Made by a program: the position numbers and the translations under genes. 60,549 bases of DNA from the NCBI GenBank assembly GCA_003218415.1, contig QHNK01000027.1:1-60549 (forward strand), read 5' to 3'. Origin of the DNA: Verrucomicrobiota bacterium (GTDB taxonomy: Bacteria > Verrucomicrobiota > Verrucomicrobiia > Chthoniobacterales > UBA10450). Below, one piece after another: positions 1-60,549 of this stretch. The notes under the pieces are model-generated. The model was given only the letters and a program-made list of their open reading frames with translations, had not been told where the DNA came from and searched no databases. The stretch's first letter is position 1. Every line of letters begins with the position of its first letter.

Positions 1-666
1 GCTGAGGGCTGGTCCGACAACGCATCCGATTTGAAAAACGCTGTTGTTCCAAGTGACCGCGTTCGCAAAGGCATCACGAGGAACCAGCGTCGGAAAAAAT
101 GAGCTGCGAGCTGCCCAACTGAACGTGCGCGCTATTGCTCCGAGGAAAAGGAGCAGATAAATCAACGGAATTGAAGCGTCGTCGAAATGGAACACCGGAT
201 GATGTCGCTCGAAAATCGCGGCAACTGACGCCAGCACGCGATTGCCTGCGCGCAGAGGCGCGAGCGGAGGAATGGCGAGATGTTTCCAGGAAACCAGCGC
301 AAGTGCGAGGGACGTGAGCCCGCTAAAGACCTGCGACACCAAGATGATGTGTTTCCGACTGAATCGATCTGCCAAGTGGCCGGCGGGCAGCGAAAGCGTA
401 ACCACAGGTACGGCGATCACCAGTCCAACAAGCCCGAGCGCAGTAGCAGAATGGGTGCGCGCGTAAATTTCCCATTCCACCGCTACGGCCAGCATGAGCC
501 GGCCGGTGATCGAGAGCAGATTACCAGCAGTGAACAGGCTGAAGTCCTCGAAGCGGAAAGCCGCGTAAGGATCATGCGGCCGGCGCTTCAATTCGATGGG
601 AGGTGTAACCGCCGGGCGTTCGCCTTCCGGCGATTCGTAGGATCTGGGGTCGATTGATCGCGGCAT
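1..666 (-). CDS. MFS transporter, N-terminal part (3' end beyond the left edge)
   Basis: Manual reverse translation from the ATG at 666: MPRSIDPRSYESPEGERPAVTPPIELKRRPHDPYAAFRFEDFSLFTAGNLLSITGRLMLAVAVEWEIYARTHSATALGLVGLVIAVPVVTLSLPAGHLADRFSRKHII... Open to the window edge. GHLADRFSRK is the MFS loop 2-3 motif. Confidence 0.85.
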   Translation of the reverse strand, partial: MPRSIDPRSYESPEGERPAVTPPIELKRRPHDPYAAFRFEDFSLFTAGNLLSITGRLMLAVAVEWEIYARTHSATALGLVGLVIAVPVVTLSLPAGHLADRFSRKHIILVSQVFSGLTSLALALVSWKHLAIPPLAPLRAGNRVLASVAAIFERHHPVFHFDDASIPLIYLLLFLGAIARTFSWAARSSFFPTLVPRDAFANAVTWNNSVFQIGCVVGPALS

Positions 667-875
667 GTTCGAGCGCGTTCGTTCGAACACGCGCACGAGA
701 TTGTAGGTTGAGCGGCCAGCACCGCAACCTGTGGCATCGGAGGACAGGAAGACCTCGATGCGCTAATCCTCCATTACAAAGGGTCCCCAGCGGACCTAAG
801 AAATTTGCACAAAACCTGCGGATTTTGCTTCCCTTCCACAAACCGGATGCGTAGAGTCGGCGGCCTCAGGCAAAA

Positions 876-1082
876 ATGGATAACATCATCGAGGCGAGAG
901 AACTGCAAATTGAACGCAAGCATTTCTACGTGGAGCTGCGCGAAAATGATCGCGGGAAATTCTTGCGCATCACCGAGGAAGCTCACGGACGCCGGAACAG
1001 CATCATCGTCCCCAGCACCGGCGTTGATGACTTTACGGCGATGATTGCTGAAGTTCTGACAAACGGAAGCGAGCCGCTGTAA
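876..1082 (+). CDS. Small PUR-alpha-like nucleic-acid-binding protein
   Basis: 68 aa; IERKHFYVELRENDRGKFLRITEE..GRRNSIIVPSTGVDDF resembles a bacterial PUR repeat. Confidence 0.7.
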   Translation: MDNIIEARELQIERKHFYVELRENDRGKFLRITEEAHGRRNSIIVPSTGVDDFTAMIAEVLTNGSEPL

Positions 1083-1270
1083 ATCGACGGGCAAACTAAT
1101 CCCAGCCGGTTTTGGCGGATGGTTTACGGTTTTGGGAAGGCATGACCATCTTCTGACTACGGCGCACTTGCCAGGCGCCGGAGCGCCGTAGGCGCGACAT
1201 GCATATAGTTACAGCAACACGAATCCAATAAGCTCCGTTAGGAGCGGCACGTGGAGGCGCACACGAAACG

Positions 1271-1390
1271 GCGAACACGAATGACGAATGAAGCACAAAG
1301 CACGAATGACCAAAACGCAGCGTCACAATTCCTTTGGTCATTTACTCATTCCTTCGAGCTTCGGCATTCGGATTTCGTCATTTTGTTGAA
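1271..1390. repeat. AATGACGAA/TCATTCG dispersed-type element, copy 1
   Basis: gcgaacacgaatgacgaatgaagcac...gagcttcggcattcggatttcgtcatt. Confidence 0.55.
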
Positions 1391-1576
1391 CATGTCGCTC
1401 CCATGGAGCTTTCCCGTCGACTTCTGCGATAGACTATAAACATTACGCTACCAACGCAGCTCGATTTTCGAAAACGTCACGAGGATATTGTTTGATTTGC
1501 TCACGCGTTGACACCGCGACGCCCGAAACTACCTTGGCGCTTTCCTGCATTTGACGCTCTTCCGGGCTCCTGAATC

Positions 1577-4381
1577 ATGGTCAGAAAAAGAAAATCCAGC
1601 TCACGAAAAGCAATTCGCCGTACGAGGACAAGGTCGACATCGAAGGCGCGCACCCGAGGTCGCGGAAAAACAACAAGAACGCCGCGCTACGTTTATTACT
1701 TCGGGGATGGCCACGCGGATGGATCAGGTAAGATGAAACCGCTCCTTGGCGGCAAGGGCGCGAACCTCCACGAAATGACCCGAATTGGTCTGCCCGTGCC
1801 GCCAGGATTCACGCTCACGACCGAGGTGTGCAGTTACTTTTACGATCATAACCGTATTTACCCGCCCCAATTGGAAGCTCAGGTAGCAAATGCGCTCGCT
1901 GGGGTTGAGAAATCGGTGGGAAAGAAGCTTGGCGACAAGGAGCGGCCTTTGCTCGTTTCCGTGCGCTCGGGTGCGCGTGATTCGATGCCGGGCATGATGG
2001 ACACCATTCTGAATCTCGGGATGAACGACGAAGTCGTCGAGATCGTCACAAAGAAAACGAACAACGCGCGTTTCGCCTGGGATTCGTATCGCCGTTTCCT
2101 GCAAATGTACGGCGACGTCGTGATGGGCGTTCAGAAACGGCCGGGCGAAGATCATGAGCCGTTCGAGACTGTAATCGAGTACTTGAAGGACGAGCGCTAC
2201 GGCAAGCACGATTTCCCGGATGTCAGATTAACTGTCGCCGACCTCAAAAAACTCGTGGACCGGTTCAAGGGGCTGATCGAGGAGCGCACCGGAAAATCGT
2301 TTCCCCAAGATCCGAACGAACAGCTCTGGGGCGCAATTGGGGCGGTTTTCGGCTCGTGGATGAACGATCGGGCGATCGTGTACCGGCGAAGATATGGAAT
2401 CCCGCACGATTGGGGCACTGCCGTGAATGTCCAGACGATGGTGTTCGGGAACATGGGTGAGACGAGCGCGACGGGGGTTGCATTTACACGGGATCCAGCG
2501 ACCGGCGAAAAAGTTTTCTACGGCGAATATTTGATCAACGCCCAGGGTGAAGACGTCGTTGCCGGTGTCCGCACGCCGCATCCCATTGCCGATCTGGCAA
2601 AGGAAATGCCCGCCGCCCACAAAGAGCTGATGAAAGTCCGAGCGATTCTTGAGAAGCACTTTAAGGACATGCAGGACCTCGAGTTCACCGTGGAGGAAAA
2701 CCGCCTCTACATTCTGCAAACGCGCAACGGCAAGCGCACCGGCCATGCCGCGGTCCGTATCGCGGTCGATATGGTCGATGAAAAATTGATCACGAAGAAA
2801 GACGCGGTCCGGCGTGTCCCGGCAGATTCGCTTGCGCATCTTTTGGCGCCGATTTTTGATCGGCAATCGGTTCGCGCCGCGAAGAAAATCGGCAGCGGTC
2901 TGGCCGCCGGCCCGGGCGCGGCGTGCGGTCGCGTCGTATTCAGCGCCGAAGAAGCCGTCATGCGCGCGGAAAGAGGTGAGAAAGTTGTTCTGGCCCGCAT
3001 TGAAACGTCGCCCGAAGACTTGCGTGGCATGATCGCGGCCGAAGGAATTCTGACCGCGCGTGGCGGCGTTTCCTCGCATGCAGCCCTGGTCGCGAGGCAA
3101 ATGGGGAAAGTGTGCGTGTGCGGCGCGACTGGAATCCAGATCGATTACCAGAACCGTACACTCAGCGCGAACGGCACGACGTTAAACCGGGGCGATTATA
3201 TTTCCATCGATGGAACCGCCGGCGAAGTGTTCGCCGGCGAAGTCGCTACTGCGCCCTCGGAGATTGTGCAAGTGCTGGTGGACAGGTCGCTCGACCCCAA
3301 GAAAAGCGTCACTTATCAGGAGTACGCGAAGTTGATGAAGTGGGCGGACGAATTTCGTGCGCTGGGCGTGCGCGCAAATGCCGATACGCCCGAGCAGGTC
3401 AAAAACGCTGTTGCGTTCGGCGCAGAGGGCATTGGGCTGACCCGCACCGAGCATATGTTTTTCGAAGGCGACCGGATTGACGCAATGCGCGAGATGATCC
3501 TCGCCGGAACGAAAGACGAGCGAGCGCGAGCGCTGGCCAAACTGCTTCCTTACCAGCGGGGCGATTTCATCGGCATCTTTACGGCGCTAAAAGGTTTGCC
3601 TGCGACGATCCGTTTTCTCGATCCGCCGCTCCATGAATTTTTGCCAAACGACGATGCGCAACAAAGTGAATTGGCGAACAAGCTTGGCGTCACCGCAGAT
3701 CAAATCGCGCGGCGCGTGCACGAACTTCACGAGTTCAATCCGATGCTCGGCCATCGCGGTTGCCGGCTCGGGATCACATTTCCTGAAATTTCCGAAATGC
3801 AGGCACGCGCAATTTTTGAAGCTGCGGTCGAAGTCCAGGCAAAGGGGATCAAGGTTCACCCCGAAATCATGATTCCGCTGGTGGGATTTCCGCGGGAACT
3901 GAAGCTTCAGATCGATATCGTTCGCCGTGTCGCAGGTGAGGTTGCAAAAGAAAGAGAAACCAAATTCAAATACCTGGTCGGCACAATGATCGAAATCCCG
4001 CGCGCCGCGCTCGTGGCCGACCAGATCGCGCGCGACGCCGAGTTCTTCAGTTTCGGCACAAACGATTTGACGCAGACCACACTTGGAATGAGCCGCGACG
4101 ACTCCGGCAGTTTTCTTCCAGCTTACGCCGAACTGGATATCGTGGACACAAATCCGTTCGCATCGATCGATCAGAAAGGTGTTGGGCGCTTAATGGAAAT
4201 TACGCGCGATCTCGGTCGCAAAACGCGCCCCGACATCAAGCTGGGAATTTGCGGAGAGCATGGCGGCGAACCTGCGAGCGTCAAATTCTGTCACAGCCTC
4301 GGCCTGAATTACGTCAGTTGCAGCCCGTTTCGAATTCCAATCGCACGATTGGCAGCGGCGCAAGCGGCGCTGGAGAGTTGA
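1577..4381 (+). CDS. ppdK: Pyruvate, phosphate dikinase
   Basis: 934 aa; [52 protein letters not shown] (phospho-His domain), [41 protein letters not shown]. Confidence 0.98.
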
Positions 4382-4437
4382 AGCGCGTGCTCCCGAACCA
4401 ACGCGCTAGCTAAAGCGGCGGCGTCAAGCCCCGCGCT

Positions 4438-4539
4438 GGAACATAGGCTTGCAGCCTGTGAGCCCAGCAGGTTTGCAACCCGCTGATCCTGAAGCGGACA
4501 ACATGTCCGCTGGTCACACAGGGCACAGCCCTATGTTCC
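4438..4539. repeat. Imperfect palindromic intergenic repeat made of four small hairpins
   Basis: GGAACATAGGCTTGCAGCCTGTG...CACAGGGCACAGCCCTATGTTCC terminal inverted repeat, with internal GCAGGTTTGCAACCCGC and GCGGACAACATGTCCGC. Confidence 0.75.
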
Positions 4540-4584
4540 ACTTGCAGCGCTTGCGTCAAATTTTCGATTCCATACCGTCAACCC

Positions 4585-7524
4585 ATGCAAACGCGCGAGG
4601 AAATCATTGATGTCGATTCATTCGTGCGCCGCCACATCGGCCCGAACGAAGAGGAAGTTCGCGCAATGTTGGGCGAGGTGGGTTTTGAGAATCTTGATGC
4701 GTTGATCGACGCTGCTGTTCCGAAAAATATCAGGCTTAATCGGCAACTGAACTTGCCGGAGGCGAAATCGGAAACCGAAGCGCTCGCGGAGCTGCGGGCC
4801 ATTGCAAACAAAAACAAAATCGTCCGTTCGTTCATCGGCGCCGGCTACCACGGCTGCATTACGCCGCCGGTCATCCAGCGAAACATTCTCGAAAATCCCG
4901 GCTGGTATACGGCTTACACCCCGTACCAGGCGGAAATCGCGCAAGGCCGCCTCGAAGCGCTGCTCAATTTCCAGCAGATGATCATCGACCTGACCGCGCT
5001 CGACATCGCAAACGCCTCACTGCTGGACGAGGCCACGGCCGCGGCGGAAGCGATGGCGCTGTGTCACGCAGTCGTTCCAAACCGGAAAACGTTTTTTGTC
5101 GCCGATAATTGTCACCCGCAGACGATTGCGGTTGTTCAGACGCGCGCGGAACCGCTCGGAATCGAGATCAAAATCGGCGAGTACTCGCGCTTCAAATTCG
5201 ATGACGCCGTTTTCGGCGCGCTTGTGCAATATCCGGCGACCGATGGTGCGATTCACGATTACGTCGACTTCGTCAGACAAGCGCACGATGCCGGTGCTCT
5301 GGTCGTTGTCGCAGCAGATATTCTTGCCCTCACGTTGCTGAAGCCGCCGGGCGAATTCGGCGCCGACGTTGCCGTCGGGAATACGCAGCGTTTCGGCGTG
5401 CCTTTGGGATTCGGCGGGCCGCACGCGGCCTACTTCGCTACGCGGGATCAATTCAAACGGCACATGCCCGGCCGGCTCGTTGGCGTGTCGCACGATGCTG
5501 AAGGCCGTCCGGCATATCGCCTTGCATTGCAAACGCGGGAGCAACATATCCGGCGCGACAAAGCGACAAGCAACATCTGCACCGCTCAAGTCCTCCTCGC
5601 TGTTATCGCCTCAATGTACGCAGTTTATCACGGTCCTAAAGGACTGCGCGCGATCGCCGAGCGTGTTCACCGGTTAACGAGTCGACTTGTGGATGGACTG
5701 CACGCGCTTGGCTGCACCATCACGCACGAAAATTTCTTCGACACCGTTCGCGTGGAAGTTGAATCCAGCGAAGTCATTCTGGAACACGCAGCGAAAGCGG
5801 ACTGCAATCTGCGCGCGCTCGGCCCGCGGGCAGTTGGCATTTCATTCGACGAAACGACAACGCCGCGGGACATCGAGCTGCTGATGTCCGTCTTTCGCGG
5901 CACAACGGTGCGCGATTTCGCCGACGATGATCTTGGCGAGCCGCCGCTGCGCATTCCGCAATTCGCAATCCGCACTTCGGACTTCCTGACTCATCCGATC
6001 TTCAACACGCATGACACCGAGACAGAAATGCTGCGCTATCTCAAAAAGCTCGAATCGCGCGATCTGTCGCTGACTACGTCAATGATTCCGCTCGGCTCAT
6101 GCACGATGAAACTCAACGCGACCGCAGAAATGTTTCCGATCTCGTGGCCAGAAATTTCCAAAGTGCATCCGTTCGCGCCCACAGAGCAGGCGGCAGGCTA
6201 CATGGAAATCTGCCGGCAGCTGGAAGATTGGCTTGCCGAAATCACTGGGTTCGCTGCGGTTTCATTGCAGCCGAACGCCGGATCACAGGGTGAATTCGCC
6301 GGTCTGCTCGCGATTCGCGAGTATCACGCGTCGCGCGGTGAGGCGGATCGCAACGTCTGTCTGATACCGACCTCCGCACACGGAACCAATCCGGCCAGTG
6401 CGGTCATGGCCGGGTTCAAAGTCGTCTCGGTCGCTTGTTTGAAGGATGGCGACATCGACCTTGCCGATCTTCGCGCCAAAGCCGACGAGCACGCGCGCGA
6501 TCTCGCTGCGCTGATGGTGACGTATCCCTCGACACACGGCGTGTTCGAACCAACGATCCGCGAAATCTGCGAGATCGTGCATGCGCACGGTGGCCAGGTT
6601 TTCATGGATGGTGCGAACATGAACGCCCAATGCGGTCTATGTCGTCCGGGCGATTATGGTGCCGACGTTTGTCATTTGAATTTACACAAGACGTTTTGCA
6701 TTCCCCACGGCGGCGGCGGACCGGGCGTGGGGCCGATCGGCGTGGCCAAACAGCTTGCGCCATATCTTGCGCGCGAATTCATTCTCGATCCCGAGACTGG
6801 CCGAATTCTCTTCGGAGAAGGAGAACGAGGAAAGGATCCGCCGAATGGAGGAGACATTTTCGATTACCGTCACGGTGGAGGGAAAGGCGGTAACGTTGCC
6901 GCGGCGCCTTGGGGAAGCGCCAGCATTCTGACCATCACCTGGATGTACATCCGCATGATGGGCGCCGAGGGATTGAAACGGGCGAGTGAGGTCGCAATTC
7001 TAAACGCAAATTACATGGCAAAGCGGCTCGACCCGCACTTTCCAGTTCTTTTCAAAGGCAAACACGGTCTCGTCGCGCACGAATGCATTATCGATCTTCG
7101 TCAGTGGAAAAACGCAGGCGTTGAGGTGGAGGACGTGGCCAAGCGTTTAATGGATTACGGATTTCACGCGCCGACGGTTTCCTGGCCGGTCGCCGGGACA
7201 ATGATGATCGAGCCGACCGAGAGCGAACCGAAACACGAGCTCGATCGTTTTTGCGACGCGATGATCTCGATTCACGCGGAAATTGAAGCAATCGCCAGGG
7301 GCAGACAAGATCGACAAAACAACTTGCTCAAAAACGCGCCACACACCGCGCGGCAGATCGCATCTGACAAATGGGACCACCCTTACTCACGCGAACAAGC
7401 GGCTTTCCCCGCGCCCTGGACCCGCGAACACAAATTCTGGCCTGCGGTGGCGCGCATCGACAACGTTTACGGCGACCGCAATCTCTTTTGCTCCTGCCCG
7501 CCGGTTGAGGCGTTTCAAGGCTGA
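4585..7524 (+). CDS. gcvP: Glycine dehydrogenase (decarboxylating), full-length P-protein
   Basis: 979 aa; [51 protein letters not shown]-Lys region [24 protein letters not shown]. Confidence 0.98.
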
Positions 7525-7568
7525 GTACGTGTGACCGATACAGTTAGCAGGGGCGCGACGACCGATCC

Positions 7569-7640
7569 TTTTACCACAGAGAGCACGGAGGTCACAGAGA
7601 CAGAATTTTCCGAAATCCCTGCGGTCTCCGTGTCCTCGAG
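7569..7640. repeat. Dispersed-type inverted element (ACCACAGAG...CTCCGTGTCCTC)
   Basis: ttttaccacagagagcacggaggtcacagagacag...ctgcggtctccgtgtcctcgag between convergent genes. Confidence 0.5.
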
Positions 7641-7657
7641 CGAAGCGGGCGGTGAAA

Positions 7658-9178
7658 TTACGCCTCCGGCGCGAGCTCGGGGGCGGCGACCACGCGATTC
7701 GGGACAAGGCGTAGCGCGCTGCCGTTTGTTTCCTCGGCCGGGACGGGACCTTGTTCGTGATATTCGGCGTCGCTGTTCACCTGCCAGAGATCGTAAAGTT
7801 TGGCGTCGGCGAGAATATTTTCGACGCACAACATCGCGGTCATCATGGCGTGGTCCTGATTGTTGTATTTGTGCATGCCGTTGCGTCCGACGAGATGCAG
7901 GTTCGGATAGCGCGTCTCGAGTTCAAGCCGGATCGTGGCGACATGCCGCGCATAATCGTCGTCGTAAACCGGATACGCTTTCTTCTGACGAACGACACAG
8001 CCATCGATGAAATCTCCTTCTTTAGCCAGACCGATCTGCATGAGTTCGCGCCTTGCGAGGTCAATTAACTCGTGCTCAGTCGAGTCCCATAGGCCATCGC
8101 CTTCAAAGCAGAAATATTCGAGGCCGTAACAAACCTTGTCAGGTTCAGGCACCATCTCGGGCGACCAAGACCGGAAGTTCTGCACGCGGCCGACCTTCAC
8201 GCTTGGGTCGTGAATGTAGATCCAGTTGTCATCGAACATCTGCCGATCTTTCAAGATCAACATCACGGTGATGAAGTCGCGATACTTCAAGCTTTCAGCC
8301 GCGCGCTTTGTTCGCTCACTCACGGCAGGCGACAAACCGCATGTCAGTTCCCGCATCGGCGCGGATGAAATGATGTGTTCGGCTTCGATTGTGTGCAGAT
8401 CGCCTTGTCGATTCTTGTATTCGACCGTCCAATTGCCCGAGACTTCGTCATACGAACAGCGAGTTACCCTGTAGCCCATTTCCAGTTTGCCGCCCAGCGC
8501 CTTCATCTTTTCTGCGCACGCCTCCCACATCATGCCCGGGCCTCGCCGCGGATAGCGAAACGAATTGATGAGCGTCTTTATGACTTTGCTCCGGTCGCCG
8601 TTGTAACGCTGGGGAATAAGCGCATTCTTGATGGCGCTACCGAGTGAAAGTCCTTTGATGCGCTGTGCCGCCCAGTCAGCGGAAATTTCTTTGCAATTCA
8701 TTCCCCAAACTTTTTCGGTGTAGCTCTTGAAGAATGTATTGAAGAGACGTTTGCCGAATTGGTTGCTGACCCACTCTTCGAAATTGCGCGGATTTCGCAC
8801 CGGAAAGAGGCGCGCTTTCAGCCAGGAAACAATGCACAGGGCGGACCTGAAGATGCCGAGCTTTAGCAGCGCTTCGAATGGTCTCAACGGATAGGAGAAA
8901 AATTTGCCGTCGTAAAAAATGCGCGAGGAACGTGGTCGTACCAGCATGTCATTCGGCAAAATCTCCGTCCACAGATCTTCGACCCCCTTGGATTTGGAAA
9001 AGAAACGGTGGCCACCGATATCAAAGTGAAATCCCTTGTAAGTAACAGTGCGCGAAATGCCGCCGACGTAAACGGGATCGGCTTCGAGAACGACGACATC
9101 CACGTCTTCCTTCGAAAGAAGATAGCCAGCGGTTAAACCTGCTGGGCCGGCTCCGATGATGGCGACTTTTGTTTTCAT
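7658..9178 (-). CDS. NAD(P)/FAD-dependent oxidoreductase, UDP-galactopyranose mutase/protoporphyrinogen-oxidase-like
   Basis: 506 aa; [60 protein letters not shown]. Confidence 0.85.
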
Positions 9179-9184
9179 CTTCTA

Positions 9185-10411
9185 CTACGCGACCCAGTTG
9201 CCCCGAGTGAAATTCCACACGTACCAGCCCTGTACGCATAACCCAGCGGCGCTGAGAAGCGCTACCGCCGCGATGCCGAATGCCCGCACAAGCATCGGCG
9301 GCGTGCGAAATTGACGCAGAAAATTCAACAACGCCAGCACGATCAAGGCGTGCACGCAAAACTCGTAGCGGAGCATGCTTTCCATACTCACGCAGGCCAC
9401 TCCGCTGACCGAGAGGTAATAGATCACGGCCGCGCAGAAATAGATGCCAGCGCGAACTGGCAGGTCCGCCCGCCATCGAATCGTTGGAAGCAGTTCGCAA
9501 AGCGCGATGCCGACCAGAAGTACGGCACCGAGCGTCATCGATATTTGGCTCGCTTCGGTCGGATTATTTAGTGCTGGAACGAGCCAGCGATAACTCGAGG
9601 GCTTAAACACCGCTAAATAATCGGGAATGATCCCCCAACCAGCCGCCTGCGTGAGCATGTAAATGTCCCAGTGGCCCCAGCGCAGTTGAGAGTAAACGAA
9701 AAATCCGATGGCACCGCACGCCGCCACAAATGTCATACCGATCGCCGGCCCGTGTTCGCGAAGCCACCTCCTCGGCTCAATCAAACCGCGCCATCCAGTT
9801 TGAAAAAGCGAGCGCACCACTGGAAAAGCCGTACATACGATTCCGACGATCCGCGTCGCGGACATGACGATGCCGTGCGCCGCCGCCAAGATTTTGGCAG
9901 ACCGCCCTTCCGCCGTGCTCCAGTAGATGAAGCCAAGCAGCGCCATCAAAAACAGCGACTCCGAATAGCCGACGACCAGAAAGAATGCTGCCGGATGGGC
10001 AAGGATTAATAATGCGGCGCAAATCTGAAGCGCGGGCGAAACATTCCAGCGCTTGCAAAACAGAAAGAAATAACTCCAGAAACCCCAGGCAGCGAGCTGA
10101 GCGGTAATCAGCAGTGCCGCGCCGGTGTCAATGTTGAGTCCGTAGCGAAATAATGCAGCAATCGCAGGATACGCGGGGAAAAATGCAACATTCGACACTT
10201 CCATGACCTTGTGATCGATCGGCGGGACAATGGTCTGATAGCCGCGATCGACGATGTTTATGAACCAATAGCTGTCGTGCTGGATCAGACTCTGGTAGCG
10301 GTCCGAAAGTGGCCCTTCCGGCGCGAGCAGACCGACCGCCATCGCAAGTTGCACAGCGGTCAGAAGTAATCCGGCGGCCAAAGGCGTGAGGAGCGACCGC
10401 GAGCGAATCAT
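9185..10411 (-). CDS. Polytopic membrane protein resembling PIG-V-type mannosyltransferases
   Basis: DSYWFINIVDRGYQT, VAFFPAYPAIAALFRYG, VGYSESLFLMALLGFIYWS. Start chosen at MIRSRS rather than the 438-aa ORF start. Confidence 0.65.
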   Translation of the reverse strand: MIRSRSLLTPLAAGLLLTAVQLAMAVGLLAPEGPLSDRYQSLIQHDSYWFINIVDRGYQTIVPPIDHKVMEVSNVAFFPAYPAIAALFRYGLNIDTGAALLITAQLAAWGFWSYFFLFCKRWNVSPALQICAALLILAHPAAFFLVVGYSESLFLMALLGFIYWSTAEGRSAKILAAAHGIVMSATRIVGIVCTAFPVVRSLFQTGWRGLIEPRRWLREHGPAIGMTFVAACGAIGFFVYSQLRWGHWDIYMLTQAAGWGIIPDYLAVFKPSSYRWLVPALNNPTEASQISMTLGAVLLVGIALCELLPTIRWRADLPVRAGIYFCAAVIYYLSVSGVACVSMESMLRYEFCVHALIVLALLNFLRQFRTPPMLVRAFGIAAVALLSAAGLCVQGWYVWNFTRGNWVA

Positions 10412-10649
10412 GACGTCATGAGCGGGAAAGGTCGAGGAGACAAGAAAGCTCTCGAGATTGCAAGAACTGAAACTTTCGGCAGAGGCAATCTCGGATCGCA
10501 TTGTTTACGACTGGTAATACGTTGATCTGGGTGGCAGGGTTTGACGGCAGTTGCAGTTCGTTTATTCGCGAGAAGTTGTGCTGTTCCGCTTCCTGCGCTG
10601 CGCGCGAAGCGAACTTCGCCACCTCACCGTCTGGCAAGTGGACAAACCG

Positions 10650-11312
10650 CTACGACCCGGAGATCACAAGCGCGATCTCACCTTTCGGTGGATGGGTCTG
10701 ATAGTGCGCGAGGAGCTCGCCGGCAGTGCCGCGGCGGAACTCCTCGAATTTTTTTGTCAGCTCTCGGGCGACGCAAAGCTGCCGATCCGGCATCACACCA
10801 ATGCAGGCGGCAAGTGTCTTGGTTAATCGATAAGGTGACTCGAAAAAGATTGTGGTCTCCTCGCGTTCAGCCGCTGCTCGCAACTCGCGCTCGCGCTGGC
10901 CACTTTTGACCGGAAGAAATCCATGGAAAGAAAATTTGTCTGTCGAGAATCCGGAACCAAGAAGTGCGGTCAGAATTGATGATGGCCCGGGGATGATCGT
11001 AAATGGGACTTCGCATTGAATGCATTCGCGAACCAGGCGTAATCCCGGATCGGACAGTCCGGGCGTGCCGGCGTCCGTAATCAGCGCAACGTTCTCGCCG
11101 CGCATGAGGCGTTCAACAAGTTCCGGCGTGCGCGTGGCTTCGTTATGCTCGTGATAACTGATGAAGGGCTTTTTGATTCCGAGATGCTTGAGTAACATCC
11201 CTGAGCGCCGGGTGTCTTCAGCCGCGATCAGATGGACCGATTTCAGTACGTCCAGCGCGCGCAAGGTGATATCGCCCAAGTTGCCAATCGGTGTGGCGAC
11301 GACGTAAAGCAT
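10650..11312 (-). CDS. rsmI: 16S rRNA (cytidine(1402)-2'-O)-methyltransferase
   Basis: 220 aa; MLYVVATPIGNLGDITLRALDVLKSVHLIAAEDTRRSGMLLKHLGI; ALITDAGTPGLSDPG. Confidence 0.96.
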   Translation of the reverse strand: MLYVVATPIGNLGDITLRALDVLKSVHLIAAEDTRRSGMLLKHLGIKKPFISYHEHNEATRTPELVERLMRGENVALITDAGTPGLSDPGLRLVRECIQCEVPFTIIPGPSSILTALLGSGFSTDKFSFHGFLPVKSGQRERELRAAAEREETTIFFESPYRLTKTLAACIGVMPDRQLCVARELTKKFEEFRRGTAGELLAHYQTHPPKGEIALVISGS

Positions 11313-11446
11313 GTTCGATCATCGCTTCGGAATTCATTCTTCGCCATTCAATAGACGAGCAGACGGAGGTAAGTAATCCTCTTCAGCGCGCCAACACAGA
11401 ACCGAAACTGCTTCACGAAGCGAATCCAAAGAGGAAAGGAGGCGCC

Positions 11447-11797
11447 ATGAGAAGAAGCATTTATCTACCGGCGGTGGCCGCGCTAGCGTTGGCTGGCTGC
11501 GCCGAGGAACCGACGACTGTGACTACGACTACAACGACACAGCAAGTAACAACGACCGGACCAGCCCGAGAAGTCCTGGTAACCCAACCGCCGCCACCGA
11601 TTCGCGTTGAAGCTCAGACGGTGGCCCCTGGACCAAGATACGTCTGGACGAGCGGCTATTGGCGATGGACCGGAACCAACTATGTGTGGGTGCAAGGGAC
11701 TTGGGTAGTCCGCCCAACAACAACCGCGGTTTGGGTGGAAGGACATTGGGTGCGTCGCCCTGGCGGTTGGGCATATATTCCAGGCCACTGGCAATAA
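11447..11797 (+). CDS. YXWGXW repeat lipoprotein
   Basis: Lipobox LALAGCAEEP; repeats YVWTSGYW, YVWVQGTW, AVWVEGHW, WAYIPGHW; strong SD aaaggagg before the ATG at 11447. Confidence 0.85.
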   Translation: MRRSIYLPAVAALALAGCAEEPTTVTTTTTTQQVTTTGPAREVLVTQPPPPIRVEAQTVAPGPRYVWTSGYWRWTGTNYVWVQGTWVVRPTTTAVWVEGHWVRRPGGWAYIPGHWQ

Positions 11798-11843
11798 ACA
11801 ACCGGCAAATCGTTACCAGTGATTAGAAGTTCGTCAGGGCGTC

Positions 11844-12815
11844 TCACCAGCCGAGAACCTTCGCGAACATCAATGGCGCAACGATTGTGGCATCAGACTC
11901 GATAATGAAGCGCGGCGTATCGACGCTGAGTTTTCCCCACGTGATCTTTTCATTGGGCACTGCGCCCGAATACGATCCGAAGCTGGTCGTGGAGTCGCTG
12001 ATCTGGCAAAAATAACCCCATTCCGGCACAGGCGTGCTGACCACGTCCTGATTTAGCATCGGCACCACGCAAATGGGGAAATCCCCTGCGATGCCGCCGC
12101 CAATCTGGAAAAAGCCAATGGACGAATCTTGCGATATCCGCCGATACCATTCGGCCAGTGCGATCATGTATTCGATTCCGGAGCGAACCGTATGAACCTC
12201 GGCGATTGCGCCTGTGACACAGCGCGCGGCATAAATATTTCCCAAAGTCGAATCTTCCCAGCCGGGCACGAAAATCGGAAGGTCCTTGTGCGCGGCGGCG
12301 ATCATCCAACTGTCGCCCGGGTCGATCTCGTAAAATTTCTTGAGACGGCATTCTTTGAGGATCCTATAAAGAAATTCGTGCGGAAAACCGCGCTCTTTTT
12401 TCTTTGCCGCGGCCACCCATTCATCGATGACCACTCGCTCGATTCGGCGAATGGCTTCCTCTTCCGGGATACAAGTATCGGTGACCCGATTTAGATGACG
12501 TCCGAGAAGCTCTTCCTCCTGTCGCGGACTAAGCTCGCGATAATTCGGAAGGCGGACGTACTGACTGCGCGCGACCAGATTGAAAAGGTCTTCCTCCAAA
12601 TTCGCACCGGTGCAGGTGATGGCGTGGACTTTGTCCCGGCGAATCATTTCCGCCAGAGAAACGCCGAGTTCCGCGGTGCTCATGGCGCCCGCGAGCGTGA
12701 TCATCATTTTTCCGCCGCGATCCAGATGCGCGATATAAGCGTCGGCGGCATCTTTCAGCACCGCCGCGTTGAAATGCCGGAAATGGCGATCAATGAACTC
12801 GCTGATGCTGCCCAT
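11844..12815 (-). CDS. Deoxyhypusine synthase family protein
   Basis: 323 aa; GGKMMITLAGAMSTAELGVSLAEMIRRDKVHAITCTGANLEEDLFNLVA; C-terminal ITWGKLSVDTPRFIIESDATIVAPLMFAKVL carries the catalytic-Lys region (WGK). Confidence 0.9.
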   Translation of the reverse strand: MGSISEFIDRHFRHFNAAVLKDAADAYIAHLDRGGKMMITLAGAMSTAELGVSLAEMIRRDKVHAITCTGANLEEDLFNLVARSQYVRLPNYRELSPRQEEELLGRHLNRVTDTCIPEEEAIRRIERVVIDEWVAAAKKKERGFPHEFLYRILKECRLKKFYEIDPGDSWMIAAAHKDLPIFVPGWEDSTLGNIYAARCVTGAIAEVHTVRSGIEYMIALAEWYRRISQDSSIGFFQIGGGIAGDFPICVVPMLNQDVVSTPVPEWGYFCQISDSTTSFGSYSGAVPNEKITWGKLSVDTPRFIIESDATIVAPLMFAKVLGW

Positions 12816-12914
12816 CTTTACATCATCGACTTTCGCAATCAGTGCTACCCGATTTGATGCAAAACTTCTAGCGTGGCCGTCAAGCCTTAATCGCGTTTTT
12901 TTTGCCGAAATTTC

Positions 12915-14444
12915 TCACGGTACCGCGGCGAGGATCTGCCCCGCCAAAATGTCCGGCATCACACCGAGCAGAAGAACTGCCGCGGCGAGCAGAGAGATTG
13001 TCACTTTCGCGAGGCCGTGATGGCTGAACAGCGATGAACGATCAACGCTAGCCTCGGCCCGTTTGTCCACAAAGACGAACTTGAGAACCATCAGGTAATA
13101 GTAAAGGGAGATGAAACTGCCAAGGAGCGCGAGTGCCACAAGCCAGAGCAAACCGTGATTTGGGCTAGCGCGTAACGCAACGCTGAACAGATAGAACTTT
13201 CCAAAAAATCCGGCGAGCGGCGGAATGCCCGCCAGAGAGAGCATAAAGATTGCCATGCATCCGGCCATGAGCGGCGAACGCGACCACAATCCGGAAAAGT
13301 TCGATAAATCGTCGCCGTCGGTTTCGCGCCGCACCAGTCCAACCACGCCGAATGCGCCGACGAGCGTGATGGCGTAAGTGGTAGTGTAAAACAATGCCGC
13401 GGAAAAACCGTCGCGCCCACCCGCCACAAGTCCGATCAATGTGTAACCACCGTGCGCGACCGCAGAGTACGCTAGAAGCCTTCGCACGTTCGATTGCGCC
13501 AGCGCGACCATATTGCCTATGAGGATCGATAATGCCGCCAGCGCAGCGAGCACGGGTGACCAGCCGGCCGTCATAGCGTGCCAGTCGGCGCTGCCGTGCA
13601 TCGGAGCGAACCCGACCAGCACGATTTTCCCCAGCACCACGAACGACGCGACCTTTGAACCGGAAGCGATAAACGCCGCGCTCGGAACAGGCGCACCCTG
13701 ATACGCATCAGGTGCCCAAAGGTGAAATGGCGCGGCGGCGATCTTGAACGCGAAACCGGTCAGCGTCATGACGATGCCCACTGCAAGCAGCGGTTGCACT
13801 GATGCGGTCGCCAATTTTTCCGAAATCGCAGCGAGACCGGTTGTCCCCGACATGCCGTAGATCAAGCTGATGCCGAAAAGTGTGAAAGCGCTGGACGTGC
13901 TGCCAAACAGCAAATATTTCAGGCCCGCTTCCGCCGAACGCACATCGGTCTTGTCGAATGCAGTCATCACATAAAGCGACAACCCGAGCAGTTCGAGTCC
14001 GATGAAGATCATGAGTAACTCCTCGCTGCCGACGAGCAGCATCAGGCCGACTGTCGCGAACAGAATGAGCGCCAGATATTCGCCTGGATGACGCGGCGGC
14101 TTTTGTAAGGTGATCAGGAGGACGGTGAAGAACGCCAACGCGATGCAAATAATTTTGAAAAGGCGCGTGAGCGGGGTAATCACGAGCATTCCGCCGAAAA
14201 GGGTCGTGCTCTGCGGCAACACCAAAATCGCGCCGATCGCGATTGCGAGCCCGAGTGCGGCAACAACGGAACAAATGCCCGTCGTGGTAGACGTGTGGCT
14301 CACAGTGTGAGCAGGCTTCGCCGTGGAGATTGTTGCGCTCGATTTCGCATGGCCCGTCACCAATCCAATCGCAAGAACTACAAGCGCAGTTATGACTATG
14401 ACGATCTCAGGCGAGGCGAGCTTGAGCAGTTCGAGGTAAGACAT
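12915..14444 (-). CDS. nuoN: NADH-quinone oxidoreductase subunit N
   Basis: 509 aa antiporter-like subunit; FKIAAAPFHLWAPDAYQGAPVPSAAFIASGSKVASF; AGIPPLAGFFGKFYLF. Confidence 0.95.
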   Translation of the reverse strand: MSYLELLKLASPEIVIVITALVVLAIGLVTGHAKSSATISTAKPAHTVSHTSTTTGICSVVAALGLAIAIGAILVLPQSTTLFGGMLVITPLTRLFKIICIALAFFTVLLITLQKPPRHPGEYLALILFATVGLMLLVGSEELLMIFIGLELLGLSLYVMTAFDKTDVRSAEAGLKYLLFGSTSSAFTLFGISLIYGMSGTTGLAAISEKLATASVQPLLAVGIVMTLTGFAFKIAAAPFHLWAPDAYQGAPVPSAAFIASGSKVASFVVLGKIVLVGFAPMHGSADWHAMTAGWSPVLAALAALSILIGNMVALAQSNVRRLLAYSAVAHGGYTLIGLVAGGRDGFSAALFYTTTYAITLVGAFGVVGLVRRETDGDDLSNFSGLWSRSPLMAGCMAIFMLSLAGIPPLAGFFGKFYLFSVALRASPNHGLLWLVALALLGSFISLYYYLMVLKFVFVDKRAEASVDRSSLFSHHGLAKVTISLLAAAVLLLGVMPDILAGQILAAVP

Positions 14445-14485
14445 CGTTCGGTCGCTGAAGCGTTAACTTGTTGGATCGGTGGATT

Positions 14486-15967
14486 TCATTTCAGAAACCT
14501 CATCGCTTCTACTGCGGGCATGATCCGATCGAGCAGCAGCTTGGGGTAAAGTCCAACTGCGAGTGTGGCGAACATAAGCAGGCAAGCGCCGCATTTTTCC
14601 GCGGCCGTAATGCTTTGTTGTTCAATCCAATCTGGATCGAGCGCTACTCGGCCCTCCTGTAAATGGACGCCTGCCTCCGCCTCGCCGAAGAATGATTGCT
14701 TCAAGGCACGCAACGTGAACGCAGCAACGAGCACCATGCCCGCGCCTGTGATCCAAACCGCGAGCGGATAAGTTTTCCATACGCCGATCAGAATTGTGAT
14801 CTCGGCCGCGAATCCACTGAAACCAGGTATGCCCATCGACGCGGCTGCCGCGATCACAAACGTGAACGCGGCAAACGGCAGAGCGCGGCTCAGGTTCATA
14901 CCCGCGAGCGCGTCGAGCTCACGCGTGTGTGTGCGCGGATAGATCATGCGTCCGGCGACTGCAAACAAAAGGGCCGCGATCACGCCATGCGAAAACATTT
15001 GCAATATTGCCCCTGAAACGCTCAGCGCCGTTGACGCTGCGAGACCGAGCAACACGAAACCCATGTGGCTGACGCTTGAATAACCAATGACAAATTTCAG
15101 ATCCCGCTGGCGGAGTGCCACCGCCGCGGCGTAAACAATCCCAACGACCGCGAGAAAGGCGATCCACTTGCTCCACATCTGGAAGCCCTGCGGAAACAAA
15201 TTCATCGCCACGCGGAGTCCTGCGTAAGAGCCGAGTTTCATCACGATCCCGGCAAGAAGCATGGAACCCGCTGTAGGCGCCGCGACATGACCCGTCGGTG
15301 CCCACGTATGCAGCGGCCAGATGCCAGCGAGCACGGCGAAGCCGAGAAACAGCACGGGAAACGCCCACGATTGCAGTTGTGGCGAAAATTGAAATTGCGA
15401 GAGCTGATTCAGATCCAGCGATCCGGCAGTTACGTACGCGATAAGGACCCCGATGAATACGAAAATGCCGCCAAAGAATGAATAGAGCGTTAGCTTCATC
15501 GCCCCGTATTCCTTGTTGGTGGAGCCGAAGACGGCGATAAGAAAATACTTCGGCACGATCACCAGTTCGTAGAACGCGAAAAACAGAAACAAATCGGCGC
15601 TGAGAAAAACTCCGTAGCAGCCAGCCACCACGAGCAGTAACCAGAAAAAGAATTCGTTCTGCCGATCTTCGACGTCCCATGAAAATAACACCGTGCTCAC
15701 CGCGGAAATACCCGTGACAAGGACCATCGTGAGGCTGACGCCGTCGATCGCCAGGTGGTAATTCATGCCCAACTCGGGCACCCACGGTGCGCGCACGATT
15801 GTTGTGAAATGCGCAAGATCGGCAATTGGCGTGCGAACCAATGCGATGAGACCCAGAACCAAACCGGCGATTGTCGTAAGCAGCGCGCTCCAGCGTGCAA
15901 ACGTGCGCGGCAAAAGGAGCAATAGCACTGCACCACCGAACGTGATGTAAATCGTCCAGGCAATCAT
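14486..15967 (-). CDS. nuoM: NADH-quinone oxidoreductase subunit M, second copy (M2)
   Basis: 493 aa; FFAFYELVIVPKYFLIAVFG; GFAVLAGIWPLHTWAPTGHVAAPTAGSMLLAGIVMKLGSYAGLRV; GIPGFSGFAAEITILIGVW. Confidence 0.93.
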   Translation of the reverse strand: MIAWTIYITFGGAVLLLLLPRTFARWSALLTTIAGLVLGLIALVRTPIADLAHFTTIVRAPWVPELGMNYHLAIDGVSLTMVLVTGISAVSTVLFSWDVEDRQNEFFFWLLLVVAGCYGVFLSADLFLFFAFYELVIVPKYFLIAVFGSTNKEYGAMKLTLYSFFGGIFVFIGVLIAYVTAGSLDLNQLSQFQFSPQLQSWAFPVLFLGFAVLAGIWPLHTWAPTGHVAAPTAGSMLLAGIVMKLGSYAGLRVAMNLFPQGFQMWSKWIAFLAVVGIVYAAAVALRQRDLKFVIGYSSVSHMGFVLLGLAASTALSVSGAILQMFSHGVIAALLFAVAGRMIYPRTHTRELDALAGMNLSRALPFAAFTFVIAAAASMGIPGFSGFAAEITILIGVWKTYPLAVWITGAGMVLVAAFTLRALKQSFFGEAEAGVHLQEGRVALDPDWIEQQSITAAEKCGACLLMFATLAVGLYPKLLLDRIMPAVEAMRFLK

Positions 15968-16530
15968 GCCCGTTTACGTACCCGGTAACGCGGGGCCGTC
16001 TCGCGCACATGAAATCCGATCTCACGCCGAGATTTTTCTGGCGGAGCCGTTAACTGCCGGATCGCCTCGAGGATTGCGGCGATTTCCTCGTCTTGCTTAT
16101 CAATGCGACGTTCCAGTTCCGAAAACTTTTGGGCAAGTTCAGGATTTGTATTGAGCAGCTGACGCAGCTTCACGAACGCGCGCATGATGGCGATATTCAC
16201 TCTGATCGCGCGCTCGCTGTTCAAGACGCTCGAGAGCATGGCGATACCCTGCTTTGTGAAAGCATAAGGCCGCGATCGCCGGCGCCCGCCCCAATTTGAT
16301 ATTCCAAATTGGAATTTCAAGTTTGCAAGTTCCTCGGGCTTAAGCTGAAACATGAAATCGGAGGGAAATCGATCAGCATTGCGCTTAACTGCTTTATTTA
16401 GGTTGCCCGTAGTCACGCCATATAAAATCGCGAGATCAAAATCGAGCAGCACTTTCTGGCCACGAATCCAGCGGATCGACTGCGCAATCCGCTCGATGGG
16501 AATGATTTGTTTGCTCATCGAGTCATGCAA
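15964..16530 (-). CDS. ORF6N-domain (phage-type DNA-binding) protein
   Basis: QIIPIERIAQSIRWIRGQKVLLDFDLAILYGVTTGNLNKAVKRNADRFPSDFMFQLKPEELANLKFQFGISNWGGRRRSRPYAFTKQGIAMLSSVLNSERA. TTG start at 16530 or ATG at 16518. Confidence 0.9.
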   Translation of the reverse strand: MHDSMSKQIIPIERIAQSIRWIRGQKVLLDFDLAILYGVTTGNLNKAVKRNADRFPSDFMFQLKPEELANLKFQFGISNWGGRRRSRPYAFTKQGIAMLSSVLNSERAIRVNIAIMRAFVKLRQLLNTNPELAQKFSELERRIDKQDEEIAAILEAIRQLTAPPEKSRREIGFHVRETAPRYRVRKRA

Positions 16531-18004
16531 ACAGTCGCGCCATTTGAACGACCGTTGTATTGAAAATGTTGAAAATGAATTGCGGTGCGATGCCGATGGC
16601 GAACATCAGCAGTGTTACAGGTACCACGACGAATTTTTCGCCCCGTAGAAGATCGGGAAACACGCTGCAACTCTCTGCGAGCGGCCCGCTGAATAGCGAT
16701 TGCATGGCGCGTACGAAGACGATGGCTGTGACGAGAAGCCCGATTACAGCAATGGACGCAAACGCCGCTGCGATCGCAAATGAACCTTTGAAAATCAGAA
16801 ACTCGCCGATGAATCCGTTCAACCCCGGCAAACCTAACGAAGAGAACATCGCGACACTCATCCACCCGCAGAGCAGCGGCGTTCGCTGCATTAGGCCGCC
16901 AAAATCATCGATGCCGCGCAAACCCCGCCGCTGTTCAAGTAAACCGGCAAAATAGAAAAGCGTGGCTGCAGTGATTCCGTGGTTGAAAATTTGCATGAAG
17001 ACGCCGCTCAATGCTGCGTGCGTGTCGATCCTGGCGGCGACGACGGGCGAGGCAGCTACTGCAAAAAGAGCAAGCATGCAGTAACCGAGATGATTGATCG
17101 ACAAATACGCAATCATCCGTTTCAAGTCCCGCTGCGCCAATGCAGCCAGCGGAGCGAATACAATCGAGCAGATCGCCAACGCAAGGAGCCAAGGACCGAT
17201 GACCTTGATTTCGTTGGGGAAAAGTGGAAGCAACAGACGCACGAAACCGTAAACGCCCATTTTCGAGAGGACGCCCGTGAGCACCATCGAGACGCCGGTA
17301 GGCGCGGTTTGATAGGCGTCGGGCAGCCAGGTGTGAAACGGAAACAGCGGCACCTTTACTGCAAGACCAACAAAGATTCCGGCGAACGTAAGCCACGCCA
17401 GTTTACCTGTCAGCAGACCGCTTTTGCCGAAGCCAGCAAGAGCGGCAAAATCGAAAGTGCCTCTCGCCAGATAAATTCCGAGAAACGAAAGCAACATCGC
17501 CACGCTGCCGAGAAATGTGTAAAGAAAAAACTTAGTCGCAGCGCGGTCCCGGTTTTGGCCGCCCCAAATTCTGATCAGCAGAAACGCAGGGATCAGGCTC
17601 ATTTCGTAGAACAGGAACCAGAGAATGAAATTCTGCGCCGTGAACGTGCCGTATAGGGCAGACTGCATTACGAGCATGGTCGCATAGAACGCGCGGCCGT
17701 CTGGGGCTGGTTGAGCGAGAAACGCGAAAGGAATAATCAACGATGTAAGCAGGACGAGCAGCAGACTCAGGCCATCGATGCCAACCAGATATTCAGCGCC
17801 GACGGCCGGGATCCATGTGTGGCGTTCGACGAACTGGAGCCCCGCCGTGGTGGTATCAAAATTCCGCCATAATCCTAAAGCGCATCCTGCGGAGGTGGCA
17901 TTGAAGATCAGAGCGATTGGACGGCCATTCCTCTGCGGCCACAGGCACACCGCAAGCGCTCCAATAAGAGGAAGAAGAACAATTGTGGTAATCACGCCAA
18001 CCAT
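16523..18004 (-). CDS. nuoM: NADH-quinone oxidoreductase subunit M, first copy (M1)
   Basis: 493 aa; FLFYEMSLIPAFLLIRIWGG; GLAVKVPLFPFHTWLPDAYQTAPTGVSMVLTGVLSKMGVYGFVR. Confidence 0.95.
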   Translation of the reverse strand: MVGVITTIVLLPLIGALAVCLWPQRNGRPIALIFNATSAGCALGLWRNFDTTTAGLQFVERHTWIPAVGAEYLVGIDGLSLLLVLLTSLIIPFAFLAQPAPDGRAFYATMLVMQSALYGTFTAQNFILWFLFYEMSLIPAFLLIRIWGGQNRDRAATKFFLYTFLGSVAMLLSFLGIYLARGTFDFAALAGFGKSGLLTGKLAWLTFAGIFVGLAVKVPLFPFHTWLPDAYQTAPTGVSMVLTGVLSKMGVYGFVRLLLPLFPNEIKVIGPWLLALAICSIVFAPLAALAQRDLKRMIAYLSINHLGYCMLALFAVAASPVVAARIDTHAALSGVFMQIFNHGITAATLFYFAGLLEQRRGLRGIDDFGGLMQRTPLLCGWMSVAMFSSLGLPGLNGFIGEFLIFKGSFAIAAAFASIAVIGLLVTAIVFVRAMQSLFSGPLAESCSVFPDLLRGEKFVVVPVTLLMFAIGIAPQFIFNIFNTTVVQMARLFA

Positions 18005-19986
18005 GCGTAGAGAAGGAGCAGCGCGAGCATTCCGATCGCTATCGCGCCGAGGTAAGTTTGGATTTGTCCTGAGTGCGCTGTGGACATCACGCGGCCCAGA
18101 CCGCGCGCACCGGCGGTCGTCTCGTCGACTCCCGCGTTGATCCCATACTCATCGACGCTCGTTGTAAAAATTCCAAAGAGTTGACCGATTGCGCCGAAGC
18201 CGCGCACCAGCCCGTCCCAAAAATAGCGATCCATCCAGTCGGAAAACCGTGCGGCCATCCAACTGAAGGAGATCACCGTGCGAGCATAAAGTTCGTCGAT
18301 CCACATTTTGTTCGCGAGAAATCGAAATAACGCGGGCTGCGCATATTCGAGCGGATCGACCTCAGCTGGGCGACCTCCATCTTGTGTACCCGCCTTGCGA
18401 TAAATCCAGAAACCGACGCCAACACCTGCGCTAACGAGCGCGAGCGAAACAAACAGCATCGGCTGAATTAAACGCGCGACGTCGACGTACGTAGGTTCGC
18501 CGGCTAGATACCCGTGCAGCCACGGCCATGCAGGCGTAAGCACAGCGCTCAACAAAATTGCGCCAAACGCCAACACGATCAGAGGCATCGTCATGACACG
18601 TGGACTCTCGTGTGCACGCTCGGCAGCAGCGCGCGGGTTGCCGAAGAAGACGTAGATGATTTGTCGCGTCATGTAGAGCGCGGTGAGAACGACTCCGACC
18701 AGAATCAGGTAATAAGGCACATGCGACGGCGGCCAATGCGCTGTGGCATGAAGAATTTCCTCTTTGGTCCAGCCGCCGGAGAAGAAGATCGGCACACCGC
18801 TGAGCGCCATCATGCCGACCGCGTACGTCATGAAAGTTACTGGCATGAAACGCCGCAGGCCGCCCATTTTGCGAATATCCTGTTCGCCGTGGCATCCGTG
18901 AATCACGGAGCCTGCACCGAGGAACAGGAGGGCTTTGAAAAAACCGTGCGCGAGCAAGTGCATTATCCCAGCAGCAACACCGCCGACCCCAAGCGAGACC
19001 ATCATCAAACCAAGTTGCGAGACGGTCGAGTAAGCCAGAATGCGCTTGATGTCCGCCTGGGCGATTGCGATGAGCGCTGCCATCAACGCTGTCGTCACTC
19101 CGATCCAAACAACGATCGTGAGCGACGACGTTACGCCGTTGATTGCGCCCAATGAGAAAAGCGGATAGACGCGTGCTACAAGGAACACCCCGGCGGCAAC
19201 CATCGTTGCCGCGTGGATAAGTGCGCTGACCGGTGTGGGACCTTCCATCGCGTCCGGCAACCAGACATGCAGCGGGAATTGCCCTGACTTGCCGACGGCG
19301 CCGCAGAAAATCAGCAGCGCAATGAACGTGGCGCTCGCACCCAGGAGCGCGAGACCGGCGCTTTCAAGACAACCGTTTCCGCCATCGTAAAAGAGAAGCG
19401 TGCCGCTGCGATTGTAAAGCCAGAGCATCCCGAGAAAAAATCCCATGTCACCGATGCGCGTGGTGATGAATGCTTTTTTTGCGGCACCTGCCGCGCTCGG
19501 TCGCTCAATCCAGAACCCAATGAGCAAATACGACGCGAGCCCCACTAGTTCCCAAAAAATGAAAAGCAGAAGCAAACTGTTTGCGATAACCAGCCCAAGC
19601 ATCGCCCCGGAGAAGAACGACATGTAAGCGAAGAAACGTGTGAAATTTTTGTCCTCGGCCATGTAACCGACGCTGAAGACGAAAATGCAAAGTCCTACCA
19701 GCGAGATCATCACCAGCATTGCCGCCGCAAGCGGATCGAGAACAAATCCTAGACGCAACGTTTGTTCGCCGAACGTGAACCAAGTGAAATTCTGAATGAC
19801 GCGGAATCCCTGCGTTTGCAGTGTCAGCAAGAATGCTAGGACCGACATTGCGAGTGCGACGACTTGCCCCGTGATCGCGAGCACGACTGCGCTTTTGCGC
19901 CGCAGTTTCGACAGACTCAAAATCACCAGCGACGCCGCAAAGGGCACCGCCGGGATCAGCCAAAGATGATCGATAATCCAGCTCAT
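17992..19986 (-). CDS. nuoL: NADH-quinone oxidoreductase subunit L
   Basis: 664 aa; GAVGKSGQFPLHVWLPDAMEGPTPVSALIHAATMVAAGVFLVAR; long C-terminal region. Confidence 0.97.
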   Translation of the reverse strand: MSWIIDHLWLIPAVPFAASLVILSLSKLRRKSAVVLAITGQVVALAMSVLAFLLTLQTQGFRVIQNFTWFTFGEQTLRLGFVLDPLAAAMLVMISLVGLCIFVFSVGYMAEDKNFTRFFAYMSFFSGAMLGLVIANSLLLLFIFWELVGLASYLLIGFWIERPSAAGAAKKAFITTRIGDMGFFLGMLWLYNRSGTLLFYDGGNGCLESAGLALLGASATFIALLIFCGAVGKSGQFPLHVWLPDAMEGPTPVSALIHAATMVAAGVFLVARVYPLFSLGAINGVTSSLTIVVWIGVTTALMAALIAIAQADIKRILAYSTVSQLGLMMVSLGVGGVAAGIMHLLAHGFFKALLFLGAGSVIHGCHGEQDIRKMGGLRRFMPVTFMTYAVGMMALSGVPIFFSGGWTKEEILHATAHWPPSHVPYYLILVGVVLTALYMTRQIIYVFFGNPRAAAERAHESPRVMTMPLIVLAFGAILLSAVLTPAWPWLHGYLAGEPTYVDVARLIQPMLFVSLALVSAGVGVGFWIYRKAGTQDGGRPAEVDPLEYAQPALFRFLANKMWIDELYARTVISFSWMAARFSDWMDRYFWDGLVRGFGAIGQLFGIFTTSVDEYGINAGVDETTAGARGLGRVMSTAHSGQIQTYLGAIAIGMLALLLLYAWLA

Positions 19987-20020
19987 GCGACGATTGCAAG
20001 CACGAGCGCGAGTTCAGAAT

Positions 20021-20335
20021 TCATCCTTTTAGCTGGTCGAGTTGATCCACGTTGGTCGTGCGATAATGGCGGTAAACGGCAATCACCATCGCAAGGCCAA
20101 CAGCGGCCTCGGCGGCGGCGATGGCAATGGAAAAAATTGCGATCATCACGCCGACTGGCTGTTGCGCGGGCGGACTGAAACGCCAGAAAGCAATGAAATT
20201 CAAGTTCGCCGCGGTCAACATCATTTCAATGCCGATGAGAATGAAAATGGCGTGGCGCCGACTGAGCGCGGCGAGGAGGCCGATGGAGAACAACGCCGCG
20301 GAAACGATGAGGAAAACCTGGAGCGTGGGAGTCAT
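20021..20335 (-). CDS. nuoK: NADH-quinone oxidoreductase subunit K
   Basis: 104 aa; IGLLAALSRRHAIFILIGIEMMLTAANLNFIAF. Confidence 0.96.
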   Translation of the reverse strand: MTPTLQVFLIVSAALFSIGLLAALSRRHAIFILIGIEMMLTAANLNFIAFWRFSPPAQQPVGVMIAIFSIAIAAAEAAVGLAMVIAVYRHYRTTNVDQLDQLKG

Positions 20336-20343
20336 GGTTAAGG

Positions 20344-20434
20344 CGTTACAAGAGTTAGACGACTTACATTGTTAAAAAGGAAGTTTGCGACTGCGCCGAT
20401 TCAAAGTTGTAACCTTTGTAACTCTTTTAACTCT
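20344..20434. repeat. Inverted, short-period intergenic repeat between nuoJ and nuoK
   Basis: gttacaagagttagacgacttacattgttaaaaa...aaagttgtaacctttgtaactcttttaac; the two arms are imperfect reverse complements. Confidence 0.65.
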
Positions 20435-20436
20435 CT

Positions 20437-20919
20437 TCATCGCTTCTCCTCCATAACGAGAACCAACGCGCCGATCAGCGCGGCAGTCAGCAGAAGCCCG
20501 ACGCATTGCAATGGCCAGACGTAACTGGTCATTAACGCCTGGCCGATTCGTTTGACCGTGAGCGCAGGAACGTGCGGAGCGACAATGGAAAGCGATTGCG
20601 TCTTCACAATCGACCACGTCAAGCCGCCAAACACAGCGACGGCGATTGCAACGCCGCTCCAATTAAATCCGCGATCTTTTCCAGCATGGCGTCGCGTCAA
20701 AAGAATAGTGAAAACAATCAACACCGCCACCGCGCCGATGTAAATGAAGACCAACGCCAGGCCGACGAACTCCGCGCCGAGTAAAAAGAAGAATGCCGCG
20801 ATACCAACAAGGGCCACCGCGAAGCTAAGCGCAGCGTGCATTAGTTTTCGCAACGTTGCAGCCGCCAGCGCCGCTGCGAGGGTGAAAATGGAAATGATCA
20901 CGAAGGCGGCGCTGCTCAT
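20437..20919 (-). CDS. nuoJ: NADH-quinone oxidoreductase subunit J
   Basis: MSSAAFVIISIFTLAAALAAATLRKLMHAALSFAVALVGIAAFFFLLGAEFVGLALVFIYIGAVAVLIVFTILLTRR. Start at 20919 overlaps the nuoH stop (ATGA). Confidence 0.94.
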   Translation of the reverse strand: MSSAAFVIISIFTLAAALAAATLRKLMHAALSFAVALVGIAAFFFLLGAEFVGLALVFIYIGAVAVLIVFTILLTRRHAGKDRGFNWSGVAIAVAVFGGLTWSIVKTQSLSIVAPHVPALTVKRIGQALMTSYVWPLQCVGLLLTAALIGALVLVMEEKR

Positions 20920-22103
20920 TCGGCGAAGCGATAGACGCGCGGCGCGAATTTCCTTTTCGTGTCGAGAAGGATCGACAGCGCAGTGTAAACGACGGCAATA
21001 ACCACTAGCGACCAGAGCCATCCGCGCAGGCCGCGGCTGGCGTAATGCCATACGGCGGCGGCGACAATGCACGTGAACGCCATCGGCAACATGAATTTCC
21101 AAGCGAAATTCATCATTTGATCGATGCGCGTGCGCGGGAGCGTGCCGCGGACCCAGATGTAAACGAAAAGCAGCGCGCCAAGCTTTACTAAAAACCAGAC
21201 GTAGGATGGAATAATTTCAAGTATGCGCGCGGGCGCGTGCCAGCCGCCCAGAAACAAGGTCGTCGCAAGCCCACTGACTGCGAACATTCCGATGTATTCA
21301 GCCATGAAAAACGTGGCGTATTTGAATCCGGAATACTCGGTCATGTGTCCGGCGACGATCTCAGATTCGCCTTCCGGGACGTCGAATGGTGTGCGGTTGG
21401 ATTCCACCAGACCAGAGACAGAAAATAGAATGAACGCCGCCGCGCCCCATGGTGTGAAAGCAAACCAGCGCGGTACCAATCCAAACGTGTAACCAGCCTG
21501 CGCAGCGACAATCCGGTCGGGTGTAAGCGAACCGACGACCATCACCACCGGAAGCACACTGATAATGAGCGGCAGCTCGTAACTGAACATTTGCGCGATC
21601 GCGCGCATCGCGCCGAGCATGGAAAATTTATTGTTGCTGCCCCAGCCAGCCATGAAGACTGCGAGTTCCGTTGCCGATCCAACGGCGAAGAAAAAGAGAA
21701 TGCCACCGTCGATGGTGAACGGTGTCATGTTTCGGCCATACGGAATCACGCCCAAGGTAAGGATCGCCACAGCGGCGATGAGAACTGGTGCCAGAAAGTG
21801 CACGATCTTGTCCGCGCGCGCCGGCACGATGTCTTCCTTGATCAACATCTTGATGCCATCGGCAATTGGTTGGAACAGACCGAACGGCCCGACCCGATTC
21901 GGTCCGTAGCGGTTCTGCATTCTTGCGAGAATTTTGCGCTCCAGCACGGAAATGAGCGCGAAAAGCGTGAGGAACACAGCGAGTAGCATGAAAATATTGA
22001 TCAGAATAGACGCTACCTGGACCACCCAACCGGGCGATCCCGCCAGCCACGACAGCAGCCATTGCTTGGCGTGGACGAAGGCCTGGTCAATAGATTTGCT
22101 CAT
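20916..22103 (-). CDS. nuoH: NADH-quinone oxidoreductase subunit H
   Basis: 395 aa; ERKILARMQNRYGPNRVGPFGLFQPIADGIKMLIKED; FDVPEGESEIVAGHMTEYSGFKYATFFMAEY. Confidence 0.97.
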   Translation of the reverse strand: MSKSIDQAFVHAKQWLLSWLAGSPGWVVQVASILINIFMLLAVFLTLFALISVLERKILARMQNRYGPNRVGPFGLFQPIADGIKMLIKEDIVPARADKIVHFLAPVLIAAVAILTLGVIPYGRNMTPFTIDGGILFFFAVGSATELAVFMAGWGSNNKFSMLGAMRAIAQMFSYELPLIISVLPVVMVVGSLTPDRIVAAQAGYTFGLVPRWFAFTPWGAAAFILFSVSGLVESNRTPFDVPEGESEIVAGHMTEYSGFKYATFFMAEYIGMFAVSGLATTLFLGGWHAPARILEIIPSYVWFLVKLGALLFVYIWVRGTLPRTRIDQMMNFAWKFMLPMAFTCIVAAAVWHYASRGLRGWLWSLVVIAVVYTALSILLDTKRKFAPRVYRFAE

Positions 22104-22269
22104 CCCGGGTGAAGAAAACCGTTGATTGCCAGGTTAATCAAGAGAGAACGCGGATGACTTTCGGTTTGAAGCCGGCTCGTAACCGGCCCGGGGCGCAATA
22201 TTCATCTTTTCGCATAGAGCGGTTTTGGCTTTGCAGGGAGCCTTTGGTGCAGTACCTTTGGCGTCCGCA

Positions 22270-24510
22270 ATGCGAACGCTGGTTTTGTTGCTCGCCGCTC
22301 TTTTTGCGAGCGCCGGTTTGATCTTCGGAGAAATCAAGACTCCGGAGAATGCGCCGATTGAAATCACTTCCACTGGGGAAACGACGTATGAAAATGGGCT
22401 GGCAACGGCGCACGATAATGTCGCGATTCACATTGGCAATACAGACATCTACGCCGATTACGCACAATACAATTCCACCACGCACGACGTGGAGTTGAGA
22501 GGCCACGTGCGAATCTATCGTGATGCGAGCCTCTACGTCACAGACAGCGGCGTTTACAACACCGAAACAAAAAAGATCCGGGCAATAAGTGGCCGCACCG
22601 AGTCGCAACCTTATTTTCTCGGGGGCCAGACTGTGAGCTCAATTTCCGAGAATGGGTATCTGATACGAGACGGCACTTTTACCACGCACGATTCGGCGAA
22701 GCCTGATTTCCACCTTCACGCGCGAAAGATCCGTATTTACGAGAAGGACCGCGTGATCATGCAGTACGTGACGGCATACATCGGAAACGTGCCGGTTTTT
22801 TGGTGGCCGTACCTGTACCAGTCACTCAACGAGGCGTTCAGTTTTACGGTTTCACCGGCGTACTTGAGTTCATGGGGACCGTCGCTCCTCACTCAGGTGA
22901 CATTCCCAATCACAGACGATATCAAAGGGCGCGTCCGGCTCGATTACTTTGGCCGTCGCGGGCCCGCCATCGGCTTCGATCCCGTTATTGATTATGGGAA
23001 GGACGAGAACAGTCAGGCGAGGGTAAAGACCTTTTACATTCAGGATCAAAACCCGAACCTGAATCAAACGGCCGTGCCGCGGAAAGGTGTTCCTACCGGG
23101 CGATACCGGCTGAGCCTGGAAGACCGGACCAACTTTACTGATGACATCTACGGTATCGCGAACACAACGAAGCTAAGCGACCAGTACGTGATGCAGGACT
23201 TTTACCAGGGCGAGTTTCGGATCGATCCTGTTCCGGACAATGTAGTCGCATTAACGAAAGCGAATCCTTTTTTCACCATCACGGGCATCGAGCGTTTCCA
23301 GGCGAACGAGTTTTTCTCTACAACAGAACGTTCGCCGGAAGTGGTATTGGACATTAAGCGCCACGCACTTTTCGGAGGACCTATTTTTTACGAGGGCGAG
23401 AGCGGCTTTGCTAATTTGCGGCTACAATTCCCTCAGGGTGCAGGTTTTGAGAACTACGGCACGGATCGCTTCGACACCTTCCATCAACTAACTTATCCAA
23501 ACACATACTTTGGATGGCTTTCGGTTGTACCACGGGTTGGCTTTCGCGGTACCTATTATGGCAAGACATGGGACTTGGGGTCGACAACCTTTGTGCCGCC
23601 ATCAAATCCACTCGTGCCTGACTTTATTCTCCCGCCGCCAACTTTGGCTAACCCAGTTCAGTTCGATGGAGACACATTTCGCACGGTTTTTAACACCGGT
23701 GCAGAAGCTTCGTTCAAGATCTCGCGTACCTGGGAGAATGTTCAAAGCCGCGCGTTTGGGTTGGATGGACTCATGCACGTTATTCAACCATTCACCAACT
23801 TTTCGTACGTGGATGAGAACGGAGCTAATCCGACGGCAATTTTGGGGTTCGATCGGTATCAACCTTCGACCCAGCTCCGGGCGATTGATTTCCCGCAGTT
23901 TACGACCATCGACTCGATCGATAATTGGACGGTGTGGCGGGTGGGCGTTCGCAACCGGCTGGAAACGCGGCGCGATGACAAAACGATGACGTGGTTTGAG
24001 CTCGACAGCTTCTTTGATGTGAACTTCGACAACCCCTACGACCGTACCGACTACTCAAATTTCTTTAACAACATTCGGTTTACACCTCTCCCGTGGGTCT
24101 CGCTTTCAGTCAATTCACAGGTGCCGGCTTTCTCGAAGGGCTTTACCGAAGTGAATACGCTCGCGAGCGTGCAACCGCTAGCCAATCTGCAATTGAGCGT
24201 CGGGCATCGCTATTTGAATGACAATCCTTTCTTTCTCAACAGCAGCCTGTTTCTCGTTGGTGGATATTATCGAATCGACGATAACTGGGGTATTGGAGCC
24301 CAGGAGCAATATGAAGCCACAACAAGCACGCTCGAGGAACAACGCTACTCCATTTACCGGGACCTCTCCAGCTGGGTGGCCTCCTTCGGCGGCGTCATAC
24401 GCGACAATAAAGGAGTGAAGGAGTATGGCATTCTGTTTACCGTAACGCTGAAGGCATTCCCGAAGTTTGGATTCGATTTGAACTTTGACCCTACGTCCTC
24501 AGGAGAATGA
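22270..24510 (+). CDS. lptD: LptD/OstA-like LPS assembly outer-membrane protein
   Basis: Signal peptide MRTLVLLLAALFASAGLIFG; OstA-like repeats (TTYENGLATAHDNVAIHIGNTDIYADYAQYNSTTHDVELRGHVRIYRD); long beta-barrel-like C-terminus. Confidence 0.8.
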   Translation: MRTLVLLLAALFASAGLIFGEIKTPENAPIEITSTGETTYENGLATAHDNVAIHIGNTDIYADYAQYNSTTHDVELRGHVRIYRDASLYVTDSGVYNTETKKIRAISGRTESQPYFLGGQTVSSISENGYLIRDGTFTTHDSAKPDFHLHARKIRIYEKDRVIMQYVTAYIGNVPVFWWPYLYQSLNEAFSFTVSPAYLSSWGPSLLTQVTFPITDDIKGRVRLDYFGRRGPAIGFDPVIDYGKDENSQARVKTFYIQDQNPNLNQTAVPRKGVPTGRYRLSLEDRTNFTDDIYGIANTTKLSDQYVMQDFYQGEFRIDPVPDNVVALTKANPFFTITGIERFQANEFFSTTERSPEVVLDIKRHALFGGPIFYEGESGFANLRLQFPQGAGFENYGTDRFDTFHQLTYPNTYFGWLSVVPRVGFRGTYYGKTWDLGSTTFVPPSNPLVPDFILPPPTLANPVQFDGDTFRTVFNTGAEASFKISRTWENVQSRAFGLDGLMHVIQPFTNFSYVDENGANPTAILGFDRYQPSTQLRAIDFPQFTTIDSIDNWTVWRVGVRNRLETRRDDKTMTWFELDSFFDVNFDNPYDRTDYSNFFNNIRFTPLPWVSLSVNSQVPAFSKGFTEVNTLASVQPLANLQLSVGHRYLNDNPFFLNSSLFLVGGYYRIDDNWGIGAQEQYEATTSTLEEQRYSIYRDLSSWVASFGGVIRDNKGVKEYGILFTVTLKAFPKFGFDLNFDPTSSGE

Positions 24511-24593
24511 ACCAAATTGCGCGAATAATCTCGAGGCCGCAGGATGCGGTGGCCCACTTGTGCTGCTGCTGATTCGCGCAGCATTCTCCAATC

Positions 24594-25907
24594 ATGGATC
24601 TTGCAATCATCGGCTCCGGCTACGTTGGCCTCGTGACCGGCGCCTGTTTCGCCGATGTTGGCCATAATGTCATTTGCGTAGATAACGACGCGGAAAAAAT
24701 CAAACAACTGCAATCCGGTGAAGTGCCGATCTATGAGCCGGGACTTGAGGAAATAATTCATCGGAATGTCTCGGCGCGACGGCTGCGTTTCACCGGCAGT
24801 ATTCAGGATGGAGTGGACGACTCACAAATTATCTTTATCGCCGTTCCGACTCCACAGCTGCCAGATGGCGATGTCGATCTCAGTTTTCTGGAGAAAGTTG
24901 CGCGGGAAATCGCAGGCGTGTTGACCGGTTATCGCGTGATTGTTGACAAGAGCACAGTGCCAGTGAAAACGGGCGAAAAAGTGGCGGAATCAATCAAAAG
25001 ATATAACCGCCACGGCGCGAACTTCGATGTGGTCAGTAATCCGGAATTTCTGCGCGAAGGCTGTGCGGTAGCCGACCTGATGCATCCAGATCGCATTGTG
25101 ATCGGAGCGCAAAGCGAACACGCCATCGATCTCATGAAAAAAGTTTATGAGCCATTCATGGCGCCGATACTGGTGACTGATATTAACAGCGCCGAGATCA
25201 TCAAACATTGCGCGAACTCATTTCTGGCCCTGAAAATTTCCTATATCAACGCGGTCTCGGCGATTTGCGAGGCGAGCGGCGCCGATGTCGAAAAAGTCGC
25301 TGACGGAATTGGAATGGATCATCGGATCGGGCGCGATTTTCTTAAGGCGGGAATTGGATACGGCGGTTCCTGTTTTCCCAAAGACATCGCTGCGTTCATT
25401 ACGATCAGCGAGCGACTTGGCACTCCGTTCAATCTGCTTGAGGAAGTGCAACGCATAAACAATGCTCAAAAAGAGCGTTTTCTGAAGACGATCCGGGAAA
25501 CGCTGTGGGTGTTGCGGGAAAAGCGGATTGCAGTCTGGGGCCTCACATTCAAACCGGACACAGACGACGTTCGTTCGTCTGTGGCAATCGAGCTGGTGAC
25601 AAACCTGCTGCGCGAAGGAGCGCACGTGGTTGCCTACGACCCGAAAGGAATGCAAAAAGCACGCGCTATAAAAGCGATCGCGGACACAGAATTTGCTTCG
25701 TCGGCTCTCGAAGCGGTGAGCGATGCCGAAGCGCTGATTATCACGACGGAATGGAATGAATTTGCCAACGTGGACCTCGCGGTGGTGAAAGAAAAAATGA
25801 GGACGCCGATTGTGTTCGATGGGCGAAACCTGCTTGACCCTGAAACGATGAGGCGATTGGGATTCCATTATCATTCGATCGGGCGCGCGAGGGTGAAGCC
25901 GCAGTAA
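24594..25907 (+). CDS. ugd: UDP-glucose 6-dehydrogenase
   Basis: 437 aa; MDLAIIGSGYVGLVTGACFADVGHNVICVDND; GIGYGGSCFPKDIAAF (catalytic Cys). Confidence 0.96.
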   Translation: MDLAIIGSGYVGLVTGACFADVGHNVICVDNDAEKIKQLQSGEVPIYEPGLEEIIHRNVSARRLRFTGSIQDGVDDSQIIFIAVPTPQLPDGDVDLSFLEKVAREIAGVLTGYRVIVDKSTVPVKTGEKVAESIKRYNRHGANFDVVSNPEFLREGCAVADLMHPDRIVIGAQSEHAIDLMKKVYEPFMAPILVTDINSAEIIKHCANSFLALKISYINAVSAICEASGADVEKVADGIGMDHRIGRDFLKAGIGYGGSCFPKDIAAFITISERLGTPFNLLEEVQRINNAQKERFLKTIRETLWVLREKRIAVWGLTFKPDTDDVRSSVAIELVTNLLREGAHVVAYDPKGMQKARAIKAIADTEFASSALEAVSDAEALIITTEWNEFANVDLAVVKEKMRTPIVFDGRNLLDPETMRRLGFHYHSIGRARVKPQ

Positions 25908-25918
25908 CTGCAGGAAAT

Positions 25919-27172
25919 ATGGCGCAGCTCTCTGCTCGCCAAATCGCATTGACCGCCCTGCGGCTGTGGCGGGAAGAGAAACGCTTCGCCGATTCCATCA
26001 TCTCAGAGCTTCTTGCGGAGACCGTGCTTAAGCCTTCCGATCGCGCATTCGCGCTGGAGTTGTTTTACGGCGTCCTGCGCAATCTGACCTTGTTAGATTT
26101 TTGGATCCGTCGCCTGCGCGCTTCCCGCGTTGAGAGCGATCTTCGCGACATTCTGCGACTCGGCTTATATCAACTTCTCTTTCTCGAAACTGCCGAACAC
26201 GCAGCGGTCCATGAAACCGTATCGCTCGCGTCGAAAAAGCAGCGAACGATCATCAATGCCATGCTTCGTGCTGCAACCCGGCGGAGGAGCGAGTTGCTCC
26301 CACACGCCGAAGCGCAGCCCTTGTTCGTTCGAACGTCGCATCCGCAATTTCTAGTCGAGCGCTGGCAACAGCACTTTGGAGCCGAGCACGCGCAAGAGCT
26401 GTGTGAATTGAACAATCTTCCTGCGCCAGTTTATGCGCGCATCAATTTGTTGAGAATCGATCGAACAGAATTCCTCCGGACTTATCCCGAATCGCGCCTT
26501 GTCCCTGACAACCCGAACTTCGTGAAAGTCAATTCGTTACCCTCCGACGCTTTGGAACGGGGTCATTGTTACGTTCAGGACCCGAGCACCACGATTGCCT
26601 GCCAGTTGCTAGACCCAAAACCCGGAGAAAGAATCCTCGATGCGTGCGCAGCGCCGGGCGGGAAAACCGCACTTATCGCGGAACAAGTCAAAAACCGAGC
26701 ATTCATTGCGGCGTGCGATCGCGAGCAGCGTCGCGTTCGGGCAATGCGTGCTAACTTGCAACGACTCGGTGCTCAGATTGCATTGGTTGAGCAGTGCGAT
26801 TGGACAAGACAATCGCGATCAATTTTTCAATCGGCTAATGGCGGGTTTGATCGCGTGTTAGTTGACGCTCCATGCAGCAACACAGGCGTGATGCGCCGCC
26901 GTGTCGATGTGCGTTGGAGATTAACCCCGGCGGACTTCGGACGCATGCAAGAGCGGCAGATCGCGATCATCCGCGCTGTGCTTCGGTGGTTGAAGCCAGG
27001 CGGTGTCGTTGTTTACAGCACATGCAGCCTTGAGCCAGAAGAGAATGAAGAGGTCGTTCGTCGCATCGTCGCTGAAACGCCAGCCCTGCGCTTGGAAGCG
27101 CAAAAACATTCCCTGCCCTTTCGCGACGGTTTTGATGGCGCATTCGCGGCGAAACTTGTTCGAAGCACGTAA
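25919..27172 (+). CDS. rsmB: 16S rRNA (cytosine(967)-C(5))-methyltransferase
   Basis: N-terminal NusB-like domain; ILDACAAPGGKTALIAEQ; VLVDAPCSNTGVMRRRVDVRWRL; YSTCSLEPEENEEVV. Confidence 0.93.
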   Translation: MAQLSARQIALTALRLWREEKRFADSIISELLAETVLKPSDRAFALELFYGVLRNLTLLDFWIRRLRASRVESDLRDILRLGLYQLLFLETAEHAAVHETVSLASKKQRTIINAMLRAATRRRSELLPHAEAQPLFVRTSHPQFLVERWQQHFGAEHAQELCELNNLPAPVYARINLLRIDRTEFLRTYPESRLVPDNPNFVKVNSLPSDALERGHCYVQDPSTTIACQLLDPKPGERILDACAAPGGKTALIAEQVKNRAFIAACDREQRRVRAMRANLQRLGAQIALVEQCDWTRQSRSIFQSANGGFDRVLVDAPCSNTGVMRRRVDVRWRLTPADFGRMQERQIAIIRAVLRWLKPGGVVVYSTCSLEPEENEEVVRRIVAETPALRLEAQKHSLPFRDGFDGAFAAKLVRST

Positions 27173-27175
27173 TGC

Positions 27176-27256
27176 TGTAGCCGCCGCTCTGTGAGCGACG
27201 CGCCGGGTATCTGTAAAGCAGGTCAGCGCCGCGCTTCCCACAGGGAAGCGGCTACA
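27176..27256. repeat. TGTAGCCGC...GCGGCTACA palindromic repeat, copy 1
   Basis: tgtagccgccgctctgtgagcgacgcg...cgcttcccacagggaagcggctaca. Confidence 0.75.
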
Positions 27257-27293
27257 GTTGCATCCGGCCGGGCTGGTGGAATGATAAGCGCCT

Positions 27294-28394
27294 ATGCACG
27301 ACGACCGGTTCGACAAACTCGCAAAACTCCTGGTGGAATACTCCATCCGTCTCAAGCGCAATGAAACGGTCCTGATTGAAGCATTCGATATTCCTGACGA
27401 AATGACCGTCGCGCTGATACGCGCCGTGCGGAAAGCGGGCGGGGTGCCGTTTGCGCTGACTTATCAAACCCGCGTAAACCGCGCACTCGCGCTCGAAGCC
27501 TCGGATCGGCAGCTAAACCTGATGGCAAGCCACGAGCTGGCGCGTATGAAAAAAATGAATGCCTACATCGCCGTACGCGGCAGCCACAACATCACCGAAT
27601 TAGCCGATGTCCCGCCAGAGAAGATGAAACTGATCGGCAAAAAGATGCGCCCAGTGCAGGATCAGCGGGTTAGAAAGACAAAATGGGTCGTCTTACGTTG
27701 GCCGACGGCGTCAATGGCACAGCTTGCCGGGATGAGCACGGAGGCGTTTGAAGATTTCTATTTCGATGTCTGCACACTGGACTATCGCAAACTGCAGCCT
27801 GGCATGAAGGCGCTCCAGCGGTTGATGGAAAAAACCGACCGTGTCGAAATCAAAGGTCCCGGCACTGATCTGCATTTCGGTATCAAGGGAATTCCAGCTG
27901 TGATCTGCGGTGGCGATCGCAATATTCCCGATGGCGAAGTTTTCAGCTGCCCGGTGAAAGATTCCGTGGAAGGCCATGTTACGTTTAATGCGCCAAGCAT
28001 TTATCAGGGAATCGCTTTCAATGGCATCCGTCTCGAATTCAACAGAGGAAAGATCGTCGATGCGACCAGCAACGAGACGAAAAAGCTGAACAAGATTCTC
28101 GATTCAGATCCGGGCGCACGTTACATAGGCGAATTTTCGCTGGGCTTTAATCCGCGGGTGCTACAACCGATGCGCGACATCTTGTTCGATGAAAAAATCG
28201 CTGGCTCGTTTCATTTCACCCCGGGACAAGCTTACGAAGAGGCAGATAATGGAAACCGGAGCCAGGTTCACTGGGACATGGTCAGCATCCAGCGTCCCGA
28301 TTACGGCGGCGGCGAAATCTACTTCGACGCCAAATTGATTCGAAAAGATGGCGAGTTTTTGCCTAAGCAGCTGCGCTCGCTGAACTGGAAGTGA
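27294..28394 (+). CDS. Aminopeptidase, M29 (AmpS/aminopeptidase T-like) family
   Basis: 366 aa; [93 protein letters not shown]. Confidence 0.85.
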
Positions 28395-28477
28395 AGTGAT
28401 TGTTCACGCGCCGCTGCATGCGTCTCTTAGGTCACGTGAGACCTGCGGAAATTGAGCGCGCAGAATCCCCTCGTCCA

Positions 28478-31400
28478 CTACGCTCGCTTCGGCCCGCCAA
28501 GAAGATTTAGTTGCACCATGGCGATGTCGCCACTCTCGTTAAGCTCGAGATTCGCGATTTCAAACATGGGCGCGCCTTCGGCTGGGCCGGGTCCGGCGCC
28601 AGGCAACTGAACAACGACTTGCTTGGAGTTGGAATTTAGGATGACCGATGCAATTTCGAGTGACGGCGAAAACTCGAGCGTGCTGATCTGGAACGGAACC
28701 GTGATGAACACAGAGGCACGTCCCTGTGGTGACGGGGTGACTTGGACTGGCGCGGTCTCAGAATTGGGGACCAGTTGCAATCCTGCCACTGCGAATGACG
28801 GCATGCCAGTGAGAGTCGGTCTCTGTTGCTGGGAGGGAACCACGCGAATGGTGCCTAGCGCGCCAGCGACAGGCTGAATCTTCATGATTTCGAAGGCGAC
28901 CTGCAAATTCAACGCAGTCTGAGCGCGCTGAGGCGAAGGCAAACGCATCGTGACGAGCTTCGATATGGGACGCACTTTCAAGACACCCATCTTAAAGCTC
29001 GGCGTCAACTGCATGGCGGCGATCTCGAAAGAGAAAGTAAGCTGCACGGATGTTTGCATCGTGGCAGCAGGCGGTTGTGGCTTGGCTACCGGCGTGGCGG
29101 GGGCTTTGGTTATTGGAGCGGTTGGAGTTTGGGTTGTTTCTGGCATGGTTGCAGGTGTTGTTGTTTGCGGAAATACAGGCTCAGTGGAAATAGCATTTGG
29201 AAAATCAGACACGGACTCGGTAGTCGCTTCGCCCAGTGGAAATTGAGTCGCAGTTGCAATGATCTCGTGAGGTTGCTCTTGCGCGATCGGTTCAACTGCA
29301 AATTCTGTTGCCGGTTCTACGGCAGGCCATGCAAATTCTGCGCCCGAAAGCGTCTCCTCACTCGGCTCCTCCGAGGGCAATACGGATTCTTTCGCATCTC
29401 CGAAAAATTCGCTCGGTTCCTGCGTGGAGAATGTTACTTCCTCTCCATCTTCCGAGATCTCATCCGGCTTTTGCGGAGTGATCGTAGAAACTTCGGCAAA
29501 CTCACTGGTTGCTGAAGCTGTAGCCATTTCAGCAGCCTGCAAGATGGCTGGCCGCGAGATCTCCGGTGTTTGTTCGACTACTGTCCCCACAGATTCGAAA
29601 TCAGGCTCGGCAACCGGCGCCAATTCGCGGTCAGGCTCGCGACTGGCCGGGGCTCGTGAGGCCTTTGCTCTGCGTTCTTTCAATCGATCAAAAGCGCCGC
29701 TCAATTTGCCCGTAGGCACGGCAGTGTGTCGCAACGAAGCCTTCCACGGTTTTAATTGCACCGAAACCTGACGGGGGCCCCCAACAAAGCCGTTGTCTTG
29801 CACGCTACTCGTCTGCGCTGGCGCGACTCCCGGGTTGAATACGGCAGCGCCGCCGGCGGTACGCTCTGCGGGAGGCTCAAGCCGCAAGTGACGCGGGACG
29901 TTGAAAGCATGTCGGCGAACCACGGGCACGATCACCCAAGCCAGTATGATTATGGCCGCCAACAATAAGCCACCAGCAATCGCCAACCTTCGGCTCGCCA
30001 TGCCTGCAATGGTGGATGACGAGACGTTTGCGGTCGCTGGTCCCACAGCGGATTTCTCCGACGGACTTGTTTGAACAGAGAGCTGCTGATTGTTCTGTTC
30101 GTTAGAAGTAGACGGAGCCTGCGGCGTCTCGGCTCCTACAGCTTGCGCCGCAGTTGTCGATTCACCGCCAACCGGGGACGATTCGGATGCCGGTTGTTGT
30201 GGGTGCGAGTTGGTTTCCCCAGTTGACTCGCTCGAGGCCGAAGTCGGCTGTCCAGCTGTTGCGTCAGCACTGGCAATCTCCATCCCGGCATTTGGCCCCT
30301 TCAAACCTGGGCCCAAGGCCAGCGTTTCACTGTTCGACACTTCGCCTTGTTTGTTTGCAGCAAACACCTTGTCCGGAATAGGACTCGGCTCAACTGCCGG
30401 ACCGCCCTCCGTCTGGGGCGCAACAACATTTGTTGTGTCGAACGCCAGCGCAGGCGCCGTTGAACCTTCCGGCCTTTGCATCCAACCGACATCATAAAAA
30501 GCGTCGGCAAAAACAGTGTTAAGCGCCGGCGAGTAAATCTTGTTAGCCGAACTGGTCCAATCGGCGGCCTTCTCCGGATTGTTATGCTTATACTCCCACG
30601 CTGCCTGGGCATAATAAAGCGCCGGCGTATCTCCGGTAAATTGAAACTCCTCCATCATCGCGTGCGCGCGGCTCTCTTTTCCCTCGAGCAAAAGCGTCAT
30701 GTAAATCTTGAATTTAATAAGCTCCGCCGCCTGATTTTTATCGCCGCCCGGGATTCGATTATTAAGCCCCTCAAAACGCTCTCTCGCCTTTGCGTAGTCC
30801 TTCTTCTTAAAGGGGATTTGCGCGAGGTTGTATTGCGCTTCGCGAAGTTTCGGGTCCAGCCGGGCTGCCTTCTTAAATGCAGCTTCGGCTTGGTCAAATT
30901 GCTGCTGCTGCATCAGAATCTCGCCGCGTAAATTCAAAGTAGCCGGCTTATTCGGGTCCGCCTGGTCGGCCTCATCGATTAATTTAAGGGCTGTCGCGAA
31001 ATCACCTTGCCGAAGGGCCTGTTGCGATTGCTCGAATTTCGAACGCGCGGCCGCTTTGGTCTTTTCCGAGCGCTCTGCAGCTGTCATGAGCGGCAATGAA
31101 GGTCGCCCTTCGCCAGCCGGCTTTTCCAACCACCCGACTTCATAAAGTGATTCTGCAAAAAGTTTGTTCAGCTGCGGTGAATAATTCTTCTCGGCTGCGC
31201 TGATCCAATCTTTGGCTTCGCTTTGATTCTTCTGTTGTAGCGCGACCGCTGCCTTCACATAGTCAACGGCCGGCGTATCGGGCGAAAGCTCCAGCTTGGC
31301 CAGCATCGAATCCACCATGTTCCCTTTGCCCTCCTGCAGATACGTCAGAAGAATTTTGTATTGAATCAGCTGCGAAGCTTCTTTTGCCAGATCAGATTCA

Positions 31401-31906
31401 CCACTGGAGAGCAGTTGCTCAAAGCGTTTCCTCGCCTCCGCCCAATCTTTTTTCAGAAACGGTATCTCCGCCAGGTTAAAGCGCGCATTCCAAAACTTCG
31501 GATCGATTCGGGCCGCCTCTTGCAATGCTGCTTCCGCTTTGTCGTAATTGCCTTGTCGCATCAGGATGACGCCGCGCAGATTCTTTGACGCGGCAAGATC
31601 AGGCTGACGAGCATCAATGGCGTCGAGTTGCTTTAGCGCCTCCGAAAATTTCTTGGCATCAAACGCGCGATACGCCGCGTTGTACATCTCCTCCAACTCG
31701 GCTTTGGTCGGGGCGACATTGTCCGCCGCAAATGAATTTGCTGCGAACGAGCCCATTACCAGCGCGGCCACCGCCGTCATCCCCCAGAGTCTCATGCGGT
31801 AGCGACTGAAGCTCTGTTCAGCGCGTCTGACAAGTGGAAAGTTGCTCCTCCGAATCGATTTTTCAGCGGCCTTCGGAAAAAGCGCCAACCGCCTTGATCG
31901 CCTCAT
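28478..31906 (-). CDS. TPR protein with duplicated TPR blocks, TM helix and novel C-terminal repeats
   Basis: 1142 aa; two ~190-aa homologous TPR blocks; Ser/Thr/Glu/Pro-rich linkers; TM GGLLLAAIIILAWVIVPVV; C-terminal tandem repeats. Confidence 0.85.
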   Translation of the reverse strand: MRRSRRLALFPKAAEKSIRRSNFPLVRRAEQSFSRYRMRLWGMTAVAALVMGSFAANSFAADNVAPTKAELEEMYNAAYRAFDAKKFSEALKQLDAIDARQPDLAASKNLRGVILMRQGNYDKAEAALQEAARIDPKFWNARFNLAEIPFLKKDWAEARKRFEQLLSSGESDLAKEASQLIQYKILLTYLQEGKGNMVDSMLAKLELSPDTPAVDYVKAAVALQQKNQSEAKDWISAAEKNYSPQLNKLFAESLYEVGWLEKPAGEGRPSLPLMTAAERSEKTKAAARSKFEQSQQALRQGDFATALKLIDEADQADPNKPATLNLRGEILMQQQQFDQAEAAFKKAARLDPKLREAQYNLAQIPFKKKDYAKARERFEGLNNRIPGGDKNQAAELIKFKIYMTLLLEGKESRAHAMMEEFQFTGDTPALYYAQAAWEYKHNNPEKAADWTSSANKIYSPALNTVFADAFYDVGWMQRPEGSTAPALAFDTTNVVAPQTEGGPAVEPSPIPDKVFAANKQGEVSNSETLALGPGLKGPNAGMEIASADATAGQPTSASSESTGETNSHPQQPASESSPVGGESTTAAQAVGAETPQAPSTSNEQNNQQLSVQTSPSEKSAVGPATANVSSSTIAGMASRRLAIAGGLLLAAIIILAWVIVPVVRRHAFNVPRHLRLEPPAERTAGGAAVFNPGVAPAQTSSVQDNGFVGGPRQVSVQLKPWKASLRHTAVPTGKLSGAFDRLKERRAKASRAPASREPDRELAPVAEPDFESVGTVVEQTPEISRPAILQAAEMATASATSEFAEVSTITPQKPDEISEDGEEVTFSTQEPSEFFGDAKESVLPSEEPSEETLSGAEFAWPAVEPATEFAVEPIAQEQPHEIIATATQFPLGEATTESVSDFPNAISTEPVFPQTTTPATMPETTQTPTAPITKAPATPVAKPQPPAATMQTSVQLTFSFEIAAMQLTPSFKMGVLKVRPISKLVTMRLPSPQRAQTALNLQVAFEIMKIQPVAGALGTIRVVPSQQQRPTLTGMPSFAVAGLQLVPNSETAPVQVTPSPQGRASVFITVPFQISTLEFSPSLEIASVILNSNSKQVVVQLPGAGPGPAEGAPMFEIANLELNESGDIAMVQLNLLGGPKRA

Positions 31907-31912
31907 GCTGGC

Positions 31913-32662
31913 TCAGTCATTGAGATTGGCCACGATCCGTAGACCTTCCAAAGTGAGGTGAGGACGAATCACGCCGATCTCTGGCAAGCGTCCCGCGATC
32001 AGGCGCGCGTAGCCGCCTGTCGCTACAACGTAAACCTTCTTGCGTCGAAACTGCTCTGCTCTGATTCGTGCAAGGATTTCCCGAACCAATCCACGATACC
32101 CAAACACGGCGCCAGACAGCATCGCCTCGATCGTCGATTTACCTACTGCGCGTCGCGGCTCTTTCAACGAAAGCCTGGGCAGAAGGGCCGTTCGTTGATA
32201 AAGAAAGTTCGTCATCGCTTCGAGTCCGGGCGCAATCACGCCGCCGGCGTAGGTGCGGCGCTCGGAAACGATATCGAAAGTTACCGCGGTTCCGAAATCC
32301 ACCACGATCGCGGGAAATCCATAAAGCTCCGCAACTGCCGCAGCGTTCGCCAGCCGGTCTGCGCCAATGGATTGCGGCTGGGGATAATCAATTCCTACGC
32401 CCAGCTTCAGCTTCCAATCCAGCCAAAGCACGTTTGCCTTTTTTTTAGCGGCGTTTGAGATCGCAGAGTTTTTTGCGGGCACCACCGACGAGACGACCAC
32501 CTTCCGCACCGTTCGTTGTGCAAGAAATCCGACGACCACGCTGCTTGAAAGTTTGCTCGTGGCGATCCGCGCGGGAGCCGAGACTCGCCTTGTCGATGCA
32601 AACGCAAACTTTGCATACGAGTTACTGATATCGATCAACAAATAATCGGAGTCACGCGCCAC
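31913..32662 (-). CDS. coaX: Type III pantothenate kinase
   Basis: 249 aa; LLIDISNSYAKFA; SIGADRLANAAAVAELYGFPAIVVDFGTAVTFDIVS; YAGGVIAPGLEAM. Confidence 0.94.
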   Translation of the reverse strand: MARDSDYLLIDISNSYAKFAFASTRRVSAPARIATSKLSSSVVVGFLAQRTVRKVVVSSVVPAKNSAISNAAKKKANVLWLDWKLKLGVGIDYPQPQSIGADRLANAAAVAELYGFPAIVVDFGTAVTFDIVSERRTYAGGVIAPGLEAMTNFLYQRTALLPRLSLKEPRRAVGKSTIEAMLSGAVFGYRGLVREILARIRAEQFRRKKVYVVATGGYARLIAGRLPEIGVIRPHLTLEGLRIVANLND

Positions 32663-32769
32663 GACTAAGATGCAGACACCGAACGCTAGGCTCAGTCAAG
32701 CCATCCGTCGCATGAGCCATTCGTCGCATGCGCGCTTGCGACGCTCCCGCCAACGCGTAGCCTCGATTT

Positions 32770-33756
32770 GTGAGAAGGTTGGTCCATCGCCCGCGCCGCT
32801 TGCGGCGCTCTCACGCTCTGCGAAATCTCGTCCGCGAGACACAATTGAGCGTTCACGATCTCATTCTCCCGCTGTTTGTAAGTGAAAAATTGGATCACCG
32901 CCGGCCGATCGCCAGCATGCCGGGGGTTTTTCAGTTGTCTGTGAAAGAGATCGCCGATGAAGCGCGCGCCGCTCAGGATCTTGGGCTACAAGCTGTCCTG
33001 CTTTTCGGCATCCCCGAACAGAAAGACGAACAGGCCACGGGCGCTTACGCAGAAAATGGGGTTATTCAAAAAGCGCTGCGGGCGATCAAATCAAAATGCC
33101 CCGATCTGGTTACCATCACCGACGTCTGCCTGTGCGAATACATGAGCCATGGCCACTGCGGCGTCACTCGGATTGATGGAGATCATTTCCACGTCCTCAA
33201 CGACGAGAGCGTCGAACTGTTGGTGAAAACGTCGCTTTCTCACGCAGCAGCAGGCGCAGACATGGTTGCGCCGAGCGACATGATGGATGGGCGCATTGGC
33301 GCGATTCGCGAGGCGCTCGATTCCGCAGGGTTCGATCAAACGGGGATCATTAGTTACGCCGCCAAGTTTGCGTCGGCGTTTTACGGGCCATTCCGGGAGG
33401 CCGCTGAAAGCCCGCCGCAGTTTGGCGATCGTCGTTCTTACCAGATGGATATCGCCAACGCGAATGAAGCGCTGCGCGAGGTAGCCCTCGATATCGATGA
33501 AGGAGCCGATATCGTGATGGTTAAACCCGCGTTGCCTTACCTCGATATCTTATGGCGCGTTCATGAGCGCTTTGGAAAACCGACTGCGGTCTATCATGTC
33601 AGCGGGGAGTATGCGATGGTCAAAGGCGCTGTCGAGAAAGCACTCTTGGATGAGCGCACCGCAGTCCTCGAGATCATGACTGCGCTCAAACGCGCCGGCG
33701 CGGACATTGTTGTCACCTATTGGGCACGCGAACTTGCGAAATGGCTGCGGGGATGA
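32770..33756 (+). CDS. hemB: Delta-aminolevulinic acid dehydratase (porphobilinogen synthase)
   Basis: ITDVCLCEYMSHGHCG (zinc-type cysteines); MVAPSDMMDGRIGAIREALD; SYAAKFASAFYGPFREAA. GTG start. Confidence 0.97.
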   Translation: MRRLVHRPRRLRRSHALRNLVRETQLSVHDLILPLFVSEKLDHRRPIASMPGVFQLSVKEIADEARAAQDLGLQAVLLFGIPEQKDEQATGAYAENGVIQKALRAIKSKCPDLVTITDVCLCEYMSHGHCGVTRIDGDHFHVLNDESVELLVKTSLSHAAAGADMVAPSDMMDGRIGAIREALDSAGFDQTGIISYAAKFASAFYGPFREAAESPPQFGDRRSYQMDIANANEALREVALDIDEGADIVMVKPALPYLDILWRVHERFGKPTAVYHVSGEYAMVKGAVEKALLDERTAVLEIMTALKRAGADIVVTYWARELAKWLRG

Positions 33757-34454
33757 CAAGCCGCAACGGCGAAACAGATCAACACGCCCGGCTGAAGCGG
33801 CTCGCATTTCTGTGGGCGCAGGCGCAGGGATTTTCCGTATGCGCAATGGAAGTGAGTTTGCCAAAATGCCGGTATCGGGCCGACCTCGCCGCGTGTCGAC
33901 CGCAGCCGAAACAGATTGGAACGACTGCGATCTTCGAATGCAAACAAGTGCTTTGCGATTTGCGACGAGACAATTGCCGCACTGATGCGGCGCGGCAGCG
34001 ACTCGAAGCAATCTGTAAACGTCGCCAAATTCTCGAAACGCGCTTGCGCGTACATTATCCGAGCCTGCGGAGTGCTGATGCGCTCTTCCCCGAATTGGAC
34101 TCGCAAAGCTTCGCTGCGATCGGTCACCGCGGTTACGCGCGCCTCATAGGTGAGCTGCGCACATTGCAAAATCGGCTCTACGATTGCACCAAGTTCGACA
34201 AATTAATTCGCTACCGCTGCGCGAATTTGTTTTTCCTTGTCCTGCCTGAGGAGTTATTCCGCGATCCGGAAATCCCGGTTGGCTGGGGCGCGCTTGTTGA
34301 ATCCAATGGCGCCCTCACACTCGCGCGTAAACCAATCTGGCGCGAAAATACACAAGAGGATCGCATTCGCCTTTTGCACCGAATCGCCGTGGCGGGAACG
34401 CGAGCCCTGAATCGAAACCTGCATGATCCCGGCGTCTTCCTGCAGCCGCTCTAG
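33753..34454 (+). CDS. Uncharacterised protein, candidate PD-(D/E)XK nuclease-like fold
   Basis: ATG at 33753 overlaps the hemB TGA (ATGA). HARLKRLAFLWAQAQGFSVCAMEVSLPKCRYRADLAACRP...TTAIFECKQ fits E...D...ExK. Confidence 0.6.
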   Translation: MTSRNGETDQHARLKRLAFLWAQAQGFSVCAMEVSLPKCRYRADLAACRPQPKQIGTTAIFECKQVLCDLRRDNCRTDAARQRLEAICKRRQILETRLRVHYPSLRSADALFPELDSQSFAAIGHRGYARLIGELRTLQNRLYDCTKFDKLIRYRCANLFFLVLPEELFRDPEIPVGWGALVESNGALTLARKPIWRENTQEDRIRLLHRIAVAGTRALNRNLHDPGVFLQPL

Positions 34455-35983
34455 ACGGGCACAAGCAGATTGTGCCCAGTCATCTCCTTTGGCTGCGGCA
34501 GGTCGAGTAGGAACAATAACGTGGGCGCGACATCGGCCAGGATTCCGTCTTCGCAGCGGAATTCTGCCGCATCTTTGGCAACATAAATAAAGTGAACGAG
34601 ATAGTTCGTGTGCGCGGTGTTCGGCGAACCGTCGGGGTTGCGCATCTGCTCGCAATTTCCGTGGTCCGCCGTGACCAAAGCCTTCCCGTCGACCTCGAGA
34701 AGTTTTGAAATGATGCGCGCGCAACATGCGTCCACGGCCTCCACTGCTCTTATGCCCGCTTCGATGACGCCGGTGTGGCCGACCATGTCGGGATTGGCAA
34801 AGTTGAGGATGATGAGATCGTAGTTCGCCATGCGCGCCAGCAGTTCATCGGTCACTTCGAAGGCGCTCATCTCCGGTTTCAGGTCGTAGGTGGCGACCTT
34901 TGGCGAGGGAATCAGTTTGCGGTCTTCGCCGGGAAACGGTTTCTCGATTCCGCCGTTAAAAAAGTAAGTTACATGCGCGTATTTCTCCGTCTCGGCCATG
35001 CGCAGTTGCGATTTGCCAGCCGCGCTCACCACTTTGCCTAGGATATTGGGAAGCTCTTCCGACGGAAAAACAAACGGCGAAGAAAAACGGACATCATACT
35101 CGGTGAAGCTGACGAAATGGACTTGCGGCCATACTTCGCGGTCAAACCCATCGAAATCCTTCAGTAGAAACGCTTGCGAGAGCTGGCGCGCGCGGTCAGC
35201 ACGAAAATTGAAAAACAAAACTGAGTCGCCATCGCGCACGCGCTGTTCATTGGCGTGCGAGAAAATCAACGGCGGCATGAATTCATCTGTCTTTCCAAGC
35301 GAGTATTGTCGATCTACTGCGGTTGAAGGCGATGAATTGCAGATTTCACCGCGACCGAGAACAATGGCGTCCCACGCTTTTTTCGTGCGGTCCCACCGGC
35401 GGTCCCGATCCATCGCGAAATAGCGGCCCACGACTGTGACGAGCCGCCCGCCGCTTTTCTGAAGTTTCTCTTCGCACGTTTTCAAAAAGGCCGCCCCGCC
35501 GGTGGGAGAAGTGTCGCGCCCGTCGGTGAACGCGTGGACGAGAATCTCTCTGACGCCTGCTGCGTGCGCCGCGTTCGCCAGCGCGACCATGTGCGAATAA
35601 TGGCTATGCACGCCGCCGTCCGAAACCAGCCCTAACAAATGAAGCCGATGACCACGCGCGCCTGCAAAGGTCTCCTGTAATACTCTGTTGCGCGTTAGTT
35701 CACCTTCCTCGATCGCCTTGTTAATTCGCGTCAGGTCTTGATAAACGATTCTACCCGCTCCCAGGTTAAGGTGGCCAACTTCCGAGTTGCCCATCTGGCC
35801 AGCGGGGAGCCCGACATCTTCTCCGCTCGCGCTTAGCTTGCTGCATGGATAATCGCGATAGAGTTGGTCGTGAAACGGCGTTCGCGCGAGCAAAGTCGCA
35901 TCGCCATTCTCTTCACGCTTTTCTTTCCCGCCCGGATTAATCCCCCAGCCGTCGCGAATGATGAGCATCACCGGGCCAGCCAT
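34451..35983 (-). CDS. gpmI: 2,3-bisphosphoglycerate-independent phosphoglycerate mutase
   Basis: MAGPVMLIIRDGWGINP; GNSEVGHLNLGAGRIVYQDLTRIN; FTDGRDTSP; LVTADHGNCEQM. Confidence 0.97.
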   Translation of the reverse strand: MAGPVMLIIRDGWGINPGGKEKREENGDATLLARTPFHDQLYRDYPCSKLSASGEDVGLPAGQMGNSEVGHLNLGAGRIVYQDLTRINKAIEEGELTRNRVLQETFAGARGHRLHLLGLVSDGGVHSHYSHMVALANAAHAAGVREILVHAFTDGRDTSPTGGAAFLKTCEEKLQKSGGRLVTVVGRYFAMDRDRRWDRTKKAWDAIVLGRGEICNSSPSTAVDRQYSLGKTDEFMPPLIFSHANEQRVRDGDSVLFFNFRADRARQLSQAFLLKDFDGFDREVWPQVHFVSFTEYDVRFSSPFVFPSEELPNILGKVVSAAGKSQLRMAETEKYAHVTYFFNGGIEKPFPGEDRKLIPSPKVATYDLKPEMSAFEVTDELLARMANYDLIILNFANPDMVGHTGVIEAGIRAVEAVDACCARIISKLLEVDGKALVTADHGNCEQMRNPDGSPNTAHTNYLVHFIYVAKDAAEFRCEDGILADVAPTLLFLLDLPQPKEMTGHNLLVPV

Positions 35984-36077
35984 ACATCGCGCACTTTGCC
36001 GATGAATGAGAACACGACAAGCGGTTTCACGAGGTTGCGGATTGACAATGCGAAACACGCGCGCCTAGATCGGCTTC

Positions 36078-37340
36078 GTGAAATGGCGCAATCAGTTGCT
36101 GGCGTTTTTTTGTCTCCTCGTCTTTGCCGGACTAGGCGTTCTTTATTTTCAACACTGGGTCTTCCGGAAGCCGTTCGGAATTATTTTGTTTATCGGCGAA
36201 GGACTCGCGCCGGATCGATTGGCCCCGACGCGCGCTTACTCGGGAGGCGCAGGCACACGCCTAAGCCTGGATTCGATGCCTCGTATGGCTTTGCTGACGA
36301 ATTACTCGAAAGATTTCGCTGCTCCAGACTCGGCGGCTGCCGCCACGGCAATTGCGACCGGTACGAGGGGGCCTAACGGCGCAATCGCGATCAATGGCGA
36401 TAAAAAACCCATACCGAGCATCATTGAGTTAGCTCGCGAATATGGACGCGCCACTGGCCTCGTGACAGACACAAAATTGACCGATCCGACAAGCGCTGCT
36501 TTTTATGCGCATCCGGTCGATCCGAACGATATCGAGAAGATTGCGGCTGAGTTCGTCGATGGAGGAAAGATCGATATCGCGATGGGAGGCGGCGCGTCGC
36601 AATTTCTTCCCGCTGCAAAAGGGGGCGAGAGACAGGACAGACGCGATCTTTTGCTCGAGCTCCGCGGCAACGGTTTTGATATCGTTCGTACCCGAGCCGA
36701 GTTGGAGGCGATCCCGGCCTGGCGCCGGCCGAAGCTTTTTGGCGCTTTTAACAATGCGGAGCTCGCGTTCGCAAATCAGGTCGAAGAGCGCGGCCAGCAA
36801 CCGAATCTTTCGGACATGGTGCAGCGAGCGATCCAACTGCTGCAATATAACGCCGGCGGATACCTGCTCGTGGTTGACGCCGGCCTGATGCGGAAAGCGG
36901 CCCAGGAAAACAACGCCGAACGGACGCTCGTGCAAACGCTTGAATTAGATCGCGCAGTCGCCCTTGCGCGACGCTACGCGGGACAAAAGTCGACGATCAT
37001 TGTCTGCGGCGATGTCGCGATTGGTGGAATGAATTTGAATGGTTTCCCATTTCGACAAGATAGCGGCATTGCGTTACTTGGGCTCAATTCTGCGGGCCAG
37101 CCCTGGATTACCTGGGCGACCGGCCCGCACGGCACAAGGTCTTACGGCGCAGCGAACGTTCCGGATAACAAGCAGAATGAACCACCGGCAGAAAATCTGG
37201 AACCGGCCGCACTGTTCACAAAATCGGCGCTCCCCACCGTGGACGACGTCGTCGTGTTTGGCAGCGGCCCCGGGACTGATGTGCTTCAAGGGGTGGTCGA
37301 TAGCACGGCAGTTTTCAAGGTACTTCGCGGTGAGCTCTGA
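36078..37340 (+). CDS. Alkaline phosphatase family protein, probably with a degenerate metal site
   Basis: GIILFIGEGLAPDRL; DFAAPDSAAAATAIATGTRGPNGAI; ATGLVTDTKLTDPTSAAFYAH; KIDIAMGGGASQFLP. Confidence 0.85.
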   Translation: MKWRNQLLAFFCLLVFAGLGVLYFQHWVFRKPFGIILFIGEGLAPDRLAPTRAYSGGAGTRLSLDSMPRMALLTNYSKDFAAPDSAAAATAIATGTRGPNGAIAINGDKKPIPSIIELAREYGRATGLVTDTKLTDPTSAAFYAHPVDPNDIEKIAAEFVDGGKIDIAMGGGASQFLPAAKGGERQDRRDLLLELRGNGFDIVRTRAELEAIPAWRRPKLFGAFNNAELAFANQVEERGQQPNLSDMVQRAIQLLQYNAGGYLLVVDAGLMRKAAQENNAERTLVQTLELDRAVALARRYAGQKSTIIVCGDVAIGGMNLNGFPFRQDSGIALLGLNSAGQPWITWATGPHGTRSYGAANVPDNKQNEPPAENLEPAALFTKSALPTVDDVVVFGSGPGTDVLQGVVDSTAVFKVLRGEL

Positions 37341-37452
37341 GAGCCAGGCTTCATCGCGCTCACAATTCTGCCCCACAGTCGGCTGGATCCTCAGACATTT
37401 CCGACGAAACAAATAACTCCAATATTGATTTTGTCGGCGAGTTAAGAGACAC

Positions 37453-39399
37453 TTGGCGCTCAAACCAATGCAGCTCCTCAGCGCATTTTCACGACCGCAG
37501 ACCGTCCCCGCCGTGCCTAAAGCCGCGCCGAAAAAGACGCTTTGGATTCTCAATAGTTGGCGCGACCTGATTCTGTACGTCGGCACACCGCTTTTTCTGG
37601 TGCCGATGTTTTTGCTGGCGCAGGCGCGCTGGAGCGCACAAGACATTTACATTTTCGTGGCTGCGTTTGGCGCCATGGGCCACCATCTGCCGGGAATGAT
37701 CCGCGCGTACGGCGATCGCGCGCTGTTCAGACGTTTTCGCTGGCGCTTTATTTTTGCGCCGATTTTTCTGCTCTCGATTTGCGTCGCTTTTTACTGGTGG
37801 GACCTCAAGGGGATCGTTCTGATCGTTTTCTTCTGGGGTGTCTGGCATGGGATGATGCAGACCTACGGTTTCTGTCGAATCTACGACGCGAAGACGGGCT
37901 CCTTCGCCGCGCTGACGCGCCGGCTCGACTTTGCGACCTGTGCCATCTGGTTTGCGACGGCGGTGCTGCTTTCGCCGCAACGCATGGCCGACACGCTCGA
38001 AACGTATTACGCCAGTGGCGGATCATTCATTCAGCCCGGGCTCCTGCACAACGCGCAGCAAGTCGTCCTGGCCATCGCCATTGCAGTAGCCGTTTTGTTC
38101 CTGTTCAATTTTTCCCGGATGTGGGCGGAAGGGAAACGTCCCAATCCGGTGAAGCTGGCGCTGTTGGCCACGACCATCGCTTTCTGGTGGTATTGCAATA
38201 ACGGCGTCACCAACATTCTGGCCGGCATCGCTCTGTTCGAAGTCTATCACGATGTGCAGTACCTCTCGCTGGTCTGGATTTACAATCGCAGCCGTGTGGA
38301 AAAGGACAGTTCCATCGGCGGTTTTATGCGCTTTGTTTTTCGAAGAAGCGGTTCGCTGATCGGTCTCTACGTCGGGCTGGTTTTTGCCTACGGTTCCCTT
38401 GGCTATTTCAATACCCGTCTCGAAGTCGAGACGATAAAGCGTGTGCTCACCGGCGTAGTGGCGGCGTCGGGTCTTCTTCATTTTTATTACGACGGATTCA
38501 TCTGGAAAGTGCGCGATCGCTCCATGCGCGAGCATCTCGGTTTGGCCGGAGGAACCGCAACTGCGACATCACGCGAATTTCTGCCTAGCTGGGTGCTGCA
38601 TGGATTAAAATGGGTAGCGGTATTTGTGATTCCACTCGGTGCGCTCTGGATCGGGCAAACGTGGAGCAAAACGCCGGAAGTGGAACGAGAAGCATGGATC
38701 GCGTCGGACTTACCCAACAGCGCTCGTGCTCATTGGAAGTACGCCTTTAGTTTGCACAACGCGGATCGTCTCGATGACGCAGCAGAGCAATACCGCATTG
38801 CGCTCCATCTCGATCCGAATCAGAAGGAACCGCATTTCGGCCTCGGCCAGGTTCTCGTTGCGCAATCGCAATTGAGTGAAGGACGCGCCGAATTGGAGGA
38901 AGCTTTACGCGGTGACCCGCGCAACGGCGAAGTTCATTCCGAATATGGATGCGTTCTGGAACGGCTCGGCCAGAAAGACGAAGCCAGCAGCGAGCACGCA
39001 ACTGCCACGCGGCTCGCGCCGAAATCCGGGCGGGTTCATTACGAATACGCGATGTTCCTTTTCCGGGACGGCAAGATGGATCAAGCCATCCCGGAATTTC
39101 AGGCTGCGCTCAAACACAACCCGAACCACCCTGAAGCGCATTATCATCTCGGCAGAGCACTCTTTGTGAAAGGCGACTTTGAAGGCGCGAAAGTGCATTA
39201 TCTGGAGACCGCGCGCCTCGATCCCAAGGCGCCGGTGCACAACGGCCTGGGCGCTGTTTATTTCCGATTGGGGCAAACTTCGGAAGCGATTGCCCAGTTT
39301 AAGGAAGCGCTGCGTTTACATCCTGATGACGCAGAAGCCGCGGAAAACCTTCGCTTCGCGCTGGCCACGGGCACACCCAGCGATTCCGCGCCGCGCTGA
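37453..39399 (+). CDS. Polytopic membrane protein with His motifs plus C-terminal TPR repeats
   Basis: 648 aa; motifs MGHHLPGMIRAY, VWHGMMQTYGFCRIYD, EVYHDVQYLSLVW, LLHFYYDGFIWKVRD, then TPRs from about residue 430. Confidence 0.85.
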   Translation: MALKPMQLLSAFSRPQTVPAVPKAAPKKTLWILNSWRDLILYVGTPLFLVPMFLLAQARWSAQDIYIFVAAFGAMGHHLPGMIRAYGDRALFRRFRWRFIFAPIFLLSICVAFYWWDLKGIVLIVFFWGVWHGMMQTYGFCRIYDAKTGSFAALTRRLDFATCAIWFATAVLLSPQRMADTLETYYASGGSFIQPGLLHNAQQVVLAIAIAVAVLFLFNFSRMWAEGKRPNPVKLALLATTIAFWWYCNNGVTNILAGIALFEVYHDVQYLSLVWIYNRSRVEKDSSIGGFMRFVFRRSGSLIGLYVGLVFAYGSLGYFNTRLEVETIKRVLTGVVAASGLLHFYYDGFIWKVRDRSMREHLGLAGGTATATSREFLPSWVLHGLKWVAVFVIPLGALWIGQTWSKTPEVEREAWIASDLPNSARAHWKYAFSLHNADRLDDAAEQYRIALHLDPNQKEPHFGLGQVLVAQSQLSEGRAELEEALRGDPRNGEVHSEYGCVLERLGQKDEASSEHATATRLAPKSGRVHYEYAMFLFRDGKMDQAIPEFQAALKHNPNHPEAHYHLGRALFVKGDFEGAKVHYLETARLDPKAPVHNGLGAVYFRLGQTSEAIAQFKEALRLHPDDAEAAENLRFALATGTPSDSAPR

Positions 39400-39491
39400 A
39401 ACCGATCATCGCCTGCTTGTCACGTCGAACCGCGAAATGACAACAAAGCGATCCTTCCGCCCGCGGCCTTGCTCCGGCCGCAATGAGTCAA

Positions 39492-39788
39492 TTAGTGGCC
39501 TATCACGCGAACAGACGGGTCCTGCCGCAATATGTCCGCCGCTGTACCGCGGCCTGTCTGGTTGATCTGACGCCGATCCCATTCGGATAACGCACTAAAG
39601 CTTGGCGTCCCGATTGGGCTGATCTTGATTTTCTGCGGAATCCGGGAACCCAATACCCAAACGTACGCATAGCGCTCGCCCTGCGGTGGCACCTGCTCAT
39701 GCCGCTGCGGGCCCGCGAATGCAGCGCTTGCGACAACGGACGCTATCACCAAAACGACCGTTGACTTTATCATGCCTGATATTTTCAT
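39492..39788 (-). CDS. Small secreted hypothetical protein
   Basis: 98 aa; signal peptide MIKSTVVLVIASVVASAAFAG; no recognised domain. Confidence 0.5.
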   Translation of the reverse strand: MKISGMIKSTVVLVIASVVASAAFAGPQRHEQVPPQGERYAYVWVLGSRIPQKIKISPIGTPSFSALSEWDRRQINQTGRGTAADILRQDPSVRVIGH

Positions 39789-40061
39789 AATTTTGAGAAC
39801 CTCTCTCTAAGTATTCATCCCATTTAACCCTGAGGACAAGGGCAAGTTTCGGACAGGATTCATCTTGCCCGCAAATCACCAGCCTTCGCCTGCTAAGGCG
39901 CGGCAGGCCCGAATTAGCGGGAAAAAAACGCAGCTTCAATTCTTTGATTCCATTTGCGTGATTTGCGTGATTCTCGGGTCAGTCTCAAAGGGCTGAAGTA
40001 ATACGAAAAATTTGACGATTTTCCTCATGCGCTGAAGTTTCTCGCCTCGTTTCCTTCTTGT

Positions 40062-40742
40062 ATGAAACGCTATCTCGCTTTCATCATTGTTGGTGTGGTC
40101 GCATTGACCGCGCTCGCTGGCAGCCCGCTGCTCTGTCAAACACTACAGCCGCATCGCCTGAATATCTCCGCGGATCAAACGACCTCTGCAAGGGACCCGG
40201 CGAAATCCGTTCATATTCGTGGCAACCCGGACGCTCCGGTTACACTGGAGGAATTCGGTGATTTCGAATGCCCGTCCTGCAAGAACGTCGCCACGTTTCT
40301 CGATAAGGCGATCAAAGAGTATCATCCGCATGTGCGGTTAATCTTTCGCAGTTTTCCGCTCGCCATGCACCAGGACGCCCGCGATGCCGCCCTCGCTGCC
40401 GAAGCAGCAGGTCTGCAAGGCCGCTACTGGGAAATGCACGACATGTTGTTCCGGGAACAGGCCGTTTGGAGCAGCGCTACCGACCCGGGACTGCTGTTTG
40501 ATACCTACGCGGAAACGCTCGGACTCGATCTCAACCAGTTTAGAAAAGACGTGAAGAGCGACAAAGTCCGGGAGCGTCTCGAGTCCGATCAAGCCCGCGC
40601 CAAGTCGCTGGGAGTCAAAGTCGTACCAACACTCTTTATCGATAAACGTGTAGTGGAAAAGAAGGATGGCACCCCTGATGGAGTGCACAGACTGATCGAT
40701 GAAGCAGTGAAAGCAAAAACTTCGGCATCGGAGAAAAAGTGA
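40062..40742 (+). CDS. DsbA-family thioredoxin-like disulfide oxidoreductase
   Basis: 226 aa; signal peptide; VTLEEFGDFECPSCKNVATFLDKAIKEY (CPSC active site); VVPTLFIDKR. Confidence 0.9.
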   Translation: MKRYLAFIIVGVVALTALAGSPLLCQTLQPHRLNISADQTTSARDPAKSVHIRGNPDAPVTLEEFGDFECPSCKNVATFLDKAIKEYHPHVRLIFRSFPLAMHQDARDAALAAEAAGLQGRYWEMHDMLFREQAVWSSATDPGLLFDTYAETLGLDLNQFRKDVKSDKVRERLESDQARAKSLGVKVVPTLFIDKRVVEKKDGTPDGVHRLIDEAVKAKTSASEKK

Positions 40743-40771
40743 CCGCGTAGCGATTTCGAGCGATTCTCTAG

Positions 40772-41177
40772 ACCATCGCGGCGATCGTTTCGTTAGTGGC
40801 GATTCTCGGTCCTGAACCGGAAATTTACTTTTATGCGCATCAGTATTCCGCCACTAGCTACATTTGCACCTTATGAACTTATGGAGCCTCAGAGGTTTGC
40901 TGGGCGAATGCAGCGCGAAATAATGCGGGAAGTAGAGGCCGCGCGGCCAAAATATCTAGTCGTTGTCGCGGTTGCGACGTCCTGGTTAAGGTGGCCGAAT
41001 TCTGAGACCGAAATCTTCGCATGGATTGACAGATACACGGCGGAGAAGTTCCGATTGGATGGGCTTGTCAATGTCGTATCGCGGGAACGCACCGACTATT
41101 ATCTTCCACTATCCGTCGACCCGAGATCAATCCAACTTTCACCATTCTATGTTCTGGTTTTCGAGCCAAAAACGTAG
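40772..41177 (+). pseudogene. Frameshifted C-terminal remnant of a membrane glycosyltransferase-like protein
   Basis: Frame A ILGPEPEIYFYAHQYSATSYICT continues in frame B as YELMEPQRFAGRMQREIMREVEAARPKYLVVVAVATSWLRWPNSETEIFAWIDRYTAEKF, with one extra T near 40871. The N-terminal membrane domain is absent. Confidence 0.7.
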
Positions 41178-41198
41178 TTACAGGTTTTTTGCGAGTTA

Positions 41199-43388
41199 AT
41201 GGCTGCGCAAAGCTCGCCACAGGCTAAGTCACCCGCGCACCGCCAGGCTTTGGGGGTTTGTGTTTTCCTGGTCGCCATTACGTGGCTGGTGTTTGGCCAA
41301 ACTGTCCGCTACGACTTCGTCAACTTCGATGACGATACCTACGTTTATGCGAATCCGAGCATCACCAGTGGATTGACGGTTCATGGCGTCATCCGCGCAT
41401 TTAGCGGGAAGCACTCCGACAACTGGCATCCGCTGACGACCATATCGCACATGCTGGACTGCCATTTGTGGGGGCTCCGCGCCGGCGGCCATCACTTTAC
41501 AAATATTGTCCTCCACACGATCGCAGTCGTCTTGTTGTTTCTCGTATTGCAGCAGATGACCGGCGCAATCTGGCAGAGCGCATTCGTCGCCGCACTTTTT
41601 GCGATCCATCCGCTTCGGGTCGAATCAGTCGCCTGGATTTCCGAGCGTAAGGATGTGTTGAGCGCCGTTTTCTTCATGCTCACTCTCGGCGCCTACGTCC
41701 GCTATGCCAGGTCTCCCTCGATTGGCCGATACTTGACGATGTCTGTTCTGTTCGCGCTCGGTCTCATGTCCAAGCCGATGCTGGTGACCGTGCCTTTCGT
41801 TCTATTACTGCTCGATTATTGGCCGCTAAGGCGTTTCGCCGGGCATTCATCAGCGCAGCGACTGATTTTAGAAAAGATTCCACTGTTTGCGCTCTCCGCT
41901 GCTGCGGGGGTGGCAACGCTTTGGGCACAGCAATCAAGTGTGGTGCCCGTCCAGCGATTGCCTCTCGTTCCGCGAATCGGCAATGGGCTCGTCTCGTGCG
42001 TGATTTACATGAAGCAAATGATTTGGCCTGCGCGGCTGGCAGCTTTTTATATCCATCCGGAAGGCAAGCTGCCCGGCTGGGAAATCGGGCTGGCCGTTCT
42101 CCTTCTCGTCGGGATTAGCGCAGGGGCGATTGCGCTGCGGCACAAACGTCCTTACTTAGTTACAGGTTGGTTTTGGTATCTGGCGATGCTCCTGCCTGTG
42201 ATCGGATTGATGCAAGTTGGCTCACAGGCGCACGCCGACCGATACACTTACCTCTCGCAGATCGGTCTCTACTTGTTGCTGGCGTGGGGGATTACCGATG
42301 CCTTGGCTTCCAGGCTTCAGCGTAGAATTGTAGCAGTGATGGCTTCCGTCGCCGTTATCGCATTGGCTTGGCGCGCGTACATCCAAGCTTCCTACTGGCG
42401 TAACGGTGAGTCGCTCTGGAGGCACGCTCTCGCCGTGACCTCGGGGAATTTTGTCGCGCACAATGGGCTCGGGCATTTCCTGCTCAGCCACGGCCGCTTG
42501 GACGAAGCAATCGAGCAGTTGCAGCTAGCCCTGAATATCGATCCCAACTTTCCTCCGGCACAAAAGAATCTGAGCGCAGCTTTGACGGAAAAAGGACGCA
42601 CTGATGAAGCGATTGCCCATTTGCAAACACTTCTTAAAAAATATCCGAAGGACGCCCAGGTGCATTACAACTTGGGAAACGCGTTGCTGAAAAAAGGCGA
42701 TTCGCAGAGCGCCATCGCGGCTTACGAAAAGGCATTATCGATCCAGGTTCGTTATCTCGCTGCACACTACAACCTGGGAATCGCCCTCGATCAGAATGGC
42801 CGAATAGACGAGGCCATCGCTCACTATCAAGAAGCAGTACAAGAGCGGCCGAACTATCCAGAGGCATATTACCTGTTGGGAAATGATTTGTTGCGAAAAG
42901 CTCGTATTGACGATGCCATCGCGGCCTACGAACAAGCGCTGAAAAGCCGCCCCACGTATCCAGAGGTTGAAAACAACATCGGTCTGGCGCTTCTGCAAAA
43001 AGGCCGCCCGAGCGAAGCGATTGCGCACTGGCAAAACGCGCTCGCCATCAAGTCGGATTCGGTTGATTCCTTGAATAATCTGGGCTGGACCCTGGCGACT
43101 TTTCCCGAGGCTTGGATTCGAAACGGGACCCAAGCGTTGACATTGGCTCAACGAGCGAATGAATTATCCGGTAATAAAAACCCGGCGGTCTTGCGGACTT
43201 TGGCCGCTGCTTATGCCGAGAACGGCCGATTTACCGAAGCCAGGGTAATAGCTGAAAGAGGACTTCAATTAGCTAACGCACAGGACAACCCGGGCTTGGC
43301 CAATATTTTTGAAGGCGATATTGCTCTGTATCGATCAAACACGCCCGTTCGCACAGCGACGCAGCCAGGTCGTACCCGCTCTCCCTAA
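41199..43388 (+). CDS. TMTC/O-mannosyltransferase-like membrane domain with TPR repeats
   Basis: 729 aa; YDFVNFDDDTYVYANPSITSGLT, NWHPLTTISHMLDCHLWGL, GGHHFTNIVLH, HPLRVESVAWISERKDVLSAVFFMLTL, then TPRs. Confidence 0.88.
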   Translation: MAAQSSPQAKSPAHRQALGVCVFLVAITWLVFGQTVRYDFVNFDDDTYVYANPSITSGLTVHGVIRAFSGKHSDNWHPLTTISHMLDCHLWGLRAGGHHFTNIVLHTIAVVLLFLVLQQMTGAIWQSAFVAALFAIHPLRVESVAWISERKDVLSAVFFMLTLGAYVRYARSPSIGRYLTMSVLFALGLMSKPMLVTVPFVLLLLDYWPLRRFAGHSSAQRLILEKIPLFALSAAAGVATLWAQQSSVVPVQRLPLVPRIGNGLVSCVIYMKQMIWPARLAAFYIHPEGKLPGWEIGLAVLLLVGISAGAIALRHKRPYLVTGWFWYLAMLLPVIGLMQVGSQAHADRYTYLSQIGLYLLLAWGITDALASRLQRRIVAVMASVAVIALAWRAYIQASYWRNGESLWRHALAVTSGNFVAHNGLGHFLLSHGRLDEAIEQLQLALNIDPNFPPAQKNLSAALTEKGRTDEAIAHLQTLLKKYPKDAQVHYNLGNALLKKGDSQSAIAAYEKALSIQVRYLAAHYNLGIALDQNGRIDEAIAHYQEAVQERPNYPEAYYLLGNDLLRKARIDDAIAAYEQALKSRPTYPEVENNIGLALLQKGRPSEAIAHWQNALAIKSDSVDSLNNLGWTLATFPEAWIRNGTQALTLAQRANELSGNKNPAVLRTLAAAYAENGRFTEARVIAERGLQLANAQDNPGLANIFEGDIALYRSNTPVRTATQPGRTRSP

Positions 43389-43637
43389 TCTCGCGGCCTG
43401 TTTTGCATGTCTAGGAGGCTGATGGGTAAACAGCCCGCCGCGCTTCGGCACAGCAGGGCGCTATCGCTGTCTGAAAAGCTGCTGCGGCCGTATGCAGCTG
43501 CTTTAGTCACCGGCCCTGCGGGCCGGGTCAGACAAACAGCGAACCGACGGCTCACGGGGCCGTGGCTACAATCCGCAACCGCGGAACTCAATCTGCGTAA
43601 CTGCCCGGGATTCGGGGCCGTCTACCATTCCATCTTC

Positions 43638-43765
43638 GTCGTCATCCCCGAGTCGCGCCGATGACGAGGGACCTCACAGATGCGCACGCGATCACGCAAA
43701 TCACACATAGCGCAACTTGAAGACCAATGTGTCTTTGCAAGGTCCCTCGCTCCGCTCGGGATGAC
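43638..43765. repeat. GTCATCCCGAG...GAGGGACCT / AGGTCCCTCGC...CGGGATGAC palindromic element, copy 1
   Basis: Terminal inverted repeat gtcatccccgagtcgcgccgatgacgagggacct / aggtccctcgctccgctcgggatgac. Confidence 0.75.
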
Positions 43766-43817
43766 ACGTTGGGAATGCCACGACTGTCGCCTTCCGTTGA
43801 ACGCCCGGCGTACAGCA

Positions 43818-43850
43818 AAAGAGGCAGCCCCGATTCGGGACTGCCTCTTT
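43818..43850 (-). terminator. Rho-independent terminator of the TonB-dependent receptor
   Basis: Minus strand AAAGAGGCAGTCCCGAATCGGGGCTGCCTCTTTT just past the stop at 43872. Confidence 0.85.
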
Positions 43851-43871
43851 GTAAACTGCGCTCTGCGATAC

Positions 43872-46800
43872 TTAGAACTTCTTGATCATCCGGACGTACC
43901 AGAACCGCCCCAGGTTATCATAGAGGCTGCCCGGATAGCCGATGGAATTGCCAAACTCAAATGAAAAGGACTTTGGCGGGTCTTCCCCGAAGATATTGCT
44001 TACACCCACGGTGAGCGTGGTGTTGTTCAAGATATTTTTCCAGCACGGCATGACGTAAGGAACCGGCGGCGCTTCCTTCTCCTTGCCTACCACTTCCTTG
44101 CCGCCCTTGGAATACCCCGGGACCGGCGCCGCTTCCACCGGAGGCGTGAAGATCAAGCTGTAGGAAAGCTGCGCGTCTGTGAAAAAGGTCGGATGCACCC
44201 AGTGCCGCTTCCAGACTCCATCAAACTGCTTGGCCAAGATCTGTTCCCAGTATCCATCCAGCGTATGCACGGTAACGTTCAAATCCAAGTTGTGCCAGCT
44301 CCAGTCGACGGTCGTGTCCCCTTTCCATTTCAGCCAGGCCTGAGGATTGGTTACGTCCCCGAAAAAGCTGCCAACAAACCACTCGGAACTGGAGCTACCG
44401 GCTACCTGACGTGGCCGCGAGAAAGGGAAATTGATCACCATCTCGTTCAGATAAGTCCACCGGGTTAGGAGCGAGAATGTGCCGAAGCCTGTCTCGATCT
44501 GGTGCTGAAGACCGAGGTCAACACCGTTGGTGCGAGTGCGCCCGCCGTTTAGGTAGGGGGCATTCACGCCCGAGAAAGTGCCGTCCGGGGTGAATAAAGT
44601 CCTCTCCTCGGTGACCGGTGGCACCGCGGGGGTCACGGTAGCCGGGATCAACCCCGCGTTATAGAGGTTGAGGATTGAGTTGGGAGAACGGTACATGGCA
44701 ACCCCGCTGCGCTCCACATCCCAGAAATCAACCGTCAACGTCAAAGTTCCCCACTTGGCCGGAATCCACTTTGGTGTGTAAACTAGGCCTGCAGTCCAGG
44801 TACGGTCATGTTCCGGGTGGATGGTTGGGTTGGGACGTTGCTCGATGGTCGCTTCCGGATTGGTGACGTCCTGGAAGGTCGGGTTCGAAGGGTCGCAAGG
44901 AGTACTAATAAAACCATTGGCGCCAGGAGCGCATGTGGTGCCCCCAATTGGCCCCAGACCGAACCTTGTAGGTCCATACAACTGGACCATGGATGGCTCG
45001 AGGAACCCTTCGCCCCAGGTGCTGCGAAGAGTCAGGCTCTCGTCAAACGGTTGCCAGCGCACCCCCACCTTGGGCACTGCCGCATTCGTGTCGTTATTCA
45101 GCCACTCCGAGTACCGGACTCCGGCTGAGAACTCCAATGAGTAGAACCCAGGTATGTTGAATTTGGGACTGAACACCGGGATGAGCGTTTCCGCATAAAT
45201 TCCCCACGATTTGCGTCCAGCCTTAACAACTTCTAGCATGCCGACGCCGGCGTTCTCTCCAAGGCGGTTTTGATCATCCGGATCGACCTGGTAACTTTCC
45301 CGGCTGAACACACCGCCAAAGGCGAGCCCAACGCCGCCAGCGGGCAAATCAAACAGGTCCGTAGTGTAAATGTTCAGATCCAATGTAGCAAGTTTCGACG
45401 TAAGCAGGTCCCTGGTGTTAAGCTGCGCGAAAGTAAGCAACGGCTGATTGGTCGCAGGTGATGGGACATGTTGCCAATCGCCAAACGGATTGTACGGCAC
45501 CGTCTGTCCGATAAAATTCCCCGAGGTAGGATCAAATAGCGAGTCGTTTGCGTTCAGAATCCGCTCAAACCGGTTAACATTGACGCTTCGGAACCGGGCA
45601 ATCTGCTCGATTTGGCTGTACATGAACGCTCCATCGTAGCCCCATGTTCCGTTAAAGAGCTTGTCGCCTTTTACACCGACCGTGAATCGTTCGGCGACGT
45701 TTTCGTTGTCGATCAGGCGGTTGCCGAAATCGAAAAAGCGCGCCCGAGTGCCGCCCGAGATGATCTGCTCAAATGGGTTGAACGGGTTAAAGGCACCCAC
45801 AGGCGCGCCAACTTCGGCATAAGTCGGGCCGCCAAATGGCGGCGCTCCGCTGAAAGCCACTCTTGGCGGGACGTAGAGCGATATCTGACCCGGCGTCTCG
45901 AAATTGCCCGTGGCGATTGGCGCAAGTTCGTCGTGCGTCTTGGCATCCACATAAAAGAAATCGCCAAAAATCCGCAACTGATCGTCACAGATCTTGGTCT
46001 CGAACGCCGCATACCCGCCCCAGCGCTCCTGCTTGGGATATGAGCTTGAATACAGGTTAAAGTTAAAGCCCGGTAGAATGCTACCCCTCACCCGGCGCCT
46101 GAAATATATGTAATCAGATGCGGGAGTTAATCCGTTGGAAAAATCCGGCGCCGTGCCGAACTCTAGCGGGTTGCTGGTAGGGAACGGGGTCCCGCCCGCT
46201 TCTATAATTGCGGCTTGCGTCAACTGAAGATTCCACGGCACCGAGTTTGAACTTAAGAACGGCGGCTTAAGCGAGTTTCCACGGTCGTGGTTGAACATGT
46301 CGTGATGCTTGTAGTAAAAAATATCGCCGGTGATACTGGTCGTGTCGTTGCCTACCCCAAAGAGGATGTCCCCCTTATACTCCGCTGCGTCTTTATCGAG
46401 CGTGTTGCCGTACTGGATGGTCACCTGAGCGCCGCGATAATCTTTATAGAGGTTAAAGTTCACCACGCCTGCAACGGCATCCGAGCCGTAGGTGGTCGAA
46501 GCGCCGTCCTTCAGAATGTCGATGCTCTGGACCGCCGTAATGGGAATGGTAGTTAGATCGACGAAACCATATCCAGAGAGGGCGGATCCCGGGAACGCAG
46601 CAACGCGGCGACGGTCAATCATCACTAGTGTGGCGCCAGGATCCAAACCACGCAGCGAGAGCGCGGCAGTACCGGATGGACCGGACTGGCTGGTTCCGTT
46701 GTTCTGGACTGGAATATTGGACCCGCCAATCACCGGCTGCCTCTGGAGCAGTTGTTCCGTGGTGGTGCCTGCGCCTGATTTGTTAATCAGGTCGCGGTTG

Positions 46801-47042
46801 ATACTGAACACCGGGTTCGGACCGACCTCTTCCGCGGTCGGAATTAGCGAACCGGTCACGATCACGCGCTCGACCTCCGCAGCGGGAGCCGGTGCTGCAC
46901 CAGCGCCCGGCGGCGGCGGTGGCGGCGCAGCCTGAGCAAATGCGTTCGATGCTACAATGAATGGAAATCCGACGCTCGCCACGAGTGCGATGCGCACGAA
47001 TCCGAACTTATTTAGCACGTTTTTTATCATTAGTTTCTCCAT
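43872..47042 (-). CDS. TonB-dependent outer-membrane receptor
   Basis: 1056 aa; signal peptide; plug domain VERVIVTGSLIPTAEEVGPNPVFSINRDLINKSGAGTTTEQLLQRQPVIGG; DGASTTYGSDAVAGVVNF; C-terminal aromatic (IKKF). Confidence 0.96.
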   Translation of the reverse strand: MEKLMIKNVLNKFGFVRIALVASVGFPFIVASNAFAQAAPPPPPPGAGAAPAPAAEVERVIVTGSLIPTAEEVGPNPVFSINRDLINKSGAGTTTEQLLQRQPVIGGSNIPVQNNGTSQSGPSGTAALSLRGLDPGATLVMIDRRRVAAFPGSALSGYGFVDLTTIPITAVQSIDILKDGASTTYGSDAVAGVVNFNLYKDYRGAQVTIQYGNTLDKDAAEYKGDILFGVGNDTTSITGDIFYYKHHDMFNHDRGNSLKPPFLSSNSVPWNLQLTQAAIIEAGGTPFPTSNPLEFGTAPDFSNGLTPASDYIYFRRRVRGSILPGFNFNLYSSSYPKQERWGGYAAFETKICDDQLRIFGDFFYVDAKTHDELAPIATGNFETPGQISLYVPPRVAFSGAPPFGGPTYAEVGAPVGAFNPFNPFEQIISGGTRARFFDFGNRLIDNENVAERFTVGVKGDKLFNGTWGYDGAFMYSQIEQIARFRSVNVNRFERILNANDSLFDPTSGNFIGQTVPYNPFGDWQHVPSPATNQPLLTFAQLNTRDLLTSKLATLDLNIYTTDLFDLPAGGVGLAFGGVFSRESYQVDPDDQNRLGENAGVGMLEVVKAGRKSWGIYAETLIPVFSPKFNIPGFYSLEFSAGVRYSEWLNNDTNAAVPKVGVRWQPFDESLTLRSTWGEGFLEPSMVQLYGPTRFGLGPIGGTTCAPGANGFISTPCDPSNPTFQDVTNPEATIEQRPNPTIHPEHDRTWTAGLVYTPKWIPAKWGTLTLTVDFWDVERSGVAMYRSPNSILNLYNAGLIPATVTPAVPPVTEERTLFTPDGTFSGVNAPYLNGGRTRTNGVDLGLQHQIETGFGTFSLLTRWTYLNEMVINFPFSRPRQVAGSSSSEWFVGSFFGDVTNPQAWLKWKGDTTVDWSWHNLDLNVTVHTLDGYWEQILAKQFDGVWKRHWVHPTFFTDAQLSYSLIFTPPVEAAPVPGYSKGGKEVVGKEKEAPPVPYVMPCWKNILNNTTLTVGVSNIFGEDPPKSFSFEFGNSIGYPGSLYDNLGRFWYVRMIKKF

Positions 47043-47090
47043 TGATTTGGTTAGGTTTAAGGTGGCTTTATTAAACTATTCGAAGCCTGA

Positions 47091-47215
47091 CAAGCTTTTT
47101 TTTCAAATTTTTTTGAACGCTTAGACAGGCCTATTTGTCTCGCCAGCATCCGGTCTAAATGAAGGGCGAGGACGGTGGCAAGCTTTTTTTTCAACTTTTT
47201 TCGATTTTTTTGAGC
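47091..47215. promoter_or_regulatory. Duplicated A/T-tract region upstream of the TonB-dependent receptor
   Basis: Two direct copies of caagctttttttttcaa(a/c)tttttt...ga at 47091 and 47179. Confidence 0.45.
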
Positions 47216-47302
47216 AGCAAACGCGCACCTGTACTGAGCCGATTTTCGTGCTCTCTCATCCGCTGTGAGGGTCCGTCGCCTTCAGCGCGGCTCGGATGAC
47301 GG

Positions 47303-49429
47303 TTATTTTTTCTCGAAGACTTCCACGGCCTTCCACGCTTCGTCGGGCGGAGCTTGTTCGTAATCGAGCGAGCGATTGAGATACATCTTGGCCAGCAGAT
47401 CGTCGGGATAAAATTCCAGGAAACGGGAAAACAGGATCTTCGCCTCAGTAAAATCCCGGGCGCGAAATTTCTCCAGCCCTTCTTCGTACGTTTCGAGCCA
47501 TTTTAGAAACTCTGGATCGACCTCTTCATCGCGGGCACCAACGAAAGTAAAAACATCAACCGGTTTGGTTTTGCCTTTCACCTGGACCCGGGCAACAGAG
47601 CGAAGATGAAATTCCTCCCGCACTAATTCGGCAGCGGTCGCGCCAACCAAAATATCGACGCCATAGATTCGGGTAAGACCTTCGAGGCGCGACGCCAGGT
47701 TCACTGAGTCACCGATCACAGTCGGGTCCATTCGCTCCTGCGACCCAATATTGCCAACAATCACTTCGCCTTGATTGATGCCGATCCCCATGCCGAGGCC
47801 CATGCGGCCTTCGTCGCGCCATTTCTGATTGAGCTGTCTTAGCTCTCGCCGCATCCCCAGTGCAGCGCGCGCGCAGTTTTTTGCGTCTTGCGCCATGCCT
47901 AGGCTGCGCACATTGCCCCATACGGCCATGATCGCGTCGCCGATAAATTTATCGAGGGTGCCGCCACCGCCGAAAATGACGGAAGTCATTCGGGTGAGAT
48001 ACTCATTGAGCTGGGCGACCAATGCTTCGGGATCAGCTTTTTCGGCTAACGTGGTGAAACCAATCAAGTCCGAGAACAGGATTGTCACCGGCACGCGCAC
48101 GCCACGGAGGGTGCTGTAGTAGCTGTCTGGGTTTTCGAGGATTTCCCTGACTAGATTTTTCGAGACGTAGCGTTCCAGTGTCCGCCGGGTGCGCAATTTC
48201 TCCAACCGCTCCAAGGCGTATTCGAACCCAAGCGAAAATGATCCGCTGAGTACAAGAGCGCTCAGCACGGGCACGGTGAGCAGCAACAGCCCGGTCTTAT
48301 CGTAAAACAATCGGGCCGTTCCGAGATACGTAGCCGTGATTACAACGAGCGCTCCAACGCAAAGCAACGGCCTGCGCAAGAAGGCAACAAGCGACCAAGC
48401 AATGAGTCCTGCTGTGCCCACGAGCGCCAGTTCAACCTTCAGCGGCGTAGGCTGCAAAAACTCGTGGCCGATCGCGGCAGCCATGGCTTGCAAATGAAGC
48501 CCAGGGCCCGATGTCATTGGGCTCATCGGCGTGTCGAAAAAGTCGTGCGACACCTGCGCCGACGCCCCGACGATCACCACCTTATCTTTAAAAAACGCGC
48601 CATCCGCATAATTGGCGTGCCAAAGTTCCGGATCAAAAACTTCGTAGAGCGGCCGCGGCGGGAATGCATCCGAATCGGTGAAGCGAATCATATGCCCGCG
48701 AAAATCGCGCGGTATGTCGTTTCCGTGGCCGATTTTGGTCAGACCGCGAGCGGAAAGAGATTCATAAATTTCTTCGCTCGGGTGCGGAGGCAAACCTGCG
48801 AGCTGACGATCGGTCACGCGGTAAGCTAGCGCGCGAATTTTATCGTCGATCGGATCGGCCCAGAAATTTACGAAGCCGACCCGGTCATCTTGAAGCTGGG
48901 GCGGCGGTATGAGCGTGTTGTTTGGCGTAATGAGCGGCTTGTCGGCATTTTGCATGTCGAAGTTGGCGCCGAGGACAACTTTGTCACGGTAACGATCAAC
49001 TGCAGCATGAAATTCCGGGTCACCATCATAGGGCGGGCTGAAGATCATGTCGAACATCACCAGGCGCGCGCCTGCCGCGAACAGCCGATCGAGCAAAAGC
49101 GCCCAGACTTCCCGCGACCACGGGAATGGCCGTTCGGTCATCAGTTGAAACGCTCGATTGCTTGCAATTTCTTCAGCCGTCAGCGGCGGCAATTGCAATG
49201 TGCTTTGATCAAGTCCCAAAAAGACGAAATCGCTAGGCGGGATAGTCTTGCGGCCTTCGCGCCGAAGCAAATCTTCAAAGCTTTGTTCACCGCGCCACGG
49301 TGCCGAGAGAAACGGCGCTGCTGAGAAAAAATGGCCGACAAAAATCAGCCCGGTCCAGAAAAAGCAAATCAACGCCAGGACCAACAAGCGACGACGACCA
49401 AGCCAGTGCATGCGCGCGCAATGTAGCAC
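47303..49429 (-). CDS. CHASE2-domain adenylate/guanylate cyclase
   Basis: 708 aa; CHASE2-like periplasmic region; TM segments; cyclase VTILFSDLIGFTTLAEKADPEALVAQLNEYL..GGTLDKFIGDAIMAVWG..IGINQGEVIVGNIGSQERMDPTVIGDSVNLASRLEG. Confidence 0.95.
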   Translation of the reverse strand: MLHCARMHWLGRRRLLVLALICFFWTGLIFVGHFFSAAPFLSAPWRGEQSFEDLLRREGRKTIPPSDFVFLGLDQSTLQLPPLTAEEIASNRAFQLMTERPFPWSREVWALLLDRLFAAGARLVMFDMIFSPPYDGDPEFHAAVDRYRDKVVLGANFDMQNADKPLITPNNTLIPPPQLQDDRVGFVNFWADPIDDKIRALAYRVTDRQLAGLPPHPSEEIYESLSARGLTKIGHGNDIPRDFRGHMIRFTDSDAFPPRPLYEVFDPELWHANYADGAFFKDKVVIVGASAQVSHDFFDTPMSPMTSGPGLHLQAMAAAIGHEFLQPTPLKVELALVGTAGLIAWSLVAFLRRPLLCVGALVVITATYLGTARLFYDKTGLLLLTVPVLSALVLSGSFSLGFEYALERLEKLRTRRTLERYVSKNLVREILENPDSYYSTLRGVRVPVTILFSDLIGFTTLAEKADPEALVAQLNEYLTRMTSVIFGGGGTLDKFIGDAIMAVWGNVRSLGMAQDAKNCARAALGMRRELRQLNQKWRDEGRMGLGMGIGINQGEVIVGNIGSQERMDPTVIGDSVNLASRLEGLTRIYGVDILVGATAAELVREEFHLRSVARVQVKGKTKPVDVFTFVGARDEEVDPEFLKWLETYEEGLEKFRARDFTEAKILFSRFLEFYPDDLLAKMYLNRSLDYEQAPPDEAWKAVEVFEKK

Positions 49430-49474
49430 TAAAACGTTAAAGCGTTAAAGCATTGAAGCGTAAGATGGCATTGC

Positions 49475-49561
49475 CATTCTGCGCGAAGTGAAGAATCTCT
49501 GATCAGTTCTTTCCGTAAGCTAAGTGGCAATCTGAGATGTTTCACTTCGCTCAACATGACA
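49475..49561. repeat. Palindromic element related to the GTCATCCCGAG family
   Basis: tgcgcgaagtgaagaatctc...gagatgtttcacttcgctcaacatgac. Confidence 0.55.
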
Positions 49562-49622
49562 GGTGGTCGGATTTAGGCATTTCTTGTGCGTTCGTCATGC
49601 CATTGGAGTGCGAGCCTACCCG

Positions 49623-50780
49623 ATGACTGCTAACTCCGAGCTCCTCTGTCCCCGGTGTAACGTGCCGCTAGAAGAAGTTCGCACGCCGCACGGCGTTTTT
49701 TGGGCTTGCGAGAATTGCGCGGAAACGTGCGCTGACCGTTGAATTGCTGCGTCGCACTTTCAGGCCGGAGTCGATCAACCCGCTCTGGCTTCATGCAATC
49801 AGCGGCAAAGGAAAAAGCGAGCGCCTCTGTCCTTCCTGCAGAAACCCGATGCTCGAGGTGGCGTTGTCCGGGAGCGCGCAGGTCGCTGTGGATGTTTGCC
49901 AGCATTGTCATTTCGTCTGGTTTGATGCCCACGAGATGGACACCCTCGCACCACGACAATCGCCGGTGTCGGTATCCGAGCTGCCGGAAAAGGCGCGCGA
50001 ATTAATCGCCATCGAAAAAGTAAAACAGATCGCCGAAGAAGCGCGCGGCACCGATTTCGACAGCGCGCCGCCGGATGAAGCATGGAAACAAATCGCAGGC
50101 TTCTTTGGATTACCGGTTGAATTCGAAGCACCGGAAGAGGAGCGAAAACCATGGGCAACCTGGTTACTTTCCGCGGCAGTCATTTGCGTGAGCCTATTGG
50201 CGTTTCCGCATCTTCGAGACGTGGTCCAACGCTTCGGATTAATTCCGGCACAAGCAACGCGGCTCGATGGTCTCACCTTCGTCACATCGTTTTTTCTACA
50301 TGCCGGCATCATTCATCTGGTCGGGAACATGTATTTCTTGCTCGTCTTTGGCGACAACGTGGAAGATTTTCTGAGACCGCTTCGCTATCTCACGCTCATT
50401 GCGCTGGCGGCATTCATTGGGGACCTCGCGCACATCGCTGTCGACCCGCGGTCGCAAATCCCGTGCATTGGCGCGAGTGGCGGCATCGCCGGCGCGATTA
50501 CATTTTACGCGCTCAATTTTCCGCGCGTCCGGCTCGAATTCCTGATGCGGTGGGGTTTTGTCTGGTTCCGATGGATCCGATTGCCGGCTTGGTCGGTCTT
50601 CGTCTTGTGGATTTTCTTTCAGCTTATCGGCGCGTGGGAACAGAGGCCGGCATGAGTTCCGTCTCATCGTTTGCCCATTTGGGTGGCGCGGCTGTGGGCG
50701 TTGTCGCGTGGTTAATTTGGAGAAAAGAGAAACCCAATGACGAAGCTCGAATGTCGAATGTCGAATGTCGAAGGAAATGA
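49623..50780 (+). pseudogene. Rhomboid-family intramembrane protease with N-terminal Zn-ribbons, two frameshifts
   Basis: Frame 0: MTANSELLCPRCNVPLEEVRTPHGVFWACENC. Frame +1 (ORF 49744-50655): LTVELLRRTF...LCPSCRNPMLEVAL..CQHC..IPCIGASGGIAGAITFYALNFP. Back to frame 0: AGMSSVSSFAHLGGAAVGVVAWLIW. Confidence 0.8.
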
Positions 50781-50880
50781 CGGGATCCGAATGACGAAAT
50801 AATGTTTCTCATCTGTATCAGAAGTTTTGGACTCTGGCTTCCTTCCTCATTCGTCATTTTTCGGATTTCTATTTGTCTTT
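50736..50880. repeat. AATGACGAA/TCATTCGTCATT dispersed-type element, copy 2
   Basis: aatgacgaagctcgaatgtcgaatgtcgaag...tcctcattcgtcatttttcggatttc; similar element at 1271-1390. Confidence 0.55.
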
Positions 50881-51002
50881 TATTCCGATGCGCCTAGCTT
50901 CCTCGCTCTCGATCTGCGCACCTGATTCCATATCTCGGGATCGAATTAGCGAGTGAGGTCGCGCAGATCGACAAATGGAACAACAGCTCGCTGAACGAGG
51001 AA

Positions 51003-51020
51003 CCTCGAAGCGATTCGAGG
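51003..51020 (+). promoter_or_regulatory. GNRA-tetraloop hairpin covering the rplT Shine-Dalgarno
   Basis: CCTCGAA-GCGA-TTCGAGG: 7-bp perfect stem with GCGA loop. GAGG of the 3' arm lies 10 nt before the rplT ATG at 51031. Confidence 0.6.
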
Positions 51021-51030
51021 CAGAATAAAA

Positions 51031-51408
51031 ATGCCAAGAGCCACCAACGCCCCGGCAAGCCGGGCGCGCCGCAAACGAATCTTAAAAAAAGCCAAAGGCT
51101 ACCGCGGACGCCGTTCAAAACTTTTTCGATACGCGAAAGACGCGATGATGAAAGCCCAGTATTGGGCTTATCGCGACCGCAAAACGCGGAAACGGACGTT
51201 TCGTTATCTCTGGATTCAACGGCTAAATGCCGCTGCCCGCGCAAATGGAATGAACTACAGCCGTTTTGCGGAAGGACTCAAAGCCGCTGGCATCGGCCTT
51301 GACCGCAAAATTCTCGCCGATATGGCCGTCACCGACGAAGCCGCGTTCAAATCGATCGTCGATCAAGCGAGAGCCGCGCTGGAGAAGAAAAACAAAAAGG
51401 CCGCATAA
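51031..51408 (+). CDS. rplT: 50S ribosomal protein L20
   Basis: [79 protein letters not shown]. Confidence 0.98.
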
Positions 51409-51422
51409 TACTTGCGCGGCAC

Positions 51423-51488
51423 CATTGAAGCGTTGAAGCGTTTAAGCGTTACATTCGTGTTTCGTTTCAACGCTTCAACGTTTCAATG
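51423..51488. repeat. Palindrome with 8-bp-type AAGCGTTG repeats, overlapping the pheS start codon
   Basis: cattgaagcgttgaagcgtttaagcg...cgtttcaacgcttcaacgtttcaatg; arms about 23/26 complementary; pheS ATG at 51486. Confidence 0.75.
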
Positions 51489-52502
51489 ACTCACCCGCTC
51501 GAACAACTGCGCGACGACGCCTTGCGCGAGATCGAGTCCGCGCCTGACGAGCAGGCGCTCGAGACCGCGCGCGTCAAGTACCTCGGCAAAAGCGGCAGCA
51601 TCTCCTCGTGCAGCGAGCAGATGAGAACGCTCGGCAAAGACGAAAAGCCGATCGTTGGAAAATTGCTCAATGAAGTTCGCAACGCCGTCACCGCAGCGCT
51701 CGAATCGCGCGCCGCAAATTTTCGTTCTCAAATGCAATCCGAGGCGCTCGCCAGAATCGACGTCTCTCTGCCGGGAACTCCACATGAGATCGGCGCACTG
51801 CATCCGCTGACGCAGATGTGGGAACGCTCTATCGAAATTTTTCGACGAATGGGATTCGCGCTCGCAGATGGGCCGGACATTGAAGACGAATGGCATTGTT
51901 TCGATGCGCTCAACACCCCGCCCGAACATCCGGCCCGCAACGAGCAGGACACATTTTATTTGCCCGATGGTCGTCTGCTGCGCACGCACACTTCAACCGT
52001 ACAAATCCGAACGATGCAGGCCGCGCCGCCGCCGATTCGCGTGATTGCTCCCGGTGCGGCGTATCGGCGCGATGAACTCGACGCCACCCACAGCCCGCAG
52101 TTCCATCAGATAGAAGGACTTTTCGTGGACGAAAACGTCAGCGTCGCCGACCTGAAAGGCGCGCTGGAATTTTTCATGCGCGAACTCTTCGGTGCAGGAA
52201 CCGAAGTTCAATTTCGACCGCACTATTTTCCGTTCACCGAGCCAAGCTTGGAAATTTATGTGAAATCCAAAGCGCTCAAAGGCGGCGAGCGATGGATCGA
52301 AGTCGCTGGCTCCGGCATCGTACATCCTGCTGTCTTCGAAGCCGTAAATAAAGCACGCGGTGATAACGCTTACGATCCCGAAAAGTGGACCGGTTACGCG
52401 TTCGGTCTGGGAATGGATCGCCTGGCGATGATTTTATTCGATATCCCTGACATTCGCCTCTTCGGCCAGAACGATTTGCGGTTTCTCCGCCAGTTCGCAT
52501 GA
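51486..52502 (+). CDS. pheS: Phenylalanyl-tRNA synthetase alpha subunit
   Basis: 338 aa; HPLTQMWERSIEIFRRMGFALADGPDIEDEWHCFDALNTPPEHPARNEQDTFYL; GLGMDRLAMILFDIPDIRLFGQNDLRFLRQF. Confidence 0.98.
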   Translation: MTHPLEQLRDDALREIESAPDEQALETARVKYLGKSGSISSCSEQMRTLGKDEKPIVGKLLNEVRNAVTAALESRAANFRSQMQSEALARIDVSLPGTPHEIGALHPLTQMWERSIEIFRRMGFALADGPDIEDEWHCFDALNTPPEHPARNEQDTFYLPDGRLLRTHTSTVQIRTMQAAPPPIRVIAPGAAYRRDELDATHSPQFHQIEGLFVDENVSVADLKGALEFFMRELFGAGTEVQFRPHYFPFTEPSLEIYVKSKALKGGERWIEVAGSGIVHPAVFEAVNKARGDNAYDPEKWTGYAFGLGMDRLAMILFDIPDIRLFGQNDLRFLRQFA

Positions 52503-52528
52503 AACAATTCAAGGAACCCACGACGCGT

Positions 52529-52652
52529 GTCGTCCCGAGCCGCGAAGAGGGCGAGGGACCCCGCAAATGCGCAAGCCGTCACGCAAATCACTCGCAGTGT
52601 TCTTCGAAAGCGGGCACGTCTTTGCGAGGTCCCTTACTTCATTCGGGATGAC
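52529..52652. repeat. GTC(A/G)TCCCGAG...GAGGGACC / GAGGTCCC...CGGGATGAC palindromic element, copy 2
   Basis: Fills most of the pheS-pheT gap; shares termini and internal gcgcaa/cacgcaaatcac tracts with 43638-43765. Confidence 0.75.
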
Positions 52653-52664
52653 AGCGAAAAGCTT

Positions 52665-55007
52665 ATGAAATTTTCCGTTAACTGGCTGCGCGAATTTGTC
52701 GATCTTCCAAAAAATCCGGAAGAGATCGCCGAGCTACTGACACGCGCGGGCGTCGAGACCGAGAACATCGAAACGCGCGGCGCGAACGTTGAGAAGGTGA
52801 TCGTTTCGCAAATCACCGCTTCTTCGCGTCATCCGAACGCCGATCGCCTGACGGTTTGCGAAGTCGATGATGGCAGTGGAACGAAACGCCAGATCGTTTG
52901 CGGCGCGACCAATTACAAAGCTGGAGACAAAATTCCGCTGGCGTTGCCGGGCGCAAAGCTGGCCAACGGAATTGAGATTCGCAAGACCAACCTGCGCGGC
53001 GTTGAGAGTGAAGGAATGCTTTGCAGCCCAATCGAGCTGGGTCTTGGCGAAGATGCGTCGGGCCTTTTGATTTTGTCGGCCGAAGCAAAGATCGGCGCGC
53101 CGCTTTCCGATCTTTTTCCAGGCGACACGATTCTCGATGTCGAGATCACGCCAAACCGCGGCGACTTGCTGAGCCACTTCGGACTCGCCCGTGAGATCGC
53201 AACGCTCACTGGAAAGAAACTCAAATCAACGCCGCGCGAGGCCAAGACAGACATCAAGAAGTCCGGCGTGACCATCAGCGCGACCCGTGAATGTCCATTT
53301 TTCTCCGCGCGCAAGATCGACAATGTGAACGTCGGCCCAAGTCCGCAATGGTTGCGCGCGAAGATTGAGAGCGTCGGCATCCGCTCGATCAGTAACATCG
53401 TCGATATTTCGAACTTCGTGATGCTCGAGCTCGGTCAGCCGACGCACGCATTCGACGCAGACAAATTAAAAGGCATGATCAATGTACGGCTCGCTCGCGG
53501 CGGCGAAAAATTTCTCGCGCTGGATGGAAAGACCTACTCGCTCACGTCGGATAACTGTGTCGTTGCCGACGAGGAATGGGCGGTCGGAATCGGCGGCGTG
53601 ATGGGCGGCGAAGAAACCGGCGTCACGAATTTAACGAAAAACATTTTGCTGGAAGCCGCTTACTTTTCGCCGGCGAGCATTCGTCGCACCGCGCGCAATT
53701 TGAATCTGCCGAGCGATGCAAGTTATCGATTCGAGCGCGGCGTTGATCCGGAGATGGTGCTCCGCGCCTCGCAGCGCGCGACTGAATTGATTCGCGAGAT
53801 CGCAGGTGGAACTCCAGCAACGGAAATTAACGTCGCTGGAAAACTCCCGACGAACCCGGCCGACGTTTCATTGAGCTACGAAAAATGCGATCGAGTTTTG
53901 GGGATTTCGATCAAGCGAAGAACTGTCGATGAAATTTTGGAAGGGTTCGGGCTGAAACAGACAAAGAGTGAGCGGATAAGGAAGAACGGATCTTCCAAAT
54001 GGAAGATTCCGAGTTATCGCCGCGATTTGCAGCGCGATGTCGATCTTATCGAAGAAGTCGTTCGCGCTTACGGAGCCGACAAAATTCCGGGAACGGATCG
54101 AAGCCGTTTTACGCCAGCGAGCATTGCCGACCATGCGCATGATTTGGAATCGGCGTGGCGGCAGCGGTTGGCAGCCGCTGGCCTCGATGAAGTCCGGACT
54201 TCAAAATTGCTGCCGCGTGAACGATTCGCATTCAGCGAAAGCGCAATCGAATTGCGAAACCCGCTCAGCGAAGATCATGTAGCGCTGCGCCCAAGCATCC
54301 TCGTCGGATTGTTAGGAGTACTCGATCGCAACATTCGCGCCGGCGCAGAACGCGTCGCCATTTTCGAAATCGGCCGGACGTTTATTCCGCCATCCGGCAA
54401 AGAAGAACGGCACCTTGGAATTTTGCTGTGGGGAAATGTTGCGAGCGCGCCGAATTGGCGATCCCCGCAAAGCCGCAGCCTTGATCTATTCGATCTCAAA
54501 GGCGCGCTGGAGTGCGCCGTTCCAAATCTGTCATTTCACTCCGGGAAGTTTCCTGATCTCGCGCTGCCGGTCGACGTTTTTTCCGGCGATCAAATGATCG
54601 GATTTGGCGGACAACTTGCGGCCGCAAAATCTAATTCGCCTGGTCCGGTGTTCGTTGCCGAGGTGCATGCTGACCTTCTTTTAATTGCCGAGGAAACAGC
54701 GACAAAGTTTCGTGAGATTGAAAAATTTCCCGCTGTCACGCGCGATATTGCGATGATTGTGCCGGAAGAAATTCCGCACGAAACGATTTTGCGCAGCATT
54801 GAAGAACCGCGCGAGCCGCTTTTGGAAAGCGTCGAGCTGTTTGACTTGTTTAGCGGCCGCGAAATCGGGGCGGCGCGAAAGTCACTCGCATATCGATTGA
54901 CATATCGAGACCGAAGTCGCACACTGACGAGTGAGGAAGTAAATGCAGCGCACGCGAAAATTCGCGAGCGACTGCGGCGCGACCTCGGCGCGGAATTGCG
55001 CGAGTAG
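52665..55007 (+). CDS. pheT: Phenylalanyl-tRNA synthetase beta subunit
   Basis: MKFSVNWLREFVDLPKNPEEIAELLTRAGVETENIE; KTNLRGVESEGMLCSPIELGL; SYRFERGVDPEM. Start moved from 52527 to 52665. Confidence 0.97.
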   Translation: MKFSVNWLREFVDLPKNPEEIAELLTRAGVETENIETRGANVEKVIVSQITASSRHPNADRLTVCEVDDGSGTKRQIVCGATNYKAGDKIPLALPGAKLANGIEIRKTNLRGVESEGMLCSPIELGLGEDASGLLILSAEAKIGAPLSDLFPGDTILDVEITPNRGDLLSHFGLAREIATLTGKKLKSTPREAKTDIKKSGVTISATRECPFFSARKIDNVNVGPSPQWLRAKIESVGIRSISNIVDISNFVMLELGQPTHAFDADKLKGMINVRLARGGEKFLALDGKTYSLTSDNCVVADEEWAVGIGGVMGGEETGVTNLTKNILLEAAYFSPASIRRTARNLNLPSDASYRFERGVDPEMVLRASQRATELIREIAGGTPATEINVAGKLPTNPADVSLSYEKCDRVLGISIKRRTVDEILEGFGLKQTKSERIRKNGSSKWKIPSYRRDLQRDVDLIEEVVRAYGADKIPGTDRSRFTPASIADHAHDLESAWRQRLAAAGLDEVRTSKLLPRERFAFSESAIELRNPLSEDHVALRPSILVGLLGVLDRNIRAGAERVAIFEIGRTFIPPSGKEERHLGILLWGNVASAPNWRSPQSRSLDLFDLKGALECAVPNLSFHSGKFPDLALPVDVFSGDQMIGFGGQLAAAKSNSPGPVFVAEVHADLLLIAEETATKFREIEKFPAVTRDIAMIVPEEIPHETILRSIEEPREPLLESVELFDLFSGREIGAARKSLAYRLTYRDRSRTLTSEEVNAAHAKIRERLRRDLGAELRE

Positions 55008-55302
55008 TTCTTTGAGATTGAGAGCCGCTCGTTGAGGGTTGGGCAGGAAACCAGTGCTTTCCGTTCAACTCTCAGCCAGCGGCTTTCGAATCCAGAATAT
55101 TTTCGGGATATAAACATTTGCCCTGCGATGTTCGCGATTGAGGTGACGTCCCCGAACCGATAGTTGACGAAATACGGAGGCTTGGTTGGTGCGGAAAATG
55201 ACAGGCCTTGATTGGAAGTCAGATTCCGCAGCAACGGTCATCCACCCTTTCCTAAAAGGGAACGGGAGAATCACCTGAACGGCACCGGCGGGGTAAAATT
55301 TC

Positions 55303-55337
55303 AAAAACCCGGACCGAGAAATTCGGTCCGGGTTTTT
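55303..55337 (+). terminator. Rho-independent terminator, potentially bidirectional
   Basis: AAAAACCCGGACCGAGAAATTCGGTCCGGGTTTTT. Confidence 0.9.
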
Positions 55338-55447
55338 CTCTTAGCCGTGACGCAGACAATCCCGTCTGCGAGGCTTACGGACATCGGCAGACAAGATTGT
55401 CCGGCTCACGCTACAACAGATTTGAAAATCGGCCGACGAGATCGATA

Positions 55448-56608
55448 GTGCGCGGTGACGTGCGCACACTTCTAGCCCTCGAAGACGACCGATATTTCGA
55501 GGGCGAATCTTTTGGCGCAACCGGCACGCGCGTCGGTGAAATTTGTTTCAACACCGCCATGACCGGTTATCAGGAGGTGCTGACCGATCCCTCGTATCGC
55601 GGACAGATCGTGGCGATGACTTATCCGTTGATCGGAAATTACGGGACCAATTCGCTAGATCAGGAAAGCCGCTCACCGCATGTGCGCGGATTCGTCATTG
55701 AGGAATTGACTGAGGTCCCGAGCAACTGGCGGTCCGAAATGTCGCTCGACGAATATTTGCGAAAATGGAACATCCCCGGCGCAAAAGGGATCGACACCCG
55801 CGCGCTCACGCGGCATTTGCGCACTCGCGGCGCAATGAAGGCCTGTCTGACGACGGAAGAGATTTCTCCTAAAGAAGCGACACAGAGAGCGATTGAGGGC
55901 GAGGGCGTAATCGGAATGGATTATGTGCGCGAAGTTTCGACAACTAAATTTTACCGTTGGGACCCTGAGGACAAACTAAGTGCGCCGTGGTCGATTGCGG
56001 CGAGTAATGGCGGAAATAGACGCGCGCTTCCGCCGATCAAGTTTCGAATCGCGGCCTACGATTATGGGATCAAAGAAAACATTCTGCGCTTACTGCGCCA
56101 GAAAGGCTTCCAAGTCACTGTTGTGCCGGCGACCACGACAGCCGAGGAAGTGCTCACTTTCAATCCCGACGGAATTTTTCTCTCCAACGGCCCTGGCGAC
56201 CCAGCAGCGCTTCCTTACGCGCACAAAACCGTGCACGATTTGATGGGTAAAAAGCCGATCTTCGGGATCTGTCTTGGCCATCAGATTCTCGGCTTCGCGT
56301 TCGGCGGATCGACGTTTAAGTTGAAGTTCGGCCATCGCGGCGCGAACCAGCCGGTAAAAGATTTGCGCACGGGCAAAGTGGCTATCACTGCGCAGAATCA
56401 CGGATTCGCCGTCGATGCGGACTCGCTACCGGCGAACGTGCAAATCACACATATCAATTTGAACGACGGCACAGTCGAAGGAATGCGGCACAAGGAATTG
56501 CCGATCTTCAGCGTGCAATATCATCCGGAAGCCGCACCCGGTCCGCATGATGCCTCCTACTTCTTCGATCAGTTTGCGGAGCTAATCGAAAAAGGTAGGG
56601 ACGATTGA
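55448..56608 (+). CDS. carA: Carbamoyl-phosphate synthase small subunit
   Basis: [88 protein letters not shown] start preferred over the ORF start 55397. Confidence 0.96.
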
Positions 56609-56683
56609 CTCAACCGGCCGTAGCGGTTCGGTGAACCGCCGCTACCTAATTGACCAACGCGCCGAGCAGCCCAGATTTGTTGC

Positions 56684-57091
56684 ATGTTTAATTCAACAAG
56701 CAATAAACCTACAGTCTTGAAAGTTGCAGTGACTGCAACGTTCATCGCAGCGCTAGCGGCCTCGCCGCTGGCGATCGCGCAGGAACACGAGCACGGCGCA
56801 GAAGCGGGTGCTTCGAAAGAGGTCACGGGCGAAGTGATCGACATGATGTGCTACGTCGATCATAACGCCGTGGGTGAAAAACACGGGCAATCCTGCGGGG
56901 CCAAGTGCATCAGGAGCGGTGGCCCGGTCGGCATCGTCAGTGAGGGCAAAGCGTATCTGGTCGTCGGCGAACACAAACCGATTAACGATCAACTTGCCGA
57001 TTTGTGTGGCAAAAACGTCACCTTAAAAGGCAAGCTGGCAGAGCGTGGCGGCATCGCGATGATCGAGAACGCCGAGGTAGTTAAGAAATAG
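56684..57091 (+). CDS. Small secreted protein with conserved-looking Cys/His motif
   Basis: 135 aa; signal peptide; EVTGEVIDMMCYVDHNAVGEKHGQSCGAKCIRSGGPVGIVSEGKAYLVVG. Confidence 0.7.
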   Translation: MFNSTSNKPTVLKVAVTATFIAALAASPLAIAQEHEHGAEAGASKEVTGEVIDMMCYVDHNAVGEKHGQSCGAKCIRSGGPVGIVSEGKAYLVVGEHKPINDQLADLCGKNVTLKGKLAERGGIAMIENAEVVKK

Positions 57092-57092
57092 T

Positions 57093-57172
57093 TGTAGCCG
57101 CGTCTCTGTGAGACGCGTGGCGCGTGCGTGCCAAAAACACAGCGGTGCGCTTCGCACAGCAAAGCGGCTACA
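57093..57172. repeat. TGTAGCCGC...GCGGCTACA palindromic repeat, copy 2
   Basis: tgtagccgcgtctctgtgagacgcg...cacagcaaagcggctaca; similar to 27176-27256. Confidence 0.75.
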
Positions 57173-57190
57173 GGATGCTGTGCTGCTTCG

Positions 57191-60100
57191 CTATTTGTAA
57201 TAGGGCCGCAACGACGGGCGCAGCTTCCCGACTCGAAGAGCAGTTTCAATTTGCAAATCAGAGACCGCCGTATCGGCGAGTCTGCAAATCTCGCCTGCCT
57301 CAAGCGCAGCGATTGGGAATCCATCACGGAACAAAATGCGATTGGCCGTGAGCGCGGCAATTCTTGATCCAGGCGTCAGTATGCCTTGCAAATTCAGCGG
57401 GTCCGCGGCGCTCAGCGTGATCAGTTCGCCGTTTGACGGCGCCTTGCGGATAGAACGCAACAAGCCAATAGCTTCGGGCAGGGCGAATTGTTCGCCGCTG
57501 ATGCCCGCCACGAAATAGCCGCCGCGAATTTCACCGCGCGCCTCCCACCGACGATAGACTCGCCCCAGTTCGTACCACGTAATCGGGAAACTTTCGCGCT
57601 CGAGCAAACGGCGAAATACCACGCCGCAGCGGCGCAGCAACGCTCGCGCAAATTTTACGGTGGCCGTGTCCCGCTGAGAACTTTCCGCGCCATTTCCCCT
57701 TTCTGCACCATCTCGCGACGGCTGCGACGCGATCTGCGTTCTCAACAACGACCAGCGCCCTGCAAACTCAATGCTGGCCAGGTTTGTCTTGCGCCGGCGT
57801 TTTCCGATGTTTCGGCCAAACGTGGGCCGTTTGTGTGATGGGACCAGAAGCGCTCGCAATCCGTCGAAACTATCTGAAGTGACCAAACCTAGCGCCGCGA
57901 GCTGCGACAAAGCTTCCTCAACTTGAGAAGGCAGCAGGCCGCTGCGTCGCACCAACTCTGTGAAGAAGAGTGCCCCGCCGCTTTGTAGCGCATCGAGTAC
58001 GACTTGATTGGCAACTGAAAACTCCATCGCGGAATTTGCCCGCGACAACAGCAGCCAGTCTTGGACATTCTCGCGCTGGTAAAGCGCAATTGGGCTGCTC
58101 CGCAACGGAGCGATCGTGCGCGCAGTTGGATTTTGCGGCGCACTTAAACGTCCCCAGCCGACGCGACCGGAAAAACAAAGACGATCGAGCCATTCCGGAT
58201 CGTAGTCGGCAACGCGCGCCGCGAGCACGGCCGATTCCCAGGCCGCCAGTGGTAACTCGCACCCGTCGAGTTGTTCCAAAACAGATTGCAGACCGTCCGG
58301 TCCTTCAACGCGATGATCGACATCAACACGCTGCCATACGAAGAGAAATCGATAGAAATCCTGAACCGAGATAGGCTGAATTTCCGCGCGCAGCCGGTCG
58401 ATTGTGAGCCGGTGGATCCGCGCCAGCAGCCGGCGATCGCACCATTCTTGCTGCGTTCCATTCGGATGAAATTTGCCGCGCAAAATAAAACCTTCTGCTT
58501 CGAGGCCCAGCAATGCCGCGTCAATTTCCGAACACGATAACTCCAAGATGTCCGCTAGCTCGTCGGCAGTAACCGGCCCGCAAACTTCCATTCGCCCGCG
58601 AACCAGTTCGCGAATTGCGTCGGCCCGTTCCCAATTCTTTCCACGCACCGCCTCAGGAACGGTCAAATTGCGCTTTACGACTGCGTTGGGATAAATCGCT
58701 TGAATCATCGGAAGTCGTTCCGCAGCGAGCCAAAACCCCCGAACCTCGCGGTGTTTCGAATGTTGCGTCGGAAGGATCAGGCGCGTGGCCCGGTTTTCAG
58801 CGACAAGCGTTGACATGAAATGCTCTGCACTCTCGCCACTCGACGTTCGCTGCATTTCTTCCGCCGTCATCACACCGAGCAACATCAGCGCGTCATGCAA
58901 TTCATCCGCGTTTGTCGCTTCCGGCCGTGCTTCCTTAACGACTTTGTCGATCGCGGCCGCGTCGAGAACACCAAGCCCACCGCTACCGTTTCTTTCCGAG
59001 GCGCGACGCGTGTACACCGCCCGAGTCCGGCGTTCTTCCAACGGCGTGTTGTCCAGAAACGCGTACGGCCGCGCATTTAGAATCTCAGACGCGAGCGGCG
59101 AAGGCTCGGGCAAATCGCGCGCGATGCAACGGATCTGGCCGTGCTCAATCCTCCGCAACACGTCCTCCAAGCCATCGATGTCCATTGCTTCGGTCAGGCA
59201 ATCTTCGATTGTTTGTTTCACCAGCGGGTGATCAGGAATCTCGCGGTCGCCAACGATATGCTCGAGGCAGGCTAGTTGGTCGGGGAAAACTGCCGCCAAA
59301 AGATTTTCCGATTCCATGCGCTGCAGAGGCGCGGCGATTTTTGCGCCGCCGCGAAACCGCGGCACGGCGAGCGATCGAGTCGCGTTCCAGCGCCAGCGAA
59401 TGGTGAACATCGGCGCGTCGAGCAATGCCTGAACGAGCAGGTCGCGAACTGTTTTGGAATTCAGATAGCGAAAAACCTCTTCCAACGGGAACGAGTGCTG
59501 CGTGCCGAGCGAAATCACAATGGCGTCGTCCGTCGCCGCTGCTTGCAGCTCAAAATTAAACGAACGACAAAAACGTTTTCGCAATGCCAGACCCCACGCT
59601 CGATTGATTCGACTGCCGAAAGGCGTGTGCAAAACCAGCTGCATCCCGCCCGATTCGTCGAAGAAACGCTCCATCACCAGGGTTTGCTGTGACGGAATTG
59701 CGCCAACCGATCGATAACCGTCCGCGAAGTAGTCGCCGAGTTGTTCAGCAGCCTCGGGTGGCAACCGCATTTCTTCGGCAAGCCATTCATTCGGATTTTG
59801 TCCGTCGATCAGCAGCTTTTCGATTTCTGTCCGCAAATCGGACAAGGCTTTCGACAGCTCAGTCGTGCGCGCCGGAGCTTCGCCCAGCCAAAATGGAATT
59901 CCCGGCGGCTGGCCTTTGGCATCTTCGACACGGACGACTCCGGAGTTGATGCGCAAAATTCGCCACGACGCATTGCCGAGTTGGAAAATGTCGCCCGCCA
60001 AACTTTCGACGGCGAAATCTTCGTTCACTGTGCCGACGAACGTTTCCGAGGGCTCAAGGATCACACGATAATCGGCATTGTCGGGAATCGCGCCGCCGGA

Positions 60101-60549
60101 CGTGAGTGCAGTCAATCGCGCACCACGACGACCGCGAATTCGATGATTCACTCCATCGTGATGAATTAGCGCCGCACGTCGGCCGCGTTTCGTGCTGAAC
60201 CCTTCGGCGAGCATTTTGACGACGCCATCGAACTCTTGGCGGGTAAGGTTTCGGTACGGCCAGGCCGAACGAGCAAGTTCGAACAACTCATTTTCATCCC
60301 AATCTTGCGTGGAAGCCGCGGCAACAATTTGCTGAGCCAGCACATCGAGCGGTTTTTCCGGAATGCTGAGCCGATCCAACTCGCCACGCTGAACACAACG
60401 CAGTAGCGCCGCACACTCGACGAGTTCATCGCGACTTAACGGGAAGACGCGCCCCTTCGGCAAACCGCCGCGTCTATGCTCGGCGCGGCCGACCCGCTGC
60501 AGCAATGTGGTAATCGAGCGCGTTGTGCCGAGCTGGCAAACAAGATCAA
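57191..60549 (-). CDS. Lhr-type large ATP-dependent helicase, C-terminal portion (N-terminus beyond the right edge)
   Basis: Frame open to the edge: DLVCQLGTTRSITTLLQRVGRAEHRRGG (motif VI region), then a long Lhr-type C-terminal region. Confidence 0.88.
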   Translation of the reverse strand, partial: DLVCQLGTTRSITTLLQRVGRAEHRRGGLPKGRVFPLSRDELVECAALLRCVQRGELDRLSIPEKPLDVLAQQIVAAASTQDWDENELFELARSAWPYRNLTRQEFDGVVKMLAEGFSTKRGRRAALIHHDGVNHRIRGRRGARLTALTSGGAIPDNADYRVILEPSETFVGTVNEDFAVESLAGDIFQLGNASWRILRINSGVVRVEDAKGQPPGIPFWLGEAPARTTELSKALSDLRTEIEKLLIDGQNPNEWLAEEMRLPPEAAEQLGDYFADGYRSVGAIPSQQTLVMERFFDESGGMQLVLHTPFGSRINRAWGLALRKRFCRSFNFELQAAATDDAIVISLGTQHSFPLEEVFRYLNSKTVRDLLVQALLDAPMFTIRWRWNATRSLAVPRFRGGAKIAAPLQRMESENLLAAVFPDQLACLEHIVGDREIPDHPLVKQTIEDCLTEAMDIDGLEDVLRRIEHGQIRCIARDLPEPSPLASEILNARPYAFLDNTPLEERRTRAVYTRRASERNGSGGLGVLDAAAIDKVVKEARPEATNADELHDALMLLGVMTAEEMQRTSSGESAEHFMSTLVAENRATRLILPTQHSKHREVRGFWLAAERLPMIQAIYPNAVVKRNLTVPEAVRGKNWERADAIRELVRGRMEVCGPVTADELADILELSCSEIDAALLGLEAEGFILRGKFHPNGTQQEWCDRRLLARIHRLTIDRLRAEIQPISVQDFYRFLFVWQRVDVDHRVEGPDGLQSVLEQLDGCELPLAAWESAVLAARVADYDPEWLDRLCFSGRVGWGRLSAPQNPTARTIAPLRSSPIALYQRENVQDWLLLSRANSAMEFSVANQVVLDALQSGGALFFTELVRRSGLLPSQVEEALSQLAALGLVTSDSFDGLRALLVPSHKRPTFGRNIGKRRRKTNLASIEFAGRWSLLRTQIASQPSRDGAERGNGAESSQRDTATVKFARALLRRCGVVFRRLLERESFPITWYELGRVYRRWEARGEIRGGYFVAGISGEQFALPEAIGLLRSIRKAPSNGELITLSAADPLNLQGILTPGSRIAALTANRILFRDGFPIAALEAGEICRLADTAVSDLQIETALRVGKLRPSLRPYYK

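What the first reader, a model, noticed from the sequence alone, without database searches (positions are those of the whole stretch)
28478..31906. Large TPR protein with five-copy novel C-terminal repeat
Two ~190-aa TPR blocks are homologous (LRGVILMRQGNYDKAEAALQEAARIDPKFWNARFNLAEIPFLKKDWAEARKRFE vs LRGEILMQQQQFDQAEAAFKKAARLDPKLREAQYNLAQIPFKKKDYAKARERFE; both end in ..VGW.[EQ][KR]P.G...P). After a TM helix and a disordered-looking Pro/Thr/Glu-rich linker come repeats: VQLTFSFEIAAMQLTPSFKMGVLKV; LNLQVAFEIMKIQPVAGALGTIRV; PTLTGMPSFAVAGLQLVPNSETAPVQV; VFITVPFQISTLEFSPSLEIASVIL; GAPMFEIANLELNESGDIAMVQL. Approximate consensus FeIa.lql.ps.e.a.VqV. I know no family with this repeat.
Basis: partly seen in the sequence, partly recalled or inferred. 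Interest (0 to 1): 0.6.

Follow-up and report, generated by a model that had tools for sequence, protein, structure and literature searches.

The report
Membrane TPR protein with orphan tail domain
A soil bacterium (Verrucomicrobia, close to Candidatus Udaeobacter) carries a membrane-spanning scaffold protein whose inner end is a conserved, undescribed beta-rich domain; in most related genera the same domain also ends a two-component response regulator, which hints at a new adaptor domain in bacterial signalling.

Summary
The gene lies on the minus strand and really starts at Met38 (nt 31795): signal peptide, two homologous ~215-aa TPR blocks, disordered linker, one transmembrane helix, second disordered linker, and a ~195-aa C-terminal domain (CTD, residues 945-1142). 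The CTD repeat is real but hierarchical (A-B, C, A'-B'), not five equal copies. It is under strong purifying selection (dN/dS 0.07-0.18; linkers 0.27-0.50). No Pfam, NCBIfam or PDB family matches it. It occurs in nearly all genomes of one family of the order and some of a second, and nowhere else among Verrucomicrobiota sampled. In most non-Udaeobacter genera of the family it also ends a REC-PATAN-REC response regulator (25 of 25 second copies examined), which places it in the cytoplasm. In the second family the TPR and TM-linker-CTD parts are separate neighbouring genes. Best reading: a bitopic inner-membrane scaffold, TPR outside and CTD inside, the CTD being a protein-binding adaptor. Its partner is unknown, and Udaeobacter lacks the regulator version. 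Both AlphaFold runs were low-confidence (pLDDT 41, 54), so the fold stays open. The coaX linkage is conserved synteny without shown functional meaning.

The parts
28478..31795 (-). whole gene with the corrected start (Met38 of the listed ORF), 1105 aa plus stop
   Evidence: Met38 conserved in all 25 aligned sequences; stops or unrelated sequence upstream; dN/dS upstream about 0.5-1.3
31796..31906 (-). codons 1-37 of the listed ORF: most likely not protein-coding, spacer after coaX
   Evidence: not conserved, interrupted by stops in relatives, dN/dS about 0.5-1.3
31727..31795 (-). Sec signal peptide, residues 38-60 (MRLWGMTAVAALVMGSFAANSFA), likely cut before A61
   Evidence: sequence reading; hydrophobic N-terminus ending in SFA-A or similar in the orthologues
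31082..31726 (-). TPR block 1, residues 61-275, with VGWLEKPAG near its end
   Evidence: Pfam TPR families; homologous to block 2
30434..31081 (-). TPR block 2, residues 276-491, with VGWMQRPEG near its end
29987..30433 (-). variable linker 1, residues 492-640, with a conserved island PAVEPSPIPD at about 503-512
   Evidence: conservation profile and dN/dS 0.27-0.50
29927..29983 (-). transmembrane helix, residues 642-660
   Evidence: mean hydropathy 2.81; a TM at the equivalent place in the other 24 orthologues
29750..29782 (-). conserved motif GGPRQVSVQLK, residues 709-719, in linker 2
   Evidence: conservation profile
29075..29926 (-). variable Pro/Thr/Glu-rich linker 2, residues 661-944
   Evidence: dN/dS 0.33-0.44
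28481..29074 (-). C-terminal beta-repeat domain (CTD), residues 945-1142
   Evidence: dN/dS 0.07-0.18; homologues in two families and in other architectures
28937..29053 (-). CTD unit A, residues 952-990
   Evidence: repeat test
28823..28924 (-). CTD unit B, residues 995-1028
   Evidence: weak in this sequence alone, clear in relatives
28718..28819 (-). CTD unit C, residues 1030-1063
   Evidence: repeat test
28601..28717 (-). CTD unit A', residues 1064-1102
   Evidence: repeat test
28496..28594 (-). CTD unit B', residues 1105-1137
   Evidence: repeat test
   Evidence: gene order conserved across the family; family name not tested here

Best explanation
The gene encodes a bitopic inner-membrane scaffold. 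A signal peptide exports two TPR blocks to the periplasm, one transmembrane helix stops transfer, and a long disordered cytoplasmic tail presents a compact beta-repeat domain (CTD). The TPR superhelix most likely binds an envelope component and the CTD most likely binds a cytoplasmic protein, so the protein ties something outside the inner membrane to something inside it. In related genera the same CTD ends a REC-PATAN-REC response regulator, so phosphorylation could steer a soluble protein to the CTD's partner or to the CTD itself. Shown: architecture, corrected start, repeat, purifying selection, distribution, second architecture, split genes in a second family. Inferred: topology, cytoplasmic CTD, adaptor role. 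Not known: partner and process.
For: N-terminal signal peptide and one TM in 25 orthologues, mostly with more basic residues after the TM than before. The CTD is fused to REC and DUF4388/PATAN domains, which are cytoplasmic by general knowledge, in all 25 second copies examined, with the phospho-acceptor Asp and conserved Lys of both REC domains invariant in 25 of 25. In family f4, TM-linker-CTD genes lie next to TPR genes as separate genes (L100, L103, L107), a gene-fusion argument that the two parts act together; two of the stand-alone TM-CTD proteins (L048, L056) have no basic residue before the TM and one to three after it. CTD dN/dS 0.07-0.18 against 0.27-0.50 for linkers and 0.04-0.07 for TPR. 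CTD present in 24 of 25 genomes of the window's genus and 41 of 42 other genomes of the family.
Against: None of 35 genomes of the window's genus has the response-regulator version, so the regulator is not needed for what the TPR protein does there. The positive-inside signal is modest (typically 2-3 basic residues before, 3-4 after the TM), and the f4 TM-CTD proteins L100 and L102 give no clear signal. No partner, no reliable fold (pLDDT 41 and 54) and no biochemical data. In the genomes whose surroundings were read, the TPR-CTD gene is not next to the response-regulator gene.
Confidence: 0.45

Rival explanations
1. The CTD is a self-assembly domain: it polymerises or pairs with itself (TPR-CTD with TPR-CTD, or with the response-regulator CTD) and forms a membrane-attached lattice or hub; the TPR part organises the periplasm above it.
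For: Repetitive all-beta-looking domain with two related halves and an extra unit; a natural half-size version exists (L056); the same domain sits on a soluble and a membrane protein in the same genomes.
Against: No structure; the window's genus keeps the domain without the soluble partner; no polymer-forming family matched.
Confidence: 0.25
2. The CTD is a ligand- or nucleic-acid-binding output domain (like output domains of response regulators) and the TPR protein is a sensor that controls it from the periplasm.
For: Position as the C-terminal output of a REC-PATAN-REC protein.
Against: No known ligand-binding or DNA-binding family matches; the TPR protein has no kinase or other signalling domain among its Pfam hits.
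Confidence: 0.15
3. The CTD lies outside the cytoplasm: the protein is anchored with the tail in the periplasm or at the surface and the CTD binds the cell wall or outer membrane.
For: Repeats of short beta hairpins are common in exported proteins (general knowledge); the charge bias around the TM is modest.
Against: Signal peptide plus one later TM puts the tail inside; the same domain is fused to REC/PATAN response regulators; the one scanned for TM segments (L096) has none.
Confidence: 0.1

Closest known systems
FimV-type polar hubs (Pseudomonas FimV with FimL and PilG; FimV anatomy recalled from general knowledge, FimV-FimL-PilG link from PMC10519157)
   Same: A bitopic protein that joins periplasm and cytoplasm through a long linker and works with response regulators
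   Different: FimV has a periplasmic LysM domain and cytoplasmic TPR; here the TPR is on the periplasmic side, there is no LysM among the hits shown, and the cytoplasmic domain is an unrelated beta repeat
PATAN (DUF4388) response regulators such as PixG, PixE and LsiR of cyanobacteria (PMC7690835)
   Same: The second architecture, REC-PATAN-REC-CTD, contains REC and PATAN domains
   Different: The window protein has neither domain; I know of no cyanobacterial PATAN protein with this CTD (not tested); the window's genus lacks the regulator
TPR lipoproteins and exported TPR proteins PrsT, PilW, Tgl (NCBIfam TIGR02917, TIGR02521, NF033762)
   Same: Exported TPR repeats
   Different: All scores far below the curated cut-offs (94.6 vs 312; 61 vs 154; 48 vs 225); no lipobox seen in the signal peptide; only the TPR stretch matches

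Membership tests
TPR repeat superfamily | Significant match to TPR HMMs | tested here: met
   Pfam TPR_19 72.6 bits against cut-off 25, TPR_16 66.1 against 32.7
Any Pfam or NCBIfam family for the CTD | Match above the curated cut-off | tested here: not met
   none at E<=10 for the window CTD; among 16 members only isolated single-member hits, best E 0.045 Pfam and 0.013 NCBIfam
Protein of known structure for the CTD | Significant profile match in PDB | tested here: not met
   best E 0.26, not significant
PrsT / PilW / Tgl TPR proteins | Score above NCBIfam cut-off | tested here: not met
PATAN response regulator | REC plus DUF4388 domains in the window protein | tested here: not met
   none among the 25 of 28 families shown, nearly all TPR-type; met only by the second architecture in other genera
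FimV-type hub | Periplasmic LysM domain and cytoplasmic TPR | tested here: not met
   no LysM among the Pfam hits shown; TPR on the signal-peptide side
FimV-type hub | Polar localisation | not testable with these tools
   needs microscopy
Bitopic membrane protein with cytoplasmic CTD | Experimental topology | not testable with these tools
   only sequence-based inference

The most novel reading that the evidence does not exclude
The CTD is a new cytoplasmic beta-repeat adaptor domain, confined to two families of one Verrucomicrobia order, through which a periplasmic TPR scaffold and a phospho-regulated REC-PATAN-REC protein meet (directly, CTD to CTD, or on a shared partner): a new kind of transmembrane signalling link of which the Udaeobacter group has kept only the membrane half.
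Probability: 0.25. Interest if true: 0.6.

Novelty: new variant of a known kind. Interest (0 to 1): 0.4.

Why it matters
Udaeobacter-like Verrucomicrobia are among the most abundant soil bacteria and have streamlined genomes (general knowledge), yet this near-universal, strongly conserved protein has no recognisable domain beyond TPR. The domain's double use, on a membrane scaffold and on a response regulator, gives a concrete, testable handle on its function, and the profile built here could define a new domain family.

Tried and rejected
Five equal repeats: replaced by A-B, C, A'-B'. ORF start as gene start: rejected. PDB profile hits to epsilon-toxin chains (E 0.26-0.93) are not significant and were dropped. 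Viral contigs: no relative. Type IV pilus link through PilT: matches to the PilT family occur in 194 of 197 genomes, so it does not discriminate. The f4 proteins L101 and L102 were first taken for response regulators; Pfam shows no REC or PATAN in them. Extra CTD copies downstream of the gene in four genomes of the window's genus resembled the displaced-cassette layout of polymorphic toxins, but they are frameshifted, truncated or duplicated copies of the same domain, so this reading was rejected.

Full report
Observation. The window position 28478-31906 holds a minus-strand ORF of 1142 codons; the window is one contig (C75) of a 2.05 Mb draft genome. Relatives fetched from public genomes are Verrucomicrobia MAGs, one titled Candidatus Udaeobacter. 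TPR families match strongly and, among the families shown, nothing of another kind does beyond helical-repeat look-alikes. The two TPR blocks align over their whole length (score 445 against 38 +/- 6.5 for shuffles).

Start and anatomy. In an alignment of 25 sequences Met38 is present in every row, while codons 1-37 are unalignable or follow stop codons in several relatives. Nei-Gojobori dN/dS is about 0.5-1.3 for codons 1-37, 0.04-0.07 for the TPR region, 0.27-0.50 for the linkers and 0.07-0.18 for the CTD. The protein therefore most likely starts at nt 31795 with a signal peptide. One strong TM segment lies at residues 642-660, at the equivalent place in the other orthologues, usually with more basic residues after it than before it. 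Conserved islands in the linkers are PAVEPSPIPD (about 503-512) and GGPRQVSVQLK (709-719).

The repeat. Within the CTD, unit A (952-990) matches A' (1064-1102), A matches C, C matches B' and A' matches B', each beyond all 1000 shuffles; unit B is weak in the window sequence alone but clear in relatives. The domain is thus two halves (A+B and A'+B') with an extra unit C between them. L056 carries a half-size version, one A and one B unit, after a TM and linker, so a half may be a natural unit.

Known families. No Pfam hit at E<=10 for the window CTD, none of note in NCBIfam, and no significant PDB profile match. AlphaFold2 gave all-beta models at pLDDT 41 and 53.6, too low to use.

Distribution. 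With a 16-row CTD profile, 71 of 197 genomes sampled in the order have the domain: 24 of 25 in the window's genus, 41 of 42 in other genera of the same family (f1), and 6 in a second family (f4). Sampling 195 and then 388 genomes across the phylum found none outside these two families. Genomes outside the phylum were not searched with the profile; the peptide-pattern scan of all genome contigs with the whole window protein returned only Verrucomicrobia records, but it finds close relatives only.

Second architecture. Thirty-six of the 42 f1 genomes outside the window's genus have two or more CTD matches. One is the TPR protein. The second copies examined, in 25 genomes, are all REC-PATAN(DUF4388)-REC-linker-CTD (Pfam in four of them; blastp to the domains of L096 in the others). 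The acidic pair of the second REC, the phospho-acceptor Asp of both RECs (D70, D320 in L096 numbering) and the conserved Lys (K120, K372) are invariant in 25 of 25. In the three genomes whose surroundings were read (L096, L098, L104) a similar permease-like gene lies directly upstream; in L096 it is MacB_PCD plus FtsX by Pfam. In the CTD tree the six response-regulator CTDs sampled form one group (99/96). The window's genus lacks this protein: in 35 genomes the REC-PATAN-REC query found, among the matches listed, only weak hits over the second REC domain; weak DUF4388 hits do exist in some of these genomes.

Split genes. In family f4 the TM-linker-CTD protein is a separate gene next to TPR genes: L100 has the end of a TPR-block gene by eye (1-633, ending in the ESFYRIGW motif region), the TM-CTD gene (637-3402) and a converging TPR gene (3571-4551); L107 and L103 show the converging pair. 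Elsewhere in the order TPR-block proteins occur without the CTD; L060, for example, has a hydrophobic N-terminus, TPR, TM and a charged tail.

Neighbourhood. The order hemB, coaX, TPR-CTD, M29 peptidase, rsmB, UDP-glucose dehydrogenase, lptD is conserved in L038, L039, L097, L099 and, as far as contigs reach, in the other f1 loci. M29 is by Pfam; the other names are my reading of the sequences and were not tested (the lptD-like protein gave no Pfam hit at E<=0.001). The linkage to coaX is therefore conserved, but so is the whole block, and it carries no evidence of a functional tie.

Mechanism. The signal peptide places the TPR in the periplasm, the TM crosses once, and the CTD ends up inside; the same CTD on response regulators agrees with that. 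PATAN response regulators in cyanobacteria bind the pilus motor PilB (PMC10519157, PMC7690835), which shows that such proteins can act by protein contact; whether this applies here is unknown. I favour a protein-binding adaptor role for the CTD (0.45 for the whole reading), with self-assembly as the main rival (0.25).

Verdict. A real, conserved, undescribed domain on an otherwise ordinary TPR scaffold. Interest 0.4.

Noticed in passing
L041:8645-12058, L043:7465-15205, L053:6240-10859, L046:5168-5815: Four genomes of the window's genus carry extra CTD copies or remnants downstream of the TPR gene, some frameshifted or truncated. In L041, L043 and L053 a segment of several kb lies between, with a coiled-coil TM protein (TonB_C by Pfam in L041) and a small MerR/excisionase-like reading frame (by eye). 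The intact CTD in L041 and L043 is a divergent type.
   Followed up: partly
L043:10862-12371: A fragment of the M29 peptidase gene lies next to an extra CTD gene on the opposite strand, suggesting duplication of the TPR-CTD/M29 border region.
   Followed up: no
L100:633-637: A TPR-block gene end and the TM-linker-CTD gene are in the same frame, separated by one stop codon.
   Followed up: no
window:37453-39396 and window:41199-43385: Two further TPR proteins (C-terminal TPR after hydrophobic regions, the second with a weak PMT_2 hit) near the finding; ordinary.
   Followed up: partly
G058, G059, G064 and others: Most other genomes of the family hold several PATAN (DUF4388) proteins (commonly 3-7), while genomes of the window's genus hold none or one weak match: apparent loss of a regulator set.
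   Followed up: partly
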